Source: a virus. From it: a stretch of DNA of 48,469 nucleotides. Shown one piece after another: positions 1 through 48,469 of this stretch. A model generated the notes under the pieces. The model did no database searches and was not told the DNA's origin. It saw nothing but the letters and a program-made list of their open reading frames with translations. Each line of letters starts with the position of its first letter. The stretch's first letter is position 1. Location: the IMG/VR virus record IMGVR_UViG_3300025646_000067, positions 1-48,469 of that record; one strand, given 5' to 3'. Both the position numbers and the translations under genes were made by a program.

Positions 1-166
1 AGTCAGCAGTTTGCGTATAATCGATAATATAAAGTTGTCCATCAGGTGCAATCCAGTATTGGGTCATTGTGCCACCAATACCATCTTCAATGTCTTTGGT
101 ATGACATTGACCTGAGAAGTGCTCACCTAAAGGATAAGAACTTCTCACATAATCAAACATTCCCAT
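1..166 (-). CDS. conserved cyanophage hypothetical protein (C-terminus beyond the window edge)
   Basis: The first 55 codons are visible, beginning MGMFDYVRSSYPLGE, and the gene runs off the left edge. The reading frame is open throughout. The ATG at 164-166 overlaps the stop of the upstream gene (166-576) as TAATG, which supports this start and implies translational coupling. I recognise the opening as that of a small protein common in T4-like cyanophages, but no function is known to me. The visible part has no membrane segment and no catalytic motif. Confidence 0.75.
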   Translation of the reverse strand, partial: MGMFDYVRSSYPLGEHFSGQCHTKDIEDGIGGTMTQYWIAPDGQLYIIDYTQTAD

Positions 167-576
167 TATTCTAAACCAATAAGATCTTCTTGTTGTTGAA
201 GCACAGTTCCCATAGGACCTTTCTTCAGTCGTGCCCATTCTGCATCACGCTTCATAAACTCTTGGTATTTCTCCTCTAGATCTTCATCCATCGTCAGTTC
301 ATACTCTTTACAGACCTTACGCTGTTCTTCTTCACCAGTGTAATCATTAAATACCAACGACATAGCACCACTACGAATAGTAGCAGGATCCATTCCTACA
401 CAGAGCAGAAACTTTTCAAAAAGTTTGAAATACTGTTTGCAGTTAAGGTCTGCTGCTGGTGCAGTGATAAGATAATGTTCTTCAGGGATAAAATCGTCTG
501 AAGTCCAGGAGGATGTCCCATAGGTTGGTTCGAATGTTGCATCAAACTTAAACTCAACAGTTGCTTCGTAGGTCAT
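166..576 (-). CDS. conserved hypothetical protein, 136 aa
   Basis: A soluble, acidic 136-aa protein with no motif I recognise and no membrane segment. The C-terminal half is charged and probably helical (EEKYQEFMKRDAEWARLKK). It is the first gene after the sigma70-like promoter at 637-665 and is coupled by TAATG to the next gene. No good Shine-Dalgarno precedes the ATG, whose upstream sequence is A/T-rich. The promoter type suggests early expression. Its function is unknown; the family seems restricted to cyanophages as far as I can tell. Confidence 0.75.
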   Translation of the reverse strand: MTYEATVEFKFDATFEPTYGTSSWTSDDFIPEEHYLITAPAADLNCKQYFKLFEKFLLCVGMDPATIRSGAMSLVFNDYTGEEEQRKVCKEYELTMDEDLEEKYQEFMKRDAEWARLKKGPMGTVLQQQEDLIGLE

Positions 577-613
577 TTGTTAAAAAAGAATCAACTAAAA
601 AAATAAAGATGCT

Positions 614-631
614 TGTCTATGGATTTAGACA
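614..631 (-). other. 5'-terminal mRNA hairpin
   Basis: Perfect 6-bp inverted repeat (TGTCTA / TAGACA) around a 6-nt loop. It starts about where transcription from the promoter at 637-665 should begin, so the transcript would carry a stem-loop at its 5' end. In phage mRNAs such hairpins often slow 5' decay; that role is inferred here. Confidence 0.5.
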
Positions 632-636
632 TAAGT

Positions 637-665
637 ATTATAAGGCAAACTGTGCGGATTGGCAA
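637..665 (-). promoter_or_regulatory. sigma70-like promoter
   Basis: On the minus strand: -35 TTGCCA (660-665), 17-bp spacer, -10 TATAAT (637-642). It lies in the 125-bp gap upstream of the 136-aa gene at 166-576. Five of six -35 bases and all six -10 bases match consensus, which fits an early phage promoter read by host RNA polymerase. Confidence 0.75.
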
Positions 666-701
666 TCTTTGTCATCAAATCAACATGATGTAAAAATCCA
701 C

Positions 702-1022
702 TCAATCACGTTGCCTCCAATCATCTGGTCTGTCTTCTGTCCACCAATCTACCATATCATCAATATCATCAAATCTACGTTTACCAAAACGTTCATGACC
801 TAATCCTCCAATATCAAGTTGATTTAAAAAGTCATCTAAATCACCTTCTTGCATATCAGGATTTTCTGCTTTTCTTCTTGCTTGACGCAGAATAGTCGCA
901 GCAGAACGATTTGCTTTAGAAAGTTTCTCTGCCCAAATCATATCTTCAAGATTAACCTCTTCATGATTGGCAATCTTTTTGCAAATAGACTCTAATCGAA
1001 GTCTGTATTGAGTTGAAAGCAT
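702..1022 (-). CDS. conserved hypothetical protein, 106 aa
   Basis: A charged, mostly helical 106-aa protein. The N-terminal 60 residues look like a helical bundle, and the C-terminus is acidic and Trp-rich (DMVDWWTEDRPDDW). No catalytic motif or membrane segment is visible. It sits 4 bp downstream of the next small gene (1027-1221), so both are probably on one transcript from the promoter at 1680-1709. I recognise it only as a conserved cyanophage protein. The ATG at 1020-1022 has no strong ribosome binding site. Confidence 0.7.
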   Translation of the reverse strand: MLSTQYRLRLESICKKIANHEEVNLEDMIWAEKLSKANRSAATILRQARRKAENPDMQEGDLDDFLNQLDIGGLGHERFGKRRFDDIDDMVDWWTEDRPDDWRQRD

Positions 1023-1026
1023 TTTG

Positions 1027-1221
1027 TTATTTTTGTAAACTGTTTTCTAGGTTATTGATTCTTGTAAACTCTTGATGTGCTGCTTCTGAGCGAGTATTTA
1101 AAATGTCTCTAATATCGCTTAATATGATATCAGAATCAACATAATCATCAAGATACTTATCAATAGCTTCTTTTAAATAGCGATACCTATGCCATTCTAA
1201 AGAATATGGTTTATATTTCAT
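1027..1221 (-). CDS. small conserved hypothetical protein, 64 aa
   Basis: Begins MKYKPYSLEWHRYRYLKEAI and is predicted to be helical and basic at the N-terminus. I chose the ATG at 1219-1221 over one 17 codons upstream because GGAATTAAG lies just before it. This start also avoids a long overlap with the upstream gene, whose stop is at 1223. No family assignment is possible from the sequence. It is part of a run of 64- to 106-codon genes behind the 1680-1709 promoter. Confidence 0.65.
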   Translation of the reverse strand: MKYKPYSLEWHRYRYLKEAIDKYLDDYVDSDIILSDIRDILNTRSEAAHQEFTRINNLENSLQK

Positions 1222-1222
1222 C

Positions 1223-1417
1223 TTAATTCCATCGTAATGTTTGTAAATATTCAAGAACATTTTCACGAACATCCATCAATTCATGAAAACATTTTTGGTT
1301 ATGAGCACATTGTCTCAGTTCAGAATCTGGTTTTAATACTGATTCTGTAAATAAATCTATCCCACGATTCCATTTATCCTGTTTAGATTCATTATCAATA
1401 GGGTTTTGATCAATCAT
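1223..1417 (-). CDS. small conserved hypothetical protein, 64 aa
   Basis: A 64-aa soluble protein with mixed charge and a Cys-x4-Cys pair (CAHNQKC) around residues 38-43. The lone pair and a few His residues are not enough to call a zinc site. It is followed after 1 bp by the gene ending at 1027. It lies between two other small unknown genes and is probably cotranscribed with them from 1680-1709. Function unknown. Confidence 0.65.
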   Translation of the reverse strand: MIDQNPIDNESKQDKWNRGIDLFTESVLKPDSELRQCAHNQKCFHELMDVRENVLEYLQTLRWN

Positions 1418-1438
1418 TTTTTTTATTTCGATTTGAAA

Positions 1439-1633
1439 CTATTTAATAACTTTCCAATGAAGGTTTCCAGTTTTTGGAACTTTTGTCTGATATTCACCAT
1501 TTAATGAAATAAGTTCAAGCATATTATCAGTTTCATTTAAAATCTGACATGAATGAAACCTATTCATCAAAGTGTTAAATCGAAACTTTGCCTCAGAACT
1601 CAAAGGAACAAGACAAACAAACTTTTTTTTCAT
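1439..1633 (-). CDS. small hypothetical protein, 64 aa
   Basis: A basic 64-aa protein (MKKKFVCLVPLSSEAK...) with no recognised domain. It is the first gene after the strong sigma70-like promoter at 1680-1709, so it is probably expressed early. The pattern of short beta-like stretches could be a small compact fold. The ATG is followed by an A-rich stretch, and no clear Shine-Dalgarno is seen. No function can be given. Confidence 0.65.
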   Translation of the reverse strand: MKKKFVCLVPLSSEAKFRFNTLMNRFHSCQILNETDNMLELISLNGEYQTKVPKTGNLHWKVIK

Positions 1634-1679
1634 TTAAGTAATTAAAGATTTAGTGTAAACTTAAAACCTGACAAAGCAG

Positions 1680-1709
1680 ATTATAGACATGGAATCAAGT
1701 TTTTGTCAA
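1680..1709 (-). promoter_or_regulatory. near-consensus sigma70 promoter
   Basis: On the minus strand: TTGACA (1704-1709), 18-bp spacer, TATAAT (1680-1685). The -35 element overlaps the stop codon region of the SprT-like gene (ends 1706). It should drive the small genes from 1633 down to 702. Confidence 0.85.
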
Positions 1710-2119
1710 GTGTTCTTGAGGTACTCTTGATAAAGTACATTTTCCATCTTTGCCGCTTCTATTTCACTTGGATCATTTTCATAATCTACATTAGAAATAT
1801 CAATACCTTTCCAATATCTTTTACTTCTTTTATCTTTCATATCACCAGAAACAAACTGTTTGACATGCCAAAGTTCATGTAGTAGAGTTTTAGTGTAGTT
1901 TTCATCATCAAGACGATTATGAACCTCAACTAAAAAAGATCGAGGACGATAATCTGAATCTTGAACCGTACACCACCCATAAACACCTTCTCTTAAAAGA
2001 CCTCTATGAACCACAGAAACCTCTATATTATGTCTAGGGAAGTATTCCTCCATAAACCACAAAACAACGTCCTTACAGCGCCTTCTGTGACCCTTTCCAG
2101 TGATGTCTAAGTAAAGCAT
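1706..2119 (-). CDS. SprT-like zinc metallopeptidase
   Basis: A 137-aa protein with a gluzincin-type HExxH motif (HELWHVKQ, residues 81-85 plus flanks) after a region typical of SprT/WLM-like peptidases. The motif gives two zinc-binding histidines and the catalytic Glu. A downstream Glu around residue 117-119 (PSEIEAA) could be the third ligand. Small SprT-like proteins are frequent in T4-like cyanophages, and their substrate is unknown. The ATG overlaps the stop of the 32-aa gene upstream (TAATG). The stop lies within the -35 region of the next promoter. Confidence 0.8.
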   Translation of the reverse strand: MLYLDITGKGHRRRCKDVVLWFMEEYFPRHNIEVSVVHRGLLREGVYGWCTVQDSDYRPRSFLVEVHNRLDDENYTKTLLHELWHVKQFVSGDMKDKRSKRYWKGIDISNVDYENDPSEIEAAKMENVLYQEYLKNT

Positions 2120-2217
2120 TAAAATAGGAAATCGATAGTTACATTAGTGAGACGAACACCCCAGTTCATAAAAATAAAAAATGAACTGACAAAAATCAGT
2201 TTCTCTGTTGTAGACAT
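2119..2217 (-). CDS. 32-aa single-span membrane peptide
   Basis: A short gene encoding 32 residues. Residues about 7-21 are hydrophobic (LIFVSSFFIFMNW) and could form one membrane span, with a polar MSTTEK N-terminus. It has a strong ribosome binding site (TTGAGGAATC just before ATG), and its stop overlaps the SprT-like start as TAATG. These two facts support it as a real gene despite its length. Function unknown; a role with the coupled protease is conceivable but not shown. Confidence 0.6.
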   Translation of the reverse strand: MSTTEKLIFVSSFFIFMNWGVRLTNVTIDFLF

Positions 2218-2246
2218 TTGATTCCTCAACTACCCACATAGTATAA

Positions 2247-2271
2247 GACCCCATAGCATCGCTACAGGGTC
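2247..2271 (-). terminator. stem-loop after the tail-fibre operon, possible terminator
   Basis: Inverted repeat GACCC...GGGTC enclosing TAGC/GCTA around a 3-nt loop, located 28 bp after the stop of the last tail gene (2299). The T-tract is weak (TTATACT), so this is a plausible but not canonical rho-independent terminator. It could instead only protect the 3' end. Confidence 0.45.
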
Positions 2272-2298
2272 AAGTGGACAGTTTAAAAAGTGTCACAT

Positions 2299-3843
2299 TT
2301 AAATGAACATAGGACCAGGAGGAGTAAAGTTACTATTATATTTTGCAGACCCTAAATATACACGATAATCTTGAAGTAATATTTGATCCCAACCTGTTTC
2401 TTGTGGTGGAGATGATACAGTTAATGGACCTTCATAAGTCCAGGTTGGATTACCAGTTGCATCACGATAACTGGTTCTATTAATACCATCAACGTAGATT
2501 TTCAATGAATTAGATGCAGAACCCAAACGTACAACAGCAATGTGATGCCAAGTGTTGGGAGAAAGGCAGTTAAATGCAATATTGACTTCTGCCCCTGCAC
2601 CACCAGTAAAGAAGATTCCACGCCTTGCGGAGACATCGCCAAAGCTATCACCACAAATAAAGCATTGAAATCCAGTATTATCTACTCCATTTGTATGATA
2701 CCAAAATGCACATTGAGTTAGACCAGAAAAAGTTGGGATATACACCCAAGTTTCTAATGTAAAGTTAAAATTACTAAATGCATATACATCAGGATCTTGA
2801 AATCCAAACCAAGTTGCAAGACCAGAAGGACTTCTTAAACCTAATCTTAAAGAATCAAAATAATATTTTGATTCTTGAGAAAAAGTTCTTTGAGTTGAAC
2901 TTGTAATATAGTATTTTGGAAAATTGTCAGGTACATTTTTTACTACATGTGCAACATTATTGAATCCTTGATTACTACTACCACTTAAAGCAATAAGTAA
3001 ATCTTGTGAGTAAGCATCAGAAGCTGGTATAAGAGGGACAAGAATTTCTTGTGGCCAAGCATAATCTCCAGAATAAACTCCATATAAAGAATTTGATTTA
3101 TTTGTTAGATAATACTGATTGTTTATAGATGCTCCATTTGTATTATCTACACTAGTTCCGCATAAACTAAATGTATTTGAAGAGGTTAAAGCAGTATTTC
3201 TAGTTTCATTTGATCCTCCACAAGTATATGGAGTCAACCAGACAGAAGAAACTATAGTAGAGTTATATATTTTTCCTCCACCAGTTCCAGAATTATCATA
3301 AACATGCGACATTCTTCCATTTGCATTAACTTCTTCTATAACACAGTTATATATTTGTCCATATGTTGCACCAGCCTCGTTTCCCCAAATTGATGTAGCA
3401 TAATTATTAGTTCTACCGTTATTATCTCTTTTAAAAATCATTCCATATATTCTAGATCCAGCATTTGTCATTCCAAAAAAATGATTATCTCTTCTTCCAA
3501 TGTTATTTGATTCTATATAAACAGTTTTGCCAGGTGTTCCTACTATGGTAACTGAAGTTGAAAACCTAATCATTTGTTCACTAAAACTAGAATCATAAAC
3601 AGATTCTGAATACACCCCAGGTCCTACAATTATCACTCCTCCCGTCGTATTAGCAACAGTCAAAGCTTTATTAATAGTAAGATATGGGTTAGTTATAGAA
3701 CCATTTCCAAGAGTATCACTTCCTTGCTTAGAAACATAATGTTTTGTAAAAAAACTATTAATCAACTCTAAATATTTTAATGGAAACTCTGAAGATCCGA
3801 CATTAGAAAATCCAAATTTTGATCCAGAAAATAAAGGACTCAT
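2299..3843 (-). CDS. tail-associated adhesin with beta-helix and LamG-like lectin domain
   Basis: 514 aa. Residues about 35-130 start like right-handed beta-helix/DUF1565-type proteins (YVSKQGSDTLGNGS, then IIVGPGVYSE). The C-terminal 180 residues look like a concanavalin/LamG-type jelly roll, with FTLETWVYIP, the WHHIAVVR strand and IYVDGINR. Such domains bind glycans, so this is a likely host-recognition or virion-surface protein. It is the last gene of the tail-fibre cluster, 12 bp from the upstream gene, with GGAG before the ATG and a stem-loop after the stop. The domain calls rest on recognisable strand motifs. Confidence 0.7.
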   Translation of the reverse strand: MSPLFSGSKFGFSNVGSSEFPLKYLELINSFFTKHYVSKQGSDTLGNGSITNPYLTINKALTVANTTGGVIIVGPGVYSESVYDSSFSEQMIRFSTSVTIVGTPGKTVYIESNNIGRRDNHFFGMTNAGSRIYGMIFKRDNNGRTNNYATSIWGNEAGATYGQIYNCVIEEVNANGRMSHVYDNSGTGGGKIYNSTIVSSVWLTPYTCGGSNETRNTALTSSNTFSLCGTSVDNTNGASINNQYYLTNKSNSLYGVYSGDYAWPQEILVPLIPASDAYSQDLLIALSGSSNQGFNNVAHVVKNVPDNFPKYYITSSTQRTFSQESKYYFDSLRLGLRSPSGLATWFGFQDPDVYAFSNFNFTLETWVYIPTFSGLTQCAFWYHTNGVDNTGFQCFICGDSFGDVSARRGIFFTGGAGAEVNIAFNCLSPNTWHHIAVVRLGSASNSLKIYVDGINRTSYRDATGNPTWTYEGPLTVSSPPQETGWDQILLQDYRVYLGSAKYNSNFTPPGPMFI

Positions 3844-3855
3844 TATATTTTCTCC

Positions 3856-5886
3856 TTATCTAAATGATCCATTTTTTGTAACAAAAACTTTGTATGATTC
3901 TGGTAACGTGGCAGAGTTGCCATTATAATGAACATAAAATGAAATAAAGTCTACATCATCAGGTGTTGATGAGCAAATAATCGATTGATTAAGACTTGTA
4001 CGACCTATTGTTGAAATACCAGCAAAACCAAGTGGATTAATTGTAATATTTTGTTCTATAGGATATGCATTTTGAGTATTTCCAGCTCCAGTAACTGTTA
4101 ATGATCCTTGTGTATGTAATAATGTGATTGTTGTCGCATTTTGTTGCTCTACAGGAATGTTTTTAAAAGAAACAATACCAATACTGTCTGATCCAGCAGT
4201 ATATGTAAAAGTAGTTCCTTGTGAAACATCAAGTTCAACTACTCTTGTTGATCCATCTAAGTATGTTGTTGCTGAGTTTACAGATTCAAAAACACCTTTT
4301 AATGATCCTTTTATATCTAATTCACCATCAAATATGGTATTACCCTTAACGTGAAGCTTTGCTTCAACATTTGTAGTACCAATACCAACACCATTCTGAG
4401 ATAATCTCATTATTTCTGGTACTTCATCTACAGTTGCAGTATTTGTTACAGCATGTCCAAATACAATATCTGCTTGATCTGTACTTCCAAGTGGTTCTGC
4501 GTTAATATATCCAATGTAACGATCAGATTTATTTCTAAATGCTATCCCTCTGTCTAGATCATTATCTTCTGCTTGAATAATGATTACATCTTTTCCATTA
4601 CCAACAGCAGATATTACTCCTCTATCAGTTGGAATATTTCCAGCAACATCAGTGCTTCCGACACTTAAAGTTTTTTTAACATAAGCATCTTCAAGAACTT
4701 TGAGTGTGCTTCCAATACTTACTCTGTCACTGAAAATAGAGTTGCCAATGACGACTAATCTTTCTGTTGCATTAGAAGTATTGATGCCAATATTACCATC
4801 TTTTATTTGTAAAACATTGGTTACATCATCAATAAACTCAAACTTTCCTCCATCAATATTACTGAATATAATACCACCAGACTCTCTGTTTATAATGTAA
4901 AAAGGTGAATCAGAACCAGCATTTTTTACTATTCTAGCATCATAGTTAATATTGCTTGGAGATGAATGAAAATCAATCCAACTAGGATTGTCTGTATTTC
5001 CAATACCCAGTTCTAGATTTGACCCTGATAGATAAGAATAAATCCCATCAAAAAATGGTGATGTTACTTCAACTGCTCCATTAATAGTAAGATAAGTATC
5101 ACTCAAGTTTCTATTAACAGTATTGATTCCAACTACTCCATGAAAAATAGAAGCAAAACCACCTCCAAATTGACTTACTGCCAATCCTGGAGATGTGGAA
5201 TTTAGATTAATAACTACAGAATCGCTAGTTGTAACAAATCCTAGCGTAGAAACTCCAGTTACATTAATATTTGCAAAATCTTGAGTAACACTAAATCCAA
5301 GTGCATCATAAATCGTTTGGGCACTCGTTGAATCTAATGATAATAAGTTTTGTAGTTCAAAATCTGGAGTTAATACTACAGTGTCTCCAATCGCTAATGT
5401 TCCGAATGTAGAAAGTCCAACATATGTAATCTCATTACCAGTAAGAGTTGTTACAATACCTGTTAAAGCATTTATTCTATTTGCAACATCAAGATTTTGT
5501 AAATAACTTTCAACATAAGGTGCTGGAGCAGTAGCAACTGTTGTAACTACAGAATATTCTGTTCCAGGTGTTGGAGGAACAACAAAAGTTATTTGTGCTC
5601 CAGAAACTGTATAATCAATATAAGGACTCTGTAGATTACCATCAAGAGATACTCTTATATGTTCAGCACTTATTGGATAATATAAAGATCCATTATACAA
5701 AAGTTCGAACGTTCTTGTAAAACTATCAAAGTTAGAAGAGTTATCATCTAATACTTTGATAGTTGCTGCAGAACCATCTACATAGCTTTTCCAAACTACA
5801 CCATCATATTCATATTTGTATCCAGTATCAAAGTCTCTAAAAACATCTCCTGGAGTTGGACTATCTGGAAAATTGATTGGTGACAT
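3856..5886 (-). CDS. tail fibre protein, 676 aa
   Basis: Long beta-rich protein with repeated GIGTT / VGIGTTN-type motifs (for example NGVGIGTTNVEAKLHVKG) characteristic of trimeric phage fibres. The N-terminus (MSPINFPDSPTPGDVFRD) resembles fibre-attachment ends of cyanophage fibres. Repeats of the form TGVSTLG and IGINT run through the middle. No S74-type chaperone is seen at the C-terminus. It lies between the 2016-aa gene and the LamG adhesin. A late-type octamer sits 18 bp upstream. Probably part of a side or long tail fibre. Confidence 0.75.
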   Translation of the reverse strand: MSPINFPDSPTPGDVFRDFDTGYKYEYDGVVWKSYVDGSAATIKVLDDNSSNFDSFTRTFELLYNGSLYYPISAEHIRVSLDGNLQSPYIDYTVSGAQITFVVPPTPGTEYSVVTTVATAPAPYVESYLQNLDVANRINALTGIVTTLTGNEITYVGLSTFGTLAIGDTVVLTPDFELQNLLSLDSTSAQTIYDALGFSVTQDFANINVTGVSTLGFVTTSDSVVINLNSTSPGLAVSQFGGGFASIFHGVVGINTVNRNLSDTYLTINGAVEVTSPFFDGIYSYLSGSNLELGIGNTDNPSWIDFHSSPSNINYDARIVKNAGSDSPFYIINRESGGIIFSNIDGGKFEFIDDVTNVLQIKDGNIGINTSNATERLVVIGNSIFSDRVSIGSTLKVLEDAYVKKTLSVGSTDVAGNIPTDRGVISAVGNGKDVIIIQAEDNDLDRGIAFRNKSDRYIGYINAEPLGSTDQADIVFGHAVTNTATVDEVPEIMRLSQNGVGIGTTNVEAKLHVKGNTIFDGELDIKGSLKGVFESVNSATTYLDGSTRVVELDVSQGTTFTYTAGSDSIGIVSFKNIPVEQQNATTITLLHTQGSLTVTGAGNTQNAYPIEQNITINPLGFAGISTIGRTSLNQSIICSSTPDDVDFISFYVHYNGNSATLPESYKVFVTKNGSFR

Positions 5887-5903
5887 TTTATCTACTTTTG
5901 AAA

Positions 5904-5911
5904 TATTTATT
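5904..5911 (-). promoter_or_regulatory. T4-late-like promoter octamer
   Basis: Minus strand AATAAATA, one base from the T4 late consensus TATAAATA, 18 bp upstream of the 676-aa fibre gene and directly after a stem-loop. Confidence 0.5.
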
Positions 5912-5913
5912 AA

Positions 5914-5933
5914 GAGAGAGTGTAAACTCTCCC
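5914..5933 (-). terminator. stem-loop terminator after the 2016-aa gene
   Basis: On the minus strand an 8-bp stem (GGGAGAGT / ACTCTCTC, one G-T pair) with TTAC loop, followed by TTAATAAAT. It lies 6 bp past the stop of the 2016-aa gene and immediately before a late-type octamer. The T-tract is short, so termination may be partial. Confidence 0.55.
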
Positions 5934-5939
5934 TTTTTA

Positions 5940-8900
5940 TTATGCCTGAGATTCAGTCCAGGTTATTCTGGAAGAAACTGTTAATGGAGAAGTTGCATTG
6001 ATTGTTGAAGTATCAATAGGTGAAATAGCAATCGTTAATAAGTCAGGACCGTTAGGGAAAATATCATCTCCACCCAAAATACTATTTCCGAGGTCACTGA
6101 CATTACTCAAATCAAAATCTGACGTTGATGGAAGTCTACTTCCTCCAGTACCTTCTGTACCACCAGAAGCTCTGAACGAGAACACTTTTGTTCCATTTGT
6201 CAATCTATCACCAGAGTTGTGCTTAATCAACTCTGATAGTGATGGAGTATCTACAGTTCTAAAATCTTTATTGTCAATAGATCCATTTAAAATAAGATCT
6301 ACATTACAATCATGGGATAAAGTAACACCTAATGATTTTAACTGCAACTGCATTCGATTGATGATTTCTCTAACTCCTACTGCTCCAGTCAAGTTATTAT
6401 CTACAGATGGAGCAAGTCTAATACTAATCACAGGAATTTCGATATCTGTAGTAAGTTCAAAGGAATTTCCAGAAGGAGGTGTTCCAATATAGATTGTAGT
6501 TCCAGAAGTAATACTTGGGACAATATCTAAGGTTTGATTATAAGAGGTTTCACCAATAAGAATATCGACATATGCAGTAGATCCACTAAATCTTACAGTG
6601 CTAACTGTCTGTCCATTTAACTGTTCATCTAATGTATAAAGTTCAGAACCTACGCTAAATTTAAATGCATCAGCTGGAGCGATTGGTAACACTAGATACC
6701 AGTATCTTCTTCCACTAAAAAATCTACTGTATATCAAAGAAGCTGAAGTAGTATTTGCAGTTTCTCCATCACCATTAGTGAAAAGTAATGTATTAGAAGT
6801 TGCAGTAAACTGATATGCTTTATCATCATCAAATCCGCCATCCATCATAACAGAAGTTCCCCAGTGGAATAGTGATGGAATATATGATGGAACAATACCA
6901 CCATAGTTAGTTATTTCATATCTACCTGGAATATTACCAGATCTCATATATGCTTCATCAAGTTTATTGTTATGGATAAACTCATGGAAATATTTTACAT
7001 GTCCGTGAGTATCTTTGAAACCAAAACGAATCTTACCTGCACCATACCAAGAATAATCTAAGTATGCCATTTGTATTTTAGTTTTATCTAAAATAAATCC
7101 AGATGGTCCAGTTCCATCAGCTTTATCAATATTCCATTGATCTTGGGGAACTTTTGTATCTACAGTTTTTGTAATCGTTATCCCAATATCACTTACACCA
7201 CGATATGCTGGTTGAATATTAATAGAGTTTTCAGAGACTTTAGTTATCTTATAAGAAGTTCCTCTAATAACAACATAATCATTTTCAAAAAGTTTATTTG
7301 TAAACTTAGCTCCAGCACTCCAGTTAACAACATGACTATCATAAGTAACATCTGCTCTTATTGGAAGCTGTAAAACAGATGATCTTCTTACGGCATATAA
7401 TGTAGATCCATCATATTCAAAGAAAAATCCATTTTGGAAATCAAATAATCCACATCTAATGGCACTATTTGACCATTCTTGAATATTATATTCTAATAAT
7501 GGAGATGATACAATAGATGTTGCGGATGTAGTTGAAGATATGTAATAAGCTTCATTATCTTTAGCAGCAATGATTTCAAAAACTCCATCATAAGTAGAAT
7601 CTCCAGCACCTCTAATCTTAATTTCATTACCTTTTAATAATCCATGAGGTGTTAATGTGGAGAACTTGACTAAAGTTTCATTAGTACCTGCAGAAGGAGT
7701 ATTGACAACTTCTATTTCACCATACATTGGACCATGATTTTGACATTGGTAATAGTAAGTTCCTACACCAACAGTTGTGGTATCAAACTCAATAATTCCA
7801 TCTTCTGTTCCATTATTTGTTACCCATGTTTGACCAACAGAATCTCCTATTCCAGTTCCAGGAGCAGTCTTAATCCAAACAGGATGTCCTGGAGAATAAA
7901 CATTCAATTTCAAAGTATCAATATCATAAACAGTTATTTTTGCATTATCTGAAATAACATTCCCAGTTCTATCTTCACCAAATAATATAAATGCATCACT
8001 ATTTCTATTCCTTACATTTATAGTGTATTCTTCATTATCTTGTAATGATGCCCCCTGAGAACCAAACATACTTATGATTTGTCTTGGAGGATTGAAGTTA
8101 ATAGCAAGAGAGCACTGAATACCTTTACCAGACTGATATCTAAAGTATTTACGAGTTTGTCTAACTATGCTACTATTTGGAGAAGAACCAGCTGTGATTT
8201 CTACACCTCCATCAAATGGTCTATGAACATTTGTTCCATCTGGTCTAACATTAATCTTAGTACCAGTATATACTTTCGCATCTGTTATTCCTATGCCTGG
8301 AGTTTCGGAAACAGTTAATATCTCATCACTAATAACAGAATCAACAGTAAAATCAAGATATCTTTCTGGTGCCTCAAGATTGTTTGATATTTTGAATGTA
8401 TCTCCAACTTTAAAATATCTTTCAAAATCTGTGCCTGTTCCTTCAATAACTTTACTTGCTGTTGAAATAGCAACTGTTCCAGGAATAGAAGATATACCAG
8501 ATATACTATTTAATGTTACTTTAAAACTTCCAGATAGCGTAGATCCTAAAGAAACTGAATCAGAACCTACTGAAGTTTTTAGAGAAAATGCGTTTGGACC
8601 AATAGCATCAACATAATAACTTGTTCCTGATTCCAATCCAGCAATTGAACCGCTAACTGCATCATAAACAACTAATTGATTATTTTCCATTTTATGGTTT
8701 ATTGCTTCAATCGCATTTGCAGATAGGTTGCCTACATTTTGATAATCAAAATTTATTTCTCTATTAGAAACAGTCACATTTGTTGCCAGTAAAACATTAT
8801 TTTGTCCTGTAGAATAAGATTGATAATATCCATCAACACCGCCCGTTTTTTCTTCAGTTTTAATGATAATAGAACTTCCAGATGCTGTACCAAAACCAGT

Positions 8901-11900
8901 AAAGTTGTAGCGTATTCCGTCTTCATTTTGTATTGCTAATCTATTAGAACCTAATACTCTAGCTTTCGCAGTTGTTATTCCAACTTCAAAAGATTCATTT
9001 GTTAATACATCAGCAATTTCATTTGCTACTATATCTGCCATTTCTTGGAAGTCATAAATTGTTCCAGACGCTCCAAAGTTACCAACAGTAGTGTTATTTT
9101 TTACAGGTATTAATGTATGTACTGTATATCTTTGTCCAGCAACATTTCCTTGTAGTAAAAATGGACTTGATTGAAAATCTAGATACCCTTGAGGATTAGG
9201 TGATTCACCAGGCCAATCAAGATTTGTTATTGTTAATCCTAAAAATATATAACCATGCCTACTTGTGTTTGGTTGATAATATGAAGCTTCATATGTATAT
9301 CTCCAATTCAATCCATTTTGAGATCCAGTTACATCAAACCAGTTATTATAGTTATTGTCATTTGATGTAATGCTATTTAATGAAGTATTTGGAGCGTTTC
9401 TGGTATTATTTCCCCAATAGTTTATGAATTTTACAGCATCTGGATTACTATCTGTGTAATAAGGAACTTGATGTACTTCTACAAAATATGGTAATGTAGT
9501 ATTTTGACCAGTAAATGGGGAAGATACAAAATAGAACCCTTTATTTGCAAGATCAGTCGTATCAAATGGGTCAATGTATTGGCCTGTTGCCCAATCAGAT
9601 AGTGAACTAAAGTTTTTAGATATTGTTCTTTTTGCTAAAAAACTTCCAGTAACATCATAAGAATCAACATACATTTGATATCTTTGATATCCAATCCTTT
9701 GAGTTCCACCATCTACTGTAATATCGCTATTTACAAATGGATATGCTTCAGTATTGTTATTATATGCAAGTAAAGTTGCAACATTATTTGATACCATAGT
9801 TTCTCTAATGGTATCCATTGCTCTAATAGTTGCATTATAAACTGCTTGAACGTTTGTTTTTTCTGGAGTAATGGGTCCAGGTTGTGTTGTAGGAAGAGCT
9901 GCAGATCCCTCAGTTTCAATAAACAAAGTAGTATTATCGTCTAGATTTCCTAAAGATGGAATAAAGAATGTGTCTTTAAATCCATTATCTCTGTAAATAG
10001 TAATATTATAATCTCCTTCAAAAGATCTCAATCTACTAAGACTATCTATTCTTACTCTATCTGGAGATATTGCTGTTAGTGATGATGAAAAACTACCAGT
10101 AACTGTAGAAACTGTTATTCCTTGACTTTCGGATGTCAAAATCTCTGTTCTTGTGGAAGCATTTCCACCACCAACTTTTTCAAAGTATGCTGTTGATGCT
10201 GTTCCAACTGTTATTCCATGATTTTGAATATAAATCGAATCTGCTTCTGAATCAAAATCTAAATCAAAAGTGTAAATATAACCAGGACCTGGAGCAGTAT
10301 TTCTATAATTGTACCAAAAGTATCTATAAAAGTATCTGAAAGTATCGTCCCAAGTATAGTTAGGTTCTGAAGAAGATGTAGCACTGTTGTTTGGATGTGG
10401 AAGATCAAATCTAGCAAAATCTTCAATAAAATCATAACCATCTGGTGTTGTACTAGTTTTACCTAAAGTATAGTTTCCGTTTCTATTTGTAGCATAAACC
10501 GATCTATTTCCTGTCCAACTATCATTAAGACCATAGTTTTTAAAAACCCATTTACATCTTTGAGCTAATCTTCCACTTAATCCATGTGGATAATATTGAC
10601 TACTTGATCTTCTATCCCATCCAGATCCATTACCGTATCCAGCATGTCTAGGAATTAAACCATTCCAAGCACTATACCAAACACGGAGATAATAATATTC
10701 ATATCCAAGTATTAACTGATGTCTTCCATAGTTATATGTACCAGCACTAGTAAAATTTATGATCGGGATGGCTGCATTTGTTGCTGGATCAGTACTTGAT
10801 GTATCAGTATTGCAAAGAGTTATAGTGTCATTTGAAGGGGTTGATTTTACATAATAAATTTGAAATCTTTCTAATCCACCGATTTGAGTATCTCCTGATG
10901 ATGGAACATAAAGAAGAACGTCTCCAGGTCTAAGTTTATGATTTGGCCAAGTGATTGTATTATTGGATACATTAACAGAACTTCCATCGAACTTAAGTGC
11001 ATAAGTTCCTGTCATTTTTTTAGTTTCTGTCTGCGTCTTATCGATTACTTTATCAGAAGATATTACCTCATCTTCAAAATCAACATTTGGTCTATCATCA
11101 ATAGCAATATCATTTGTTACATAAGAAAGATCATATTGCTTTGATCCAACTGTATTTGTAACATAAAAGTTTGTTCCTGGTGTAAATCCATGATCATACT
11201 CAGTTTCAAAAGATAATGTGCTATTTACTCTATTATCTGATTTTATACCTTCATCTGATTTGAACTTAATATCAGATCCAACAAAAAATTCTCCAGTTCT
11301 AATAGTACTGTAAGAAGTGTATATGTTAATATTATTTTCTTCTAAAATCTGATTTTCCTTTGCAACATATGTAAAACTTGTTGATGATGGAATAGAAGTA
11401 ATCAAAAACTTCCCTTCAGCTGTAGGACTAGTTACTCCTTGAACATCAATAGGAACACCAACAGATAAGTTATGTGCTGTTGATGTATTTACAGTTATTG
11501 TTGGAAATTTATTAATAGCGGTTATAGAAGTTATATTTGGAATTGTATACTCAGAATCTCTGGAGAAAAAAGATGGAATATTGTTTACGAGTTCTATGGT
11601 TTCCCATTTTGTTGGTTGAAGTCCATATTCAAAGTCAGTATCAATGAGGTTTTGTGGATTAGAAACTCTCAGTTTACTTACTGGATCTACAAAAGTTTCA
11701 GAAAAATCTATTTTACTTTCTTGTTCATCAATAAAGATTTGAATTTGATCACTAGCATCCATTGATGAAGTATCATAAGTTGTAAAAGTGATGGTAGTTT
11801 CATCTGTAGCATCACTATATGAAATATCTGCCGAATAAAGAGGATCAGCAAAGCTAAAAAGTATCTGACTATCAGTTACGTTTGTAATTAATAATATAGT

Positions 11901-11990
11901 TTTTAAAGGATAATAACCGTGAACTATTATATTTCCAACTCCTGGAGCACCAGGATTAAATGTGTAGTTGTAAACTAGTTTCTTTGACAT
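5940..11990 (-). CDS. giant virion structural / tail-fibre protein with an embedded cupredoxin-like domain
   Basis: 2016 aa, almost entirely beta-rich with many short repeated modules typical of cyanophage structural giants (begins MSKKLVYNYTFNPGAPG). Residues about 1335-1430 look like a cupredoxin. H1369 (SPGHPVW) and the C-terminal set C1416-x2-H1419-x2-M1422 (YYQCQNHGPMYGEIEV) match a type-1 copper site, and the His-to-Cys distance of 47 equals that in plastocyanin. Other blocks contain fibre-like repeats (residues 130-260 and 1430-1480). It sits behind a perfect late octamer at 12013. Probably a long tail fibre or baseplate-associated protein; the copper domain's role is unknown. Confidence 0.75.
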   Translation of the reverse strand: MSKKLVYNYTFNPGAPGVGNIIVHGYYPLKTILLITNVTDSQILFSFADPLYSADISYSDATDETTITFTTYDTSSMDASDQIQIFIDEQESKIDFSETFVDPVSKLRVSNPQNLIDTDFEYGLQPTKWETIELVNNIPSFFSRDSEYTIPNITSITAINKFPTITVNTSTAHNLSVGVPIDVQGVTSPTAEGKFLITSIPSSTSFTYVAKENQILEENNINIYTSYSTIRTGEFFVGSDIKFKSDEGIKSDNRVNSTLSFETEYDHGFTPGTNFYVTNTVGSKQYDLSYVTNDIAIDDRPNVDFEDEVISSDKVIDKTQTETKKMTGTYALKFDGSSVNVSNNTITWPNHKLRPGDVLLYVPSSGDTQIGGLERFQIYYVKSTPSNDTITLCNTDTSSTDPATNAAIPIINFTSAGTYNYGRHQLILGYEYYYLRVWYSAWNGLIPRHAGYGNGSGWDRRSSSQYYPHGLSGRLAQRCKWVFKNYGLNDSWTGNRSVYATNRNGNYTLGKTSTTPDGYDFIEDFARFDLPHPNNSATSSSEPNYTWDDTFRYFYRYFWYNYRNTAPGPGYIYTFDLDFDSEADSIYIQNHGITVGTASTAYFEKVGGGNASTRTEILTSESQGITVSTVTGSFSSSLTAISPDRVRIDSLSRLRSFEGDYNITIYRDNGFKDTFFIPSLGNLDDNTTLFIETEGSAALPTTQPGPITPEKTNVQAVYNATIRAMDTIRETMVSNNVATLLAYNNNTEAYPFVNSDITVDGGTQRIGYQRYQMYVDSYDVTGSFLAKRTISKNFSSLSDWATGQYIDPFDTTDLANKGFYFVSSPFTGQNTTLPYFVEVHQVPYYTDSNPDAVKFINYWGNNTRNAPNTSLNSITSNDNNYNNWFDVTGSQNGLNWRYTYEASYYQPNTSRHGYIFLGLTITNLDWPGESPNPQGYLDFQSSPFLLQGNVAGQRYTVHTLIPVKNNTTVGNFGASGTIYDFQEMADIVANEIADVLTNESFEVGITTAKARVLGSNRLAIQNEDGIRYNFTGFGTASGSSIIIKTEEKTGGVDGYYQSYSTGQNNVLLATNVTVSNREINFDYQNVGNLSANAIEAINHKMENNQLVVYDAVSGSIAGLESGTSYYVDAIGPNAFSLKTSVGSDSVSLGSTLSGSFKVTLNSISGISSIPGTVAISTASKVIEGTGTDFERYFKVGDTFKISNNLEAPERYLDFTVDSVISDEILTVSETPGIGITDAKVYTGTKINVRPDGTNVHRPFDGGVEITAGSSPNSSIVRQTRKYFRYQSGKGIQCSLAINFNPPRQIISMFGSQGASLQDNEEYTINVRNRNSDAFILFGEDRTGNVISDNAKITVYDIDTLKLNVYSPGHPVWIKTAPGTGIGDSVGQTWVTNNGTEDGIIEFDTTTVGVGTYYYQCQNHGPMYGEIEVVNTPSAGTNETLVKFSTLTPHGLLKGNEIKIRGAGDSTYDGVFEIIAAKDNEAYYISSTTSATSIVSSPLLEYNIQEWSNSAIRCGLFDFQNGFFFEYDGSTLYAVRRSSVLQLPIRADVTYDSHVVNWSAGAKFTNKLFENDYVVIRGTSYKITKVSENSINIQPAYRGVSDIGITITKTVDTKVPQDQWNIDKADGTGPSGFILDKTKIQMAYLDYSWYGAGKIRFGFKDTHGHVKYFHEFIHNNKLDEAYMRSGNIPGRYEITNYGGIVPSYIPSLFHWGTSVMMDGGFDDDKAYQFTATSNTLLFTNGDGETANTTSASLIYSRFFSGRRYWYLVLPIAPADAFKFSVGSELYTLDEQLNGQTVSTVRFSGSTAYVDILIGETSYNQTLDIVPSITSGTTIYIGTPPSGNSFELTTDIEIPVISIRLAPSVDNNLTGAVGVREIINRMQLQLKSLGVTLSHDCNVDLILNGSIDNKDFRTVDTPSLSELIKHNSGDRLTNGTKVFSFRASGGTEGTGGSRLPSTSDFDLSNVSDLGNSILGGDDIFPNGPDLLTIAISPIDTSTINATSPLTVSSRITWTESQA

Positions 11991-12012
11991 CTTTTTAAAA
12001 CCTCTTGAATGT

Positions 12013-12020
12013 TATTTATA
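12013..12020 (-). promoter_or_regulatory. T4-late promoter octamer (perfect TATAAATA)
   Basis: Minus strand TCTATAAATAAC, 23 bp upstream of the 2016-aa gene start. It matches the T4 late consensus exactly. Confidence 0.75.
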
Positions 12021-12033
12021 GAAAAAACTGGGA

Positions 12034-13785
12034 TTATGATAATGCTATCGAATAAGCTATTGCTGTTTGTTCGTCTATTAATCTCTTATTATTAACACTT
12101 GCTACTCCAACGACGTTTATACCTGTATCATTTACATTTAGGTATCCATCACGAGTTGGTCCTCCATATACATTTGCACCTTTTTGATTTATATTTAAAA
12201 TAGTTGTTCCTATAGAAACTACATTAAAGTTTCCTTGATTTGGAGAGAATATTCCAGTTTTTCCATCACCATTAAAAAATATTGCAGGATTATCTGGATT
12301 TCCTGGATCAAATGAAACTCTTGAAAGTGCTGAAATAATACCTACGTTAAATGGTGCTGCATCTACCCATACATTTGCTGCTCCACCAAATCCCAAAGCA
12401 TCTTCTTTAATGTAGACAAATGTTCTTGCATATTCAGTACTGTACCATGTTTGTCCATTTTTTGGGTTTGGTGGAGGTAAAGTTCCTATTGCAATAGTTC
12501 CAGATTTTTTATCTTCAAAGAAGATAGTTGTGATTCCTTGTGGACCACCATAATATGCAGTAGAAATACCATCACCCTTTAAATCTAAGAAAGTTACTGC
12601 ATATCCTACAAGTCCTCCAGTTGTTCCGATACCAATACCAGTTGCATCATTATAATATAAATCTAGATTGTTACCATCTCCATAATAAGTTACAATTCCA
12701 GATCTTGAAGTTATAACTCCATTTGGAGAAAAATCTAATATGCCAGGGTTTACTGTATCGTCAAAGATTTTAACACCATCAGATATTGTTTCAAACTTCT
12801 TTACATTATCATAGTATAAACTTACAAGACCATTTTGTTTAAATTCTGCAAACTTTTCATCACCAACTGTTCCAAATTCTATTCCATTGACATTTCCATT
12901 ACCATTAAACTGAATATAACCCTGATTTGTTGATCCAGTTATTTTTTGTATTCTGGTATATGCAGATGTATTATCAGTTCCAGATATATCTCTAACTTCT
13001 TTTATCTTTATCTGAGATAAGTTTGAATTAGATGTCTGAAATACTGCTAGATCTTGTGTTGCTTCTGCTTCTCCTGCAGTTCTTCCTAATCCAACACCAG
13101 GGTCTATTAAGATACCATCTTTTGTTGTTTGAAACTTTTGTACATTATTATAATAAAGTTCTACAGACCCATCCGTATTAAAACGGGCCATATCTTCAAC
13201 GCCATAATCTTTAGTTATTACTATCTCTGGTCCATTAGAACCAATAACTAGATTACCAGCTCCACTTTCCCTAATAATACTATTACTTCCATCATGATAA
13301 ATCTTAAGATCATCTGATTGACCGAATGTTAACTGTCGATTATCTTCAAATCTTACATTCGCATCAAAAGTAGATATACCAGATATATCTAAGTTTGTTG
13401 AATGTAAACTTGTTATATATCCATTTGTATAAGTTACTCCAGATCCAGCAAGAGACGTTATGAATCCAGATACTGAGTAAAACTTATTAATAACGCCAGA
13501 CGAATACGTCAAAGACGTTCCAACAATAGATGTTACAACTCCCGACAATATTCGACCATATCCATAATCTACCGTTGTTCCCTGCAGATTTGGAATAGAT
13601 CCAATACCAAGCGTTTCTGCTAGATATAGATTTCTAACTTTTAAGTTTCCACGGACTTCAACTTTACAGTTACCATCAATACTGGTTGTACCAATACCAA
13701 CTTGATCAGCAACTTTATCCGCATAAATCAGAGCTTCACTTACCTCAAGTCCATTTTTAACGACAAAATTCTTCTGAATTGCCAT
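12034..13785 (-). CDS. tail fibre protein, 583 aa
   Basis: Begins MAIQKNFVVKNGLEVSEALI, an N-terminus I recognise from many T4-like cyanophage tail fibres. It continues with collagen-free beta repeats such as VGIGTT, YYNNVQKFQTTKDG and YYDNVKKFETISDG; the latter pair is an internal repeat at about residues 208 and 328. A region about residues 435-480 (KSGTIAIGTLPPPNPKNGQ) resembles a repeated phage-structural module. No chaperone domain is visible at the C-terminus. A perfect late octamer lies 38 bp upstream, and the start is back to back with the divergent gene at 13872. Confidence 0.75.
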   Translation of the reverse strand: MAIQKNFVVKNGLEVSEALIYADKVADQVGIGTTSIDGNCKVEVRGNLKVRNLYLAETLGIGSIPNLQGTTVDYGYGRILSGVVTSIVGTSLTYSSGVINKFYSVSGFITSLAGSGVTYTNGYITSLHSTNLDISGISTFDANVRFEDNRQLTFGQSDDLKIYHDGSNSIIRESGAGNLVIGSNGPEIVITKDYGVEDMARFNTDGSVELYYNNVQKFQTTKDGILIDPGVGLGRTAGEAEATQDLAVFQTSNSNLSQIKIKEVRDISGTDNTSAYTRIQKITGSTNQGYIQFNGNGNVNGIEFGTVGDEKFAEFKQNGLVSLYYDNVKKFETISDGVKIFDDTVNPGILDFSPNGVITSRSGIVTYYGDGNNLDLYYNDATGIGIGTTGGLVGYAVTFLDLKGDGISTAYYGGPQGITTIFFEDKKSGTIAIGTLPPPNPKNGQTWYSTEYARTFVYIKEDALGFGGAANVWVDAAPFNVGIISALSRVSFDPGNPDNPAIFFNGDGKTGIFSPNQGNFNVVSIGTTILNINQKGANVYGGPTRDGYLNVNDTGINVVGVASVNNKRLIDEQTAIAYSIALS

Positions 13786-13822
13786 TGAGGTTCACTCTCC
13801 CCTCTTAGTTTAAATTTTTAAC

Positions 13823-13830
13823 TATTTATA
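13823..13830 (-). promoter_or_regulatory. T4-late promoter octamer (perfect TATAAATA)
   Basis: Minus strand CTATAAATAG, 38 bp upstream of the 583-aa fibre gene, in the 86-bp divergent intergenic region. Confidence 0.7.
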
Positions 13831-13832
13831 GA

Positions 13833-13840
13833 TCTAAATA
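13833..13840 (+). promoter_or_regulatory. late-type octamer for the divergent gene
   Basis: Plus strand TCTAAATA, one mismatch to TATAAATA, 31 bp before the ATG at 13872. It lies nearly back to back with the minus-strand octamer at 13823-13830. Confidence 0.4.
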
Positions 13841-13871
13841 AATAAAGAAAGTAAATAATAAAAAAAATACA

Positions 13872-14504
13872 ATGGCATCGATTACTGAAGTTTTAACTGG
13901 TTATTTTGCTAAACAAGACGACTTTGTTTTATATACAAATAATACGGGTGGGAATGTAAGAGTTATTTTTAACTATCTTTCTATTGAAGGTACTGGAACT
14001 AACGAAATTAGAATCATAACTCCTGGAGAAACATTTCTTGGTCCAGAAGTAGACTCTTTAGGAAGATCTGTCAGTAGTACCCAAGCAAATTATGTTCAGT
14101 TGCCAAATCTTCCCGATATTGATACGGATTGGATTGAAGGAATTATCGGAAGAAACTTAACTTCATTAAGTTTGAACTATGGATGGTACTGGAGATATTG
14201 GTGGGGATTTACTAGAGATAGAGATAATGGTGGTGATAATCCAAATGGGTATATGTTTTTGTTCTCTAGTGAAGAAGTTATTAACACTAGACAATATTAT
14301 TTCTATGGTTATTGGTGGAACTGGTGGAGAAAGTTAGGAAGATTGCAAGAAGTTCCATTCCCAACTGAATATTTCTTAAAACCAGGTCAAACAATACAGT
14401 TTGTAGTTAGAAGAAAAAATGCATTAGATTGGCAGACAAGACAATCTCTTGCTCCTGTAAAACAGCAGATAACTTATAATGTTCTTGTAATGCCAGAATG
14501 TTAA
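13872..14504 (+). CDS. divergent Trp/Tyr-rich protein of unknown function, 210 aa
   Basis: I do not recognise this protein. It contains ten tryptophans, eight of them in two clusters, YGWYWRYWWGF (about residue 102) and YYFYGYWWNWWRK (about 141). These are separated by a polar Asp/Gly/Asn stretch. The N-terminal third (TEVLTGYFAKQDDFVLYTNN) is beta-like, and the C-terminus ends in an NVLVMPEC strand. There is no signal peptide or clear membrane helix. It is the only plus-strand gene in the fibre cluster, with its own promoter candidate and a strong terminator. A carbohydrate-binding or interface protein of the tail is a guess from the aromatic patches and the location. Confidence 0.75.
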   Translation: MASITEVLTGYFAKQDDFVLYTNNTGGNVRVIFNYLSIEGTGTNEIRIITPGETFLGPEVDSLGRSVSSTQANYVQLPNLPDIDTDWIEGIIGRNLTSLSLNYGWYWRYWWGFTRDRDNGGDNPNGYMFLFSSEEVINTRQYYFYGYWWNWWRKLGRLQEVPFPTEYFLKPGQTIQFVVRRKNALDWQTRQSLAPVKQQITYNVLVMPEC

Positions 14505-14533
14505 AAAAAGGAGGGTTATACCCTCCTTTTTTT
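14503..14533. terminator. bidirectional rho-independent terminator
   Basis: A-run, stem GGAGGGT / ACCCTCC with a 3-nt loop, T-run. It lies between the convergent ends of the Trp-rich gene (+) and the 1987-aa gene (-). The symmetric A and T tracts make it work in both directions; it overlaps both stop codons' vicinity. Confidence 0.9.
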
Positions 14534-17500
14534 ATACCCCTATACCAAAACTTGAGAATAGTGCTTGACCTTGTTCTAGACAAATCTCATAATCAATTTT
14601 TTCAGTTGATGGATTATATGTTATTGCAATACCAACTTGTTTACCTAAGGAAGCCATATAAGCATTAACAACTCTTTGTACTGTATGATAAAGATTACTT
14701 GATCCTTCTGGTAGATAATCAGTATCAGTAATAGCAAGTAAATCAGTTATTGTAGTCCATCCAATAGTTCCAGAACTTTCACTAAACATAATACTCTTAG
14801 CAGATCCAACAATAGATGGAAGTTTCCAAACAAGATTTGTACTTAGATTATCTTGAGATATAAATCCAGAATAGTTTGATCTTGATGGATTATATAATCT
14901 TATTTCTCCTACAATACCGATGTTATCTGAAACATGTAAAGAAATGCCAGATAACACATTATCAGTATTGATACCAACATGACCATTCACATCAATAATA
15001 AATGGTTTTTGATCTCCAAGAATATTTTCAATCCTTACAATCTCTCCTGTTCCAGAAGTGGAGTTGATATAGAGAGATCTTTCTACTGTTGAATGGATTT
15101 CTACTTTAGATGTTGGATTGGTGGTGCCAAAGCTTACATATCCATTGCTTGTCCAGGAAGCATCACCAAAATCAACTGTTCCATTAATATTATTATAAGA
15201 GAAGAAAGGAACTCCACCAAAAGTATCATCACTTTCATGGAACTGTATTGACTGATATGGTCCAGATGGAGCAAGAGCTTCAACATTAATCTTCTCCATA
15301 AAGACCGTTACGATTCCCGCAGGTCCAATCTGAGAAAGTGTGATACCTCCACCAACAAAGTTCATCTGATTCACATTACCACGGAAGGTATTGTAAGGAC
15401 CAGTGGAAATAGCAATCAAAGGATTGTCATCGATTACAACAGTTGTTATTCCACCATTTTCATATGGTGTTGTTGCAAATGTAATGGTCAGACCTACACC
15501 AATAATGTCAAGAGTTGATGTAAATCCAATAATATTTCCATTGTTTTTAACTGTTAAACCAGGACCACCAACAAATCCCCAATCCATCCACTTATTTTGT
15601 CTAACATAAGTCCAACCAGCATAACCTTTATCTTGAGGTTCTGAGTTAAAAACTATATCGCCATAGTTTCCAGTATATGTTGGTTTTTGTGAAGAAACAC
15701 TATATTTTCTAGATACATTTTCAGTTCCTTGTAGATATAGAGAGTTAGCTTCTATACCTTTAGAAGAATATGATGTTAGTTTATTGTTGAATATTACTGG
15801 ACCATCAAATCTAGAAACAACATTACCATCAGATCCACCTTCAACTCTTATTGATCTTCCAATGCTCATTTCCATTGGAGAAAGAACTTCAAATCCAAAA
15901 ATAGATTTTGATTTATCTGGTTCTTCTCCTGTTACTGATGGAACAGGTAGGTCAAATAGATTTTCTTCACCAGTTGAAGAGTTAATTCTCTTATTTCCAG
16001 TATAAAAATCTCCATTACTATTCATTCCACTAAAGAATACTACTCCACCATCAATCTTTTCAGAGATAGCACGAACTTCTTCTTGAGAACTTAATACTCT
16101 ATCTTGTTTATCTGGCAGAGAAGTTGAGTAGTTTCCTGGACCAAATCCAACGTATTCAAATGTATGTGCAGAAGCTTTGATAATAGAGTTTCTTCTAAAT
16201 TCAATAGGTTGTACGTTTATTTTACTTACAACACTATCATTTTCATGAGTTTCTTTTGATGTCCCAAATAAAGATCTAAAAACATAAACAGTATCACTAG
16301 AAACTCCTGATTTGATTCTTAAAATCTCATTACCAATCTTGATATAATCTCCTAGTCTAAATCCATTATCTACAGCATTTATGATTGTTATTGGAGTATC
16401 ATTTGAATCAGAAAGATTTATTTTATTACCTATTTGAGTAGAAATACCAGAATATGAAGTAAATAATCTAGAAGATTGTGACTCACTATCTTGTGATATA
16501 CTTCCACCTCTAGATGTTAATCCATATGGATAGAATATAGGATTTCCTACTGCACTAAATCCATCATATCCAGTTATACTTATTGCAAGTTGATCTGAAG
16601 CATCAGTAATAAGTGAATCAACTCTACGAATAATAAAGTCTCCATTAAATGCCTCAGTAGAAGCTCCTCCAACTTTAATCTTTTGATTTATACCAAATCC
16701 ATGAGGTCTTGAGAATGTAAATGTAGCAATTCCAGAACCAATATCATATGATACATTGGAAGATTTTATTGCTTTTCCAACTTGCATTAAAGTTGGGGTA
16801 TCACTGGATCTTATAATGACTCTAGATTCTTCTGTGTTTGGATTTTCTATTTGTTCCGAAGAAGATACATATAGTTTTCTATCATCACCAACTTCATATC
16901 CAGTTATTCTATAAAGATTATTATAATTGCCAGTAGATATTCCAGTTATCTCAAGAGTTTCATTTATTGATGGTGCAATACCATCAACTCTTACAACAGC
17001 ATCTAAAGAAATTATTTGTCTGCTGATATTTGAAGACAGTGTTAAAGTATTTCCTATTCCATATGCACTACCTGGATTCATTATAACAACATCAGTAATA
17101 GTTCCAGCAGCACTAACAGTTACTCTAGCTGTAGCATGTTTACCAGTAACAGATCCAATACCAGAAGTTAATGGAACGTTATAATAAACACCTTCGATAT
17201 AGTTTGATCCAATATTGGCGATGCTTAATTTAGTAGCACCAAACATTCCATGATCAATAGTTGTAACTACTGTGTGTGATAAACCTACATTATCTGATAT
17301 TATATTGGATACGCCGATACCAACGCCAATATCAGATAAAAATGATCTTGCAGATTCTTTTGTTAAACTATTATGAGGATCATTAGATACGACGATTCCA
17401 ATACGTTCAGATGTGGAGAAGGAAGAAGCTTCTTCAAAATCTGAAACTGGATTATCTCTATCTATTCTTGGATATAGATTTCTTAAAGATTGTGTATATT

Positions 17501-20495
17501 TTTTACCCTTGAATGGGTCTACGATTGGGGACTCTGATGCTCTTAAAGGAATAATATGATATACTCCATCTTGATAATTTGGAATATATTCTTTAACATT
17601 ATCAATCTTATATGCTTGATATGTTGACTTTAATTTACTCTTATAAAATCTTGGAAGTTGTGCATTTCTATTATTAATATCATTTTGGAACACACCAGGA
17701 TCATATTCAGTATAATAAGTAAACTCTCTAGAGTTATTTACTGAAAGGACATTAAAAGATCCATTAAATCCTCTATTAAATGTACCATCAGTATTCTGAG
17801 AACTTACTACATTTTTAATAGTAACTTCTGATCCTACATTTAAGTTGTGTGGAAGTTCTGTTCCTACAGTTACTGTTCCATTGTTCCAACTACAAGTAGA
17901 AATAAATCTAGTACTTCTGAGTTCAGTAGAGTTGTCTAATGATAAAGAATTTGAAGGATCAAAATATTTTTGAACCTCCGAATCTGTAGTAATGCCAGAA
18001 CTAGATTCTTGTAAAATAAAAGAATCCAAAGGATCTCTGGATTCAATAACAGAATCTTTTGGAATGACAAATCTAAGGCTATAAAGAGTATCTAAATATG
18101 ATCTATTATCTATTTTTCTAGTAAAATATGATCTAGAGGTTGCTTCTCCCAATGATGTTGTACCTAATCCAACAATACCATCATATAAACTGTTTTCTCC
18201 AAGATCACTAACTGGAATCTTAGATACATTTATATACCATTGGTTATAAGTATTATCCCATTGAATAGGATGTCCATAATCTCCTGCATTTTTATCAGAA
18301 ACTCTACTTATAACAGTTAAGTTTCCACCCTTTTCATTGATTGGAACTACATTCTCTTGTAATGCATCAGATAGAGAAGATGCTAGTTTGATTTGAGTTG
18401 TTCCTAATCCAACAGGATCTAAAGAATCAGTAATAACAAAATATACTCTATCTTCTTCAATTCCATCTGGAAGATTACCATCATTTGAAATAACTCTTAC
18501 AGATTCTCCACTTATAAACTGGTGAGGTTCAGAGAAAGAAATAATATTATTAAAGATATCATTTTCAGTATCATTATTTGTTCTTCTAACTGGAAACTCT
18601 TTTTTTGCAGTAAACTCAAGATCTGGTCTTCTAACTGGAGAATAAATTCCACCAGTAAAGTCAACATTTGGCATTACTATTTTTGCAGAGTAAGTTGTTT
18701 TTACTCCAACATTATCAAATACGTCAAGTAAAATCTTATCTTCATAATTTGCTCCTATTCTAAATCCATCAAAAACTGTGTTTGGTGCAATATTACGATT
18801 ATTTTGATCATATAAGAAAATCTTAGATGTAATAGCAGCACCTATCGTAGTATTAACATCTAAAGAGTAAAACTCTACAGTATAATCTGGAGATTCAATC
18901 TCTTTTGGTGATATAATATGACTAATATAACCTATATCATCTTTTCTAAAAGCTTCTTGTTTATATCCCTTAGAAACTAATGCTTTATTACCAAAGTTAG
19001 AGTTTGAGTTATTTAATGAAATGTCACCACCATTTTCTGAAACAAACTGATGAGAAAATCCAATAGCAAATACGGAAACTAACTGCAAATATGCATTATT
19101 CGTTGCCTTAATATGGAAGTTTTCATATTCTGGTTTATATAATGATTGTGTATCTGAAGCAAGATTGGATAGATTAGAAGTTACATCTTTATAAGTTCCA
19201 GAAGTAGTATCATATTTTACAAAAGCATTTTCATCTTTTTGTAGTCCAACACCAGTGTATTGAGCAACAACCATAGAAACAAATCCAGTTGCTTTTGATC
19301 CATCTGCTAATAGTCCACACATTCCATACACACTTCTAAGTGTGCAGTTAAAAACATATGGTGATGCAGATGAGACAGTATCTACAATAAGATTTACATT
19401 TGAAGAAGTTGCATTACCCAATGCATCTTGAGGGGCATTTTGAACTCTATACTCAAACTCTGTCGGACTATTAACACCAGAAACTACATATTTACCATCA
19501 TATCCAGGAGTAGATACTCCTTGAATTTCAATAGCAGTGTTTACGCTAATACCATCAAAAGGTTCTGAAGTAGTTACAGTAACCAAAGTTGATGAAATAA
19601 CTCCATCGCCAGATCTAATACTTGAAATACCAACTTCTTCTCCTTTTGGACCAACAATTCTATACTCATCAATAACTGGTTCAATATCAACTAAATCTGC
19701 TGGTGGATAATCATTTGGAATCTCTCTTCCAGCATTTTGACCGTAAACAATACCAACCTTTTCATAATACATTTCAAGATCAGTTCTATCAAATTCTCCC
19801 GCAGATCCATTAATATATTGATCATTAATGGTTAAATTGTTAACTCCATCTGCATACTCAAATACTCTTAATTTATGGTGAGAGAAGTTAGGAACAAACT
19901 GATTTGTAGTGTAATCGGAATAACATGTAGTATTTGGATCCGCATCAAGAATAGTAAACTGCCAAAAATAACAAGCACCCGTTACTCTAAAAATACAAGA
20001 TGCTTCAATAGAATCATTAGTTGGACTAGGAACATATCTTGGAATAATTCTAGTTTTTCTTAAATCTAATCCAACAATAGAAGTTCCTCTAGGTACAATA
20101 ACTCCACCATGTACACTGTTTAACTGATAAAGATTATTTCTTTCTGTATTTAAGTCAAAATTACTATCTAATGTCCATTCACCGAAGTCATCTCTAACTT
20201 CACTACTTCTTAAGGTAAAAGAATTACTTGTTGGAATCCATCCAGGTCTATTATCAACAACATGATCACCTGGATATAAAAGAATGGTTGTTTTACCAAA
20301 TCTATCGTTACCTTTTCCTCTTTGATAGGAAAATCTAGCTGCTTCAACAAGAGCTCTTTGAATAGTTTTAAAAGGTCTAGTTAAAGAGTTTCCTTGATTT
20401 TCAATGCTGTCAGTTGCATCGAGGCTATTTGGGTCAACGTAAAGAATGGTTCCGCGAGTTGACTTTAAAAAATTATCTAATCTGGAAAGACCCAT
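14532..20495 (-). CDS. giant virion structural / tail-fibre protein, 1987 aa
   Basis: Begins MGLSRLDNFLKSTRGTILYV, an N-terminus found in large structural proteins of T4-like cyanophages. Residues about 15-200 look like a right-handed beta-helix start (RPFKTIQRALVEAARFSYQ, then ILLYPGDHVVDNRPG). Most of the rest is beta-rich repeats with modules like VSGVNSPTEFEYRV that recur in the 2016-aa protein. This suggests the two giants share building blocks. The C-terminal 450 residues carry fibre-type repeats (VSFGTTNPTSKVEIHS). Likely a long tail fibre or baseplate-associated fibre. It terminates at the bidirectional terminator. Confidence 0.75.
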   Translation of the reverse strand: MGLSRLDNFLKSTRGTILYVDPNSLDATDSIENQGNSLTRPFKTIQRALVEAARFSYQRGKGNDRFGKTTILLYPGDHVVDNRPGWIPTSNSFTLRSSEVRDDFGEWTLDSNFDLNTERNNLYQLNSVHGGVIVPRGTSIVGLDLRKTRIIPRYVPSPTNDSIEASCIFRVTGACYFWQFTILDADPNTTCYSDYTTNQFVPNFSHHKLRVFEYADGVNNLTINDQYINGSAGEFDRTDLEMYYEKVGIVYGQNAGREIPNDYPPADLVDIEPVIDEYRIVGPKGEEVGISSIRSGDGVISSTLVTVTTSEPFDGISVNTAIEIQGVSTPGYDGKYVVSGVNSPTEFEYRVQNAPQDALGNATSSNVNLIVDTVSSASPYVFNCTLRSVYGMCGLLADGSKATGFVSMVVAQYTGVGLQKDENAFVKYDTTSGTYKDVTSNLSNLASDTQSLYKPEYENFHIKATNNAYLQLVSVFAIGFSHQFVSENGGDISLNNSNSNFGNKALVSKGYKQEAFRKDDIGYISHIISPKEIESPDYTVEFYSLDVNTTIGAAITSKIFLYDQNNRNIAPNTVFDGFRIGANYEDKILLDVFDNVGVKTTYSAKIVMPNVDFTGGIYSPVRRPDLEFTAKKEFPVRRTNNDTENDIFNNIISFSEPHQFISGESVRVISNDGNLPDGIEEDRVYFVITDSLDPVGLGTTQIKLASSLSDALQENVVPINEKGGNLTVISRVSDKNAGDYGHPIQWDNTYNQWYINVSKIPVSDLGENSLYDGIVGLGTTSLGEATSRSYFTRKIDNRSYLDTLYSLRFVIPKDSVIESRDPLDSFILQESSSGITTDSEVQKYFDPSNSLSLDNSTELRSTRFISTCSWNNGTVTVGTELPHNLNVGSEVTIKNVVSSQNTDGTFNRGFNGSFNVLSVNNSREFTYYTEYDPGVFQNDINNRNAQLPRFYKSKLKSTYQAYKIDNVKEYIPNYQDGVYHIIPLRASESPIVDPFKGKKYTQSLRNLYPRIDRDNPVSDFEEASSFSTSERIGIVVSNDPHNSLTKESARSFLSDIGVGIGVSNIISDNVGLSHTVVTTIDHGMFGATKLSIANIGSNYIEGVYYNVPLTSGIGSVTGKHATARVTVSAAGTITDVVIMNPGSAYGIGNTLTLSSNISRQIISLDAVVRVDGIAPSINETLEITGISTGNYNNLYRITGYEVGDDRKLYVSSSEQIENPNTEESRVIIRSSDTPTLMQVGKAIKSSNVSYDIGSGIATFTFSRPHGFGINQKIKVGGASTEAFNGDFIIRRVDSLITDASDQLAISITGYDGFSAVGNPIFYPYGLTSRGGSISQDSESQSSRLFTSYSGISTQIGNKINLSDSNDTPITIINAVDNGFRLGDYIKIGNEILRIKSGVSSDTVYVFRSLFGTSKETHENDSVVSKINVQPIEFRRNSIIKASAHTFEYVGFGPGNYSTSLPDKQDRVLSSQEEVRAISEKIDGGVVFFSGMNSNGDFYTGNKRINSSTGEENLFDLPVPSVTGEEPDKSKSIFGFEVLSPMEMSIGRSIRVEGGSDGNVVSRFDGPVIFNNKLTSYSSKGIEANSLYLQGTENVSRKYSVSSQKPTYTGNYGDIVFNSEPQDKGYAGWTYVRQNKWMDWGFVGGPGLTVKNNGNIIGFTSTLDIIGVGLTITFATTPYENGGITTVVIDDNPLIAISTGPYNTFRGNVNQMNFVGGGITLSQIGPAGIVTVFMEKINVEALAPSGPYQSIQFHESDDTFGGVPFFSYNNINGTVDFGDASWTSNGYVSFGTTNPTSKVEIHSTVERSLYINSTSGTGEIVRIENILGDQKPFIIDVNGHVGINTDNVLSGISLHVSDNIGIVGEIRLYNPSRSNYSGFISQDNLSTNLVWKLPSIVGSAKSIMFSESSGTIGWTTITDLLAITDTDYLPEGSSNLYHTVQRVVNAYMASLGKQVGIAITYNPSTEKIDYEICLEQGQALFSSFGIGV

Positions 20496-20525
20496 TTTAT
20501 CTACATTTATAGTTCCGTTATAACT

Positions 20526-20533
20526 TATTTATC
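20526..20533 (-). promoter_or_regulatory. T4-late-like promoter octamer
   Basis: Minus strand GATAAATA (one mismatch), 31 bp upstream of the 1987-aa gene and immediately after the terminator at 20539-20567. A second near match (TATAAATG, 20504-20511) is too close to the ATG to leave room for a leader. Confidence 0.5.
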
Positions 20534-20538
20534 AACAC

Positions 20539-20567
20539 AAAAAAAAGAGACTATTTATTAGTCTCTT
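20539..20567 (-). terminator. rho-independent terminator of the early island
   Basis: Minus strand stem AAGAGACTA / TAGTCTCTT (9 bp) with 5-nt loop followed by eight Ts. It closes the small-gene/tRNA transcript that starts at 21536-21564 and insulates it from the late promoter just downstream. Confidence 0.9.
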
Positions 20568-20595
20568 AATAAACTTCCTTCACACGGATAAGTAT

Positions 20596-20766
20596 TTATT
20601 CAAACTGTTTACACTTTATCATATATTCTACAGTATTAGCAACATCTTCCATAGCATTTCTAAGAAAAGGACGTTGCCCCGATTCTTGTCTCATTTTATC
20701 TGAATCATCACATAAAGTCCAACGCCATTGTTGTTGGGATTCTGAATACCATAAGTTGATTTTCAT
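20596..20766 (-). CDS. small conserved hypothetical protein, 56 aa
   Basis: A 56-aa gene, MKINLWYSESQQQWRWTLC followed by a helical charged part. It lies 3 bp after the stop of the next gene (20770) and is followed by a strong terminator 29 bp beyond its stop. The Trp-rich N-terminus and overall pattern look like a small cyanophage protein I have seen before, but no function is known to me. Position in the early-type island suggests expression from the 21536-21564 promoter. Confidence 0.65.
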   Translation of the reverse strand: MKINLWYSESQQQWRWTLCDDSDKMRQESGQRPFLRNAMEDVANTVEYMIKCKQFE

Positions 20767-20769
20767 AGA

Positions 20770-21039
20770 TTAATCTGTAGGGAGAAGTTCTGGGTTTTCT
20801 AAGTCTAATTCAAAGAGCAACGGATGGCATTGCTCATCTATCAAATAAAATGAATACTTATATAAATCTTCTGCTGTATACTCTCTTGTATTTTCTGCCA
20901 ATTCAAGAACTTCGGGATCAAAATATAAGTTTTCGGAGACTTCATCAAAAGTAAATGGAATGTTATTGATAAAATACATTTCAACTAACATATTATGATT
21001 ATCATACCAACAGTATCTTATATCTATACGATACTTCAT
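20770..21039 (-). CDS. small acidic hypothetical protein, 89 aa
   Basis: 89 aa, strongly acidic. The N-terminal half looks beta-like (MKYRIDIRYCWYDNHNMLVE) and the second half is rich in Glu/Asp, which can indicate a nucleic-acid mimic or protein inhibitor. That is inference only. It lies between the tRNA and the 56-aa gene in the early island. A late-type octamer (AATAAATA, 21059-21066) sits 20 bp upstream, so it may also be transcribed late. Confidence 0.65.
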   Translation of the reverse strand: MKYRIDIRYCWYDNHNMLVEMYFINNIPFTFDEVSENLYFDPEVLELAENTREYTAEDLYKYSFYLIDEQCHPLLFELDLENPELLPTD

Positions 21040-21058
21040 ATGTTAGGTTGTTTTTTAC

Positions 21059-21066
21059 TATTTATT
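21059..21066 (-). promoter_or_regulatory. possible late-type octamer
   Basis: Minus strand AATAAATA, one mismatch, 20 bp before the 89-aa gene and 4 bp past the 3' end of the tRNA. Confidence 0.35.
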
Positions 21067-21070
21067 ACAA

Positions 21071-21142
21071 TGGGAATACTGGGAGTTGAACCCAGACTAA
21101 GCCCTTATAAGGAGCCCGCTCTAACCATTAAGCTATACTCCC
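21071..21142 (-). tRNA. tRNA-Ile (anticodon UAU, reads AUA)
   Basis: A full cloverleaf folds by eye on the minus strand. The acceptor is GGGAGTA / TATTCCC with one G-T pair, the D stem GCTT/GAGC, the T arm CTGGG-TTCAACT-CCCAG, and the discriminator is A. The anticodon loop is CTTATAA, giving UAU after the invariant U33. The anticodon stem has two G-T pairs (GGCTC / GGGCT). No CCA is encoded. Isoleucine AUA codons are common in AT-rich phage genes. Bacteria normally read AUA with a modified CAU anticodon, so a UAU tRNA is unusual; the anticodon call depends on standard loop phasing. Confidence 0.8.
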
Positions 21143-21170
21143 AAAAAATCCCATTTGGGAAGAAATAAAG

Positions 21171-21326
21171 TTAGTTTTGTTTATATGTTGGAGGATGAAG
21201 ATTGCAATATTCATTGAATGTTATCTTCATTTCCTTATTTGTAAGATTAGCATTTTGTGCTGCTTTTGGCAAGTTCCATTTTGAATAAAATAACATTTCC
21301 ATCGATTTACGAGTTTCTGGTCTCAT
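21171..21326 (-). CDS. small conserved cyanophage protein, 51 aa
   Basis: 51 aa beginning MRPETRKSMEMLFYSKW, with a helix-rich central part (AAQNANLTNKEMKITFNEYC) that reads like a small helix-turn-helix-type fold, though this is only an impression. The start ATG overlaps the upstream stop as ATGA, which fixes the start and shows coupling. It lies between the 61-aa gene and the tRNA. I recognise it as a recurrent small protein of T4-like cyanophages with no known role. Confidence 0.7.
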   Translation of the reverse strand: MRPETRKSMEMLFYSKWNLPKAAQNANLTNKEMKITFNEYCNLHPPTYKQN

Positions 21327-21508
21327 AGTGGATTAACGTAGGCAAGAATTTCTTCGTCAACTGAACTGCGAATAACGTTTAGAACATTCATAAACTGATC
21401 TGTAGTATCGCATGAAATTTGTTTTTCTGATCCTTCACTAGAATAAATGTAAACTACTTTTCTAGTTGGATCTACTACACAGCGAGATAGATACTCTTCT
21501 TGTTCCAT
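21323..21508 (-). CDS. small conserved cyanophage protein, 61 aa
   Basis: 61 aa starting MEQEEYLSRCVVDPTRKVVY. The frame extends 28 codons further upstream, but those codons overlap the -10 and -35 elements of the 21536-21564 promoter, so the ATG at 21506-21508 is the sensible start. The leader is only about 20 nt and has no clear Shine-Dalgarno. The protein has short beta strands followed by a helix and an acidic end. Function unknown; early expression is likely from the promoter. Confidence 0.7.
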   Translation of the reverse strand: MEQEEYLSRCVVDPTRKVVYIYSSEGSEKQISCDTTDQFMNVLNVIRSSVDEEILAYVNPL

Positions 21509-21535
21509 TGAGTCTTTTTTTTTGATTACCTGTGT

Positions 21536-21564
21536 ATTATAGGGTACTTTTTTGCCTTTGTCAA
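21536..21564 (-). promoter_or_regulatory. perfect consensus sigma70 promoter
   Basis: Minus strand TTGACA (21559-21564), exactly 17 bp, TATAAT (21536-21541). It drives the early-type island (61-aa gene, 51-aa gene, tRNA, 89-aa and 56-aa genes) down to the terminator at 20539. Confidence 0.9.
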
Positions 21565-21635
21565 GGGGCGAGTAGGTGCTGGTTGAGGTCAATCAACGAC
21601 TCCAAAAATATCTCCATTTATGTCATTATATAAAG

Positions 21636-22208
21636 TTATTCGGATCCTCTAGAAACAGATATAGTAAGATTTCCATTAGTAACAGTATTTGAGTTAAATC
21701 CAAATAAAAATGGAACAGTTACATGTCCAGAATCAGTTTGACTAGTTCTAATAACAACTGTCTGCGATGATCCAGATGTATTTCTACAAATAACTTCAAA
21801 TCTTCTATTTGGAGTAAAGTCAGAAATATCAATATTCATTGTACTAGAATGTTCGACATAATAAAATGACTGCAATTCCGAACTTATAGTAGCTACTCCA
21901 ACTGATGTAAAAGATCCTGATGTTCCAGGACTATCATAGTTTGATGCTGTTATAATACCAGTTGATGTTACAGATTCTACAACAATAGATGGTTCATAAA
22001 TGAGATTTACTGCATTTGAAGATATACCAGAAGTATTTGCATAGTTTGCATTTATTGCTAGATTTACTGTGGGATTAAGATTTGAACCATCTCCAAAAGT
22101 GCTATAAATTTCTGAAAAGTTATCGTTTATTTTGATGCCAGCAGTTCTTAAGGGATCACCACTAGCATCATTAGCAAAATTACCAACATTAATAACAGAT
22201 TTAGACAT
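21636..22208 (-). CDS. virion structural protein, 190 aa
   Basis: 190 aa. The N-terminus has the phage-structural motif VGNFANDASGDPLRTAGIKI followed by NDNFSEIYSTFGDG, seen at the start of many tail and fibre-attachment proteins. The rest is beta-rich, Ser/Thr/Asn-heavy, and ends in NGNLTISVSRGSE. A late-type octamer (CATAAATA) lies 27 bp upstream and overlaps the end of the previous structural gene. Probably a small tail or fibre-connecting protein. Confidence 0.7.
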   Translation of the reverse strand: MSKSVINVGNFANDASGDPLRTAGIKINDNFSEIYSTFGDGSNLNPTVNLAINANYANTSGISSNAVNLIYEPSIVVESVTSTGIITASNYDSPGTSGSFTSVGVATISSELQSFYYVEHSSTMNIDISDFTPNRRFEVICRNTSGSSQTVVIRTSQTDSGHVTVPFLFGFNSNTVTNGNLTISVSRGSE

Positions 22209-22234
22209 TTCTTATAACGAATATTGATTTGTTT

Positions 22235-22242
22235 TATTTATG
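22235..22242 (-). promoter_or_regulatory. T4-late-like promoter octamer
   Basis: Minus strand CATAAATA, one mismatch from TATAAATA, 27 bp upstream of the 190-aa gene and overlapping the stop of the 545-aa gene. Confidence 0.45.
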
Positions 22243-23875
22243 CGTAAATATCCATAGTCAAAATAGTAGAACTAAACAAAATTGAAGTTTTAGACATTGT
22301 GTATACAAGTTGAATGTTTTGTTGTCCAGTATCTGTAACTTCAGTATTTTGGGGTTGATTTAATAAGTTATTAAATGTGGATTTTGACGCTTCTTCTTCT
22401 TTTGCCCTGGCAAGTTGCATTCTATATCCCCATATTCTTAAATTGAGTTCATTATATTCTTCTTTTATTTTATTTGCTAAATCAAGATTATCGAAGAAAA
22501 CACTATCACTACTTAAACTAGATTCAAGTTTTGATGCTTGATCAAGTTTTTCATTTATTGCAGCATTAGCTTGAGGATTTGAGTTTATATCTTCATACGG
22601 AGGGGTATAACTCCCACCACCATTAAAATATTGACTATTTTGATCAAATAATGATAAGGATGATGATCCAAAATATTCAGATACTTCTCGAATATCACCT
22701 TCTTGAGCAGGATTTCCATTAGCATTCATTGGTCTTCTTTGAAAACCAACTTTATAATACACTTTTCCACCTCCTACATTAGGTCTTCTTATAGTTCTTT
22801 TAACATTATCAGGATCTGGTAAATCCTCCATAAAATGATTCCATTCTGCGCTAGATAGTCCTTTACCAGATTTATCAAATACTATACTAACTCCCACTCC
22901 ACAATCAGATGGTTCCATTCTTTTAAGTTGTTGAAGAATATATGGAGAATCAAATTTTCCAACAGCAAGAGACATTGGAACATCTGTTGGTGATATTGAA
23001 ATGGTAAATGTTGGGAAATTGCCATCAGGCATGGGAGATGTTATTTGTTGCGTTACTGGATCTTTAACATCAATATAAGAGATTACAGAGTCTTGTTTTT
23101 CATCACTGTTTGGTATCTCAGTCAAATCAGATATTGCTGTTCCAAATCCTACTATTGATGTTATTCCACTTTCTGGAAAAATGTAAATGGGATCGGATGA
23201 AACAATCTGACCTACTTTAAGGTTATCTATTTTTTTTGAAAGAAAAACTCTAGTAGATCCTAAATCAGCAGTTCCAATAGAAACATTTACAAATGTATCC
23301 AGAACATCTCTACTATAAGGTTCTATTGAAAGAACTAGTGCAAGAAGATTTTTTGGTTGAAAAAACTGATCCATATCAGTTCCATCTGATTTGAGATCCA
23401 TACTAGTAGATATTCCCAAATCTTCCGCACCATAAACCATTAAAGAGTCTGGATCATATCCTGGTGCAGTAGTTACTCCAGCATTTTCTTCTGGAGAATA
23501 TTTTCTACTTAATTTTTCTGCTCTGAGTATATATGTTACTCCGACAGTCTTTGTGCTAAATCCTTGATTAGGAGTTGTACGAGATTGTGTAAGTGGTTCT
23601 GTTCCTATTATTCTCCAAAATAAATCACTAGCACCACCAGCATCTATTCTATCTTGATATGATTGCTCTGCCTCACCTATGGCATTATTAACTTCTTGAA
23701 CTTGTTCTAGTAAATATAAGTCAATATTTTTTGATGCTTCCTGATACGGCTCTTTTGCAGTCTCTAAAACGACAATTTGTTTTGCTGAATGCTCTTGAGT
23801 ATTAACTCTATCTTTTATAAGTGCTTTTGTTACATCTATAATGGAAGATGAATTTTTCTTTCTTCTTTTTGACAT
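22238..23875 (-). CDS. virion structural protein, 545 aa
   Basis: A 545-aa protein starting MSKRRKKNSSSIIDVTKALI. The N-terminal part is helical and the middle is beta-rich. The C-terminus has a helical coiled stretch (about residues 440-500, KIKEEYNELNLRIWGYRMQL) followed by a short beta end. It resembles a structural protein encoded beside the baseplate genes of cyanophages, but I cannot match it to a T4 gene. A late-type octamer (AATAAATA, 23900) lies 25 bp upstream. Expected to be virion-associated from context. Confidence 0.65.
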   Translation of the reverse strand: MSKRRKKNSSSIIDVTKALIKDRVNTQEHSAKQIVVLETAKEPYQEASKNIDLYLLEQVQEVNNAIGEAEQSYQDRIDAGGASDLFWRIIGTEPLTQSRTTPNQGFSTKTVGVTYILRAEKLSRKYSPEENAGVTTAPGYDPDSLMVYGAEDLGISTSMDLKSDGTDMDQFFQPKNLLALVLSIEPYSRDVLDTFVNVSIGTADLGSTRVFLSKKIDNLKVGQIVSSDPIYIFPESGITSIVGFGTAISDLTEIPNSDEKQDSVISYIDVKDPVTQQITSPMPDGNFPTFTISISPTDVPMSLAVGKFDSPYILQQLKRMEPSDCGVGVSIVFDKSGKGLSSAEWNHFMEDLPDPDNVKRTIRRPNVGGGKVYYKVGFQRRPMNANGNPAQEGDIREVSEYFGSSSLSLFDQNSQYFNGGGSYTPPYEDINSNPQANAAINEKLDQASKLESSLSSDSVFFDNLDLANKIKEEYNELNLRIWGYRMQLARAKEEEASKSTFNNLLNQPQNTEVTDTGQQNIQLVYTMSKTSILFSSTILTMDIYA

Positions 23876-23899
23876 GAATCAAATCATATGATTTTTATA

Positions 23900-23907
23900 T
23901 ATTTATT
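23900..23907 (-). promoter_or_regulatory. late-type octamer
   Basis: Minus strand AATAAATA, one mismatch, 25 bp upstream of the 545-aa structural gene and overlapping the stop of the previous gene. Confidence 0.4.
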
Positions 23908-24238
23908 TTGAAACATGAGGCATTAAATCCAAAAATCCATGATTCCATTCACCAAGAACCCATTCCATATTTTCAGAAATCATATGTACTAATCCATCTT
24001 TATACTCCTGAATTGTTACAACATAAAAAAGAGATTCAAATATTCCTTGTTGTTGTAACTTTGCGATTCTATGGACACCATCTTCTATTAAATATCCATT
24101 ATCATATTTTAAAACTATTCCTGGATATGATATATCAACTTTATCAATAAAATCTGGATTAGCTGGTGGATAGCAAATCTCAGAATGTTTTATTAACACA
24201 GGTTTCCTATTGTCAGTTACTACCTTATAGCATTTCAT
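23903..24238 (-). CDS. ParB/sulfiredoxin-like fold protein, 111 aa
   Basis: 111 aa with YLIEDGVHRIAKLQQQG at about residues 48-65. This resembles the DGxHR box of ParB-N/sulfiredoxin-fold proteins, which bind nucleotides or DNA. I chose the ATG at 24236-24238 because it overlaps the upstream oxygenase stop as ATGA; a longer frame from 24268 would overlap that gene by 34 bp. It is coupled to the oxygenase, so the two may act together. No nuclease activity is established by the sequence. Confidence 0.6.
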   Translation of the reverse strand: MKCYKVVTDNRKPVLIKHSEICYPPANPDFIDKVDISYPGIVLKYDNGYLIEDGVHRIAKLQQQGIFESLFYVVTIQEYKDGLVHMISENMEWVLGEWNHGFLDLMPHVSK

Positions 24239-24912
24239 ATTTCTAACCATTGTGATGGATGTGTACAACCTTGATGATGTCTAAAATGTTCTGGTTTTAA
24301 AGTGACTCTCACATCACCAGCAATAGCAATTCTTTCATTACTTCTTGGTGTTTTTTTGATCGTTTTATGAAAAGTCTCTGTTGGCATAACAATAACACTT
24401 CCTTCAATAGGAGTTATTGTATAGTTATTGCAGTTATATCTATTAAACTTACTCATAATATTATGAACATCTGCTGTATCAAAAAAACCTTTACATACTT
24501 CATTTCTATTTTCAGTTTGCATTGCAACAAATAAATCTGAAGTTTCATCTGTATTTAAATAATACACGAAACTAATGTTTGCTTCATTATGATTATGTGG
24601 TGCCATAGGTGGAGTTGTATCATCTCTATGATATACAACCCACGATTTACAAATATGGTAACTTAATCTACCATACTTAATATTCAAAGCATCAAAATAT
24701 TCATCAAAAACTTTTCTTAAAGATTTAAAAAATAAAGAATAATCTCTATTTAAGTGTGCAAAAATATTAGATGATGCTTCTGGAGACTCATGTTCATATC
24801 CATTAAACCAATATTTTTTTAAACTTTCTATATTATTTTCTTTAAACTCCTTATGGCAATCTAGACTCCCTTGATATATTATCAAGGGAAATAACTCATG
24901 TATTTTTTTCAT
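24235..24912 (-). CDS. 2OG-Fe(II) dioxygenase family protein, 225 aa
   Basis: 225 aa with the pattern of the Fe(II)/2-oxoglutarate oxygenase fold. H108-N-E110 (APHNHNEANISFVYYLN), H182 (TETFHKTIKK) and R194 (NERIAIAGDV) fit the HxE/D...H iron triad and the 2OG-binding Arg. Proteins of this kind are frequent in T4-like cyanophages, where the substrate is unknown; some are thought to act on proteins or nucleic acids. It sits in the structural operon, 2 bp downstream of a virion protein and coupled to the ParB-like gene. A virion-protein hydroxylase is one inference. Confidence 0.8.
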   Translation of the reverse strand: MKKIHELFPLIIYQGSLDCHKEFKENNIESLKKYWFNGYEHESPEASSNIFAHLNRDYSLFFKSLRKVFDEYFDALNIKYGRLSYHICKSWVVYHRDDTTPPMAPHNHNEANISFVYYLNTDETSDLFVAMQTENRNEVCKGFFDTADVHNIMSKFNRYNCNNYTITPIEGSVIVMPTETFHKTIKKTPRSNERIAIAGDVRVTLKPEHFRHHQGCTHPSQWLEI

Positions 24913-24914
24913 TA

Positions 24915-25877
24915 TTAACCTAATCTATAATCACTATTATCTCCTGGATAATCATCAACTGTCAAGCCTTTATATTCTGGTATATTTTTTTCTGTATCTT
25001 TTCTTTCTGCAAAAACTGTATAACTACAGTTTATTGGTCCTCCTGCAGAATTCATGACTTTTATTCTAAATGATGAGTCTACTTGATCATCATAATAAAG
25101 TTCTTGATGCACTCCAATAGGAGTTAAATTTACCGTAATCGAGTCAATATCAACTAATCCTCTCCAATAATCTGGTAGTTCAATATAGTTAGTACCTTTA
25201 ATTTTACCTCTCACATAAACTTCAGCAGCAGGTCCTTCAAGAGAAACATATCTTAATCTGTGACCATCTTTTGTTGGATGAAGAATATCAAATGGTTTTT
25301 TAGAAATTGCTATACCATAAGTTGTATTTAATGTAGTTGCTCCACTAACAAAGTCTGGAAACTGACTTGGAGCTTGTCCAATAATTGGAGCAGAGTTAAA
25401 TGCAAGAGCGACGTTAGTATCAACACCAGTTTCCATTTTGGCACCAGTATTAAACTTTGCTCCAATATCATCTTTAACCGAATAAACATCAGCACCAATC
25501 TGAAATGTTTCTTGTTTTAATAAAGTGATTAATGATATAGATGCAGATTGAACTACAAAAGGTGCTGGACCACAAAAAACATTGACGCCAACAGGACCAA
25601 CAGGATCTCCAATAACAACATCAATAGGAGTAGGAACAAGAGACGATCTAATTTTTATGATCGATGGGCAAGGAACAAGAACATCTGTATTAACTACATT
25701 ACTTATCATTATTCCTGCTTCTGCAAGACCAAACTTTAAAGGAACACCAATAGAAGCTGGACCTTCAACATATGCAGATCCACGAATTTCTGCTTGACCT
25801 ATACCAATACATGCTGGCTGTGCTGTATCGCCACCAACAAATAATCTTTTTCCAACATAAACATCTGGCGCTTTCAT
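24915..25877 (-). CDS. virion structural protein, 320 aa
   Basis: 320 aa. The N-terminus (MKAPDVYVGKRLFVGGDTAQ) is Gly/Ile/Val-rich beta sequence. The C-terminal 120 residues carry HRLRYVSLEGPAAEVYVRG and IELPDYWRGLVDIDSITV, a recurrent block near the end of phage tail and fibre proteins. The block resembles the region next to S74-type domains, but the catalytic Ser-Lys pair is not visible. It lies directly upstream of the oxygenase (2 bp) and next to the spike-like protein, so it is likely a baseplate or spike-associated structural protein. Confidence 0.65.
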   Translation of the reverse strand: MKAPDVYVGKRLFVGGDTAQPACIGIGQAEIRGSAYVEGPASIGVPLKFGLAEAGIMISNVVNTDVLVPCPSIIKIRSSLVPTPIDVVIGDPVGPVGVNVFCGPAPFVVQSASISLITLLKQETFQIGADVYSVKDDIGAKFNTGAKMETGVDTNVALAFNSAPIIGQAPSQFPDFVSGATTLNTTYGIAISKKPFDILHPTKDGHRLRYVSLEGPAAEVYVRGKIKGTNYIELPDYWRGLVDIDSITVNLTPIGVHQELYYDDQVDSSFRIKVMNSAGGPINCSYTVFAERKDTEKNIPEYKGLTVDDYPGDNSDYRLG

Positions 25878-26498
25878 TTATAAAAAGTCTCCTATTATGG
25901 GTATATTTCTTAGTTCATTTGTTATTGGAAGTATTCCAAGAAGTGATTTAGACCCTTTAACTGAAGTTGCTCCATCTGCCATATCTATTAGTCCACCATA
26001 AACATTTAATATAGATCTCCCAATAATATTGACAGAGTTTTCGGATACTATTTTACAAGCTGCATTAGCATTTACATCCAATATTTGAGATTTTAATACT
26101 ATTTTTTCGTTAGCTTTTAAAAGAATATTTCCATTTTTTCCATCTCCACCACTAGTAACTAGTTCTATATTTTGTGCAACTAATCTTATTCTTCCTCTTG
26201 GAGCTTGCAAAATAATATCTCCGTTTTTAGCTAAGCAATAAAATGCTGGTATTTCTTTTTTTACATCATGTCCACAAACAACTTGATGAGATCCTGGTGA
26301 AGACATTACAGTTCCACCTTTCCTTCCTATACTAGGATCTCCAGTAGAATCCATTGCTATAAAATGCCTTCCTCCATCTCTTCCTGTCCTAATCGTACAC
26401 CCAGAAATAATATCATCATCATGAATATGTCCGAATTTTATTTCTCCATAATCATTACCATATCTTATTGTATGATAACAACGTACTCTATCTGCCAT
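25878..26498 (-). CDS. beta-helical spike-like protein (gp5 C-terminus-like), 206 aa
   Basis: 206 aa. The middle (about residues 88-170) is regular, short beta repeats (GDIILQAPRGRIRLVAQNIE, then NILLKANEKIVLKSQ). This is the pattern of the gp5 C-terminal/VgrG beta-helix that forms the membrane-piercing spike. The ATG overlaps the stop of the gp5-like hub gene as TAATG. In T4 the OB domain, lysozyme and beta-helix are one protein; here hub and helix are separate genes. No zinc- or iron-binding tip motif (HxHx) is obvious. Confidence 0.65.
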   Translation of the reverse strand: MADRVRCYHTIRYGNDYGEIKFGHIHDDDIISGCTIRTGRDGGRHFIAMDSTGDPSIGRKGGTVMSSPGSHQVVCGHDVKKEIPAFYCLAKNGDIILQAPRGRIRLVAQNIELVTSGGDGKNGNILLKANEKIVLKSQILDVNANAACKIVSENSVNIIGRSILNVYGGLIDMADGATSVKGSKSLLGILPITNELRNIPIIGDFL

Positions 26499-28852
26499 TA
26501 GAATTTACCTACACAATCTATTACAGTAATAACTTTATCTACAATATTTGGATCTTCTTCTTGTATTTCAAGCACTTTATCTCCAGAAGCTTTGACAGAT
26601 AAAACGGGAATTAATTGTGCATTAAACCCTGATGCAGATTCTATTGTTATTTCTGGTATATCTGTAAATCCTAAACCTTTTGATAAAACTTCAACACCGA
26701 GAATAGATCCATTTGGACTATATAAAGGTGCTAAAGTAGTTCCATTGTCTGGAGTTATTTTTATAATATCTACAGAAGAATAATTTAATCCTGGAGAATC
26801 CACAATTACATCTGTAAGTTCAAGAAGAACGGGATATTCTCCATTACTTGAAATAGAATCAACAATATTTAGTTGATCTAAATTAGAATCAGATGTAGGA
26901 GTAACAATAGTAGTTTCACTTTCTATATCTTGATAAGATGTTCTATCTGGAAATAGTATTTGATCTCCAGGAAAAAGAGTTACCTCTGTGTCAGGAGGAT
27001 ATGGAGTATCATAAGTTCCATCAGATCTTACTACTATAGTTTCATTTGGTTCTGCCCAGACTCTGCCATCCCCACCATAACTTCCATTTGGAACAGGAAG
27101 ATATCCATAACCAGGAGTTATAACTTGTATTGAAGTAACCTGACCTTTATTGTTAATGGTAGATCTAGCATATGCTCCTCTTCCAGATCCACAACTATCA
27201 CTTATTTTAACAAAAGGTGCTGAAGTATATCCAGATCCTGGCAATCTAATATCTGCCCCAATAACTTGACCAAAAGAACTAATAATTGCGTTAGCAGAAG
27301 CTCCAGATCCACCACCACCAAAAATCTTTATAGTTGGTGGACCGCAAGCTGTTGGTCCAGTAAAACAACTAGATACTTGATCAAAAACTCTAGATAAACT
27401 TATATTATTAAAACTATCGACGACATTATCGATTCCAGAAAAAACTGCACCTGCATTTGAAGCTACAGATTTAGCTCCATTAACTATTTTGCTTACATCA
27501 AAAGTAAAAGTTGGTTCGGGACCACCCCAAATACTCCATTCAGTTAACTCAGCACATTCTGGCTCTTCATCACAAAGTAATAAAGATAATAAATCTTCTA
27601 TAAAATCTAAAATATCTCCAGCAAGATCAAAAGCAGATCCTAAAAGATTTGATATTGGAGATAAAATATTATCTAAAGCACTATTAATAAATCCAGTTAT
27701 TTCACCAATAAGTCCCCCTAATAGATTTTCTGCTGCACATAAAGGAACATTTATAAACTTATTTAATGCATCTTTTAAAAAATTTCCGATTATTTTAAAT
27801 AAGTTACTTATTAGTTTTCTGAATAAACAAACAACGCCTTCACTAGCTTTTTCTATACCTTCTTTTAATGGAGGTCTTTGACTTGGAAATAATAGATAAT
27901 ATGCTGGTTTTGCAGCATCGTTTATTTTTTTTGTGGCAAATCTTTGTATTTCTTGTATTAGCCATTTTATAGCTTCGGATATTGATAATGTTGCTCCATC
28001 TATCTCAAACTGAATAAGATTATCAATAAAGTTTGCTACATTCGTTGAACTTAAATCGTTTCTAATATCTCCAACTTTTTTTGAAACAGCACCTTCCCAA
28101 CTTGAAAGAGTCTTTTTATATTTTTGTATATTCTGTATTGCTTTTTGTAAGTTAGTTACAATTTTTCCCATAGGAACTTTCTCACAAAAAGATTCTACGG
28201 GCTCAATAACTGATAAATCTTCATAGTTTTCTTTAGAAGCTCCATCTTTTTTTTCAATAATGGAGTTATTGATTCTTGGATTTACTTCTGGCGAAGAACT
28301 ATTAGTTCCATTAGCACCAGGAGCACTAGAGGTGCTTTCTTGAGTAATAGGATTATCTTGTTTTGCTTTTCCTTCTTCTTGGGCAACGTTTAAAACATAT
28401 CTTGGTATAATATCTCTATTAGTATATCCACTAAAAGGTTGAAAGGCAGCTTTTGGTAGTTGACTGATCGAAACATACTGATTATATCCAATCAATCCCA
28501 TAATGACTGGATGTTGTGCATTTTCTCCGTCAAGAAAAAATCCATAACAAAAATCACCTTGACGAATACTCGGTGTTTGATATGCGCCACCATTACCAGT
28601 TCCTGAAGTAACTGGAAGCATAACACTTGCCCAAGGCAAATCTTCATCTGGTAATGCTTCTACATCCGCAGTATGATAACCCATAATGCGAACTTTATAT
28701 CTATAATCAAATCCAAGATGTTCATCAGTAGTAGGAGTTCTACGACCTGGAATATTAACTACCCATTGGTCTTCATTTACAACTTGCCCTATCCACCAAA
28801 TAAATCCATCTCTACCAACAAAATGACTCTTAGCAAATCCTTCTTGTAACAT
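26498..28852 (-). CDS. gp5-like baseplate hub protein, 784 aa
   Basis: 784 aa. Residues 1-130 match a gp5/VgrG-type OB-fold domain (GQVVNEDQWVVNIPGRRTP, then RIMGYHTADVEALPDEDLPW, GFFLDGENAQHPVIMGLIG). Unlike T4 gp5, no lysozyme motif is seen. The middle (about 190-440) is long and helical, and residues about 535-640 and 690-784 are beta-rich (GSGYTSAPFVKISDS, then FTDIPEITIESASG). It is coupled by TAATG both to the upstream small gene and to the downstream spike. Expected to sit at the centre of the baseplate. Confidence 0.7.
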   Translation of the reverse strand: MLQEGFAKSHFVGRDGFIWWIGQVVNEDQWVVNIPGRRTPTTDEHLGFDYRYKVRIMGYHTADVEALPDEDLPWASVMLPVTSGTGNGGAYQTPSIRQGDFCYGFFLDGENAQHPVIMGLIGYNQYVSISQLPKAAFQPFSGYTNRDIIPRYVLNVAQEEGKAKQDNPITQESTSSAPGANGTNSSSPEVNPRINNSIIEKKDGASKENYEDLSVIEPVESFCEKVPMGKIVTNLQKAIQNIQKYKKTLSSWEGAVSKKVGDIRNDLSSTNVANFIDNLIQFEIDGATLSISEAIKWLIQEIQRFATKKINDAAKPAYYLLFPSQRPPLKEGIEKASEGVVCLFRKLISNLFKIIGNFLKDALNKFINVPLCAAENLLGGLIGEITGFINSALDNILSPISNLLGSAFDLAGDILDFIEDLLSLLLCDEEPECAELTEWSIWGGPEPTFTFDVSKIVNGAKSVASNAGAVFSGIDNVVDSFNNISLSRVFDQVSSCFTGPTACGPPTIKIFGGGGSGASANAIISSFGQVIGADIRLPGSGYTSAPFVKISDSCGSGRGAYARSTINNKGQVTSIQVITPGYGYLPVPNGSYGGDGRVWAEPNETIVVRSDGTYDTPYPPDTEVTLFPGDQILFPDRTSYQDIESETTIVTPTSDSNLDQLNIVDSISSNGEYPVLLELTDVIVDSPGLNYSSVDIIKITPDNGTTLAPLYSPNGSILGVEVLSKGLGFTDIPEITIESASGFNAQLIPVLSVKASGDKVLEIQEEDPNIVDKVITVIDCVGKF

Positions 28853-29067
28853 TAGTCCTCGTAAATTCTACATTCATCAGCATCTGGATATTCATCACAA
28901 TACATTTCAAATGCTGTTGGATCATGAGTATCTTCTGGATGAGCTTTATGATAACGCTCTAACTGCTGTAGCTCATCAGCTGTATGACGACGCTGTTGTG
29001 GAGAAGTAGTAGGATCTTCTAAAATCCTTTTATCTTTTTCAATATGATCTTTTATAGATTTTTCCAT
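28852..29067 (-). CDS. small conserved cyanophage protein, 71 aa
   Basis: 71 aa, acidic and helix-forming, ending FEMYCDEYPDADECRIYED. It is preceded by GGAGATTAAATG, a good ribosome binding site. Its stop overlaps the gp5-like start as TAATG. It lies between gp27-like and gp5-like hub genes, so a chaperone or hub-assembly role is possible. That is inference from location only; the family is known to me only as a conserved protein of T4-like cyanophages. Confidence 0.7.
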   Translation of the reverse strand: MEKSIKDHIEKDKRILEDPTTSPQQRRHTADELQQLERYHKAHPEDTHDPTAFEMYCDEYPDADECRIYED

Positions 29068-29076
29068 TTAATCTCC

Positions 29077-30390
29077 TTAGTAAGGTTTCTTTGCAAAAGT
29101 GTCTTTTACAAGTGTCATACTAGTAAAAGTATCTCTTGGAGTTATTCTGTGACATAAACTGGATATCATATATAGACCACTAGTTCTTTCATTTTGATCT
29201 GTATTTGGGTTTCCAGAAACTTGAGGAAATTTACACCAAACTATGTCTCCTGCTCTTAAAGATAAATCACCTGCAACTACTATATTTATTTTAACAGAAA
29301 AAAGTTGATTATATCTCATTATGGACTGAACCATAATTTGTTCAACATCCCATGTAGGATTATAAGGACTACTTTTCCAAGACTTAAGTTGTGCTACAGC
29401 AGTTTTTCCCGCAGGTAATGTTCCAACATCTTTAATGTGTGTCATAAGTCTAGAAATAGGTAATCTAAACTCATCTGCAATATAGTTGATAGGATCTTCT
29501 CCTGCATGAACTACTTTATCTTTTTGATTTTCATCATAACTAAAGTTTCTAACATCATAATCCATAGCATAATAATCAAAAAATATACTTCTATTAGAAT
29601 AAGTTCCTAGTACAAGTTTTTCTTGTAAATCAATATTTCTATCTATATTATAGGATAAAACTTTTTCAAAACCACTTTCTGTTTCATGTGTGTCGTTATA
29701 TAAGTACTTTTTTTTATAGTTTTGGGATAGAAGTCCATCAATAGATCTAAAATTAAATGCTTCATAAGTTTCATAAAAAAAGTATCCAGCACAAGATCCT
29801 GGTTTACCATAACCAGAAGGAGCTGATCTTGACGCTAACCAGTTACAGATATAAAAAGGTTTTCTATCATTACCTATAAAGTTGTAATCTATTAAAGTAT
29901 CATCTAGTATAATATCTTTTTTAACTAAAAGTTTTTTTTGTAGTATTGTTTTAACGTTTTCTGATATTTTACCATCATATCTTTCAACAACTCTAGACTG
30001 TTCATTTGCTAACATCTCTTTAGTACAAAGATCAATAAAATATGTTTCTGTTGTTGTCTTTGGAGAGACTGTTTTTACTCTATTAACATACAAATCCATA
30101 GATAACTTAGTTGGGTTATCTTTAGCATCATTAAACTCAACTTCTACTAGTTCACCACCTCTTATAGGAAGACTATCTAAAATAGCAACGCTTTCTACTG
30201 GTTTATCGTTATCTCCTGCTTTAAAACCAGTATCAGTAAAAACTGCTGAAGCAGTTATTGATCCCGATAAAACATTTTCATAATATCTAAACTCAGATAT
30301 CCCTCCTCTCAAATCAACAGATTTATTTGTTTTTGTGTTGTATATGATAAACTTAGAAAGATTACCAGCTAAAGTATCCTTATTTTGCAT
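29077..30390 (-). CDS. baseplate hub protein (gp27-like)
   Basis: 437 aa. A beta-rich protein (SKFIIYNTKTNKSVDLRGG ... YENVLSGSITASAVFTD) of the length and order expected for the gp27 hub subunit (T4 gp27, 391 aa), which binds gp5 and forms the tail-tube connector. I base this on gene order (tape-measure-like, hub, gp5) and overall pattern rather than on an invariant motif. The ATG overlaps the stop of the 921-aa gene (TAATG). It is followed by the 71-aa gene after 9 bp. Confidence 0.55.
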   Translation of the reverse strand: MQNKDTLAGNLSKFIIYNTKTNKSVDLRGGISEFRYYENVLSGSITASAVFTDTGFKAGDNDKPVESVAILDSLPIRGGELVEVEFNDAKDNPTKLSMDLYVNRVKTVSPKTTTETYFIDLCTKEMLANEQSRVVERYDGKISENVKTILQKKLLVKKDIILDDTLIDYNFIGNDRKPFYICNWLASRSAPSGYGKPGSCAGYFFYETYEAFNFRSIDGLLSQNYKKKYLYNDTHETESGFEKVLSYNIDRNIDLQEKLVLGTYSNRSIFFDYYAMDYDVRNFSYDENQKDKVVHAGEDPINYIADEFRLPISRLMTHIKDVGTLPAGKTAVAQLKSWKSSPYNPTWDVEQIMVQSIMRYNQLFSVKINIVVAGDLSLRAGDIVWCKFPQVSGNPNTDQNERTSGLYMISSLCHRITPRDTFTSMTLVKDTFAKKPY

Positions 30391-33155
30391 TATCCTTGTT
30401 TATATAATTGACCCAATAATTGGATAGTATAATAACTATTTAACATATATTGAGAGTTTTTTCCTATTGGAATAAACTGAGATGATTCACTATAAATTTG
30501 ATCTTCGGATGATGGTAGAGGTATTGGAACCATAGATGCTCTTCCACCTCCTTGTTCATATCTAGCTCTTTGATTTAAGGATCCGAAGTTATATCTAGAA
30601 GAAGATTGAGGTGAAGATTGTATTTGAGATTGTGGTTGAGAAGACTGATCTCCATTTAAAATATCTCTTCTATTAGGATTCTCAGATTCAGTAATTTCAA
30701 GATCTTGTTGTCTCTGTTCTGGTATTTGGGGAGAAGGTGTTGGAGAATTGAGTTTACCTAAGTTTAGTTTATTTACATAAGAATTATATTTTCTAACCCT
30801 ATCGTTATATCCATTTATTTGAGAAGGTCTTGTTGCTGCTGGATAGTTTATTGCTTTCGAGTGTAAAAATACATTATCCCAATCACCATTAACAGTTGGT
30901 CTTACTGAAGCTTTCCAATATGCAACAGCTATCTTTGCCGCTAACTCTCCATCCATTGCCAAATCAGGATTATTGATTAAATCAACTCCAAACATTTTTC
31001 CATATTTTCTATAGTTATAATCATGAGTTAGTTGAACATATCCTCTTCCATGGTATTTTGCATTATAAGTTTTTCCATCTGGTCCAGTCCATGGACCTCC
31101 TCCACCATAGTGAGATGATCCTCCACTTATTTCTCTTCTATATTTAAATCCACCAGATTCATGAGACATTTGTGCGAGGAAAGCAGCAAGTTCTTTTCCT
31201 TTTATTCCTGCTTGCGATGCTGCTTTTATTAAAGGAGCTTCACCATACTCTCCAGTTCCAACACTTAAACTAGTAGTATCTCTGGTTTGATAAACTTCTC
31301 CCAAAGATCGTTCATCTTGATCTCCACTTGAAGATGGAAGTTCCATATTTCCCATATCTGGTGGGGTATATTTTGGTTTTTCATTCGATGTTCCTAAGAA
31401 TGAGTTTTTAACATGTTTTAAGAAAGCTATAGGATCTTTTACCATAAATGATGGGTCTGGTATATGAGAAAACTTTCCTTTTTTATTTCCAAACCAACCA
31501 TTATCGGATATAAACTTAAATGGACTTAATGGGAACTTACCCAAGAAGTCATGCATTCCTGGAAACTTACCTGATCTCCATAAAGTTGCTGCCTCTAAAG
31601 CTGCTTGAATAGGACCAGGAATTCCTGGATTTGGTATTCTTAGTTTTGGCCAGTTATTGATGTAGTTGGTAACACCTTTACCTAACCAATCCATCACAGT
31701 TTTACCAACATCAAATGCTTTCTTAAGATCATTCCATAAAATCTCTCCAGCTTTTTTCCATCCACCTTCTGTTTTTAATCCATGATAAAATAGATTACCA
31801 ACATATTCACCAATATATTCACCAAGCATCATTCCTAATATTGGAATAGGAATAAAGTTTCCAAGCAATCCGCCAATAGCTGCTCCACCTGCTTTAAATA
31901 AAGTTTGACTTGGAGGATCTCCACTTAACCAAGAATCAATAGCAACCAATAATGGTCCAATAATTGGTATCCTTATTGCTTTCTTAGCACCTCTAGCAAC
32001 ATTTTTAGCTGCAGAAGCACTAGAAGGTGCTGCTGCTGTTGGTTTTGGTGCTGCTGTTGGTTTTGGTGCTGCTGTTGGTTTTGGTGCTGCTGTTGGTTTT
32101 GGACCAGGCTTTTGTGGTTGATTTTTTATAGATCTTTCTGCTGCTTTTTGAACTGCTTTGACAGCACCTTTTGCTCCCTGACCACCTTTTAATGCTCCAG
32201 TTGAAGCTCGAAATGCTCTTGCTCCAAATCTAGACGCTTGAGCAGCAATATTTGCTGCTGCTTTAGCCGCATCAAAAAGTTTTTTTCCAAGTTTAAATGC
32301 AGAAGATAATGCTATTTTTATTGCTTTCCCAACTCCAAGAGTTAATCCTTTTATAGATTTTCCAGTAAGATTAAAAGCAAGTTTTAATGCCTTTCCAGGA
32401 AGATAAAATGGATTTAATAAAGACTTAGTAGTAAATTTTAAAAGTTTTAAAAAAGGTTTTCTTAGTTCTGGACCTAATAGTAATCTAGTAAAAAATCTCC
32501 AGTTTTTTACAGCAACGTCAATAGCCTTAAATAAAGGTTTTTGATTATTTAATAAAAACTTTAACAATCCACCAATAAGGATATTAGATAAAAATCTTTT
32601 TATTATATCAAAAAACCCAAGTTGAGGAGCTTTAATATTATCACCAGATTTAGAAATATTTTTACTAGATTTTTCTTCAAGATCAGATTCTCTAGATGCT
32701 TTATCTTCTATCGATTGTTGTATTCTTCTTTTGTTTTCAGATTTTTTATCTAGTTTAGTATTATTTTGTATGACTTTACTTAAAGACTCTAAAGAAACTC
32801 TTATTTCTTTAACTTTTTTCAGAATAGGAGAATATTTATTACCACCAACAGATTCAGATTGTATATTGTCCGATTGTACTTTTCCCAATAACTTTTCTCT
32901 AGTTATTGTAGATGGTTTTATCGTTAAACTATAAGGAACTTTTTTCTGAGAATTAACATCAGATTTTATCTTACCATTCAAAGCATTTTGTATATTTTCT
33001 TTTGCTTTATTTTTGAGAAATAATTTTGCCTTATCTTTAAAAACTGATTTAGCTTTATTTTTTACAGCAGATTTTACTGTGCCTTTAACAAACCCTTTGG
33101 CACTTTCTTTTGCTAGTAATCTTGCTGCTGTTCCCAATAAAGCTGGTATTGCCAT
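30390..33155 (-). CDS. tape-measure-like protein with C-terminal GH19 (chitinase/lysozyme) domain, 921 aa
   Basis: 921 aa. The N-terminus is basic and helical (AVKNKAKSVFKDKAKLFLK). Residues about 190-215 and 405-450 are hydrophobic segments (LIGGLLKFLLN, IPILGMMLGEYIGEYVG). Ala/Pro/Lys repeats lie at 350-375. Residues about 640-790 are a glycoside-hydrolase family 19 domain: AAFLAQMSHESGGFKYRRE, then YHGRGYVQLTHDYNYRKYG and the DPDLAM-type end. It would degrade peptidoglycan glycan strands on entry. The segment EDKASRESDLEEK and the following hydrophobic stretch resemble the 753-aa protein beside it. Together the two take the position of gp29-type tail proteins. Confidence 0.75.
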   Translation of the reverse strand: MAIPALLGTAARLLAKESAKGFVKGTVKSAVKNKAKSVFKDKAKLFLKNKAKENIQNALNGKIKSDVNSQKKVPYSLTIKPSTITREKLLGKVQSDNIQSESVGGNKYSPILKKVKEIRVSLESLSKVIQNNTKLDKKSENKRRIQQSIEDKASRESDLEEKSSKNISKSGDNIKAPQLGFFDIIKRFLSNILIGGLLKFLLNNQKPLFKAIDVAVKNWRFFTRLLLGPELRKPFLKLLKFTTKSLLNPFYLPGKALKLAFNLTGKSIKGLTLGVGKAIKIALSSAFKLGKKLFDAAKAAANIAAQASRFGARAFRASTGALKGGQGAKGAVKAVQKAAERSIKNQPQKPGPKPTAAPKPTAAPKPTAAPKPTAAAPSSASAAKNVARGAKKAIRIPIIGPLLVAIDSWLSGDPPSQTLFKAGGAAIGGLLGNFIPIPILGMMLGEYIGEYVGNLFYHGLKTEGGWKKAGEILWNDLKKAFDVGKTVMDWLGKGVTNYINNWPKLRIPNPGIPGPIQAALEAATLWRSGKFPGMHDFLGKFPLSPFKFISDNGWFGNKKGKFSHIPDPSFMVKDPIAFLKHVKNSFLGTSNEKPKYTPPDMGNMELPSSSGDQDERSLGEVYQTRDTTSLSVGTGEYGEAPLIKAASQAGIKGKELAAFLAQMSHESGGFKYRREISGGSSHYGGGGPWTGPDGKTYNAKYHGRGYVQLTHDYNYRKYGKMFGVDLINNPDLAMDGELAAKIAVAYWKASVRPTVNGDWDNVFLHSKAINYPAATRPSQINGYNDRVRKYNSYVNKLNLGKLNSPTPSPQIPEQRQQDLEITESENPNRRDILNGDQSSQPQSQIQSSPQSSSRYNFGSLNQRARYEQGGGRASMVPIPLPSSEDQIYSESSQFIPIGKNSQYMLNSYYTIQLLGQLYKQG
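32033..32100. repeat. 18-bp tandem repeat, about 3.8 copies
   Basis: Unit GGTGCTGCTGTTGGTTTT (18 bp), repeated perfectly in the GH19 gene. On the minus strand it codes for TAAPKP-type hexapeptides, a flexible linker. Full copies start at 32047, 32065 and 32083. Confidence 0.85.
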
Positions 33156-35416
33156 TATCCACCAATGTTATAGATTGCTTTAACGATAAACAAATGAGGA
33201 TTATCATTATCAATTGAAGAAAATTTTGCTATAGGAGATTGATTTGGACTATTAGTTGCACCGTTATTAGTATATTTATTATCAGGTAATGGTAAAGGTA
33301 ATATGGTCAGTGGTTCAGCATTATAATCCATCTCAGGTATACCTATAGAACTAGATCTATTCATCATTTGCCCTTCACTTATATAATCTTGACTTACTTC
33401 TTCACCTGCACTTGAAGAAGATCCATATGTTGGATTTCCTGAAGTAATATAGTTGACAAAAGCTTCATGTCCTGCAGGTTCTGCATCCAAATGCAAGTGA
33501 TCAACATAGTTACCACCACTTCTTCCTTGTGTTCCAATAATAGTGCCAGCTTTTATTCTAGTTCCTCTCCTAAAATTTCCAAATCTACTCAAGTGAGCGA
33601 ATAGCATATTACCAGTGGCATTTTTAACCACAACAGTATTTCCATAACCACCAGCGACACCTTTATAAATTACTTCAGAATCTAAAGGAACTGGTACATC
33701 TGAATTTGGTGAAGTTTGAAGATCTGTTCCGTTTAATAATGTATAATCTTTTGGATATCCATCCGTTCTTCTTGTAGTAGGACCACTATGGTGAGGTCTA
33801 AGATCCCGATAAGAATATGTTTGACCAGGATTTAATAGTTTATTTCCTCCCCCATTTACACTAAAATATTTTATTCTTCCAGCATATCCTCCACTGGACA
33901 TTGCTTTTATTTTATTAGAAGCTGCAGTTTTTGGTTTATTTGCATTAGGACCACCAAATACAGCATTTAAACTAAGAAGATTTTCTACGCCATAAGAATC
34001 TGCAGCTTTTTTATTAATAACAACTTCTCCTGGTTGTGCAGCAATAAGTTGTGTATCTGGTCCCAATCCAGAAATAGTTATTCCACTATTTTTGTCTATA
34101 GCTCCACCAGATTTAAATGATAGATCTTTGGCATTTATAACCGTTTTTTCATTATTATTAACATTTATGATTTGTCCTCCAGATTGTTGAGATTGAACAG
34201 GAGAACTTGATGGAACATCTGCAAAAGTTGCTTCTGGTATTAAACCATCATCTGGAAGATTTGGTATTTGAGGTATTTGTACAGGATCTTTAATCGGATC
34301 TGGTTTAATGGGAATCCAGTTTGGAATGGAGTTTATTATTCCATTAATAGTATCTGTTAATGCTTTTAACCCACTATTAACAGCATCAATCATACCTCTT
34401 ATTGGTTGAATAAATGTATCATCTATCCATTTTATTATACCATTAAAAAATCCTATGACATTGTTTATAATGTCTTGTATTGGTTTAAGTATTATTTGTG
34501 GATTTTTTATTATATTAAGAAGTCCTTTAAGAAATCCACCAAGTAAAATAAACTTAAAAAAGTTTAATATTCTATCAAAAAAGTTTTCAAAAGGAACTAT
34601 TGCTTTTTCAGCTTTTTTAGAATCTTTATCATCATCAGTTTTTTCTAGATAAGATTCTCTCGATTTTTTATCTTCTCTTGATTTTCGTATTCTTTGTTTT
34701 TCTTGATCCGATCTTATTAACTTAGATTGAGATTTAAATGATTCTATTATAGAGTTTATACTTTTTTTTATAGAGTCTAACTCTTTTACTATAGAATTTA
34801 ATACTTTTTGCTCTTGTTTTTGCTTATCTTCATCATCTTTTAATGGTAATAACTTTTTAACGTCGATCTTACCAGATTCAATTTTTGATATTACTATTTT
34901 TGAAGATTTTTCTGCTATTTCATCAATATTAATATCTTTTTTTTCTTCCTCTTTTTTTTCCTCTTTTTCTTTTTCTTCTTTTACTTCTTCTTTTACTTCT
35001 TCTTTTACTTCTTCCTTAATATTATCTTTTACTTCTTCCTTTATTTCTTCCTTTACTTCTTCCTTAATATTATCTTTTATTTCTTCCTTAGCATCATCTT
35101 TTACTTCTTCACTTACTTCTTCAGTTACTTCTAATGGAAGCAACTTATCAACATTTATTTTCTTTGATGTTATTGATATGTCATCTTTTGTATCATCATT
35201 TTGTTCTTGTTCTTCAACAAATGAGTTAGCCATGTCGCTAAGATCATTTGCATTCCCTTTAAAAAGATCTGAATCTATATTTCTTTGTTCTGTTTCACTT
35301 AAAGAGTTATAAAAAGCAGAAAGAATTTTTATTTGTTCATCAGTAAGCTTAGATACTATTTTTTTACCGAGCTTAAACTCATATGCCTTTCTTAGTTTTT
35401 CTGCTCGACTACTCAT
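33155..35416 (-). CDS. tape-measure-like protein with C-terminal M23 endopeptidase domain, 753 aa
   Basis: 753 aa. The N-terminal 90 residues are helical (RAEKLRKAYEFKLGKKIV). Residues about 95-160 are a Lys/Glu-rich KEEV repeat, probably a long coiled coil or charged helix. A hydrophobic segment follows (FFKFILLGGFLKGLLNIIK, about 270). The C-terminal third holds an M23 metallopeptidase: HH (about 540), GTD (about 563) and the HLHLD box (about 637). M23 enzymes cut peptidoglycan cross-links. The HxH box is intact, and the first His and Asp fit the usual spacing loosely. It shares RKSREDKKSRESYLE and the next hydrophobic part with the 921-aa neighbour. Confidence 0.75.
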   Translation of the reverse strand: MSSRAEKLRKAYEFKLGKKIVSKLTDEQIKILSAFYNSLSETEQRNIDSDLFKGNANDLSDMANSFVEEQEQNDDTKDDISITSKKINVDKLLPLEVTEEVSEEVKDDAKEEIKDNIKEEVKEEIKEEVKDNIKEEVKEEVKEEVKEEKEKEEKKEEEKKDINIDEIAEKSSKIVISKIESGKIDVKKLLPLKDDEDKQKQEQKVLNSIVKELDSIKKSINSIIESFKSQSKLIRSDQEKQRIRKSREDKKSRESYLEKTDDDKDSKKAEKAIVPFENFFDRILNFFKFILLGGFLKGLLNIIKNPQIILKPIQDIINNVIGFFNGIIKWIDDTFIQPIRGMIDAVNSGLKALTDTINGIINSIPNWIPIKPDPIKDPVQIPQIPNLPDDGLIPEATFADVPSSSPVQSQQSGGQIINVNNNEKTVINAKDLSFKSGGAIDKNSGITISGLGPDTQLIAAQPGEVVINKKAADSYGVENLLSLNAVFGGPNANKPKTAASNKIKAMSSGGYAGRIKYFSVNGGGNKLLNPGQTYSYRDLRPHHSGPTTRRTDGYPKDYTLLNGTDLQTSPNSDVPVPLDSEVIYKGVAGGYGNTVVVKNATGNMLFAHLSRFGNFRRGTRIKAGTIIGTQGRSGGNYVDHLHLDAEPAGHEAFVNYITSGNPTYGSSSSAGEEVSQDYISEGQMMNRSSSIGIPEMDYNAEPLTILPLPLPDNKYTNNGATNSPNQSPIAKFSSIDNDNPHLFIVKAIYNIGG
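34940..35127. repeat. degenerate KEEV/KEEI codon repeat
   Basis: A long purine/pyrimidine-skewed tract (TTACTTCTTCTTT-type units) coding on the minus strand for tandem KEEV/KEEI/KDNI tetrapeptides, about 16 units. Such low-complexity tracts can expand and contract. Confidence 0.8.
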
Positions 35417-35580
35417 TAGGATTTTTGTTGCTGTTTTAGCTTTTCTTCTTCTAAATGATTAATTAGCATACCAACATAAATGTCTCTTTCCCAAGGTATC
35501 AAGTTTTCAATCTCAGTTAATGAATATTTATGGTATTGAATGAGAGAAAAATTTAGTTTAAAATAGTTCTCAAGATCCAT
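35416..35580 (-). CDS. small tail/baseplate assembly protein (gp51-position ORF)
   Basis: 54 aa from MDLENYFKLNFSLIQY, with IPWERDIYVGMLINHLEEEK, a motif like the second open reading frame of tail-assembly chaperone pairs. I chose the ATG at 35578-35580 because AGGA lies 9 bp upstream; an in-frame ATG 9 bp earlier sits right on the AGGA. The stop overlaps the 753-aa start as TAATG. The frame also runs open upstream into the gp26-like gene in the -1 frame through a slippery heptamer (see findings). It may therefore be made both alone and as a fusion. Confidence 0.6.
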   Translation of the reverse strand: MDLENYFKLNFSLIQYHKYSLTEIENLIPWERDIYVGMLINHLEEEKLKQQQKS

Positions 35581-35591
35581 GTATACCATTC

Positions 35592-36308
35592 CTAAGCGAA
35601 AAAACTTGATAATCCCTCCAGTGTAACACTATTCTCCACATCAGTATTTGGATTAATAAAAGTTACAGTGTGAGAAAGTTTTGGCATTGTATTGAAAAAA
35701 TCATCAATTTGTTTGAACTGAATGCTATTCATTCCCTCTAAAAATTCAACAATCTCCTTTTTAGTAACGTCAGAATAAGACCAAACTTCTTCTTGATTAT
35801 AAATTTTACTTACACATCCAGCGATCAACTCAAATGACTGATCCATTCCTTGCTCTTCTAGAGTAAAGTTATTTTTAATAAACTCATCTAAAGATGGATA
35901 TCTCATTTCTAAAAATAAGTTTGATCCCAAATCAATTATATTAGTGTGCTTTTCATTTTTAATAACTTTAATATCTTCCACATTAATATTGACTGTCACA
36001 GAAGTTTCTCCATCATCTGGAGCAATTAGATTTACTTCAATATCTTCTCCAACAGATTTTCCTCTGATATTTAAAAATAAGTATTCAATATCAAAAGTTG
36101 GAAGTTCTTCTACTTTTATTCCTCTAGTTTGAATGCAAGACTTTAAAACTTGTTTTAAAGCATTAGTGATTTGTTTAGTGTCTTCTGTTTCCATAGCAAG
36201 AAGAAGAAGTTTTTCTTCTTTCACTAAAAATGGTCTAAACTTTATCGTTTTTCCTGTAGATGGTAAATCTATTTCGTAAGTTGGAGTTGCAATTTTTGGT
36301 AAAGGCAT
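35592..36308 (-). CDS. gp26-like baseplate/hub assembly protein, 238 aa
   Basis: 238 aa of the T4 gp26 baseplate family: MPLPKIATPTYEIDLPSTGK, FRPFLVKEEKLLLLAMETED, and LKQVLKSCI. It is the right size (T4 gp26, 208 aa) and lies at the baseplate gene cluster. The C-terminus ends GLSSFFA with codons AGT TTT TTC GCT TAG. A late-type octamer candidate (CTAAATA) sits about 35 bp upstream. Known family role: baseplate hub component or assembly factor. The end contains a slippery sequence, described separately. Confidence 0.75.
   Translation of the reverse strand: MPLPKIATPTYEIDLPSTGKTIKFRPFLVKEEKLLLLAMETEDTKQITNALKQVLKSCIQTRGIKVEELPTFDIEYLFLNIRGKSVGEDIEVNLIAPDDGETSVTVNINVEDIKVIKNEKHTNIIDLGSNLFLEMRYPSLDEFIKNNFTLEEQGMDQSFELIAGCVSKIYNQEEVWSYSDVTKKEIVEFLEGMNSIQFKQIDDFFNTMPKLSHTVTFINPNTDVENSVTLEGLSSFFA
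35598..35604 (-). other. possible programmed -1 frameshift site (TTTTTTC)
   Basis: On the minus strand the zero frame reads AGT TTT TTC GCT TAG, so the heptamer T TTT TTC is in the X XXY YYZ phase that favours -1 slippage. In the -1 frame the reading continues through CGC TTA GGA ATG into the 54-codon ORF at 35416-35580. This would give a fusion of about 297 aa. No downstream stem-loop is obvious by eye. Confidence 0.5.
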
Positions 36309-36352
36309 GATTTTAAAACATCAGTACATTATGTTATGGTTTATTTAGTGAC

Positions 36353-37195
36353 TTATGCGACACCCAATCCAAATGGTCCAGTATTTGATCCATCAAAGAA
36401 ATCAGCACTATTTGTGGAATTTTGTGTATTGTCACCAAAGTTATTATAATATTCATTACTTAATACATTTGATTGATAATTAAATGTATTAACTGGAACT
36501 TGTTGTGTAATAAACTCAACAGTATTATTATTATTTGATGGTGTATTTGTTGGAACTTGAGATATAACTCTGGATCTTGCTTGATTAACAAGATATCTAA
36601 CAAAATAAAAACTAACGTTACATTTCAAAATATCACTTGGACCATAACTAACTGGCATTGCAACAATATTGTAAGGAAAAGCACCGATTATTTCATATTC
36701 TAAAGTAGGTCCACCTATTTTTCTAGGAGGGAGTGGGGATCTATTTTGGTAAAAATGATCCTTTTCAAATTTTACTATATTCAAAGAAGATCTATAAAGA
36801 ATAGGATAGTTCATTCTATAAAAAGAGTTTAGTTCACGATATCCATTTTTACTTTTAGTATATCCTTGACCTGCTATCATTTCAATCCAATTTTCAAAAA
36901 AAGATATGACATTATATTCTCTATCCACATAAAATGTCATATTAAAAGATTGATCGTATATTCTTCTATAAGCCATTTTTTCACTTACTCCATGAAAATC
37001 ATTTGTAACATCATGGGTTGCAAGTGAAGATCCAGGCAAAGTTGCATCACAACACAATAAACTGATGTTTTCAGTGGGTTGTTGCATTACTGCTGGAGGA
37101 ACTATATTTAACTGATATAATGAAGTTTGCGAAAGATTTAATGCTCTAGATTTAAAATCACTAATAGTATATCCTTGGGGTTGTACGGCAGACAT
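36353..37195 (-). CDS. gp54-like baseplate/tail-tube initiator
   Basis: 280 aa with the block ISLLCCDATLPGSSLATHDV, then YRRIYDQSFNMTFYVDREYN and FFENWIEMIAG. This is the pattern of gp54-type proteins of cyanophages, which cap the baseplate hub and start tail-tube assembly. T4 gp54 is 320 aa. It is divergent from the + strand gp4-gp48-gp53 block. The C-terminal 70 residues are Asn/Gln-rich and probably flexible. The ATG sits within a divergent promoter region (37196-37227). Assignment is from motif memory and gene order. Confidence 0.7.
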   Translation of the reverse strand: MSAVQPQGYTISDFKSRALNLSQTSLYQLNIVPPAVMQQPTENISLLCCDATLPGSSLATHDVTNDFHGVSEKMAYRRIYDQSFNMTFYVDREYNVISFFENWIEMIAGQGYTKSKNGYRELNSFYRMNYPILYRSSLNIVKFEKDHFYQNRSPLPPRKIGGPTLEYEIIGAFPYNIVAMPVSYGPSDILKCNVSFYFVRYLVNQARSRVISQVPTNTPSNNNNTVEFITQQVPVNTFNYQSNVLSNEYYNNFGDNTQNSTNSADFFDGSNTGPFGLGVA

Positions 37196-37196
37196 C

Positions 37197-37204
37197 TATA
37201 AATA
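37197..37204 (+). promoter_or_regulatory. T4-late promoter octamer (perfect TATAAATA)
   Basis: Plus strand TATAAATA, 23 bp before the gp4-like gene start at 37228, the same spacing as at 12013. It overlaps the start codon region of the divergent gp54-like gene. Confidence 0.8.
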
Positions 37205-37227
37205 GTTTTTTAACCTTTATATTATGT

Positions 37228-37683
37228 ATGCGAGAAAAAAAATATCATCAAGGTATATTCAATCCAAAGAATCCCAATAAGTACAAAGGGAATCCAAATA
37301 ACATTGTTTATAGATCTTCTTGGGAATTGAAGTTTATGAGATATTGTGATTTAAATGAAAAAATATTGGAATGGGGAAGTGAAGAATTTTTTATCCCATA
37401 TTTAGATCCAACAACGAATAAAGTTCGCAGATATTTTCCAGATTTTATAGTAAAAATAAAAGAAAACAGTGGTAATATAAAAAAATATTTAATAGAAGTA
37501 AAACCAAAAAAGCAAACTTTAGAACCTAAAAAAACTAAAGGTAAGCAGCAAAAAACATATATTAATGAAGTATTAACTTATAATAAAAACTTAGCTAAGT
37601 GGAAAGCTGCTGAAGAATGGTGTAAGGATCATCTTATAGAGTTTAAAATAATAACAGAAGAAGAAATAAACCCCTATAAATAA
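37228..37683 (+). CDS. gp4-like head completion nuclease
   Basis: 151 aa, the length of T4 gp4 (150 aa), the head-completion protein. The sequence has a PD-(D/E)xK nuclease signature: YRSSWELKFMRYCDLN (E33), RRYFPDF (D72) and LIEVKPK (E90, K92). This fits the TnsA-like endonuclease fold seen in gp4 and in small phage nucleases. It is first in the plus-strand late unit gp4-gp48-gp53, behind a perfect late promoter. It is soluble and basic. Whether it cleaves DNA in the head-filling step is inferred from the family. Confidence 0.8.
   Translation: MREKKYHQGIFNPKNPNKYKGNPNNIVYRSSWELKFMRYCDLNEKILEWGSEEFFIPYLDPTTNKVRRYFPDFIVKIKENSGNIKKYLIEVKPKKQTLEPKKTKGKQQKTYINEVLTYNKNLAKWKAAEEWCKDHLIEFKIITEEEINPYK
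37675..37682 (+). promoter_or_regulatory. T4-late promoter octamer (perfect TATAAATA)
   Basis: Plus strand CCTATAAATAAC, within the last codons of the gp4-like gene, 16 bp before the gp48 ATG at 37699. It allows separate late transcription of gp48-gp53. Confidence 0.75.
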
Positions 37684-37698
37684 CTAAAAAGAAAATAA

Positions 37699-38958
37699 AT
37701 GGCCTTATCTCAAGGAACTGTCAGTAAACCCTTTCTCCTTGATGGTTTATCTTTTAATGTAAAATCAAATGACGACCAAGGAAGAGATTTAACTATTAAT
37801 AGAACTCCTCAGATTCCTTACACAAGTTCTGAGAGGTCTTCTGGTAATCAATTTTTTAATAATGATGGATCAATAAGTTGGGCAGATTATAATCTTAATA
37901 CAAATGCAGTATTTCAAAAAGGTGCTCCTGATATTTTTGTTGATAACTTATTAAATAATCCATCATATCTAAATGCTATTAAAAATAACTCCGATTATTG
38001 GTCTCAAAATAATTTTATTCCATTTAATGAGGCAGTAGATTTAAATATAGGAACTGGAGCGTTAAATCAACAACAGAATCAAAATACATCAAAAGGTGGA
38101 TCTAAAAACTCTGGCGCTTCTTTATGGTATCCACTAACAAGAGATAGTAATCTTGATTACTTAAAAGTAACAGTATTAGAATATGTAGTTCCTGGACTTC
38201 CAGGTAGTGGAACTTTTGTTACAGATTCTACAGAATCTTCACGTAGAAAAAAATCTACAGGAACGACCGTATTTCTTCCAATGCAACCAGGAATAAAAGA
38301 TTCTAATGGAGTTGATTGGAATGAAGATAGATTAAATTTTCTTCAAGCAAAAGGTGCTAAAGCTGCAATAAATGCCATTAATAATATTGGAAATGGAGAT
38401 TTTGCTGCTGCCATAAAGGGTTTGGGATTTGATGTAGGAGAAGCAGCTAAAGATCTCATGGGATCTGCTGGCATAGGAGAATATCTAACATCATATTTTG
38501 CTGGGCAAGCAGTTGGAGCAAATGTTATTGGAAGAACTGCTGGAGCAGTTTTAAATAACAATCTAGAGTTACTTTTCCAAGGACCAAGATTAAGAACATT
38601 TAACTATAACTACAAGTTTACTCCTAGAGAAGCTCGTGAAGCACAAATGGTAAGAGATATTATAAGATTATTTAAAACTGAATCTGCTGTAAGAAGAAGT
38701 GATACTGGATTGTTTTTAGTTACTCCAAATGTTTTTGATCTTGAATATATTCATGGACCAACTGGAGTACAACACCCATTTCTTAATGAAATAAAAACAT
38801 GCGCTCTCACAAATATATCAGTTGATTATACGCCAGATGGATCCTATATGACATATCAAGATGGGTCTATGACATCTTATAGTGTTACTTTATCATTCTC
38901 TGAACTAGAGCCTATTTACAGAGACGATCAAGAATCATCAGGAGGAACAGGATACTAA
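37699..38958 (+). CDS. gp48-like baseplate tail-tube cap
   Basis: 419 aa. The core block NLELLFQGPRLRTFNYNYKF, then TPREAREAQMVRDIIRLFK, is typical of gp48, which caps the baseplate and starts the tail tube with gp54. T4 gp48 is 364 aa. The middle carries an Ala/Gly-rich hydrophobic stretch (about residues 225-290). It is preceded by a perfect late octamer and followed after 1 bp by gp53. The gene is in the order gp4-gp48-gp53 and lies opposite the gp54-like gene. Confidence 0.8.
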   Translation: MALSQGTVSKPFLLDGLSFNVKSNDDQGRDLTINRTPQIPYTSSERSSGNQFFNNDGSISWADYNLNTNAVFQKGAPDIFVDNLLNNPSYLNAIKNNSDYWSQNNFIPFNEAVDLNIGTGALNQQQNQNTSKGGSKNSGASLWYPLTRDSNLDYLKVTVLEYVVPGLPGSGTFVTDSTESSRRKKSTGTTVFLPMQPGIKDSNGVDWNEDRLNFLQAKGAKAAINAINNIGNGDFAAAIKGLGFDVGEAAKDLMGSAGIGEYLTSYFAGQAVGANVIGRTAGAVLNNNLELLFQGPRLRTFNYNYKFTPREAREAQMVRDIIRLFKTESAVRRSDTGLFLVTPNVFDLEYIHGPTGVQHPFLNEIKTCALTNISVDYTPDGSYMTYQDGSMTSYSVTLSFSELEPIYRDDQESSGGTGY

Positions 38959-38959
38959 A

Positions 38960-39631
38960 ATGGCAAGACCTTATTTCAGACAAGTACCAGATTTTGATTA
39001 TGTAAATGTAAATCCAAGTGAAACAAGTACTAGAAACTATGTAACTGTTAAAAACTTATTTAAAAGAGGTCAAATAAGATCTGAAATTTTTAAAAATATA
39101 AACTATTTTGAAAAATATACAATAATAGGAGATAAAAGACCAGATAATGTTGCTTTTGATCTTTATAATGATTCTACATTAGATTGGGTTGTATTACTAT
39201 CAAATAACATAATCAACATTCAAGATGAATGGCCTTTACCCCAAGATACATTAGATGAGGTTTTACTGAAAAAATATGGGACATATGAAATTTTATATGA
39301 TGGCATCCATCATTACGAATCTATAGAACAAAAAAATGAGCAGGGGATAGTTATATTCCCTGGAGGAATACATATAGATCAAGATTTTTCTATAGAATAT
39401 TATTCTGAAGAATCTGGACAAGTTTTAAGAAGGGACATGGCAGTTCCTATTACAAACTATGAGTATGAAATAAGATTGGAAAATAAAAAAAGAACAATAT
39501 ATTCACTAAAACCAAAATATTTGTCTGTACTATTTAATGATATTGATAAAATCATGCCATACAAAGAGGGTTCTGAACAATATGTGTCCAAAACCCTCAA
39601 AAAAGGATTTAATATTAAGTTATATACTTAA
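38960..39631 (+). CDS. gp53-like baseplate wedge protein
   Basis: 223 aa with the gp53 signature RPDNVAFDLYNDSTLDWVVL (T4: RPEELANAIYGNPQLYWVLL) and a length like T4 gp53 (196 aa). Gp53 joins wedge arms to the central hub. It begins MARPYFRQVPDFDYVNVNP, which is typical of cyanophage versions. It is the last gene of the plus-strand unit and is immediately followed, with no intervening base, by the convergent stop of gp32. No terminator hairpin was seen between them. Confidence 0.85.
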   Translation: MARPYFRQVPDFDYVNVNPSETSTRNYVTVKNLFKRGQIRSEIFKNINYFEKYTIIGDKRPDNVAFDLYNDSTLDWVVLLSNNIINIQDEWPLPQDTLDEVLLKKYGTYEILYDGIHHYESIEQKNEQGIVIFPGGIHIDQDFSIEYYSEESGQVLRRDMAVPITNYEYEIRLENKKRTIYSLKPKYLSVLFNDIDKIMPYKEGSEQYVSKTLKKGFNIKLYT

Positions 39632-40612
39632 TCATTCATCAACGAGACGCTGGAAAAAAGAGATAGCATCTTCATTTTCATCTTCATCATCAAAAGAGGA
39701 AGAACTTAGATTATCTAGTTCTTTTTTCATTTGAGTAGGCATTTGAGGTGCTTTACTCTTTTGATAAGAAGCTTCTAGATCTTCTTCGATCGTTGTAGAA
39801 GTTTGATTTGAAGGATAAGATTCATCAAGTTCATCTTCTTGATCATAAGTGCTAGATTTAGGAGCAACTTTTCCAATACCCAAAACGGCATTTAGTCTCT
39901 TTTCTAGATCATCAAAAGATTTGAACTGATCATCAGAAACAATGGCAGATAGTGAATATTCTTTCTTCCATAGTGCTTCTAGAGTGTCATCGTCTCCATC
40001 TAGCAAAGCAGTTGGACGTGCAAACTCGGAAGAATCATAATTCCAATAACCATCCTTCTTTGTAATTTTTAGTTTGAAGTTTGCACCGCTCCAAAAATCA
40101 AAAGGATCAATAGGATCTTCGTCTTCAAACTCAGGTTGCATAGCACTTAAAATCTTATCAAAGATTTTTTTACCATACTTATAAAGAAATACCTTTCCTT
40201 CATTTTCAGGATGAAGGGGATCTTTAACTACATAAATGTTGCTGTAGTAAGATAGTTTACGCTTACGATTGCGAGCGATTTCTTTATCGGATTCTACACC
40301 ACTGTTCCAAAGAGCACTATTAGATTGACATACTGGACACTTATCACCTTTAGTTGTTAGGCAGTTATCAATTAGCCAACCACCAGGACCTTGGAATGCA
40401 TGATTAAACATTTTTACCCAAGGAAGGTCTTCTCCCTCAGGTGCGGGAAGAAACCTAATAACTGCATAACCAGTTCCACCTTTATCCATTTCAGGTTTCC
40501 AGAAACGATCGTCTGTTGAACCTCCACCAGAACTCATTTTTTCAACTTCTTTTACAAGTTTTTCTGTAAGAGAACCTAGACGTGATTGTTTCTTTAGATT
40601 TGCGAATGACAT
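39632..40612 (-). CDS. 32: single-stranded DNA-binding protein gp32
   Basis: 326 aa, slightly longer than T4 gp32 (301 aa). The zinc ligands H71-x12-C84-x7-C92-x2-C95 match T4's H64-C77-C87-C90 pattern, in FNHAFQGPGGW and KCPVCQ. The N-terminal cooperativity region (MSFANLKKQSRLGSLTEKL) and the acidic C-terminal tail (FDDEDENEDAISF) are both present. Gp32 coats ssDNA and recruits replication partners. Its own promoter (40686-40714) and a structured leader lie upstream. In T4 the protein represses its own translation through the leader. Confidence 0.95.
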   Translation of the reverse strand: MSFANLKKQSRLGSLTEKLVKEVEKMSSGGGSTDDRFWKPEMDKGGTGYAVIRFLPAPEGEDLPWVKMFNHAFQGPGGWLIDNCLTTKGDKCPVCQSNSALWNSGVESDKEIARNRKRKLSYYSNIYVVKDPLHPENEGKVFLYKYGKKIFDKILSAMQPEFEDEDPIDPFDFWSGANFKLKITKKDGYWNYDSSEFARPTALLDGDDDTLEALWKKEYSLSAIVSDDQFKSFDDLEKRLNAVLGIGKVAPKSSTYDQEDELDESYPSNQTSTTIEEDLEASYQKSKAPQMPTQMKKELDNLSSSSFDDEDENEDAISFFQRLVDE

Positions 40613-40659
40613 TTTTACCTCGTATTTGTACGTATTTGGCCTGTATGGAGTAACTTTGT

Positions 40660-40678
40660 TGCGGATTTCCTAGCCGCA
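40660..40678 (-). promoter_or_regulatory. 5' leader hairpin of gp32 mRNA (possible operator)
   Basis: Stem TGCGG / CCGCA, 9-nt loop, beginning at about the transcription start of the gp32 promoter. A direct repeat of CAAATACG (one base-pair turn apart) lies in the 3' part of the leader, next to the GAGG ribosome binding site. In T4, a 5' pseudoknot and an unstructured stretch are used for gp32 autoregulation; similarity in plan only. Confidence 0.45.
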
Positions 40679-40685
40679 TATCCAT

Positions 40686-40714
40686 ATAATATCAGGGATC
40701 ATTACTTTTGTCAA
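40686..40714 (-). promoter_or_regulatory. sigma70-like promoter of gp32
   Basis: Minus strand TTGACA (40709-40714), 17-bp spacer, TATTAT (40686-40691). It lies within the last codons of the DUF1825-like gene and gives gp32 its own transcript with a 67-nt leader. Confidence 0.8.
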
Positions 40715-41033
40715 TATCCTCTTTCATTTTCTCAAGAACTTTTTCAATATTTCCGAACATATAAGATATATCAGTCTGCTCATCAAGTCCCATCATTTTT
40801 GCAGAATCTAATATGTTTTGTTTCATTTTTTGAGCTTCTGGATCATCAGAAAGACTCATTCTAGTATAAAGAATTCTTTGTTTTTCCAACAACTTTTGAA
40901 GCGTATTTACGTGATTTATTTTTTCCGACTTGTTCATCATATAAAATGTAAATACATTTTTATATACCTGTTCTTGCAGTTCTGATATTTCAACCAGTTC
41001 TGATCTTACTACCTCAGAGTCAAAAAAACTCAC
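40692..41033 (-). CDS. DUF1825-like conserved protein between gp59 and gp32, 113 aa
   Basis: 113 aa starting GTG (MSFFDSEVVRSELVEISELQ). This resembles the cyanobacterial DUF1825 family: FFDSEVVR at the N-terminus, then helices with LLEKQRILYTRMSLSDDPEA. The GTG at 41031-41033 overlaps the gp59 stop as GTGA and has AAAGGAG 8 bp upstream; an alternative GTG 9 bp earlier has the ribosome site too close. Function unknown. Its place between gp59 and gp32 suggests a replication-linked or host-interacting role. Confidence 0.75.
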   Translation of the reverse strand: MSFFDSEVVRSELVEISELQEQVYKNVFTFYMMNKSEKINHVNTLQKLLEKQRILYTRMSLSDDPEAQKMKQNILDSAKMMGLDEQTDISYMFGNIEKVLEKMKEDIDKSNDP

Positions 41034-41626
41034 AATACACACTCCTTTAAGATTTTTTTAAATGTAAATATATCAATATGTATAAAAGGTGAATATTTTT
41101 TAATCTTCATGGAAACAAACTGCCATACTGGATCAGAAAGTTTTTTATCAAAATGCTTTCTATAAGAAAGTATCTTATCCAAAATCACCATAGTTTCTAA
41201 AGATATTTCTTTTTTTAGAAACTTTTTTAATATTTTGGGATGAGAAGATCCTTTAATACTAAAAACATCGTCAAATTGATCATAAGAAAATATAGAAGAA
41301 ATTTCTTGTGAAAAAAAATAAGATAATGATTGCTGTTTCTTTTTCCAATCTGAATAAACAGACTCTCCTTCTTTTATAATATCACCAATCCACAGTGATT
41401 GTGGATCATCACAACTAGAAAAATTTGCAATGAAAAAATTTATTACATCATCATCACTTTTTTGACGACTCATTTTTTCAAAGAAAAATCTATCTTTTCT
41501 TTTATAAAAAGATTCTAATGAAGATTTTACCTTTCCGCAATATTTGTGGTAATCATATTTTTCCTGCGTAAAATGATTTTTTACAGAAATATAAGTTTTA
41601 TAACAATTATGTGGATCCAATTTCAA
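41030..41626 (-). CDS. 59: gp59-like helicase loader (TTG start)
   Basis: 198 aa. T4 gp59 (217 aa) loads gp41 helicase onto gp32-coated DNA. The sequence has the gp59 pattern: a basic helical N-terminus (YDYHKYCGKVKSSLESFYKR), then FFEKMSR and a conserved C-terminal block (LEKFVSMKIKKYSPFIHID-like). There is no plausible ATG. TTG at 41624-41626 overlaps the gp33 stop as TTGA, with AAGG about 8 bp upstream. Gene order gp33-gp59-gp32 agrees with T4. Confidence 0.85.
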   Translation of the reverse strand: MKLDPHNCYKTYISVKNHFTQEKYDYHKYCGKVKSSLESFYKRKDRFFFEKMSRQKSDDDVINFFIANFSSCDDPQSLWIGDIIKEGESVYSDWKKKQQSLSYFFSQEISSIFSYDQFDDVFSIKGSSHPKILKKFLKKEISLETMVILDKILSYRKHFDKKLSDPVWQFVSMKIKKYSPFIHIDIFTFKKILKECVL

Positions 41627-41916
41627 ATGTTTAACCTTGCACGAGATGTTTTTTTGAGAAAGTTTAATTCCATTGCTTCATACTTAATCTTTTCCTTTAA
41701 TGGTTTTGAGATTAACTTAGGAACTGACTCTATTTCTATTTTATTTTTTTCACAATAATATAATATTGCGTCAATGTAAGACATATTGCCTTCATTTTTT
41801 ACAATACTTTCTATTTCTTGAGCAAATTTTGTTGGAAGAATAAACTTTGATTCCAACTCTTTAGAAAATTCTTCTTTATAGTCTATTTTCATTAAGTCTA
41901 ATAGGTTGATTGGCAT
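41623..41916 (-). CDS. 33: gp33-like late-transcription coactivator
   Basis: 97 aa from MPINLLDLMKIDYKEEF. The region NMSYIDAILYYCEKNKIEIE, then KLISKPLKEKIKYEA, matches the core of T4 gp33 (112 aa; MSYLEATTAFLEENSIP). Gp33 bridges RNA polymerase and the sliding clamp at late promoters. I chose the second ATG (41914-41916) because GGGGA precedes it; an upstream ATG at 41925 has none. It fits the presence of TATAAATA octamers in this window. Its promoter is 41941-41969. Confidence 0.8.
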   Translation of the reverse strand: MPINLLDLMKIDYKEEFSKELESKFILPTKFAQEIESIVKNEGNMSYIDAILYYCEKNKIEIESVPKLISKPLKEKIKYEAMELNFLKKTSRARLNI

Positions 41917-41940
41917 TATCCCCATAATAAAGATTAATAT

Positions 41941-41969
41941 ATGTTAGCAGTTATACACAAAACTGTCAA
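41941..41969 (-). promoter_or_regulatory. sigma70-like promoter of gp33-gp59
   Basis: Minus strand TTGACA (41964-41969), 17 bp, TAACAT (41941-41946). It overlaps the stop of the RecB/Cas4-like gene and lies about 25 bp before the gp33 start. The -10 has one mismatch and the -35 is perfect. Confidence 0.75.
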
Positions 41970-42637
41970 GATAGTTTATCCTCTACAAATTTTTTAATAT
42001 ATTCTACTAATAACTTAATATATTTTTCTTTATCGTATTCTTCGTAAACCACACATTCACCATTTTCACAAGACATAATAATAACAAACTTTTTTACTGT
42101 TATTCCTGTTAGTTCATAGAGCATACATGCATAAGCACAGCATTGTACAAAATAACCGTCAATCCATTCTCTTGGCTTAGGTTTTGCTGATGTTTTAAAA
42201 TCAATAATTGAGAGTTCTTTGTCAAACTCTGCTATACAATCTACTGTTCCAGCTATCCCCAAATAATTGCTATAAAGAGATCCTTCTAGAACACGAATAT
42301 TATTTATACGATCTAAAGTTGGTCTAGCAATCTTAAATAGCATTTCTGACAAAGGTTGAACTTTTGGAAGTTCTGGAATATTGTAAAAATAATTTTCAGC
42401 TAATGTATGGAAATCTGTTCCTCTACTAGTTGCTTTTTTTGTAATCTTATTTGCTTCTTCTAGACCAACCTTTTTTCTCCAGTTATCAAAAAAATCCTTT
42501 TTATAATGACTAATAACAGATGTGATAGAAACTAGTTTTTTTAACTCTTCACCATTCTGTACTTTATAAAAACGAACCCCATCAATATGCTCCCTAACAA
42601 GTGTAGGGAGCTTCAACTCAATATGATTAAAATTCAT
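41966..42637 (-). CDS. PD-(D/E)xK exonuclease, RecB/Cas4-like
   Basis: 223 aa. Nuclease signature: H77, GIAGTVDCIAEF (D133), LSIIDFKTS (D146, K148) and FVQCCAYACML (about Q165), the pattern of RecB-type nucleases and Cas4. Cyanophages carry such a gene near phoH. It starts with ATG overlapping the PhoH stop as ATGA. It probably processes DNA ends for recombination or replication. It lacks the cysteine cluster of iron-sulfur Cas4, since only scattered Cys residues are seen. Confidence 0.8.
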   Translation of the reverse strand: MNFNHIELKLPTLVREHIDGVRFYKVQNGEELKKLVSITSVISHYKKDFFDNWRKKVGLEEANKITKKATSRGTDFHTLAENYFYNIPELPKVQPLSEMLFKIARPTLDRINNIRVLEGSLYSNYLGIAGTVDCIAEFDKELSIIDFKTSAKPKPREWIDGYFVQCCAYACMLYELTGITVKKFVIIMSCENGECVVYEEYDKEKYIKLLVEYIKKFVEDKLS

Positions 42638-43398
42638 AGTTTTAGTTCATGTTTTGCAATCAAATATTCTTTACATAGACCAGATCTTACAATATCTTCT
42701 ACACCAAATTCAATAATATCAAATGATGGCATTGCTTGCAAAATACTCATAAAATCAATAATACCATTTCTTTCATTTTGCTTAACTAAATCTGTTTGGG
42801 TAGCATCTCCACAAAACATTATTTTAGAATCAATACCAACACGAGTAATAATAGAATCTAGTTCATGAAAGTTTAGATTTTGAAACTCATCAACAATAAT
42901 AATACAGCGATCTAATGTTGTTCCACGAATAAAAGATGTACTCCAAAAAGAAATTGTTCCTTGAGTCTTTAGATTAGAATAAAGCATTTCAGATGCAGCA
43001 TCATCTGGCATTTCAAACATGTATTTAACCATGTTTTTATATGGAATCTGATAAAGCGAAGATTTGTCTTCGTGGTCTCCAGGAAGAAATCCAATCTCTC
43101 TAGTTGCTACAAGAGATCTTACAATGTATATTTTTTCATAAGGAGAATTTGGATCTAATACATCTAATAATGCATTATATAATGTAATAAAAGTTTTTCC
43201 TGTCCCCGAAGCACCATAAGCAACCAAATTTTGATCTAACTTATATTGCTTAAATAGTTTTTCTTGATTATCAGTTAGAGGTTCTATTGTTTTAATATAA
43301 TCTCTATTGATTGGTTTTTTTCTTTTCATAACCCTATTACTCATACCGAAAGGAACTGGATTTGTGCTGATACCTGATCTAGTTTTTTTTGCTGGCAT
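42634..43398 (-). CDS. phoH: PhoH-family ATPase
   Basis: 254 aa from MPAKKTRSGISTNPV. Walker A is GASGTGKT (62-69), Walker B is IIIVDE (166-171), and GDATQTD (197-203) is also typical of PhoH. The frame opens 66 codons earlier, but those overlap the upstream gene and lack PhoH similarity. PhoH is common in marine cyanophages; host phoH is linked to phosphate stress in E. coli, while its phage role is unresolved. It is coupled to the nuclease downstream by ATGA. No strong ribosome binding site precedes this ATG. Confidence 0.85.
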   Translation of the reverse strand: MPAKKTRSGISTNPVPFGMSNRVMKRKKPINRDYIKTIEPLTDNQEKLFKQYKLDQNLVAYGASGTGKTFITLYNALLDVLDPNSPYEKIYIVRSLVATREIGFLPGDHEDKSSLYQIPYKNMVKYMFEMPDDAASEMLYSNLKTQGTISFWSTSFIRGTTLDRCIIIVDEFQNLNFHELDSIITRVGIDSKIMFCGDATQTDLVKQNERNGIIDFMSILQAMPSFDIIEFGVEDIVRSGLCKEYLIAKHELKL

Positions 43399-43405
43399 AT
43401 TAAGA

Positions 43406-43654
43406 TTAAATTTTACTAACTTTTGAACCTGGCATTTTTGATGCTCTATCCAGAACGTCATTCCATCCTGGATGTTTATTGACAAGTTTATTTTGCCAAT
43501 CTCCGACTTCTCCTGGTGAAGGGCAAGTAGATGGATCACTCCAATCTCTTGTCCAATCTGGATTGTCGATTTTCCACTGGTCCCAATCATGGACACTCAT
43601 TTCAACTTCTTTTTGTTCTCCAGTGGTTTTATTAATAACGGGATAAGTCGCCAT
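43406..43654 (-). CDS. conserved hypothetical protein, 82 aa
   Basis: 82 aa beginning MATYPVINKTTGEQKEVEMS, with a Trp-rich middle (DWDQWKIDNPDWTRDW) and the motif CPSPGEVGDWQNKL. This pattern recurs in cyanophages. The N-terminus recalls FmdB-type small proteins, but the four zinc-ribbon cysteines are absent, so I do not use that name. It lies between ThyX and PhoH, and a late-type octamer (AATAAATA, 43677) is 23 bp upstream. Function unknown. Confidence 0.65.
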   Translation of the reverse strand: MATYPVINKTTGEQKEVEMSVHDWDQWKIDNPDWTRDWSDPSTCPSPGEVGDWQNKLVNKHPGWNDVLDRASKMPGSKVSKI

Positions 43655-43676
43655 AAGTTATAAAATCAAGTTGTTC

Positions 43677-43684
43677 TATTTATT
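43677..43684 (-). promoter_or_regulatory. late-type octamer
   Basis: Minus strand AATAAATA, one mismatch to TATAAATA, 23 bp before the 82-aa gene and overlapping the stop of thyX. Confidence 0.4.
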
Positions 43685-44312
43685 TCCATTTTAATGCTTC
43701 AGAAACAGTAGGAAACTGTTCAATAAAGATTTTCTTACATTCTTCTGCAATATCCATATGCTCTTTTTGTGTGCCATTTGCAGAGCGAAGTTGAATATAA
43801 TGGATCCATGAACGGCAAGAGCCACTCATATAAAGTTTTGTTGGTACTGCTAAAGGAAGCACAAACCTAGCACATTCTTTTGCGATACCATCATCAAGCA
43901 TTTTTTGATATAGATTCATGCCTTGTTTAAAGTAATCTTGCATAAGCATTTGATACTTCTGAACAACAAAGGGATCTACATCATCAATACTATTTTGACG
44001 ATTCTTTGTATCTTGACGACGAAGTTCTGGAACTGGAATATCTCCCAACAAAGAACTATCAGCATATCTTTGAGAAAATTCTTGATATGTAAAGCTTCTA
44101 TGTCGTAAAATTTGAGCTGCAAGTCCTCTGGTAGTTTCGATCTCAAGTGTCATGAATGCCTGCTCAAAGACGCTCCAATGCTGGTGTTCAACACAATACT
44201 TAAGAAGACCCGCAACATTAGGATTCTCTTGATTAGAGGGGTTAGAGACCCTTGCCACGTACCCCATGGTCTTTTCTGCATCTGGGGTTACACTAATCAG
44301 TTTTACTTTCAT
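43680..44312 (-). CDS. thyX: flavin-dependent thymidylate synthase ThyX
   Basis: 210 aa from MKVKLISVTPDAEKTMG. The ThyX signature RHRx7S is complete: R70-H71-R72 and S80 in RHRSFTYQEFSQRY. The enzyme makes dTMP from dUMP using FAD and NADPH, supporting phage DNA synthesis. I chose the ATG at 44310-44312 over one 6 bp upstream because it overlaps the upstream stop as ATGA and has GAGGA at the right distance. It is in a run with small genes behind the 44692-44721 promoter. Confidence 0.9.
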   Translation of the reverse strand: MKVKLISVTPDAEKTMGYVARVSNPSNQENPNVAGLLKYCVEHQHWSVFEQAFMTLEIETTRGLAAQILRHRSFTYQEFSQRYADSSLLGDIPVPELRRQDTKNRQNSIDDVDPFVVQKYQMLMQDYFKQGMNLYQKMLDDGIAKECARFVLPLAVPTKLYMSGSCRSWIHYIQLRSANGTQKEHMDIAEECKKIFIEQFPTVSEALKWK

Positions 44313-44494
44313 AAACATTCCTCACTTTGATTAAATTTTTTGCGGCATTTTTTAACTGCCTTCATTTCTTCTTTGATACGCTTGTATGCTTCTTCTGCTG
44401 TTAGTTTGCGTGACATCTCCATAGCAATAATCACATCTACTCTTGTACCAAAATGCTTAAGTGCTTCTTCAAAGCAATTTAACTCTTCATACAT
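44309..44494 (-). CDS. small conserved cyanophage protein, 61 aa
   Basis: 61 aa, helical, MYEELNCFEEALKHFGTRV followed by TAEEAYKRIKEEMKAVKKC and basic C-terminus. It is preceded by ATTAGGAGTAATTTATG, a good ribosome binding site, and its stop overlaps the ThyX start (ATGA). I know it only as a recurrent cyanophage protein next to thyX. A role in nucleotide metabolism is possible by location only. Confidence 0.7.
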   Translation of the reverse strand: MYEELNCFEEALKHFGTRVDVIIAMEMSRKLTAEEAYKRIKEEMKAVKKCRKKFNQSEECL

Positions 44495-44503
44495 AAATTA
44501 CTC

Positions 44504-44668
44504 CTAATCTGGGTATCCGTCATCGTCTTCAAATATTTCATCATAGTCATGAAGTGATTCATCTTTATATTCTAAGTAAGATTGTTTGTCCGAATAAACT
44601 TCGGATTTTAAAGAATCAACTAATAATTCTAGATTATGTATAATAAGTTTGAGTTTTTCTCTGTCCAT
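44504..44668 (-). CDS. small conserved acidic protein, 54 aa
   Basis: 54 aa starting MDREKLKLIIHNLELLVDSL and ending in an acidic block (DYDEIFEDDDGYPD). The N-terminus forms an amphipathic helix and the C-terminus is strongly acidic, a style seen in small cyanophage regulators or adaptors of unknown function. It is the first gene after the 44692-44721 promoter, whose -35 lies in the preceding terminator. It ends 9 bp before the next gene. Confidence 0.7.
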   Translation of the reverse strand: MDREKLKLIIHNLELLVDSLKSEVYSDKQSYLEYKDESLHDYDEIFEDDDGYPD

Positions 44669-44691
44669 AAAAAACATGAATACCTATAAAG

Positions 44692-44721
44692 ATATTAGCA
44701 TAAAAAAAAGAAGGGTGTCAA
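44692..44721 (-). promoter_or_regulatory. sigma70-like promoter embedded in a terminator
   Basis: Minus strand TTGACA (44716-44721), 18-bp spacer, TAATAT (44692-44697). The -35 hexamer lies in the loop and arm of the terminator at 44702-44729, so the same DNA ends one transcript and starts the next (54-aa gene, 61-aa gene, thyX). Confidence 0.7.
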
Positions 44722-44729
44722 CCCTTCTT
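44702..44729 (-). terminator. rho-independent terminator
   Basis: Minus strand stem AAGAAGGGT / ACCCTTCTT (9 bp), TGAC loop, then a T-run (44702-44707). It ends the transcript that starts at the NtcA-type promoter (45255). The last codons of the 56-aa gene are inside the stem. Confidence 0.85.
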
Positions 44730-44888
44730 ATTATAGATTGGTTGAATGATTAATACTCTTTCAAACCAATCTCGTAAGTGTATACGATAGCAAGACCAGT
44801 ACCTACACCCTCTATATGTTAGCTGATAGCAAGCAGGTGGTCTGTTATCTTTATCCATATCATCATAGTGATATGTGTAGTCGTTCAC
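44718..44888 (-). CDS. tiny DUF4278-like protein, 56 aa (GTG start)
   Basis: 56 aa with CYQLTYRGCRYWSCYRI, a YRGxxY motif like that of the 45-aa protein at 44986. GTG at 44886-44888 overlaps the TAG of the preceding gene (TAGTG), with GGAG 7 bp upstream, so this start is well supported. The C-terminal coding part runs into the terminator stem. Several cysteines (20, 28, 33) could bind metal, but this is a guess. It is third in the nitrogen-responsive-looking operon. Confidence 0.55.
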   Translation of the reverse strand: MNDYTYHYDDMDKDNRPPACYQLTYRGCRYWSCYRIHLRDWFERVLIIQPIYNKKG

Positions 44889-44986
44889 TACTTTGCTCCG
44901 ACAAGTTGTGCTAGTTGTGCTTGGTGACGGCGTTGCTCTTTTTGCTTCTTCTCTTTAATGAGTTGAAGGAAGTTGAGTTTCTGCAT
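44888..44986 (-). CDS. 32-aa conserved helical peptide
   Basis: 32 aa, MQKLNFLQLIKEKKQKEQRR then HQAQLAQLVGAK, a basic amphipathic helix. Start ATG overlaps the stop of the 45-aa gene (TAATG), and the stop overlaps the next GTG, a strict chain of couplings that supports it as a gene. No function is known. It is the middle gene of the tiny tricistron under the NtcA-type promoter and leader RNA. Confidence 0.6.
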   Translation of the reverse strand: MQKLNFLQLIKEKKQKEQRRHQAQLAQLVGAK

Positions 44987-45123
44987 TATTTATGTCCCTC
45001 TTTAACAAACTTAACACCACGATAGTTTTCGTTGTATTGTTGGGGCTGTTGCATCATCTGCTGCTGATAAGCAATACGCTTTTCGGTATCATATTCGACA
45101 CCACGATATACTACTTTTGCCAT
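44986..45123 (-). CDS. small DUF4278-like protein, 45 aa
   Basis: 45 aa beginning MAKVVYRGVEYDTEKRIAYQ, then Gln-rich, ending NENYRGVKFVKEGHK. YRGVxY resembles DUF4278, a family of small cyanobacterial and cyanophage proteins often found beside glutamine riboswitches. The ATG is preceded by AGGAG. It is the first gene of an operon with an NtcA-type box, sigma70-like promoter and RNA leader (45159-45247). The internal YRGVxF duplication suggests a two-repeat mini-domain. Confidence 0.65.
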   Translation of the reverse strand: MAKVVYRGVEYDTEKRIAYQQQMMQQPQQYNENYRGVKFVKEGHK

Positions 45124-45158
45124 AAGTTTACTCCTAAAGAAATGAGAATGTAGTTTCC

Positions 45159-45247
45159 CGTTCCTTCAGTCGTTTGCGTTCGCTATTTGCGAATAGCGAA
45201 TGAACGATCCGTTCCGCGACTTACTTGCGTCCATTAAAGGATGAACG
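45159..45247 (-). ncRNA. candidate tandem glutamine riboswitch (Downstream-peptide type)
   Basis: Leader RNA between the promoter and the 45-aa gene. Two units read CGTTCA-[stem]-CGCAA...GGAACG: unit 1 at 45210-45247 (TCC/GGA inner stem, core ACGCAAGTAAG) and unit 2 at 45159-45206 (9-bp stem TTCGCTATT / AATAGCGAA with CGCA loop, then CGCAAACGACTGAAGGAACG). CGTTC pairs with GAACG in both. This matches the layout of glutamine-binding Downstream-peptide/glnA RNAs as I remember them. Unit 2's core departs from the consensus. The RNA begins about at the start of transcription. Confidence 0.65.
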
Positions 45248-45254
45248 TTTGGTT

Positions 45255-45283
45255 ATTATAAACCATATAAAATATGTAGTCAA
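45255..45283 (-). promoter_or_regulatory. sigma70-like promoter of the tiny-gene operon
   Basis: Minus strand TTGACT (45278-45283), 17-bp spacer, TATAAT (45255-45260). It transcribes the tandem-aptamer leader and the three tiny genes. Confidence 0.8.
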
Positions 45284-45291
45284 GTTAGTTT

Positions 45292-45305
45292 GTAACATTT
45301 GTTAC
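45292..45305 (-). promoter_or_regulatory. NtcA-type box (GTA-N8-TAC palindrome)
   Basis: Perfect palindrome GTAACA-TT-TGTTAC (on the + strand), i.e. GTA-N8-TAC as in the cyanobacterial nitrogen regulator NtcA. On the minus strand it lies 31 bp before TATAAT and 24 bp before TATGGT (a TAN3T match). The latter spacing is within the canonical range. Confidence 0.55.
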
Positions 45306-45381
45306 TAAATGAACCCTACAGACCAAAAAATTGCTGGGATTTTTTTTCGACCTTTTTTGGATTTAAAAGTCGATTTTGGTT

Positions 45382-45708
45382 TTACCTTTCAATATAACTT
45401 AATGTATGACTAGTAGCACAAAGTTGGTGAATGATTATATCACATCCTATTTTTGGATTGGTATTTCCACATGTAAAAATATCTACAGCTGCATTTCCAT
45501 CTTCTGGCCATGTGTGAATACTAATATGACTTTCAGACAATAATGTTAAAACTGTGACTCCTTGTGGTTTAAATTTTTTATGTATACTTTGAACTACTGT
45601 CGCTCCACTTGCAAATGCAGCATTTTCCAACAAATCAATAAGACAAACTGGATCATCTAATAGTTTCCAGGGACAACCATATAGGTTTAACAAATAATGC
45701 TTTCCCAT
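45382..45708 (-). CDS. speD: S-adenosylmethionine decarboxylase (SpeD)
   Basis: 108 aa, prokaryotic class-1b size. The self-cleavage site E59-S60-H61 (SESHISIHTWPE), H65 and C80 lie exactly three positions before those of the Thermotoga enzyme (S63, H68, C83). It should be processed to a pyruvoyl enzyme giving decarboxylated AdoMet for polyamines. SpeD is a known auxiliary metabolic gene of marine T4-like cyanophages. The stop of the preceding gene abuts its ATG. The 98 bp between its stop and the promoter at 45255-45283 contains the NtcA-type box; no terminator seen. Confidence 0.9.
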   Translation of the reverse strand: MGKHYLLNLYGCPWKLLDDPVCLIDLLENAAFASGATVVQSIHKKFKPQGVTVLTLLSESHISIHTWPEDGNAAVDIFTCGNTNPKIGCDIIIHQLCATSHTLSYIER

Positions 45709-45903
45709 TTACAAAGGATTATCCTCCGCTTCCTTTATAAGAGTAGAGATATATGTTTCATCTCCATTTATTTTTTTGATTTCATATAATGATGATTTCA
45801 TATATTTTTTAGCTTTTTTATATTTTTTTAAAAGTTTATCAACTTCATCTTTATATAAAGTTAGATTAATACCAACTTTTTCTTTTTTAAATCCTTCTGT
45901 CAT
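45709..45903 (-). CDS. small basic hypothetical protein, 64 aa
   Basis: 64 aa, Lys-rich, helical (DEVDKLLKKYKKAKKYMKSS). The ATG overlaps the stop of the upstream gene as ATGA, and its stop abuts the speD start. No domain is recognised. Cotranscription with speD is almost certain. It could be a speD-linked small protein, but nothing in the sequence shows this. Confidence 0.6.
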   Translation of the reverse strand: MTEGFKKEKVGINLTLYKDEVDKLLKKYKKAKKYMKSSLYEIKKINGDETYISTLIKEAEDNPL

Positions 45904-46190
45904 TTTTTATCTTTAGATTTTTTATCATTTATTCCCCATAATTTTGGATTTACTCTTCCATATCCAAAATCTATTTTTTGAACTGCACCTTTTCCATATC
46001 TATCATAATAAAGATCAAAAAGTTGAGCAACTTTTGAACATCTTGTTAAATCAATATATGTTTGACCATCTACAATATACCAGATAAGTCTAGCATCGTT
46101 TGGAAAACTTTTATCTTTAGCTTGTTGTAAAGTAGTTTTTTCTAATAGTATATGACAACCGTATGTTGCAGGATTATCTGGATTTTGCAT
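45900..46190 (-). CDS. conserved cyanophage protein, 96 aa
   Basis: 96 aa from MQNPDNPATYGCHILLEKTT. The block FPNDARLIWYIVDGQTYIDL, then RCSKVAQLFDLYYDRYGKGA, is one I recognise as conserved in T4-like cyanophages. I chose the ATG at 46188-46190 because AAGG lies upstream; a longer frame would overlap the previous gene. Function unknown; soluble alpha/beta. Linked to speD by ATGA coupling through the 64-aa gene. Confidence 0.7.
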   Translation of the reverse strand: MQNPDNPATYGCHILLEKTTLQQAKDKSFPNDARLIWYIVDGQTYIDLTRCSKVAQLFDLYYDRYGKGAVQKIDFGYGRVNPKLWGINDKKSKDKK

Positions 46191-46207
46191 GTTCTTTACC
46201 TTTTTAA

Positions 46208-46771
46208 TTAAGATCTTCCTCCCCAACGAACATCAGGATAAGCTTCTTTGACATTTTCCCAAGTGATTTTATATTTGTCGGTAAGTTTTTTATCTTTTAC
46301 TAAGCAAAGAAGTTCTGCTTCTTTTGGATCAAGACCTTGAAGCATATTGATGAACATTGTTTCTCTTCTAATCGAAGAAAGTGTGTTGTTTCCTCCTTTT
46401 ACGAAGTTATAAAGTTTATCATATTCATTTCTTAAAGATGTTCTTCCTCTTCGGATATCACCATCAACTCCATTATATCCTACTGATTTTTCTTGTCCAG
46501 AAATTTGTCGTGAAACTTGATCACTCAATGTTCCACCAACAGATGTCATTTCTTTAATATCAGCGTATGGAACATCTCCTGGAGGAAGAAGAGAAATAAC
46601 ACTATCATCAAAATTCCAAATAAACAATGAAACTAGAGCGTTATTTCTATACTCTTGCAAAATAGATACTTTTTTAGTATTGGATCTTTGTTTTGAAACT
46701 AGTTCTAAAATCTCATGCTGAAAGCAATTTGTATCTAGTTTAACATCAGGTTTTACTTTAACATTAGCCAT
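46208..46771 (-). CDS. conserved cyanophage protein, 187 aa
   Basis: 187 aa from MANVKVKPDVKLDTNCFQHE. The ATG at 46769-46771 has GAGGAC just before it and overlaps the upstream gene by 8 bp. C-terminal part: LLCLVKDKKLTDKYKITWEN and the end DVRWGGRS, conserved in cyanophages as far as I know. No catalytic motif visible; beta/alpha mixed. Unknown role, near photosystem and speD genes. Confidence 0.7.
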   Translation of the reverse strand: MANVKVKPDVKLDTNCFQHEILELVSKQRSNTKKVSILQEYRNNALVSLFIWNFDDSVISLLPPGDVPYADIKEMTSVGGTLSDQVSRQISGQEKSVGYNGVDGDIRRGRTSLRNEYDKLYNFVKGGNNTLSSIRRETMFINMLQGLDPKEAELLCLVKDKKLTDKYKITWENVKEAYPDVRWGGRS

Positions 46772-46988
46772 TTTCGTCCTCGTAATCTTCTTCAAAGTCA
46801 TTTTCAAATCGTACTGCTAAAATCTCATCAGGAATAATATTTCCAGCACTATCAAAAAACTCGGGATGCATATTTATTGGTTGATTTTCTAAGAAAGTTC
46901 TGTTTGCTATCCAACCTACTATACCACCAACAACAAAAAATAACAAGGTTACCATTATTAAAGTGGTAAGGATGAGTGAGTGTTCCAT
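46764..46988 (-). CDS. small membrane protein, 74 aa
   Basis: 74 aa with one hydrophobic segment (LTTLIMVTLLFFVVGGIVGW, about residues 7-26) near the N-terminus, then an acidic soluble tail (NDFEEDYEDENG). The membrane segment is followed by a basic Arg at position 30. Type unclear. It lies in the psbD-speD stretch and is found in related cyanophages. It could be an envelope or thylakoid-associated protein, but this is inference. Confidence 0.7.
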   Translation of the reverse strand: MEHSLILTTLIMVTLLFFVVGGIVGWIANRTFLENQPINMHPEFFDSAGNIIPDEILAVRFENDFEEDYEDENG

Positions 46989-47006
46989 TTTTTTTCTTCC
47001 CTAGAT

Positions 47007-47219
47007 TTACTTTACTTTTGTAATATTCAGATCAAAATTAAAAGTAAAGTTAATCTTTCTGTTTAGGAGAGATATCACATTACCAAACTTGATCTGAAAA
47101 GTTTTTGGTTTGGGTATTTCTCTCCTATTTGATTTTAGCATTAACTCAAATCCTCTATCAATAAGAGAATCTTCTTCTTTATTTAGATTGCTTTCTTTTT
47201 CTTCCTTTTCTTTTTTCAT
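47007..47219 (-). CDS. hypothetical protein, 70 aa
   Basis: 70 aa from MKKEKEEKESNLNKEEDSLI. The N-terminal 20 residues are charged and helical, and the rest has a beta-like part (KTFQIKFGNVISLLNRKINF). The start is ambiguous: ATG at 47238-47240 or 47217-47219. I prefer the second because it shortens the overlap with the 117-aa gene to 41 bp; neither has a strong ribosome binding site. No function known. Confidence 0.5.
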   Translation of the reverse strand: MKKEKEEKESNLNKEEDSLIDRGFELMLKSNRREIPKPKTFQIKFGNVISLLNRKINFTFNFDLNITKVK

Positions 47220-47532
47220 AACTATATTGCTTTGCATCATCTAAAATAGATTTTAGATAATCTTTTATTTTCCTTGCTTGTGGTTTTGATATGTGACCAT
47301 AACCTTCTCTCAGTTGTTTATGTTCTTGATCAGATCCTCCTTTAATATACTGATCCAAATCTTCAATAAGGCAACTTATATTATAAGCTGTAGAGCTATT
47401 GATAAAATCTTCGGCATCTTGCTTTACGGCATTATTTACTTTCAAATAATCATATAGTTTTAATACAAACTTACCTTGAAAAGCATAATCTATGGATTTT
47501 TCAACATCGAAATAAATTTCTTTATTTTGCAC
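47179..47532 (-). CDS. conserved hypothetical protein (GTG start), 117 aa
   Basis: 117 aa from GTG at 47530-47532 (MQNKEIYFDVEKSIDYAFQG). The block YAFQGKFVLKLYDYLKVN, then DAEDFINSSTAYNISCLIED, and the basic C-terminus YEKRKGRKRKQSK are familiar from cyanophage genes of unknown function. The open frame extends 23 codons upstream across the glutaredoxin gene end, so I use the GTG just after that stop (4 bp). A basic tail suggests nucleic-acid contact. Confidence 0.6.
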   Translation of the reverse strand: MQNKEIYFDVEKSIDYAFQGKFVLKLYDYLKVNNAVKQDAEDFINSSTAYNISCLIEDLDQYIKGGSDQEHKQLREGYGHISKPQARKIKDYLKSILDDAKQYSYEKRKGRKRKQSK

Positions 47533-47536
47533 GACT

Positions 47537-47773
47537 TTAGAATAGATTGTTCTCTTTGATATATTTAACAGTTTCTGTGCATCCACCGAGATTTTCTCCA
47601 TTATAAATCACCTGAGGAAATGTAGATCCATCACCAAATATATCATAAAACTCTTGCTTGTCAAAATCTGTTCCGAGATTCAAAACAGAGTGGTCTAGAT
47701 TTGCAAGATTCATAACTTTTTTTATTTTATCGCAGTATGGGCATCCAGACTTTGAATAAATGATAAACTTCAT
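47537..47773 (-). CDS. glutaredoxin
   Basis: 78 aa, the length of small phage and bacterial glutaredoxins. The redox centre is C11-P-Y-C14 (SKSGCPYCDKIK), the cis-proline TFP is at 51-53, and GGCTE at 63-67 ends the active-site loop. It transfers electrons from glutathione, for example to ribonucleotide reductase. T4-like phages commonly carry one. It overlaps no gene but abuts the 117-aa gene. Thioredoxin-like fold inferred from motif order. Confidence 0.9.
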   Translation of the reverse strand: MKFIIYSKSGCPYCDKIKKVMNLANLDHSVLNLGTDFDKQEFYDIFGDGSTFPQVIYNGENLGGCTETVKYIKENNLF

Positions 47774-47787
47774 AATAAAACTCCTGT

Positions 47788-48120
47788 TTAAATCTCTTTT
47801 AAATGCTGAACTTTGTAGTATGTAGATTTTTTGTTGTTCTTAGCAAATCTTATACCAACACCAAGAGGTTGTGTTGATTTTTCGTCATCTTTCCATTTAT
47901 ACAAGAAAGAAGTTACGGTAACAATCTGCCCATTTACACCTCTATGATCTGGATTTTCAATCCTATACTTTTTATTTACTTTTATATTATAATATTTTAT
48001 AACTCCTGGTTTTTCTTCAACTCTGAAGAAATAACTACCCACATCAGGTTTAGATTTTCTAATTTTAAGATTTTCAATCTGTTCATTACTAAGATCATTA
48101 ATGTCCTTTGGAATGTCCAT
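47788..48120 (-). CDS. conserved hypothetical protein, 110 aa
   Basis: 110 aa with VKYYNIKVNKKYRIENPDHR-like beta strands (about residues 40-65) and QIVTVTSFLYKWKDDEKSTQ following. It may have an OB or SH3-like fold from strand pattern, but this is uncertain. A perfect late octamer (48145-48152) is 24 bp upstream, right after a terminator. It starts the run glutaredoxin, 117-aa, 70-aa, and so on. Function unknown. Confidence 0.6.
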   Translation of the reverse strand: MDIPKDINDLSNEQIENLKIRKSKPDVGSYFFRVEEKPGVIKYYNIKVNKKYRIENPDHRGVNGQIVTVTSFLYKWKDDEKSTQPLGVGIRFAKNNKKSTYYKVQHLKEI

Positions 48121-48144
48121 TTAAGTTATTAGAACTAATAAAAA

Positions 48145-48152
48145 TATTTATA
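48145..48152 (-). promoter_or_regulatory. T4-late promoter octamer (perfect TATAAATA)
   Basis: Minus strand TTATAAATATT, 24 bp upstream of the 110-aa gene and immediately after the psbD-side terminator. Confidence 0.7.
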
Positions 48153-48178
48153 AAAAAAGAGGGTTTTTTGACCCTCTT
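48152..48178 (-). terminator. rho-independent terminator after psbD
   Basis: Minus strand stem AAGAGGGT / ACCCTCTT (8 bp), CAAAAA loop, then a run of Ts. It ends the transcript carrying psbD and the 35-aa membrane gene. Confidence 0.9.
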
Positions 48179-48184
48179 AGTATA

Positions 48185-48469
<285 letters not shown>

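Follow-up and report, generated by a model that had tools for sequence, protein, structure and literature searches.

The window analysed here, a sequence of 48,469 nt from a marine T4-type cyanophage (positions 1 to 48,469 of IMG/VR record IMGVR_UViG_3300025646_000067), contains a gp26-type gene that ends a few codons after a run of six T and is followed at once by a small ORF in another frame. This arrangement raises the question of whether the two frames encode separate proteins or are joined by a programmed −1 frameshift, as in the gpG/gpGT system of phage lambda. According to Atkins et al. (2016, PMC5009743), tail assembly chaperones made by frameshifting are found widely, "except T4". Our analysis indicates that gp26 is very probably a tail assembly chaperone made in a short and a long form through −1 programmed frameshifting on T_TTT_TTC. 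The features that bear on this reading are listed in Table 1.

Table 1. Positions in the window of the features discussed in the text
Feature	Position	Strand	Remarks
Upstream tail-tube-fold protein gene	36353..37195	minus	PF23849 Phage_TTP_2 E=1e-11; phrog_45 tail tube E=8e-35
gp26 short product, 238 aa	35592..36308	minus	Predicted short form of a tail assembly chaperone; T4_baseplate family
SD-like GGAGGG, candidate frameshift stimulator	35614..35619	minus	9 nt upstream of heptamer
Slippery heptamer T_TTT_TTC	35598..35604	minus	TTTTTTC in 80/80 non-redundant relatives
Zero-frame stop TAG ending short product	35592..35594	minus	In-frame stop here in all 83 close-relative loci
−1 frame extension, gp51 small domain, C-terminal part of predicted fusion	35416..35604	minus	FF + 60 codons + stop
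ORF usually annotated as stand-alone gp51, 57 aa	35416..35589	minus	Start codon unconserved in relatives
Candidate downstream hairpin	35574..35587	minus	GGTAT ACAT GGATC, 4 of 5 pairs; weak in window
Downstream 753-aa gene, M23 peptidase domain	33155..35416	minus	PF01551 E=6e-14; tape-measure role by position only

Reading frames at the end of gp26

Profile searches placed the gp26 product in PF12322 (T4_baseplate, E=1e-71) and phrog_150 (E=5e-78). The 3' end of the gene on the minus strand reads ACA CTG GAG GGA TTA TCA AGT TTT TTC GCT TAG, followed by GAATGG, which bears out the first-pass annotation's claim that the gene ends with T TTT TTC in slippery phase; a single sense codon, GCT, separates the heptamer from the TAG. 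After a −1 slip, the codons read would be CGC TTA GGA ATG GTA TAC ATG, and the frame continues as FF-RLGMVYMDLENYF for 60 further codons. The predicted 26-51 fusion, with the junction peptide SSFFRLGMVYMDLENYF, would comprise 237 + 60 = 297 aa, and the earlier estimate of an open −1 frame leading into the small ORF and a product of about 297 aa was therefore exact. The −1 extension, or small ORF (57 codons from the first ATG at 35589, 54 from the second), belongs to phrog_634, "baseplate hub assembly catalyst" (gp51), with E=3e-26. TTTTTTC is itself common in this AT-rich window (47 copies observed vs 35 expected), so chance has to be judged by conservation at the end of gp26.

Conservation of the slip site in close relatives

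Close relatives were represented by 80 IMG/VR contigs, P-TIM68, P-SSM2, and the window, of which 80 loci remained once near-identical ones were removed; these loci share ancestry, so the counts below are not independent, and their gp26 proteins differ from that of the window by 27 to 40%. Conservation of the heptamer in relatives had been set beforehand as the test of the frameshift proposal, and TTTTTTC was present at this place in 80/80, with both ORFs kept. In 80/80 loci gp51 lay in the −1 frame relative to gp26, and no stop interrupted that frame between the slip site and gp51, supporting the earlier proposal that gp26 is connected with the following ORF by a −1 frameshift like that of lambda G/GT. 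The Ser codon preceding the heptamer was always NNT (79/79, either TCT or AGT), and the residues across the junction were conserved as R-[ILV]-[GASV]-[ML].

Since Phe-Phe is invariant among the aligned gp26 proteins, the heptamer might be a by-product of a requirement for Ser-Phe-Phe at the C-terminus. Against this explanation, the synonymous codons are frozen as TTT TTC in 80/80 loci. Other Phe-Phe pairs within gp26 of the relatives are written TTT TTC in just 1/79, and TTT accounts for 72% of the Phe codons in the remainder of the gene. The slip-site observation is correct and lies far beyond chance, the proof being the absolute conservation of the heptamer at one place.

Start codon of the 51 domain

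A second explanation would make gp51 an independent protein that starts at an ATG of its own just beyond the gp26 stop, through re-initiation or coupling, with T6C incidental. GenBank records often annotate the gene in this way, and the window and 52 of the 80 relatives have an ATG 5 nt after the beginning of the gp26 stop, most of them with another at codon 7; the small ORF of the window also carries a weak SD (−4.8) before its second ATG, so that some separate translation may still occur in this phage. However, the codon at the usual gp51 start was ATG in 52 relatives, TTG in 1, and CTA, CTG, CTC, or TTA, which are not start codons, in the other 27; the encoded residue is thus always Met or Leu, which fits a position inside a longer protein. 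One relative (L028) has no start codon within the first ten codons of the small ORF, and in Syn30, S-RIM2, P-RSM1, ACG-2014d, S-RIM8, Aeh1, and Melnitz the stretch leading up to the core of the 51 domain is free of ATG, GTG, and TTG. In P-HM2, MED4-213, S-RIM8, ACG-2014f, and two further loci (L106 and L107), the beginning of the −1 ORF coincides with the slip site, a stop lying just before it, and that of Melnitz likewise opens there. No SD was found at any candidate gp51 start in 72/80 loci, although the gp26 start also lacks one. Separate translation would moreover leave unexplained both the heptamer in 80/80 relatives and the in-frame fusion in T4 described below, and we consider it very unlikely.

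Accordingly, the gp51 gene is absent from the records of Syn30, P-RSM1, ACG-2014d, and S-PRM1 and is truncated at an internal Met in those of S-RIM2, S-RIM8, and P-HM2, and a joined 26-51 product was annotated in none of the records examined.

Distant T4-like phages

The comparison was extended to 29 further loci (16 + 13) of T4-like phages or their kin, in which the downstream ORF is −1 relative to gp26. The layout was accompanied by T_TTT_TTN (N, any base) in 14/16 loci of the first batch. The heptamer was T_TTT_TTC in Kyanoviridae, Eurybiavirus, the Aeh1 group, the KVP40 group, Bakedbeans, and Mendera; T_TTT_TTT in Melnitz, where the T run extends to 8 T, and in Cr30, pf16, and L108-L109; T_TTT_TTA in RHph_I1_18; and T_TTT_TTG in RHph_I1_9. 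The last base can therefore be C, T, A, or G while T6 stays in phase, and in the two Rhizobium phages Phe is replaced by Leu at the site with T6 retained. Because the last base varies, and even the residue changes, while T6 is fixed, selection acts on the nucleotides, and protein conservation alone is almost certainly not the reason for the heptamer. In Vibrio phages VP-1 (L092) and K444 (L093), GTT TTT or CTT TTT replaces T_TTT_TTN and the −1 layout is kept.

The sole relative with its 51 domain outside the −1 frame was IME-SM1 (L088), which has T5 and a +1 offset. It was considered as a case of +1 frameshifting and dropped, as other phages of its genus carry one more base and Mendera has the canonical T6C; the missing T is likely a homopolymer sequencing error. 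The deficit gives the annotated IME-SM1 gp26 a wrong C-terminal tail.

Candidate stimulatory elements

Upstream of the heptamer, the codons for the residues LEG of gp26 supply the GGAGGG of the window, and among the 80 relatives the deepest mean anti-SD pairing of the region falls at this site. The Glu codon here is GAG in 62/80 (33% elsewhere), and loci with GAA instead have GGG as the following Gly codon in 17/18 (9% elsewhere). This codon choice points to selection on the nucleotides. Its distance from the gp51 ATG, approximately 24 nt, is too great for it to act as a ribosome site for gp51. The codon-choice signal is strong, and we treat the SD-like site as a candidate stimulator.

Downstream of the heptamer, the RNA is somewhat more structured than shuffled sequences (mean z −2.1). 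A small hairpin was found here by per-sequence folding z-scores and inspection; its form in relatives is GATCC ATAT GGATC, with five pairs. Covariation gave 41 double-changed cells vs 7.7 in shuffles, and 0/500 shuffles reached 41, a result to be read with the relatedness of the sequences in mind and with the hairpin tested in the same data in which it had been noticed. RNAalifold predicted no structure on 79 aligned junctions. The hairpin is accordingly put forward as a tentative candidate stimulator.

The long form might also arise by transcriptional slippage, if RNA polymerase inserted an extra base while copying the T run. These loci have a poly-T run in common, reaching 8 T in Melnitz, and nearly the same protein would result. 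However, nearly all loci have just 6 T, which is short for slippage by a bacterial polymerase. The codon phase of the run is fixed, and an SD-like element at the spacing of a ribosomal stimulator would make no sense if the polymerase were responsible, so that this origin of the long form appears highly improbable.

With ribosomal frameshifting as the preferred reading, most ribosomes would halt at the TAG and release the 238-aa short form. A smaller share, with both P and A sites occupied by tRNA-Phe on TTT TTC, would slip one base back to TTT TTT and go on through the 51 domain to make the 297-aa long form. Binding of the SD-like GGAGGG by the anti-SD of the 16S rRNA would probably help this slip, and the small downstream hairpin perhaps would too. 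On the model of lambda gpG/gpGT, coating of the tape-measure protein would fall to the 26 part and recruitment of tube or hub subunits to the 51 part. Slippage itself, its rate, the effect of the stimulators, and the chaperone role are what we infer from the sequences compared.

Predicted fold of gp26 and gene neighbourhood

An AlphaFold model of gp26 (pLDDT 86) was compared with known structures using VIA-align. The best match was the HK97 tail assembly chaperone 2ob9 (Z 7.8), followed by 3fgx, 3klu, and 5ir0, which we take to be of the same type; the next match had Z 2.1. The match covers gp26 residues 1-90 only, which in the model thus resemble known tail assembly chaperones; taken alone, a Z <8 gives moderate support. 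Sequence searches found no PDB match for gp26, and no clear PDB match was found for the 62-residue −1 domain.

The first-pass annotation had described the genes downstream as tape-measure-like. Their position agrees with this description, but profile searches with their products, of 753 and 921 aa, gave matches to peptidase and chitinase domains and to no tape-measure family over their length. The corresponding large genes are annotated as tape measure in Cr30 and RHph_I1_18, whereas no such profile match was obtained in the window.

Similar hydrophobic stretches (FFDRILNFFKFILLGGFLKGLLNIIKN / FFDIIKRFLSNILIGGLLKFLLNN) occur in the genes at 30390-33155 and 33155-35416. Both genes match phrog_35029, although one has an M23 peptidase and the other a chitinase-type domain. 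They are possibly duplicated tape-measure-like genes.

Genes 26 and 51 of T4

Genes 26 and 51 of T4 are divergent neighbours on opposite strands, without a frameshift. Both products match PF12322, and gp51 also matches phrog_634. With hhalign, the gp26 family aligned to T4 gp51 residues 7-200 (E=2e-10), the last aligned position being the slip-site Phe. The −1 domain aligned to T4 gp51 residues 200-246 (E=1e-7), and the two matches thus meet where the slip is predicted. Being colinear with the predicted fusion on both sides of the junction, T4 gp51 looks like the fusion frozen in one gene; it would then correspond to the long form and T4 gp26 to the short form. Both T4 proteins have been called hub assembly chaperones; gp51 is needed for assembly and is absent from the particle, and the presence of gp26 in the hub is disputed (PMC3004832).

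The two-gene layout was also found in ten T4 relatives, and a search with T4 gp51 as the query retrieved just close T4 relatives with this layout. In one of these ten (L102, about 2790-2860), gene 51 is split between two frames near AAAAACCC, reflecting either a sequencing error or a real mutation. Aeh1 and KVP40-type phages, which also belong to the Straboviridae, keep the frameshift layout, and this suggests that the two-gene state of T4 is derived.

A broader scenario, to which we give about even chances, is that in T4-type phages outside the T4 clade a three-part signal (GGAGGG or GAAGGG, T_TTT_TTN, and a covarying hairpin) sets the ratio of short to long form, and that an ancestor of T4 duplicated the gene and split the two forms into 26 and 51. 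The T4 "exception" would then be a secondary loss of frameshifting. If this is true, the novelty would lie in the two stimulators, the SD-like site and the hairpin, and in the order in which the changes took place.

Comparison with known systems

The layout resembles that of lambda gpG/gpGT in its predicted −1 frameshifted chaperone, for which an HK97-type chaperone fold is predicted, and in its gene order (tail-tube-type protein, chaperone, large tail protein). It differs in its slippery site and its SD-like stimulator, and no sequence similarity is claimed; in addition, the chaperone-like region takes up the first 90 of the 238 aa of gp26, leaving an additional C-terminal part. The dnaX gene of E. 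coli has a heptamer with an SD-like sequence approximately 10 nt upstream and a downstream stem. A similar combination is seen here, with the SD-like site and the hairpin as candidate elements, whereas the slippery site and gene are different and the hairpin is small, beginning approximately 10 nt downstream.

P2 makes E and E+E' by a −1 shift on a T6G slippery run, its second ORF lacking a ribosome site and running back into the first gene (PMC3931495). The heptamer type and direction are those seen here, and one Rhizobium relative has exactly T6G, but the protein family is another and the last base of the heptamer is mostly C in our loci. Vandenendeviridae and Andersonviridae (phage Adele, PMC12846349) have a conserved −1 open frame and a poly-T GTTTTT at the end of the chaperone gene, comparable to VP-1 and K444; they are other phage families, and the motif is not T_TTT_TTN.

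The first-pass annotation knew of no such frameshift in T4-type phages. This holds for T4, which lacks one, but the 2022 study of Vladimirov et al. had already dealt with the tail assembly chaperones of T4-like phages, so that the finding is less new than was assumed. The Adele paper refers to that study when it mentions poly-T signals for frameshifting in chaperone genes of T4-like phages (PMC12846349), and the PRFect paper cites it for some T4-like phages having a short gene and a longer fused gene and not frameshifting (PMC10885494). The kind of frameshift and the link to T4 are thus already known, and the phage-wide layout may have been described already, partly or wholly. Our literature search, with subscription journals outside its coverage, found no account of frameshifting between genes 26 and 51 in cyanophages, and descriptions of the start-codon loss, the SD-like codon choice, or the hairpin were not found.

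For the T4-type cyanophage records examined, in which the 51 domain is separate, truncated, or omitted, these results provide an annotation fix for the gp26/gp51 region. They also allow a natural comparison of two means by which the ratio of proteins in tail assembly may be fixed, namely frameshifting and duplication of the gene.

What the first reader, a model, noticed from the sequence alone, without database searches (positions are those of the whole stretch)
45159..45247. Tandem glutamine-riboswitch-like leader controlling three tiny phage genes
The leader from the promoter at 45255 contains two back-to-back units with the frame CGTTCA...CGCAA...GGAACG separated by 3 nt. Each closes by CGTTC/GAACG pairing. 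Unit 1 has the ACGCAAGTAAG core. Unit 2 keeps the outer stem and an unusually long 9-bp inner stem but has a diverged core. Glutamine-binding Downstream-peptide/glnA RNAs occur singly or in tandem and precede very short ORFs in cyanobacteria and marine phages. Here they would let the phage sense host glutamine before making the DUF4278-like peptides. Alternatives: unit 2 binds a different amine or has lost binding.
Basis: partly seen in the sequence, partly recalled or inferred. Interest (0 to 1): 0.85.

Follow-up and report, generated by a model that had tools for sequence, protein, structure and literature searches.

The report
Interlocked double glutamine riboswitch in cyanophage
A virus of marine cyanobacteria carries an RNA glutamine sensor built as two sensors fused back to back through one shared stem (the second inside out), a layout kept across many cyanophages that probably switches on three tiny viral genes when the host cell has plenty of nitrogen.

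Summary
The RNA is real and is a glutamine-I (glnA, RF01739) relative, but it is not two independent tandem aptamers. Unit 1 carries the 5' half-core (CGCAAGUA) and unit 2 the 3' half-core (GAAGGAACG). A helix, AGUCG/CGACU, joins the units as one shared P3. The fold is an outer Gln-I three-way junction whose P3 is capped by a second, circularly permuted junction.

Comparative data decide the topology. In 124 distinct relatives the crystal-known 'linchpin' pair follows the nested pairing in 124/124 (outer) and 119/124 (inner) cases; the tandem pairing fits only 97/124 for each. The linker is never shorter than 3 nt, and P3 and the inner P1 covary. A nested covariance model built without the window scores it 75.4 bits, against 40.7 for RF01739. 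Both junctions keep the ligand-contacting nucleotides, so I infer two glutamine sites. The 3' half of the switch can pair with the Shine-Dalgarno region (OFF), so glutamine should turn on three small ORFs, the first weakly DUF4278-like.

Binding is untested. I found no description of this layout, but key papers could not be read. In relatives, whole genes (38 of 38 long P2 arms) sit inside the P2 hairpin.

The parts
45255..45283 (-). sigma70-type promoter, TTGACT (45283-45278) - 17 nt - TATAAT (45260-45255); expected transcript start just before 45247
   Evidence: 11 of 12 consensus matches
   Evidence: RF01739 40.7 bits; nested model R1 75.4 bits
45243..45247 (-). outer P1 5' strand CGUUC, pairs with GAACG 45163-45159
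   Evidence: nested topology from linchpin covariation
45230..45241 (-). outer P2 hairpin UCC-UUUAAU-GGA (in many relatives this arm holds a whole ORF)
   Evidence: helix 2, 100% paired with double changes
45222..45229 (-). outer J2/3 CGCAAGUA; C45227 forms the linchpin pair with G45158; AGUA would form a loop-E motif with GAA 45167-45165
   Evidence: X-n2 Watson-Crick in 124/124; loop E from knowledge of Gln-I
45217..45221 (-). shared P3 5' strand AGUCG, pairs with CGACU 45172-45168
   Evidence: covarying; RF01739 alignment
45210..45214 (-). inner (permuted) P1 5' strand GAACG, pairs with CGUUC 45206-45202
   Evidence: compensatory CAACG/CGUUG in relatives; linker never below 3 nt
45207..45209 (-). 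3-nt cap GAU; G45209 = inner linchpin partner of C45176
   Evidence: Y-n1 Watson-Crick in 119/124; Y=G scan gives n1=C 11, U 2
45202..45206 (-). inner P1 3' strand CGUUC
   Evidence: as above
45179..45200 (-). inner P2 hairpin UUCGCUAUU-CGCA-AAUAGCGAA (9 bp)
   Evidence: fold; helix 8
45173..45178 (-). inner J2/3 CGCAAA (C45176 linchpin); lacks the loop-E AGUA
45168..45172 (-). shared P3 3' strand CGACU
45158..45167 (-). outer J3/1 GAAG + P1 3' strand GAACG + linchpin nucleotide G45158
45161..45169 (-). OFF-state strand CUGAAGGAA, complementary to UUUCUUUAG 45142-45134 next to the SD
   Evidence: MFE; conserved in the n2=G class
45131..45142 (-). expression platform UUUCUUUAGGAG with Shine-Dalgarno AGGAG 45135-45131
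44986..45123 (-). ORF 1, 45 aa, phrog_5049, weak DUF4278
44888..44986 (-). ORF 2, 32 aa, weak phrog_545
44718..44888 (-). ORF 3, 56 aa (GTG start), no family found
44708..44729 (-). intrinsic terminator closing the three-gene unit

Best explanation
A bivalent glutamine-I riboswitch. The 5' CGUUC pairs with the 3'-most GAACG and encloses an ordinary Gln-I three-way junction (P1, P2, CGCAAGUA, P3, GAAGG). The apical loop of P3 is replaced by a second, circularly permuted junction: GAACG-GAU-CGUUC capped P1', P2', CGCAAA. The two junctions therefore share P3 in a pseudo-two-fold arrangement. Shown here by comparison: the nested topology, the shared P3, retention of both linchpin pairs, and conserved complementarity to the SD region. 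Inferred: both junctions bind L-glutamine; binding at one end of P3 helps the other, giving a steeper response; without glutamine the P3-3'/J3-1/P1-3' strand (CUGAAGGAA) pairs with UUUCUUUAG and hides the SD; with glutamine the SD is free and the small ORFs are translated (ON switch).
For: RF01739 aligns 45249-45155 as one aptamer with a 48-nt P3 insert. Outer linchpin X-n2 is Watson-Crick in 124/124 distinct relatives (98 C-G, 26 G-C) and inner Y-n1 in 119/124, against 97/124 for each tandem alternative. A scan for inner Y=G that left n1 free gave n1=C in 11 and U in 2 of 13 true RNAs. All four X/Y combinations occur. The linker has a minimum of 3 nt in 125 and 154 distinct RNAs. Inner-P1 compensatory change CAACG/CGUUG occurs in L308 and L405-408. 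The innermost P3 pair is standard in 44/45 unique strand pairs versus 19.9 shuffled. Whole structure: 93.8% of cells paired, 103 double-change cells versus 21.8 shuffled and at most 14 when slid. Held-out nested model gives 75.4 bits on the window. SD-region pairing: mean 5.4 bp versus 2.2 shuffled, at least 4 bp in 90% of the n2=G class; the n2=C class uses a different SD hairpin. The ligand-contacting nucleotides known from the crystal structures (PMC6698751, PMC11477058) are present at both junctions.
Against: No binding data. The inner site lacks the loop-E strands (AGUA/GAA), so it could be structural only. By nearest-neighbour energies the OFF fold (-40.5 kcal/mol) beats the ligand-free ON fold (-25.5) by 15 kcal/mol, so switching would have to rely on tertiary contacts and on folding during transcription. 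P1 is almost invariant, so its topology rests on the linchpins, the linker length and one inner-P1 variant background. In the commonest P3 class positions 3 and 6 are C.A and A.C mismatches. Sequences are related, so shuffle counts overstate independence.
Confidence: 0.75

Rival explanations
1. Ordinary tandem pair of glutamine riboswitches, each closed by its own CGUUC/GAACG, the second degenerate.
For: True tandem Gln-I doublets exist in related phages (L017, L136, L162, L188: two RF01739 hits each) and in the literature (157 doublets, PMC9481103). Local P1 pairings are possible.
Against: Linchpin covariation rejects tandem pairing (97/124 against 124/124; 73%/71% against 100%/96%). The half-cores are split between the units. 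In true tandems each unit has a complete core.
Confidence: 0.05
2. One functional Gln-I aptamer only; the inner permuted module is a rigid cap on P3 that does not bind glutamine.
For: Only the outer junction has the complete RF01739 core including loop E. In L269 and L011 the inner module is replaced or degenerate while P3 and the outer core are kept.
Against: The inner CGUUC/GAACG, CG-N-A and the inner linchpin are nearly invariant or covary, whereas the adjacent P2b arm drifts more freely. A mere cap would not need ligand-site nucleotides.
Confidence: 0.25
3. The inner site senses a different small molecule (a glutamine analogue), making a two-input switch.
For: The inner junction lacks loop E and differs from Gln-I and Gln-II consensus.
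Against: The nucleotides reported to contact glutamine in Gln-I/Gln-II are retained; no gene association points to another ligand.
Confidence: 0.06
4. A Downstream-peptide (Gln-II) pseudoknot formed by unit 1.
For: RF01704 aligns to unit 1 at 20.4 bits.
Against: Far below its gathering score of 33; most of the 3' P2 helix of Gln-II fails to pair in that alignment; linchpin data place the partner at the far GAACG.
Confidence: 0.02

Closest known systems
Glutamine-I riboswitch (glnA RNA, RF01739)
   Same: P1 CGUUC/GAACG, P2, J2/3 CGNAAGUA, GAAGG, linchpin pair; above gathering score; cyanobacterial/cyanophage setting; upstream of a small ORF with weak DUF4278 similarity
   Different: P3 loop replaced by a second circularly permuted junction with its own P1, P2 and linchpin; RF01739 gave no hit over gathering for S-PM2, S-RIM32 and syn9
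Tandem glutamine-I riboswitches (PMC2864571, PMC9481103)
   Same: two glutamine cores in one leader
   Different: true tandems have two complete, separately closed aptamers; here the cores are interlocked and share P3
Glutamine-II (Downstream-peptide RNA, RF01704)
   Same: CGUUCA/CGC/GGAACGG ligand-site nucleotides; precedes very short ORFs; the inner junction likewise lacks loop E
   Different: no H-type pseudoknot or 3' P2; 20.4 bits, below gathering
Tandem glycine riboswitch
   Same: two same-ligand aptamers in one leader (general knowledge)
   Different: glycine aptamers are sequential and complete; here the halves are intertwined through a common helix

Membership tests
Glutamine-I riboswitch (RF01739) | covariance-model score at or above gathering (35 bits) | tested here: met
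   40.7 bits
Glutamine-I riboswitch (RF01739) | three-way junction P1/P2/P3 with CGNAAGUA and GAAGG | tested here: met
   outer junction
Glutamine-I riboswitch (RF01739) | linchpin pair between J2/3 and the nucleotide after GAACG | tested here: met
   C45227-G45158; 124/124 in relatives
Glutamine-I riboswitch (RF01739) | P3 closed by a simple loop (typical form; the model tolerates inserts here) | tested here: not met
   P3 carries a second permuted junction; filed as a variant for this reason
Glutamine-I riboswitch (RF01739) | binds L-glutamine | not testable with these tools
   needs probing or ITC
Tandem glutamine riboswitch | two complete, separately closed aptamers | tested here: not met
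   split half-cores; linchpins follow nested pairing
Glutamine-II / Downstream-peptide (RF01704) | score at or above gathering (33 bits) | tested here: not met
   20.4 bits
DUF4278 (PF14105) for the first downstream ORF | score at or above curated cut-off (25.3) | tested here: not met
   18.9 bits, E 0.002, (weak resemblance only)

The most novel reading that the evidence does not exclude
A two-fold pseudo-symmetric, interlocked double aptamer: a natural glutamine sensor and its circularly permuted copy share one helix and bind two ligands cooperatively. In relatives its P2 arms have been used to house complete genes, so that one RNA toggles between translating the embedded gene (aptamer open) and the downstream genes (aptamer folded on glutamine).
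Probability: 0.45. Interest if true: 0.9.

Novelty: new variant of a known kind. Interest (0 to 1): 0.77.

Why it matters
A natural circular permutant of a riboswitch interlocked with the normal form through a shared stem would be a new way to build a multi-site RNA sensor. It makes cooperativity in glutamine sensing directly testable and explains why the standard model scores these leaders erratically (one long hit, two short hits, or none). It is widespread in T4-like cyanophages, so it bears on how phages read host nitrogen status. The relatives with genes inside aptamer arms offer a testable case of a riboswitch choosing between two overlapping translational fates.

Tried and rejected
The tandem reading was rejected on linchpin covariation and split cores. 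Gln-II membership was rejected on score. A scan for inner P1 variants at the second U found none, so P1 gives little covariation; only the C-G to G-C change at its junction end was found (L308). The 16-nt core of the UUCGCUAUUCGCAAAUAGCGAA arm recurs in many relatives; in the window it occurs only in this arm, so it was not pursued. The 22-codon frame running through the element (45234-45166) was treated as chance. Searching bacterial genomes gave 93 pattern matches; after filtering only two were this RNA, both with phage-like neighbourhoods. The search for related loci could not take the 45-aa ORF. Primary papers on Gln-I (Ames and Breaker 2011; Klahn 2018) could not be read, so 'not described before' is limited to what was readable.

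Full report
WHAT IS THERE. On the - strand a sigma70-type promoter (TTGACT-17-TATAAT, -10 ending at 45255) is followed by a leader of about 125 nt, three small ORFs (45, 32 and 56 aa) and an intrinsic terminator at 44729-44708. speD (S-adenosylmethionine decarboxylase) lies upstream and thyX downstream. The record is an IMG/VR virus contig of 48,469 bases. Its best matches in this region are Synechococcus T4-like cyanophages; S-PM2 and S-RIM32 share the speD-leader-small ORF-thyX order.

FAMILY. Rfam finds RF01739 (glutamine-I, glnA) at 40.7 bits, gathering 35. RF01704 (Downstream-peptide, glutamine-II) reaches only 20.4 of the 33 bits needed. So neither unit is a complete aptamer: unit 1 has CGCAAGUA but not GAAGG; unit 2 has GAAGGAACG but not AGUA. 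A helix AGUCG (45221-45217)/CGACU (45172-45168) links them as P3.

RELATIVES. DNA-pattern scans of IMG/VR hit their limit of 120 contigs each. Parsing gave 183 doubled RNAs, 125 distinct, later 154 distinct, plus 11 true tandems with two complete cores. Isolates with the doubled form include S-PM2, ACG-2014f, S-SM2, S-H25, S-RS29, syn9 and S-RIM32. A genome-collection scan with the X=C pattern found only two doubled RNAs among 93 matches, both next to phage-like sequence. The element therefore looks phage-borne.

TOPOLOGY TEST. In both solved glutamine riboswitches the ligand-bound state has a linchpin pair between the third base of J2/3 (CG-N) and the base just after GAACG (Gln-I G23-C60, PMC11477058; Gln-II C19:G41, PMC6698751). 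Ordinary single Gln-I RNAs obey it here too: G-C 99, C-G 16, G-U 2. In the doubled RNAs the outer base X pairs with the base after the LAST GAACG in 124 of 124, and the inner base Y with the base after the FIRST GAACG in 119 of 124. The tandem alternative fits 97 of 124 for each. A separate scan for inner Y=G, leaving n1 free, returned C in 11 and U in 2 of 13 real RNAs (one further match is a coding false positive). All four X/Y combinations occur. With the tool's own counting the nested linchpins are 100% and 95.6% paired and the tandem ones 73.3% and 71.1%. The linker between GAACG1 and CGUUC2 is 3 nt or longer in every case (3: 79, 4: 56, 5: 11, 6: 8), as a hairpin loop requires (the parser only looked from 3 nt up, but the parser allowed 0-14 nt and also found none below 3). 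A compensatory change in the inner stem (GAACG to CAACG with CGUUC to CGUUG) occurs in L308 and L405-L408.

SHARED P3. Its innermost pair is G-C, U-A or A-U and is standard in 44 of 45 unique strand pairs (shuffled mean 19.9, maximum 32). The outermost pair is A-U, G-C, G-U or C-G in 39 of 45. For the whole nested structure 93.8% of cells pair and 103 cells show double changes, against 21.8 after shuffling and at most 14 when slid. Two positions of the 8-bp class are usually C.A and A.C mismatches; the window's 5-bp class is fully Watson-Crick. A covariance model of the nested form, built without the window, scores the window 75.4 bits and S-PM2 90.4 bits; RF01739 gave no hit above gathering for S-PM2.

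TWO SITES? The inner junction has the order P3-GGAACG-cap-CGUUCA-P2-CGNAA-P3, which is the Gln-I order circularly permuted and opened at P3. It keeps the bases that contact glutamine or build the site in the crystals (C1, G2, C58, G59, the J2/3 G, the linchpin) but lacks the loop-E strands AGUA/GAA. Its P1 is nearly invariant: scans for variants found four contigs and none. I infer, without proof, that it also binds glutamine.

HOW IT PROBABLY WORKS. The ligand-free minimum-energy fold pairs CUGAAGGAA (P3-3', J3/1, P1-3') with UUUCUUUAG at the SD. Across the n2=G class this pairing averages 5.4 bp against 2.2 with shuffled leaders and reaches 4 bp or more in 90%. In the n2=C class a CUCUUU/AAGGAG hairpin hides the SD instead. 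Both are incompatible, wholly or at the linchpin base, with the ligand-bound fold, so glutamine should turn translation ON. This agrees with the ON behaviour reported for Gln-I upstream of gifB and for Gln-II in front of DUF4278 genes (PMC6316151). Computed energies favour OFF by 15 kcal/mol without ligand, so folding during transcription and tertiary contacts must matter. The first ORF is phrog_5049 with a weak DUF4278 match. DUF4278 is the N-terminal part of the glutamine-synthetase inactivating factor IF17 (PMC6316151), so a role in host nitrogen control is plausible but unproven.

GENES INSIDE THE APTAMER (relatives, not the window). In 38 of 38 relatives with a long outer P2, that arm holds an ORF whose ATG lies 10-13 nt after the start of CGUUC and whose stop lies in or near the P2 3' strand or inside CGCAAGUAA (read as R K stop). 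The 38 proteins share two invariant cysteines, and their differences fall 2371:1431:4261 at codon positions 1:2:3, as for coding DNA. Several match PHROGs of unknown function (phrog_6471, phrog_13397, phrog_504). In syn9 both arms hold annotated genes, gp196 and gp197. Translating such an ORF must open the aptamer, which suggests a toggle between embedded and downstream genes (inference).

NOVELTY. Tandem glutamine riboswitches are known (PMC2864571, PMC9481103), as are cyanophage glnA RNAs (PMC9964418). I found no description of an interlocked, shared-P3 or circularly permuted form in the papers I could search. Primary Gln-I papers were not readable here, so this is provisional. I file it as a new variant of glutamine-I riboswitches.

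Noticed in passing
L239, L240, L246, L252, L253 and others (outer P2); L411, L412, L413, L414, L415 (inner P2): Complete small ORFs (about 54-70 codons, two conserved cysteines in the outer-P2 set) sit inside the P2 hairpins of the double riboswitch, with start and often stop codon in the stem; syn9 gp196 and gp197 occupy both arms.
   Followed up: partly
window 45179-45200; the same 16-nt core in 58 of 445 loci: The inner P2 arm UUCGCUAUUCGCAAAUAGCGAA recurs almost unchanged in many relatives, sometimes as the outer P2 (L095, L308), although P2 is otherwise free to vary; perhaps a mobile hairpin cassette.
   Followed up: no
L188:2004-2087, L136:3748-3835: freshwater-2 RNA (RF02980) lies about 200-230 nt downstream of true tandem glutamine riboswitches in phage contigs.
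   Followed up: no
n2=C relatives such as L002, L103, L113: A second expression-platform type: CUCUUU directly after GAACG pairs with the SD AAGGAG, using the linchpin base itself.
   Followed up: partly
window 34916-35146: Low-complexity 12-nt-period repeat (14 overlapping copies).
   Followed up: no
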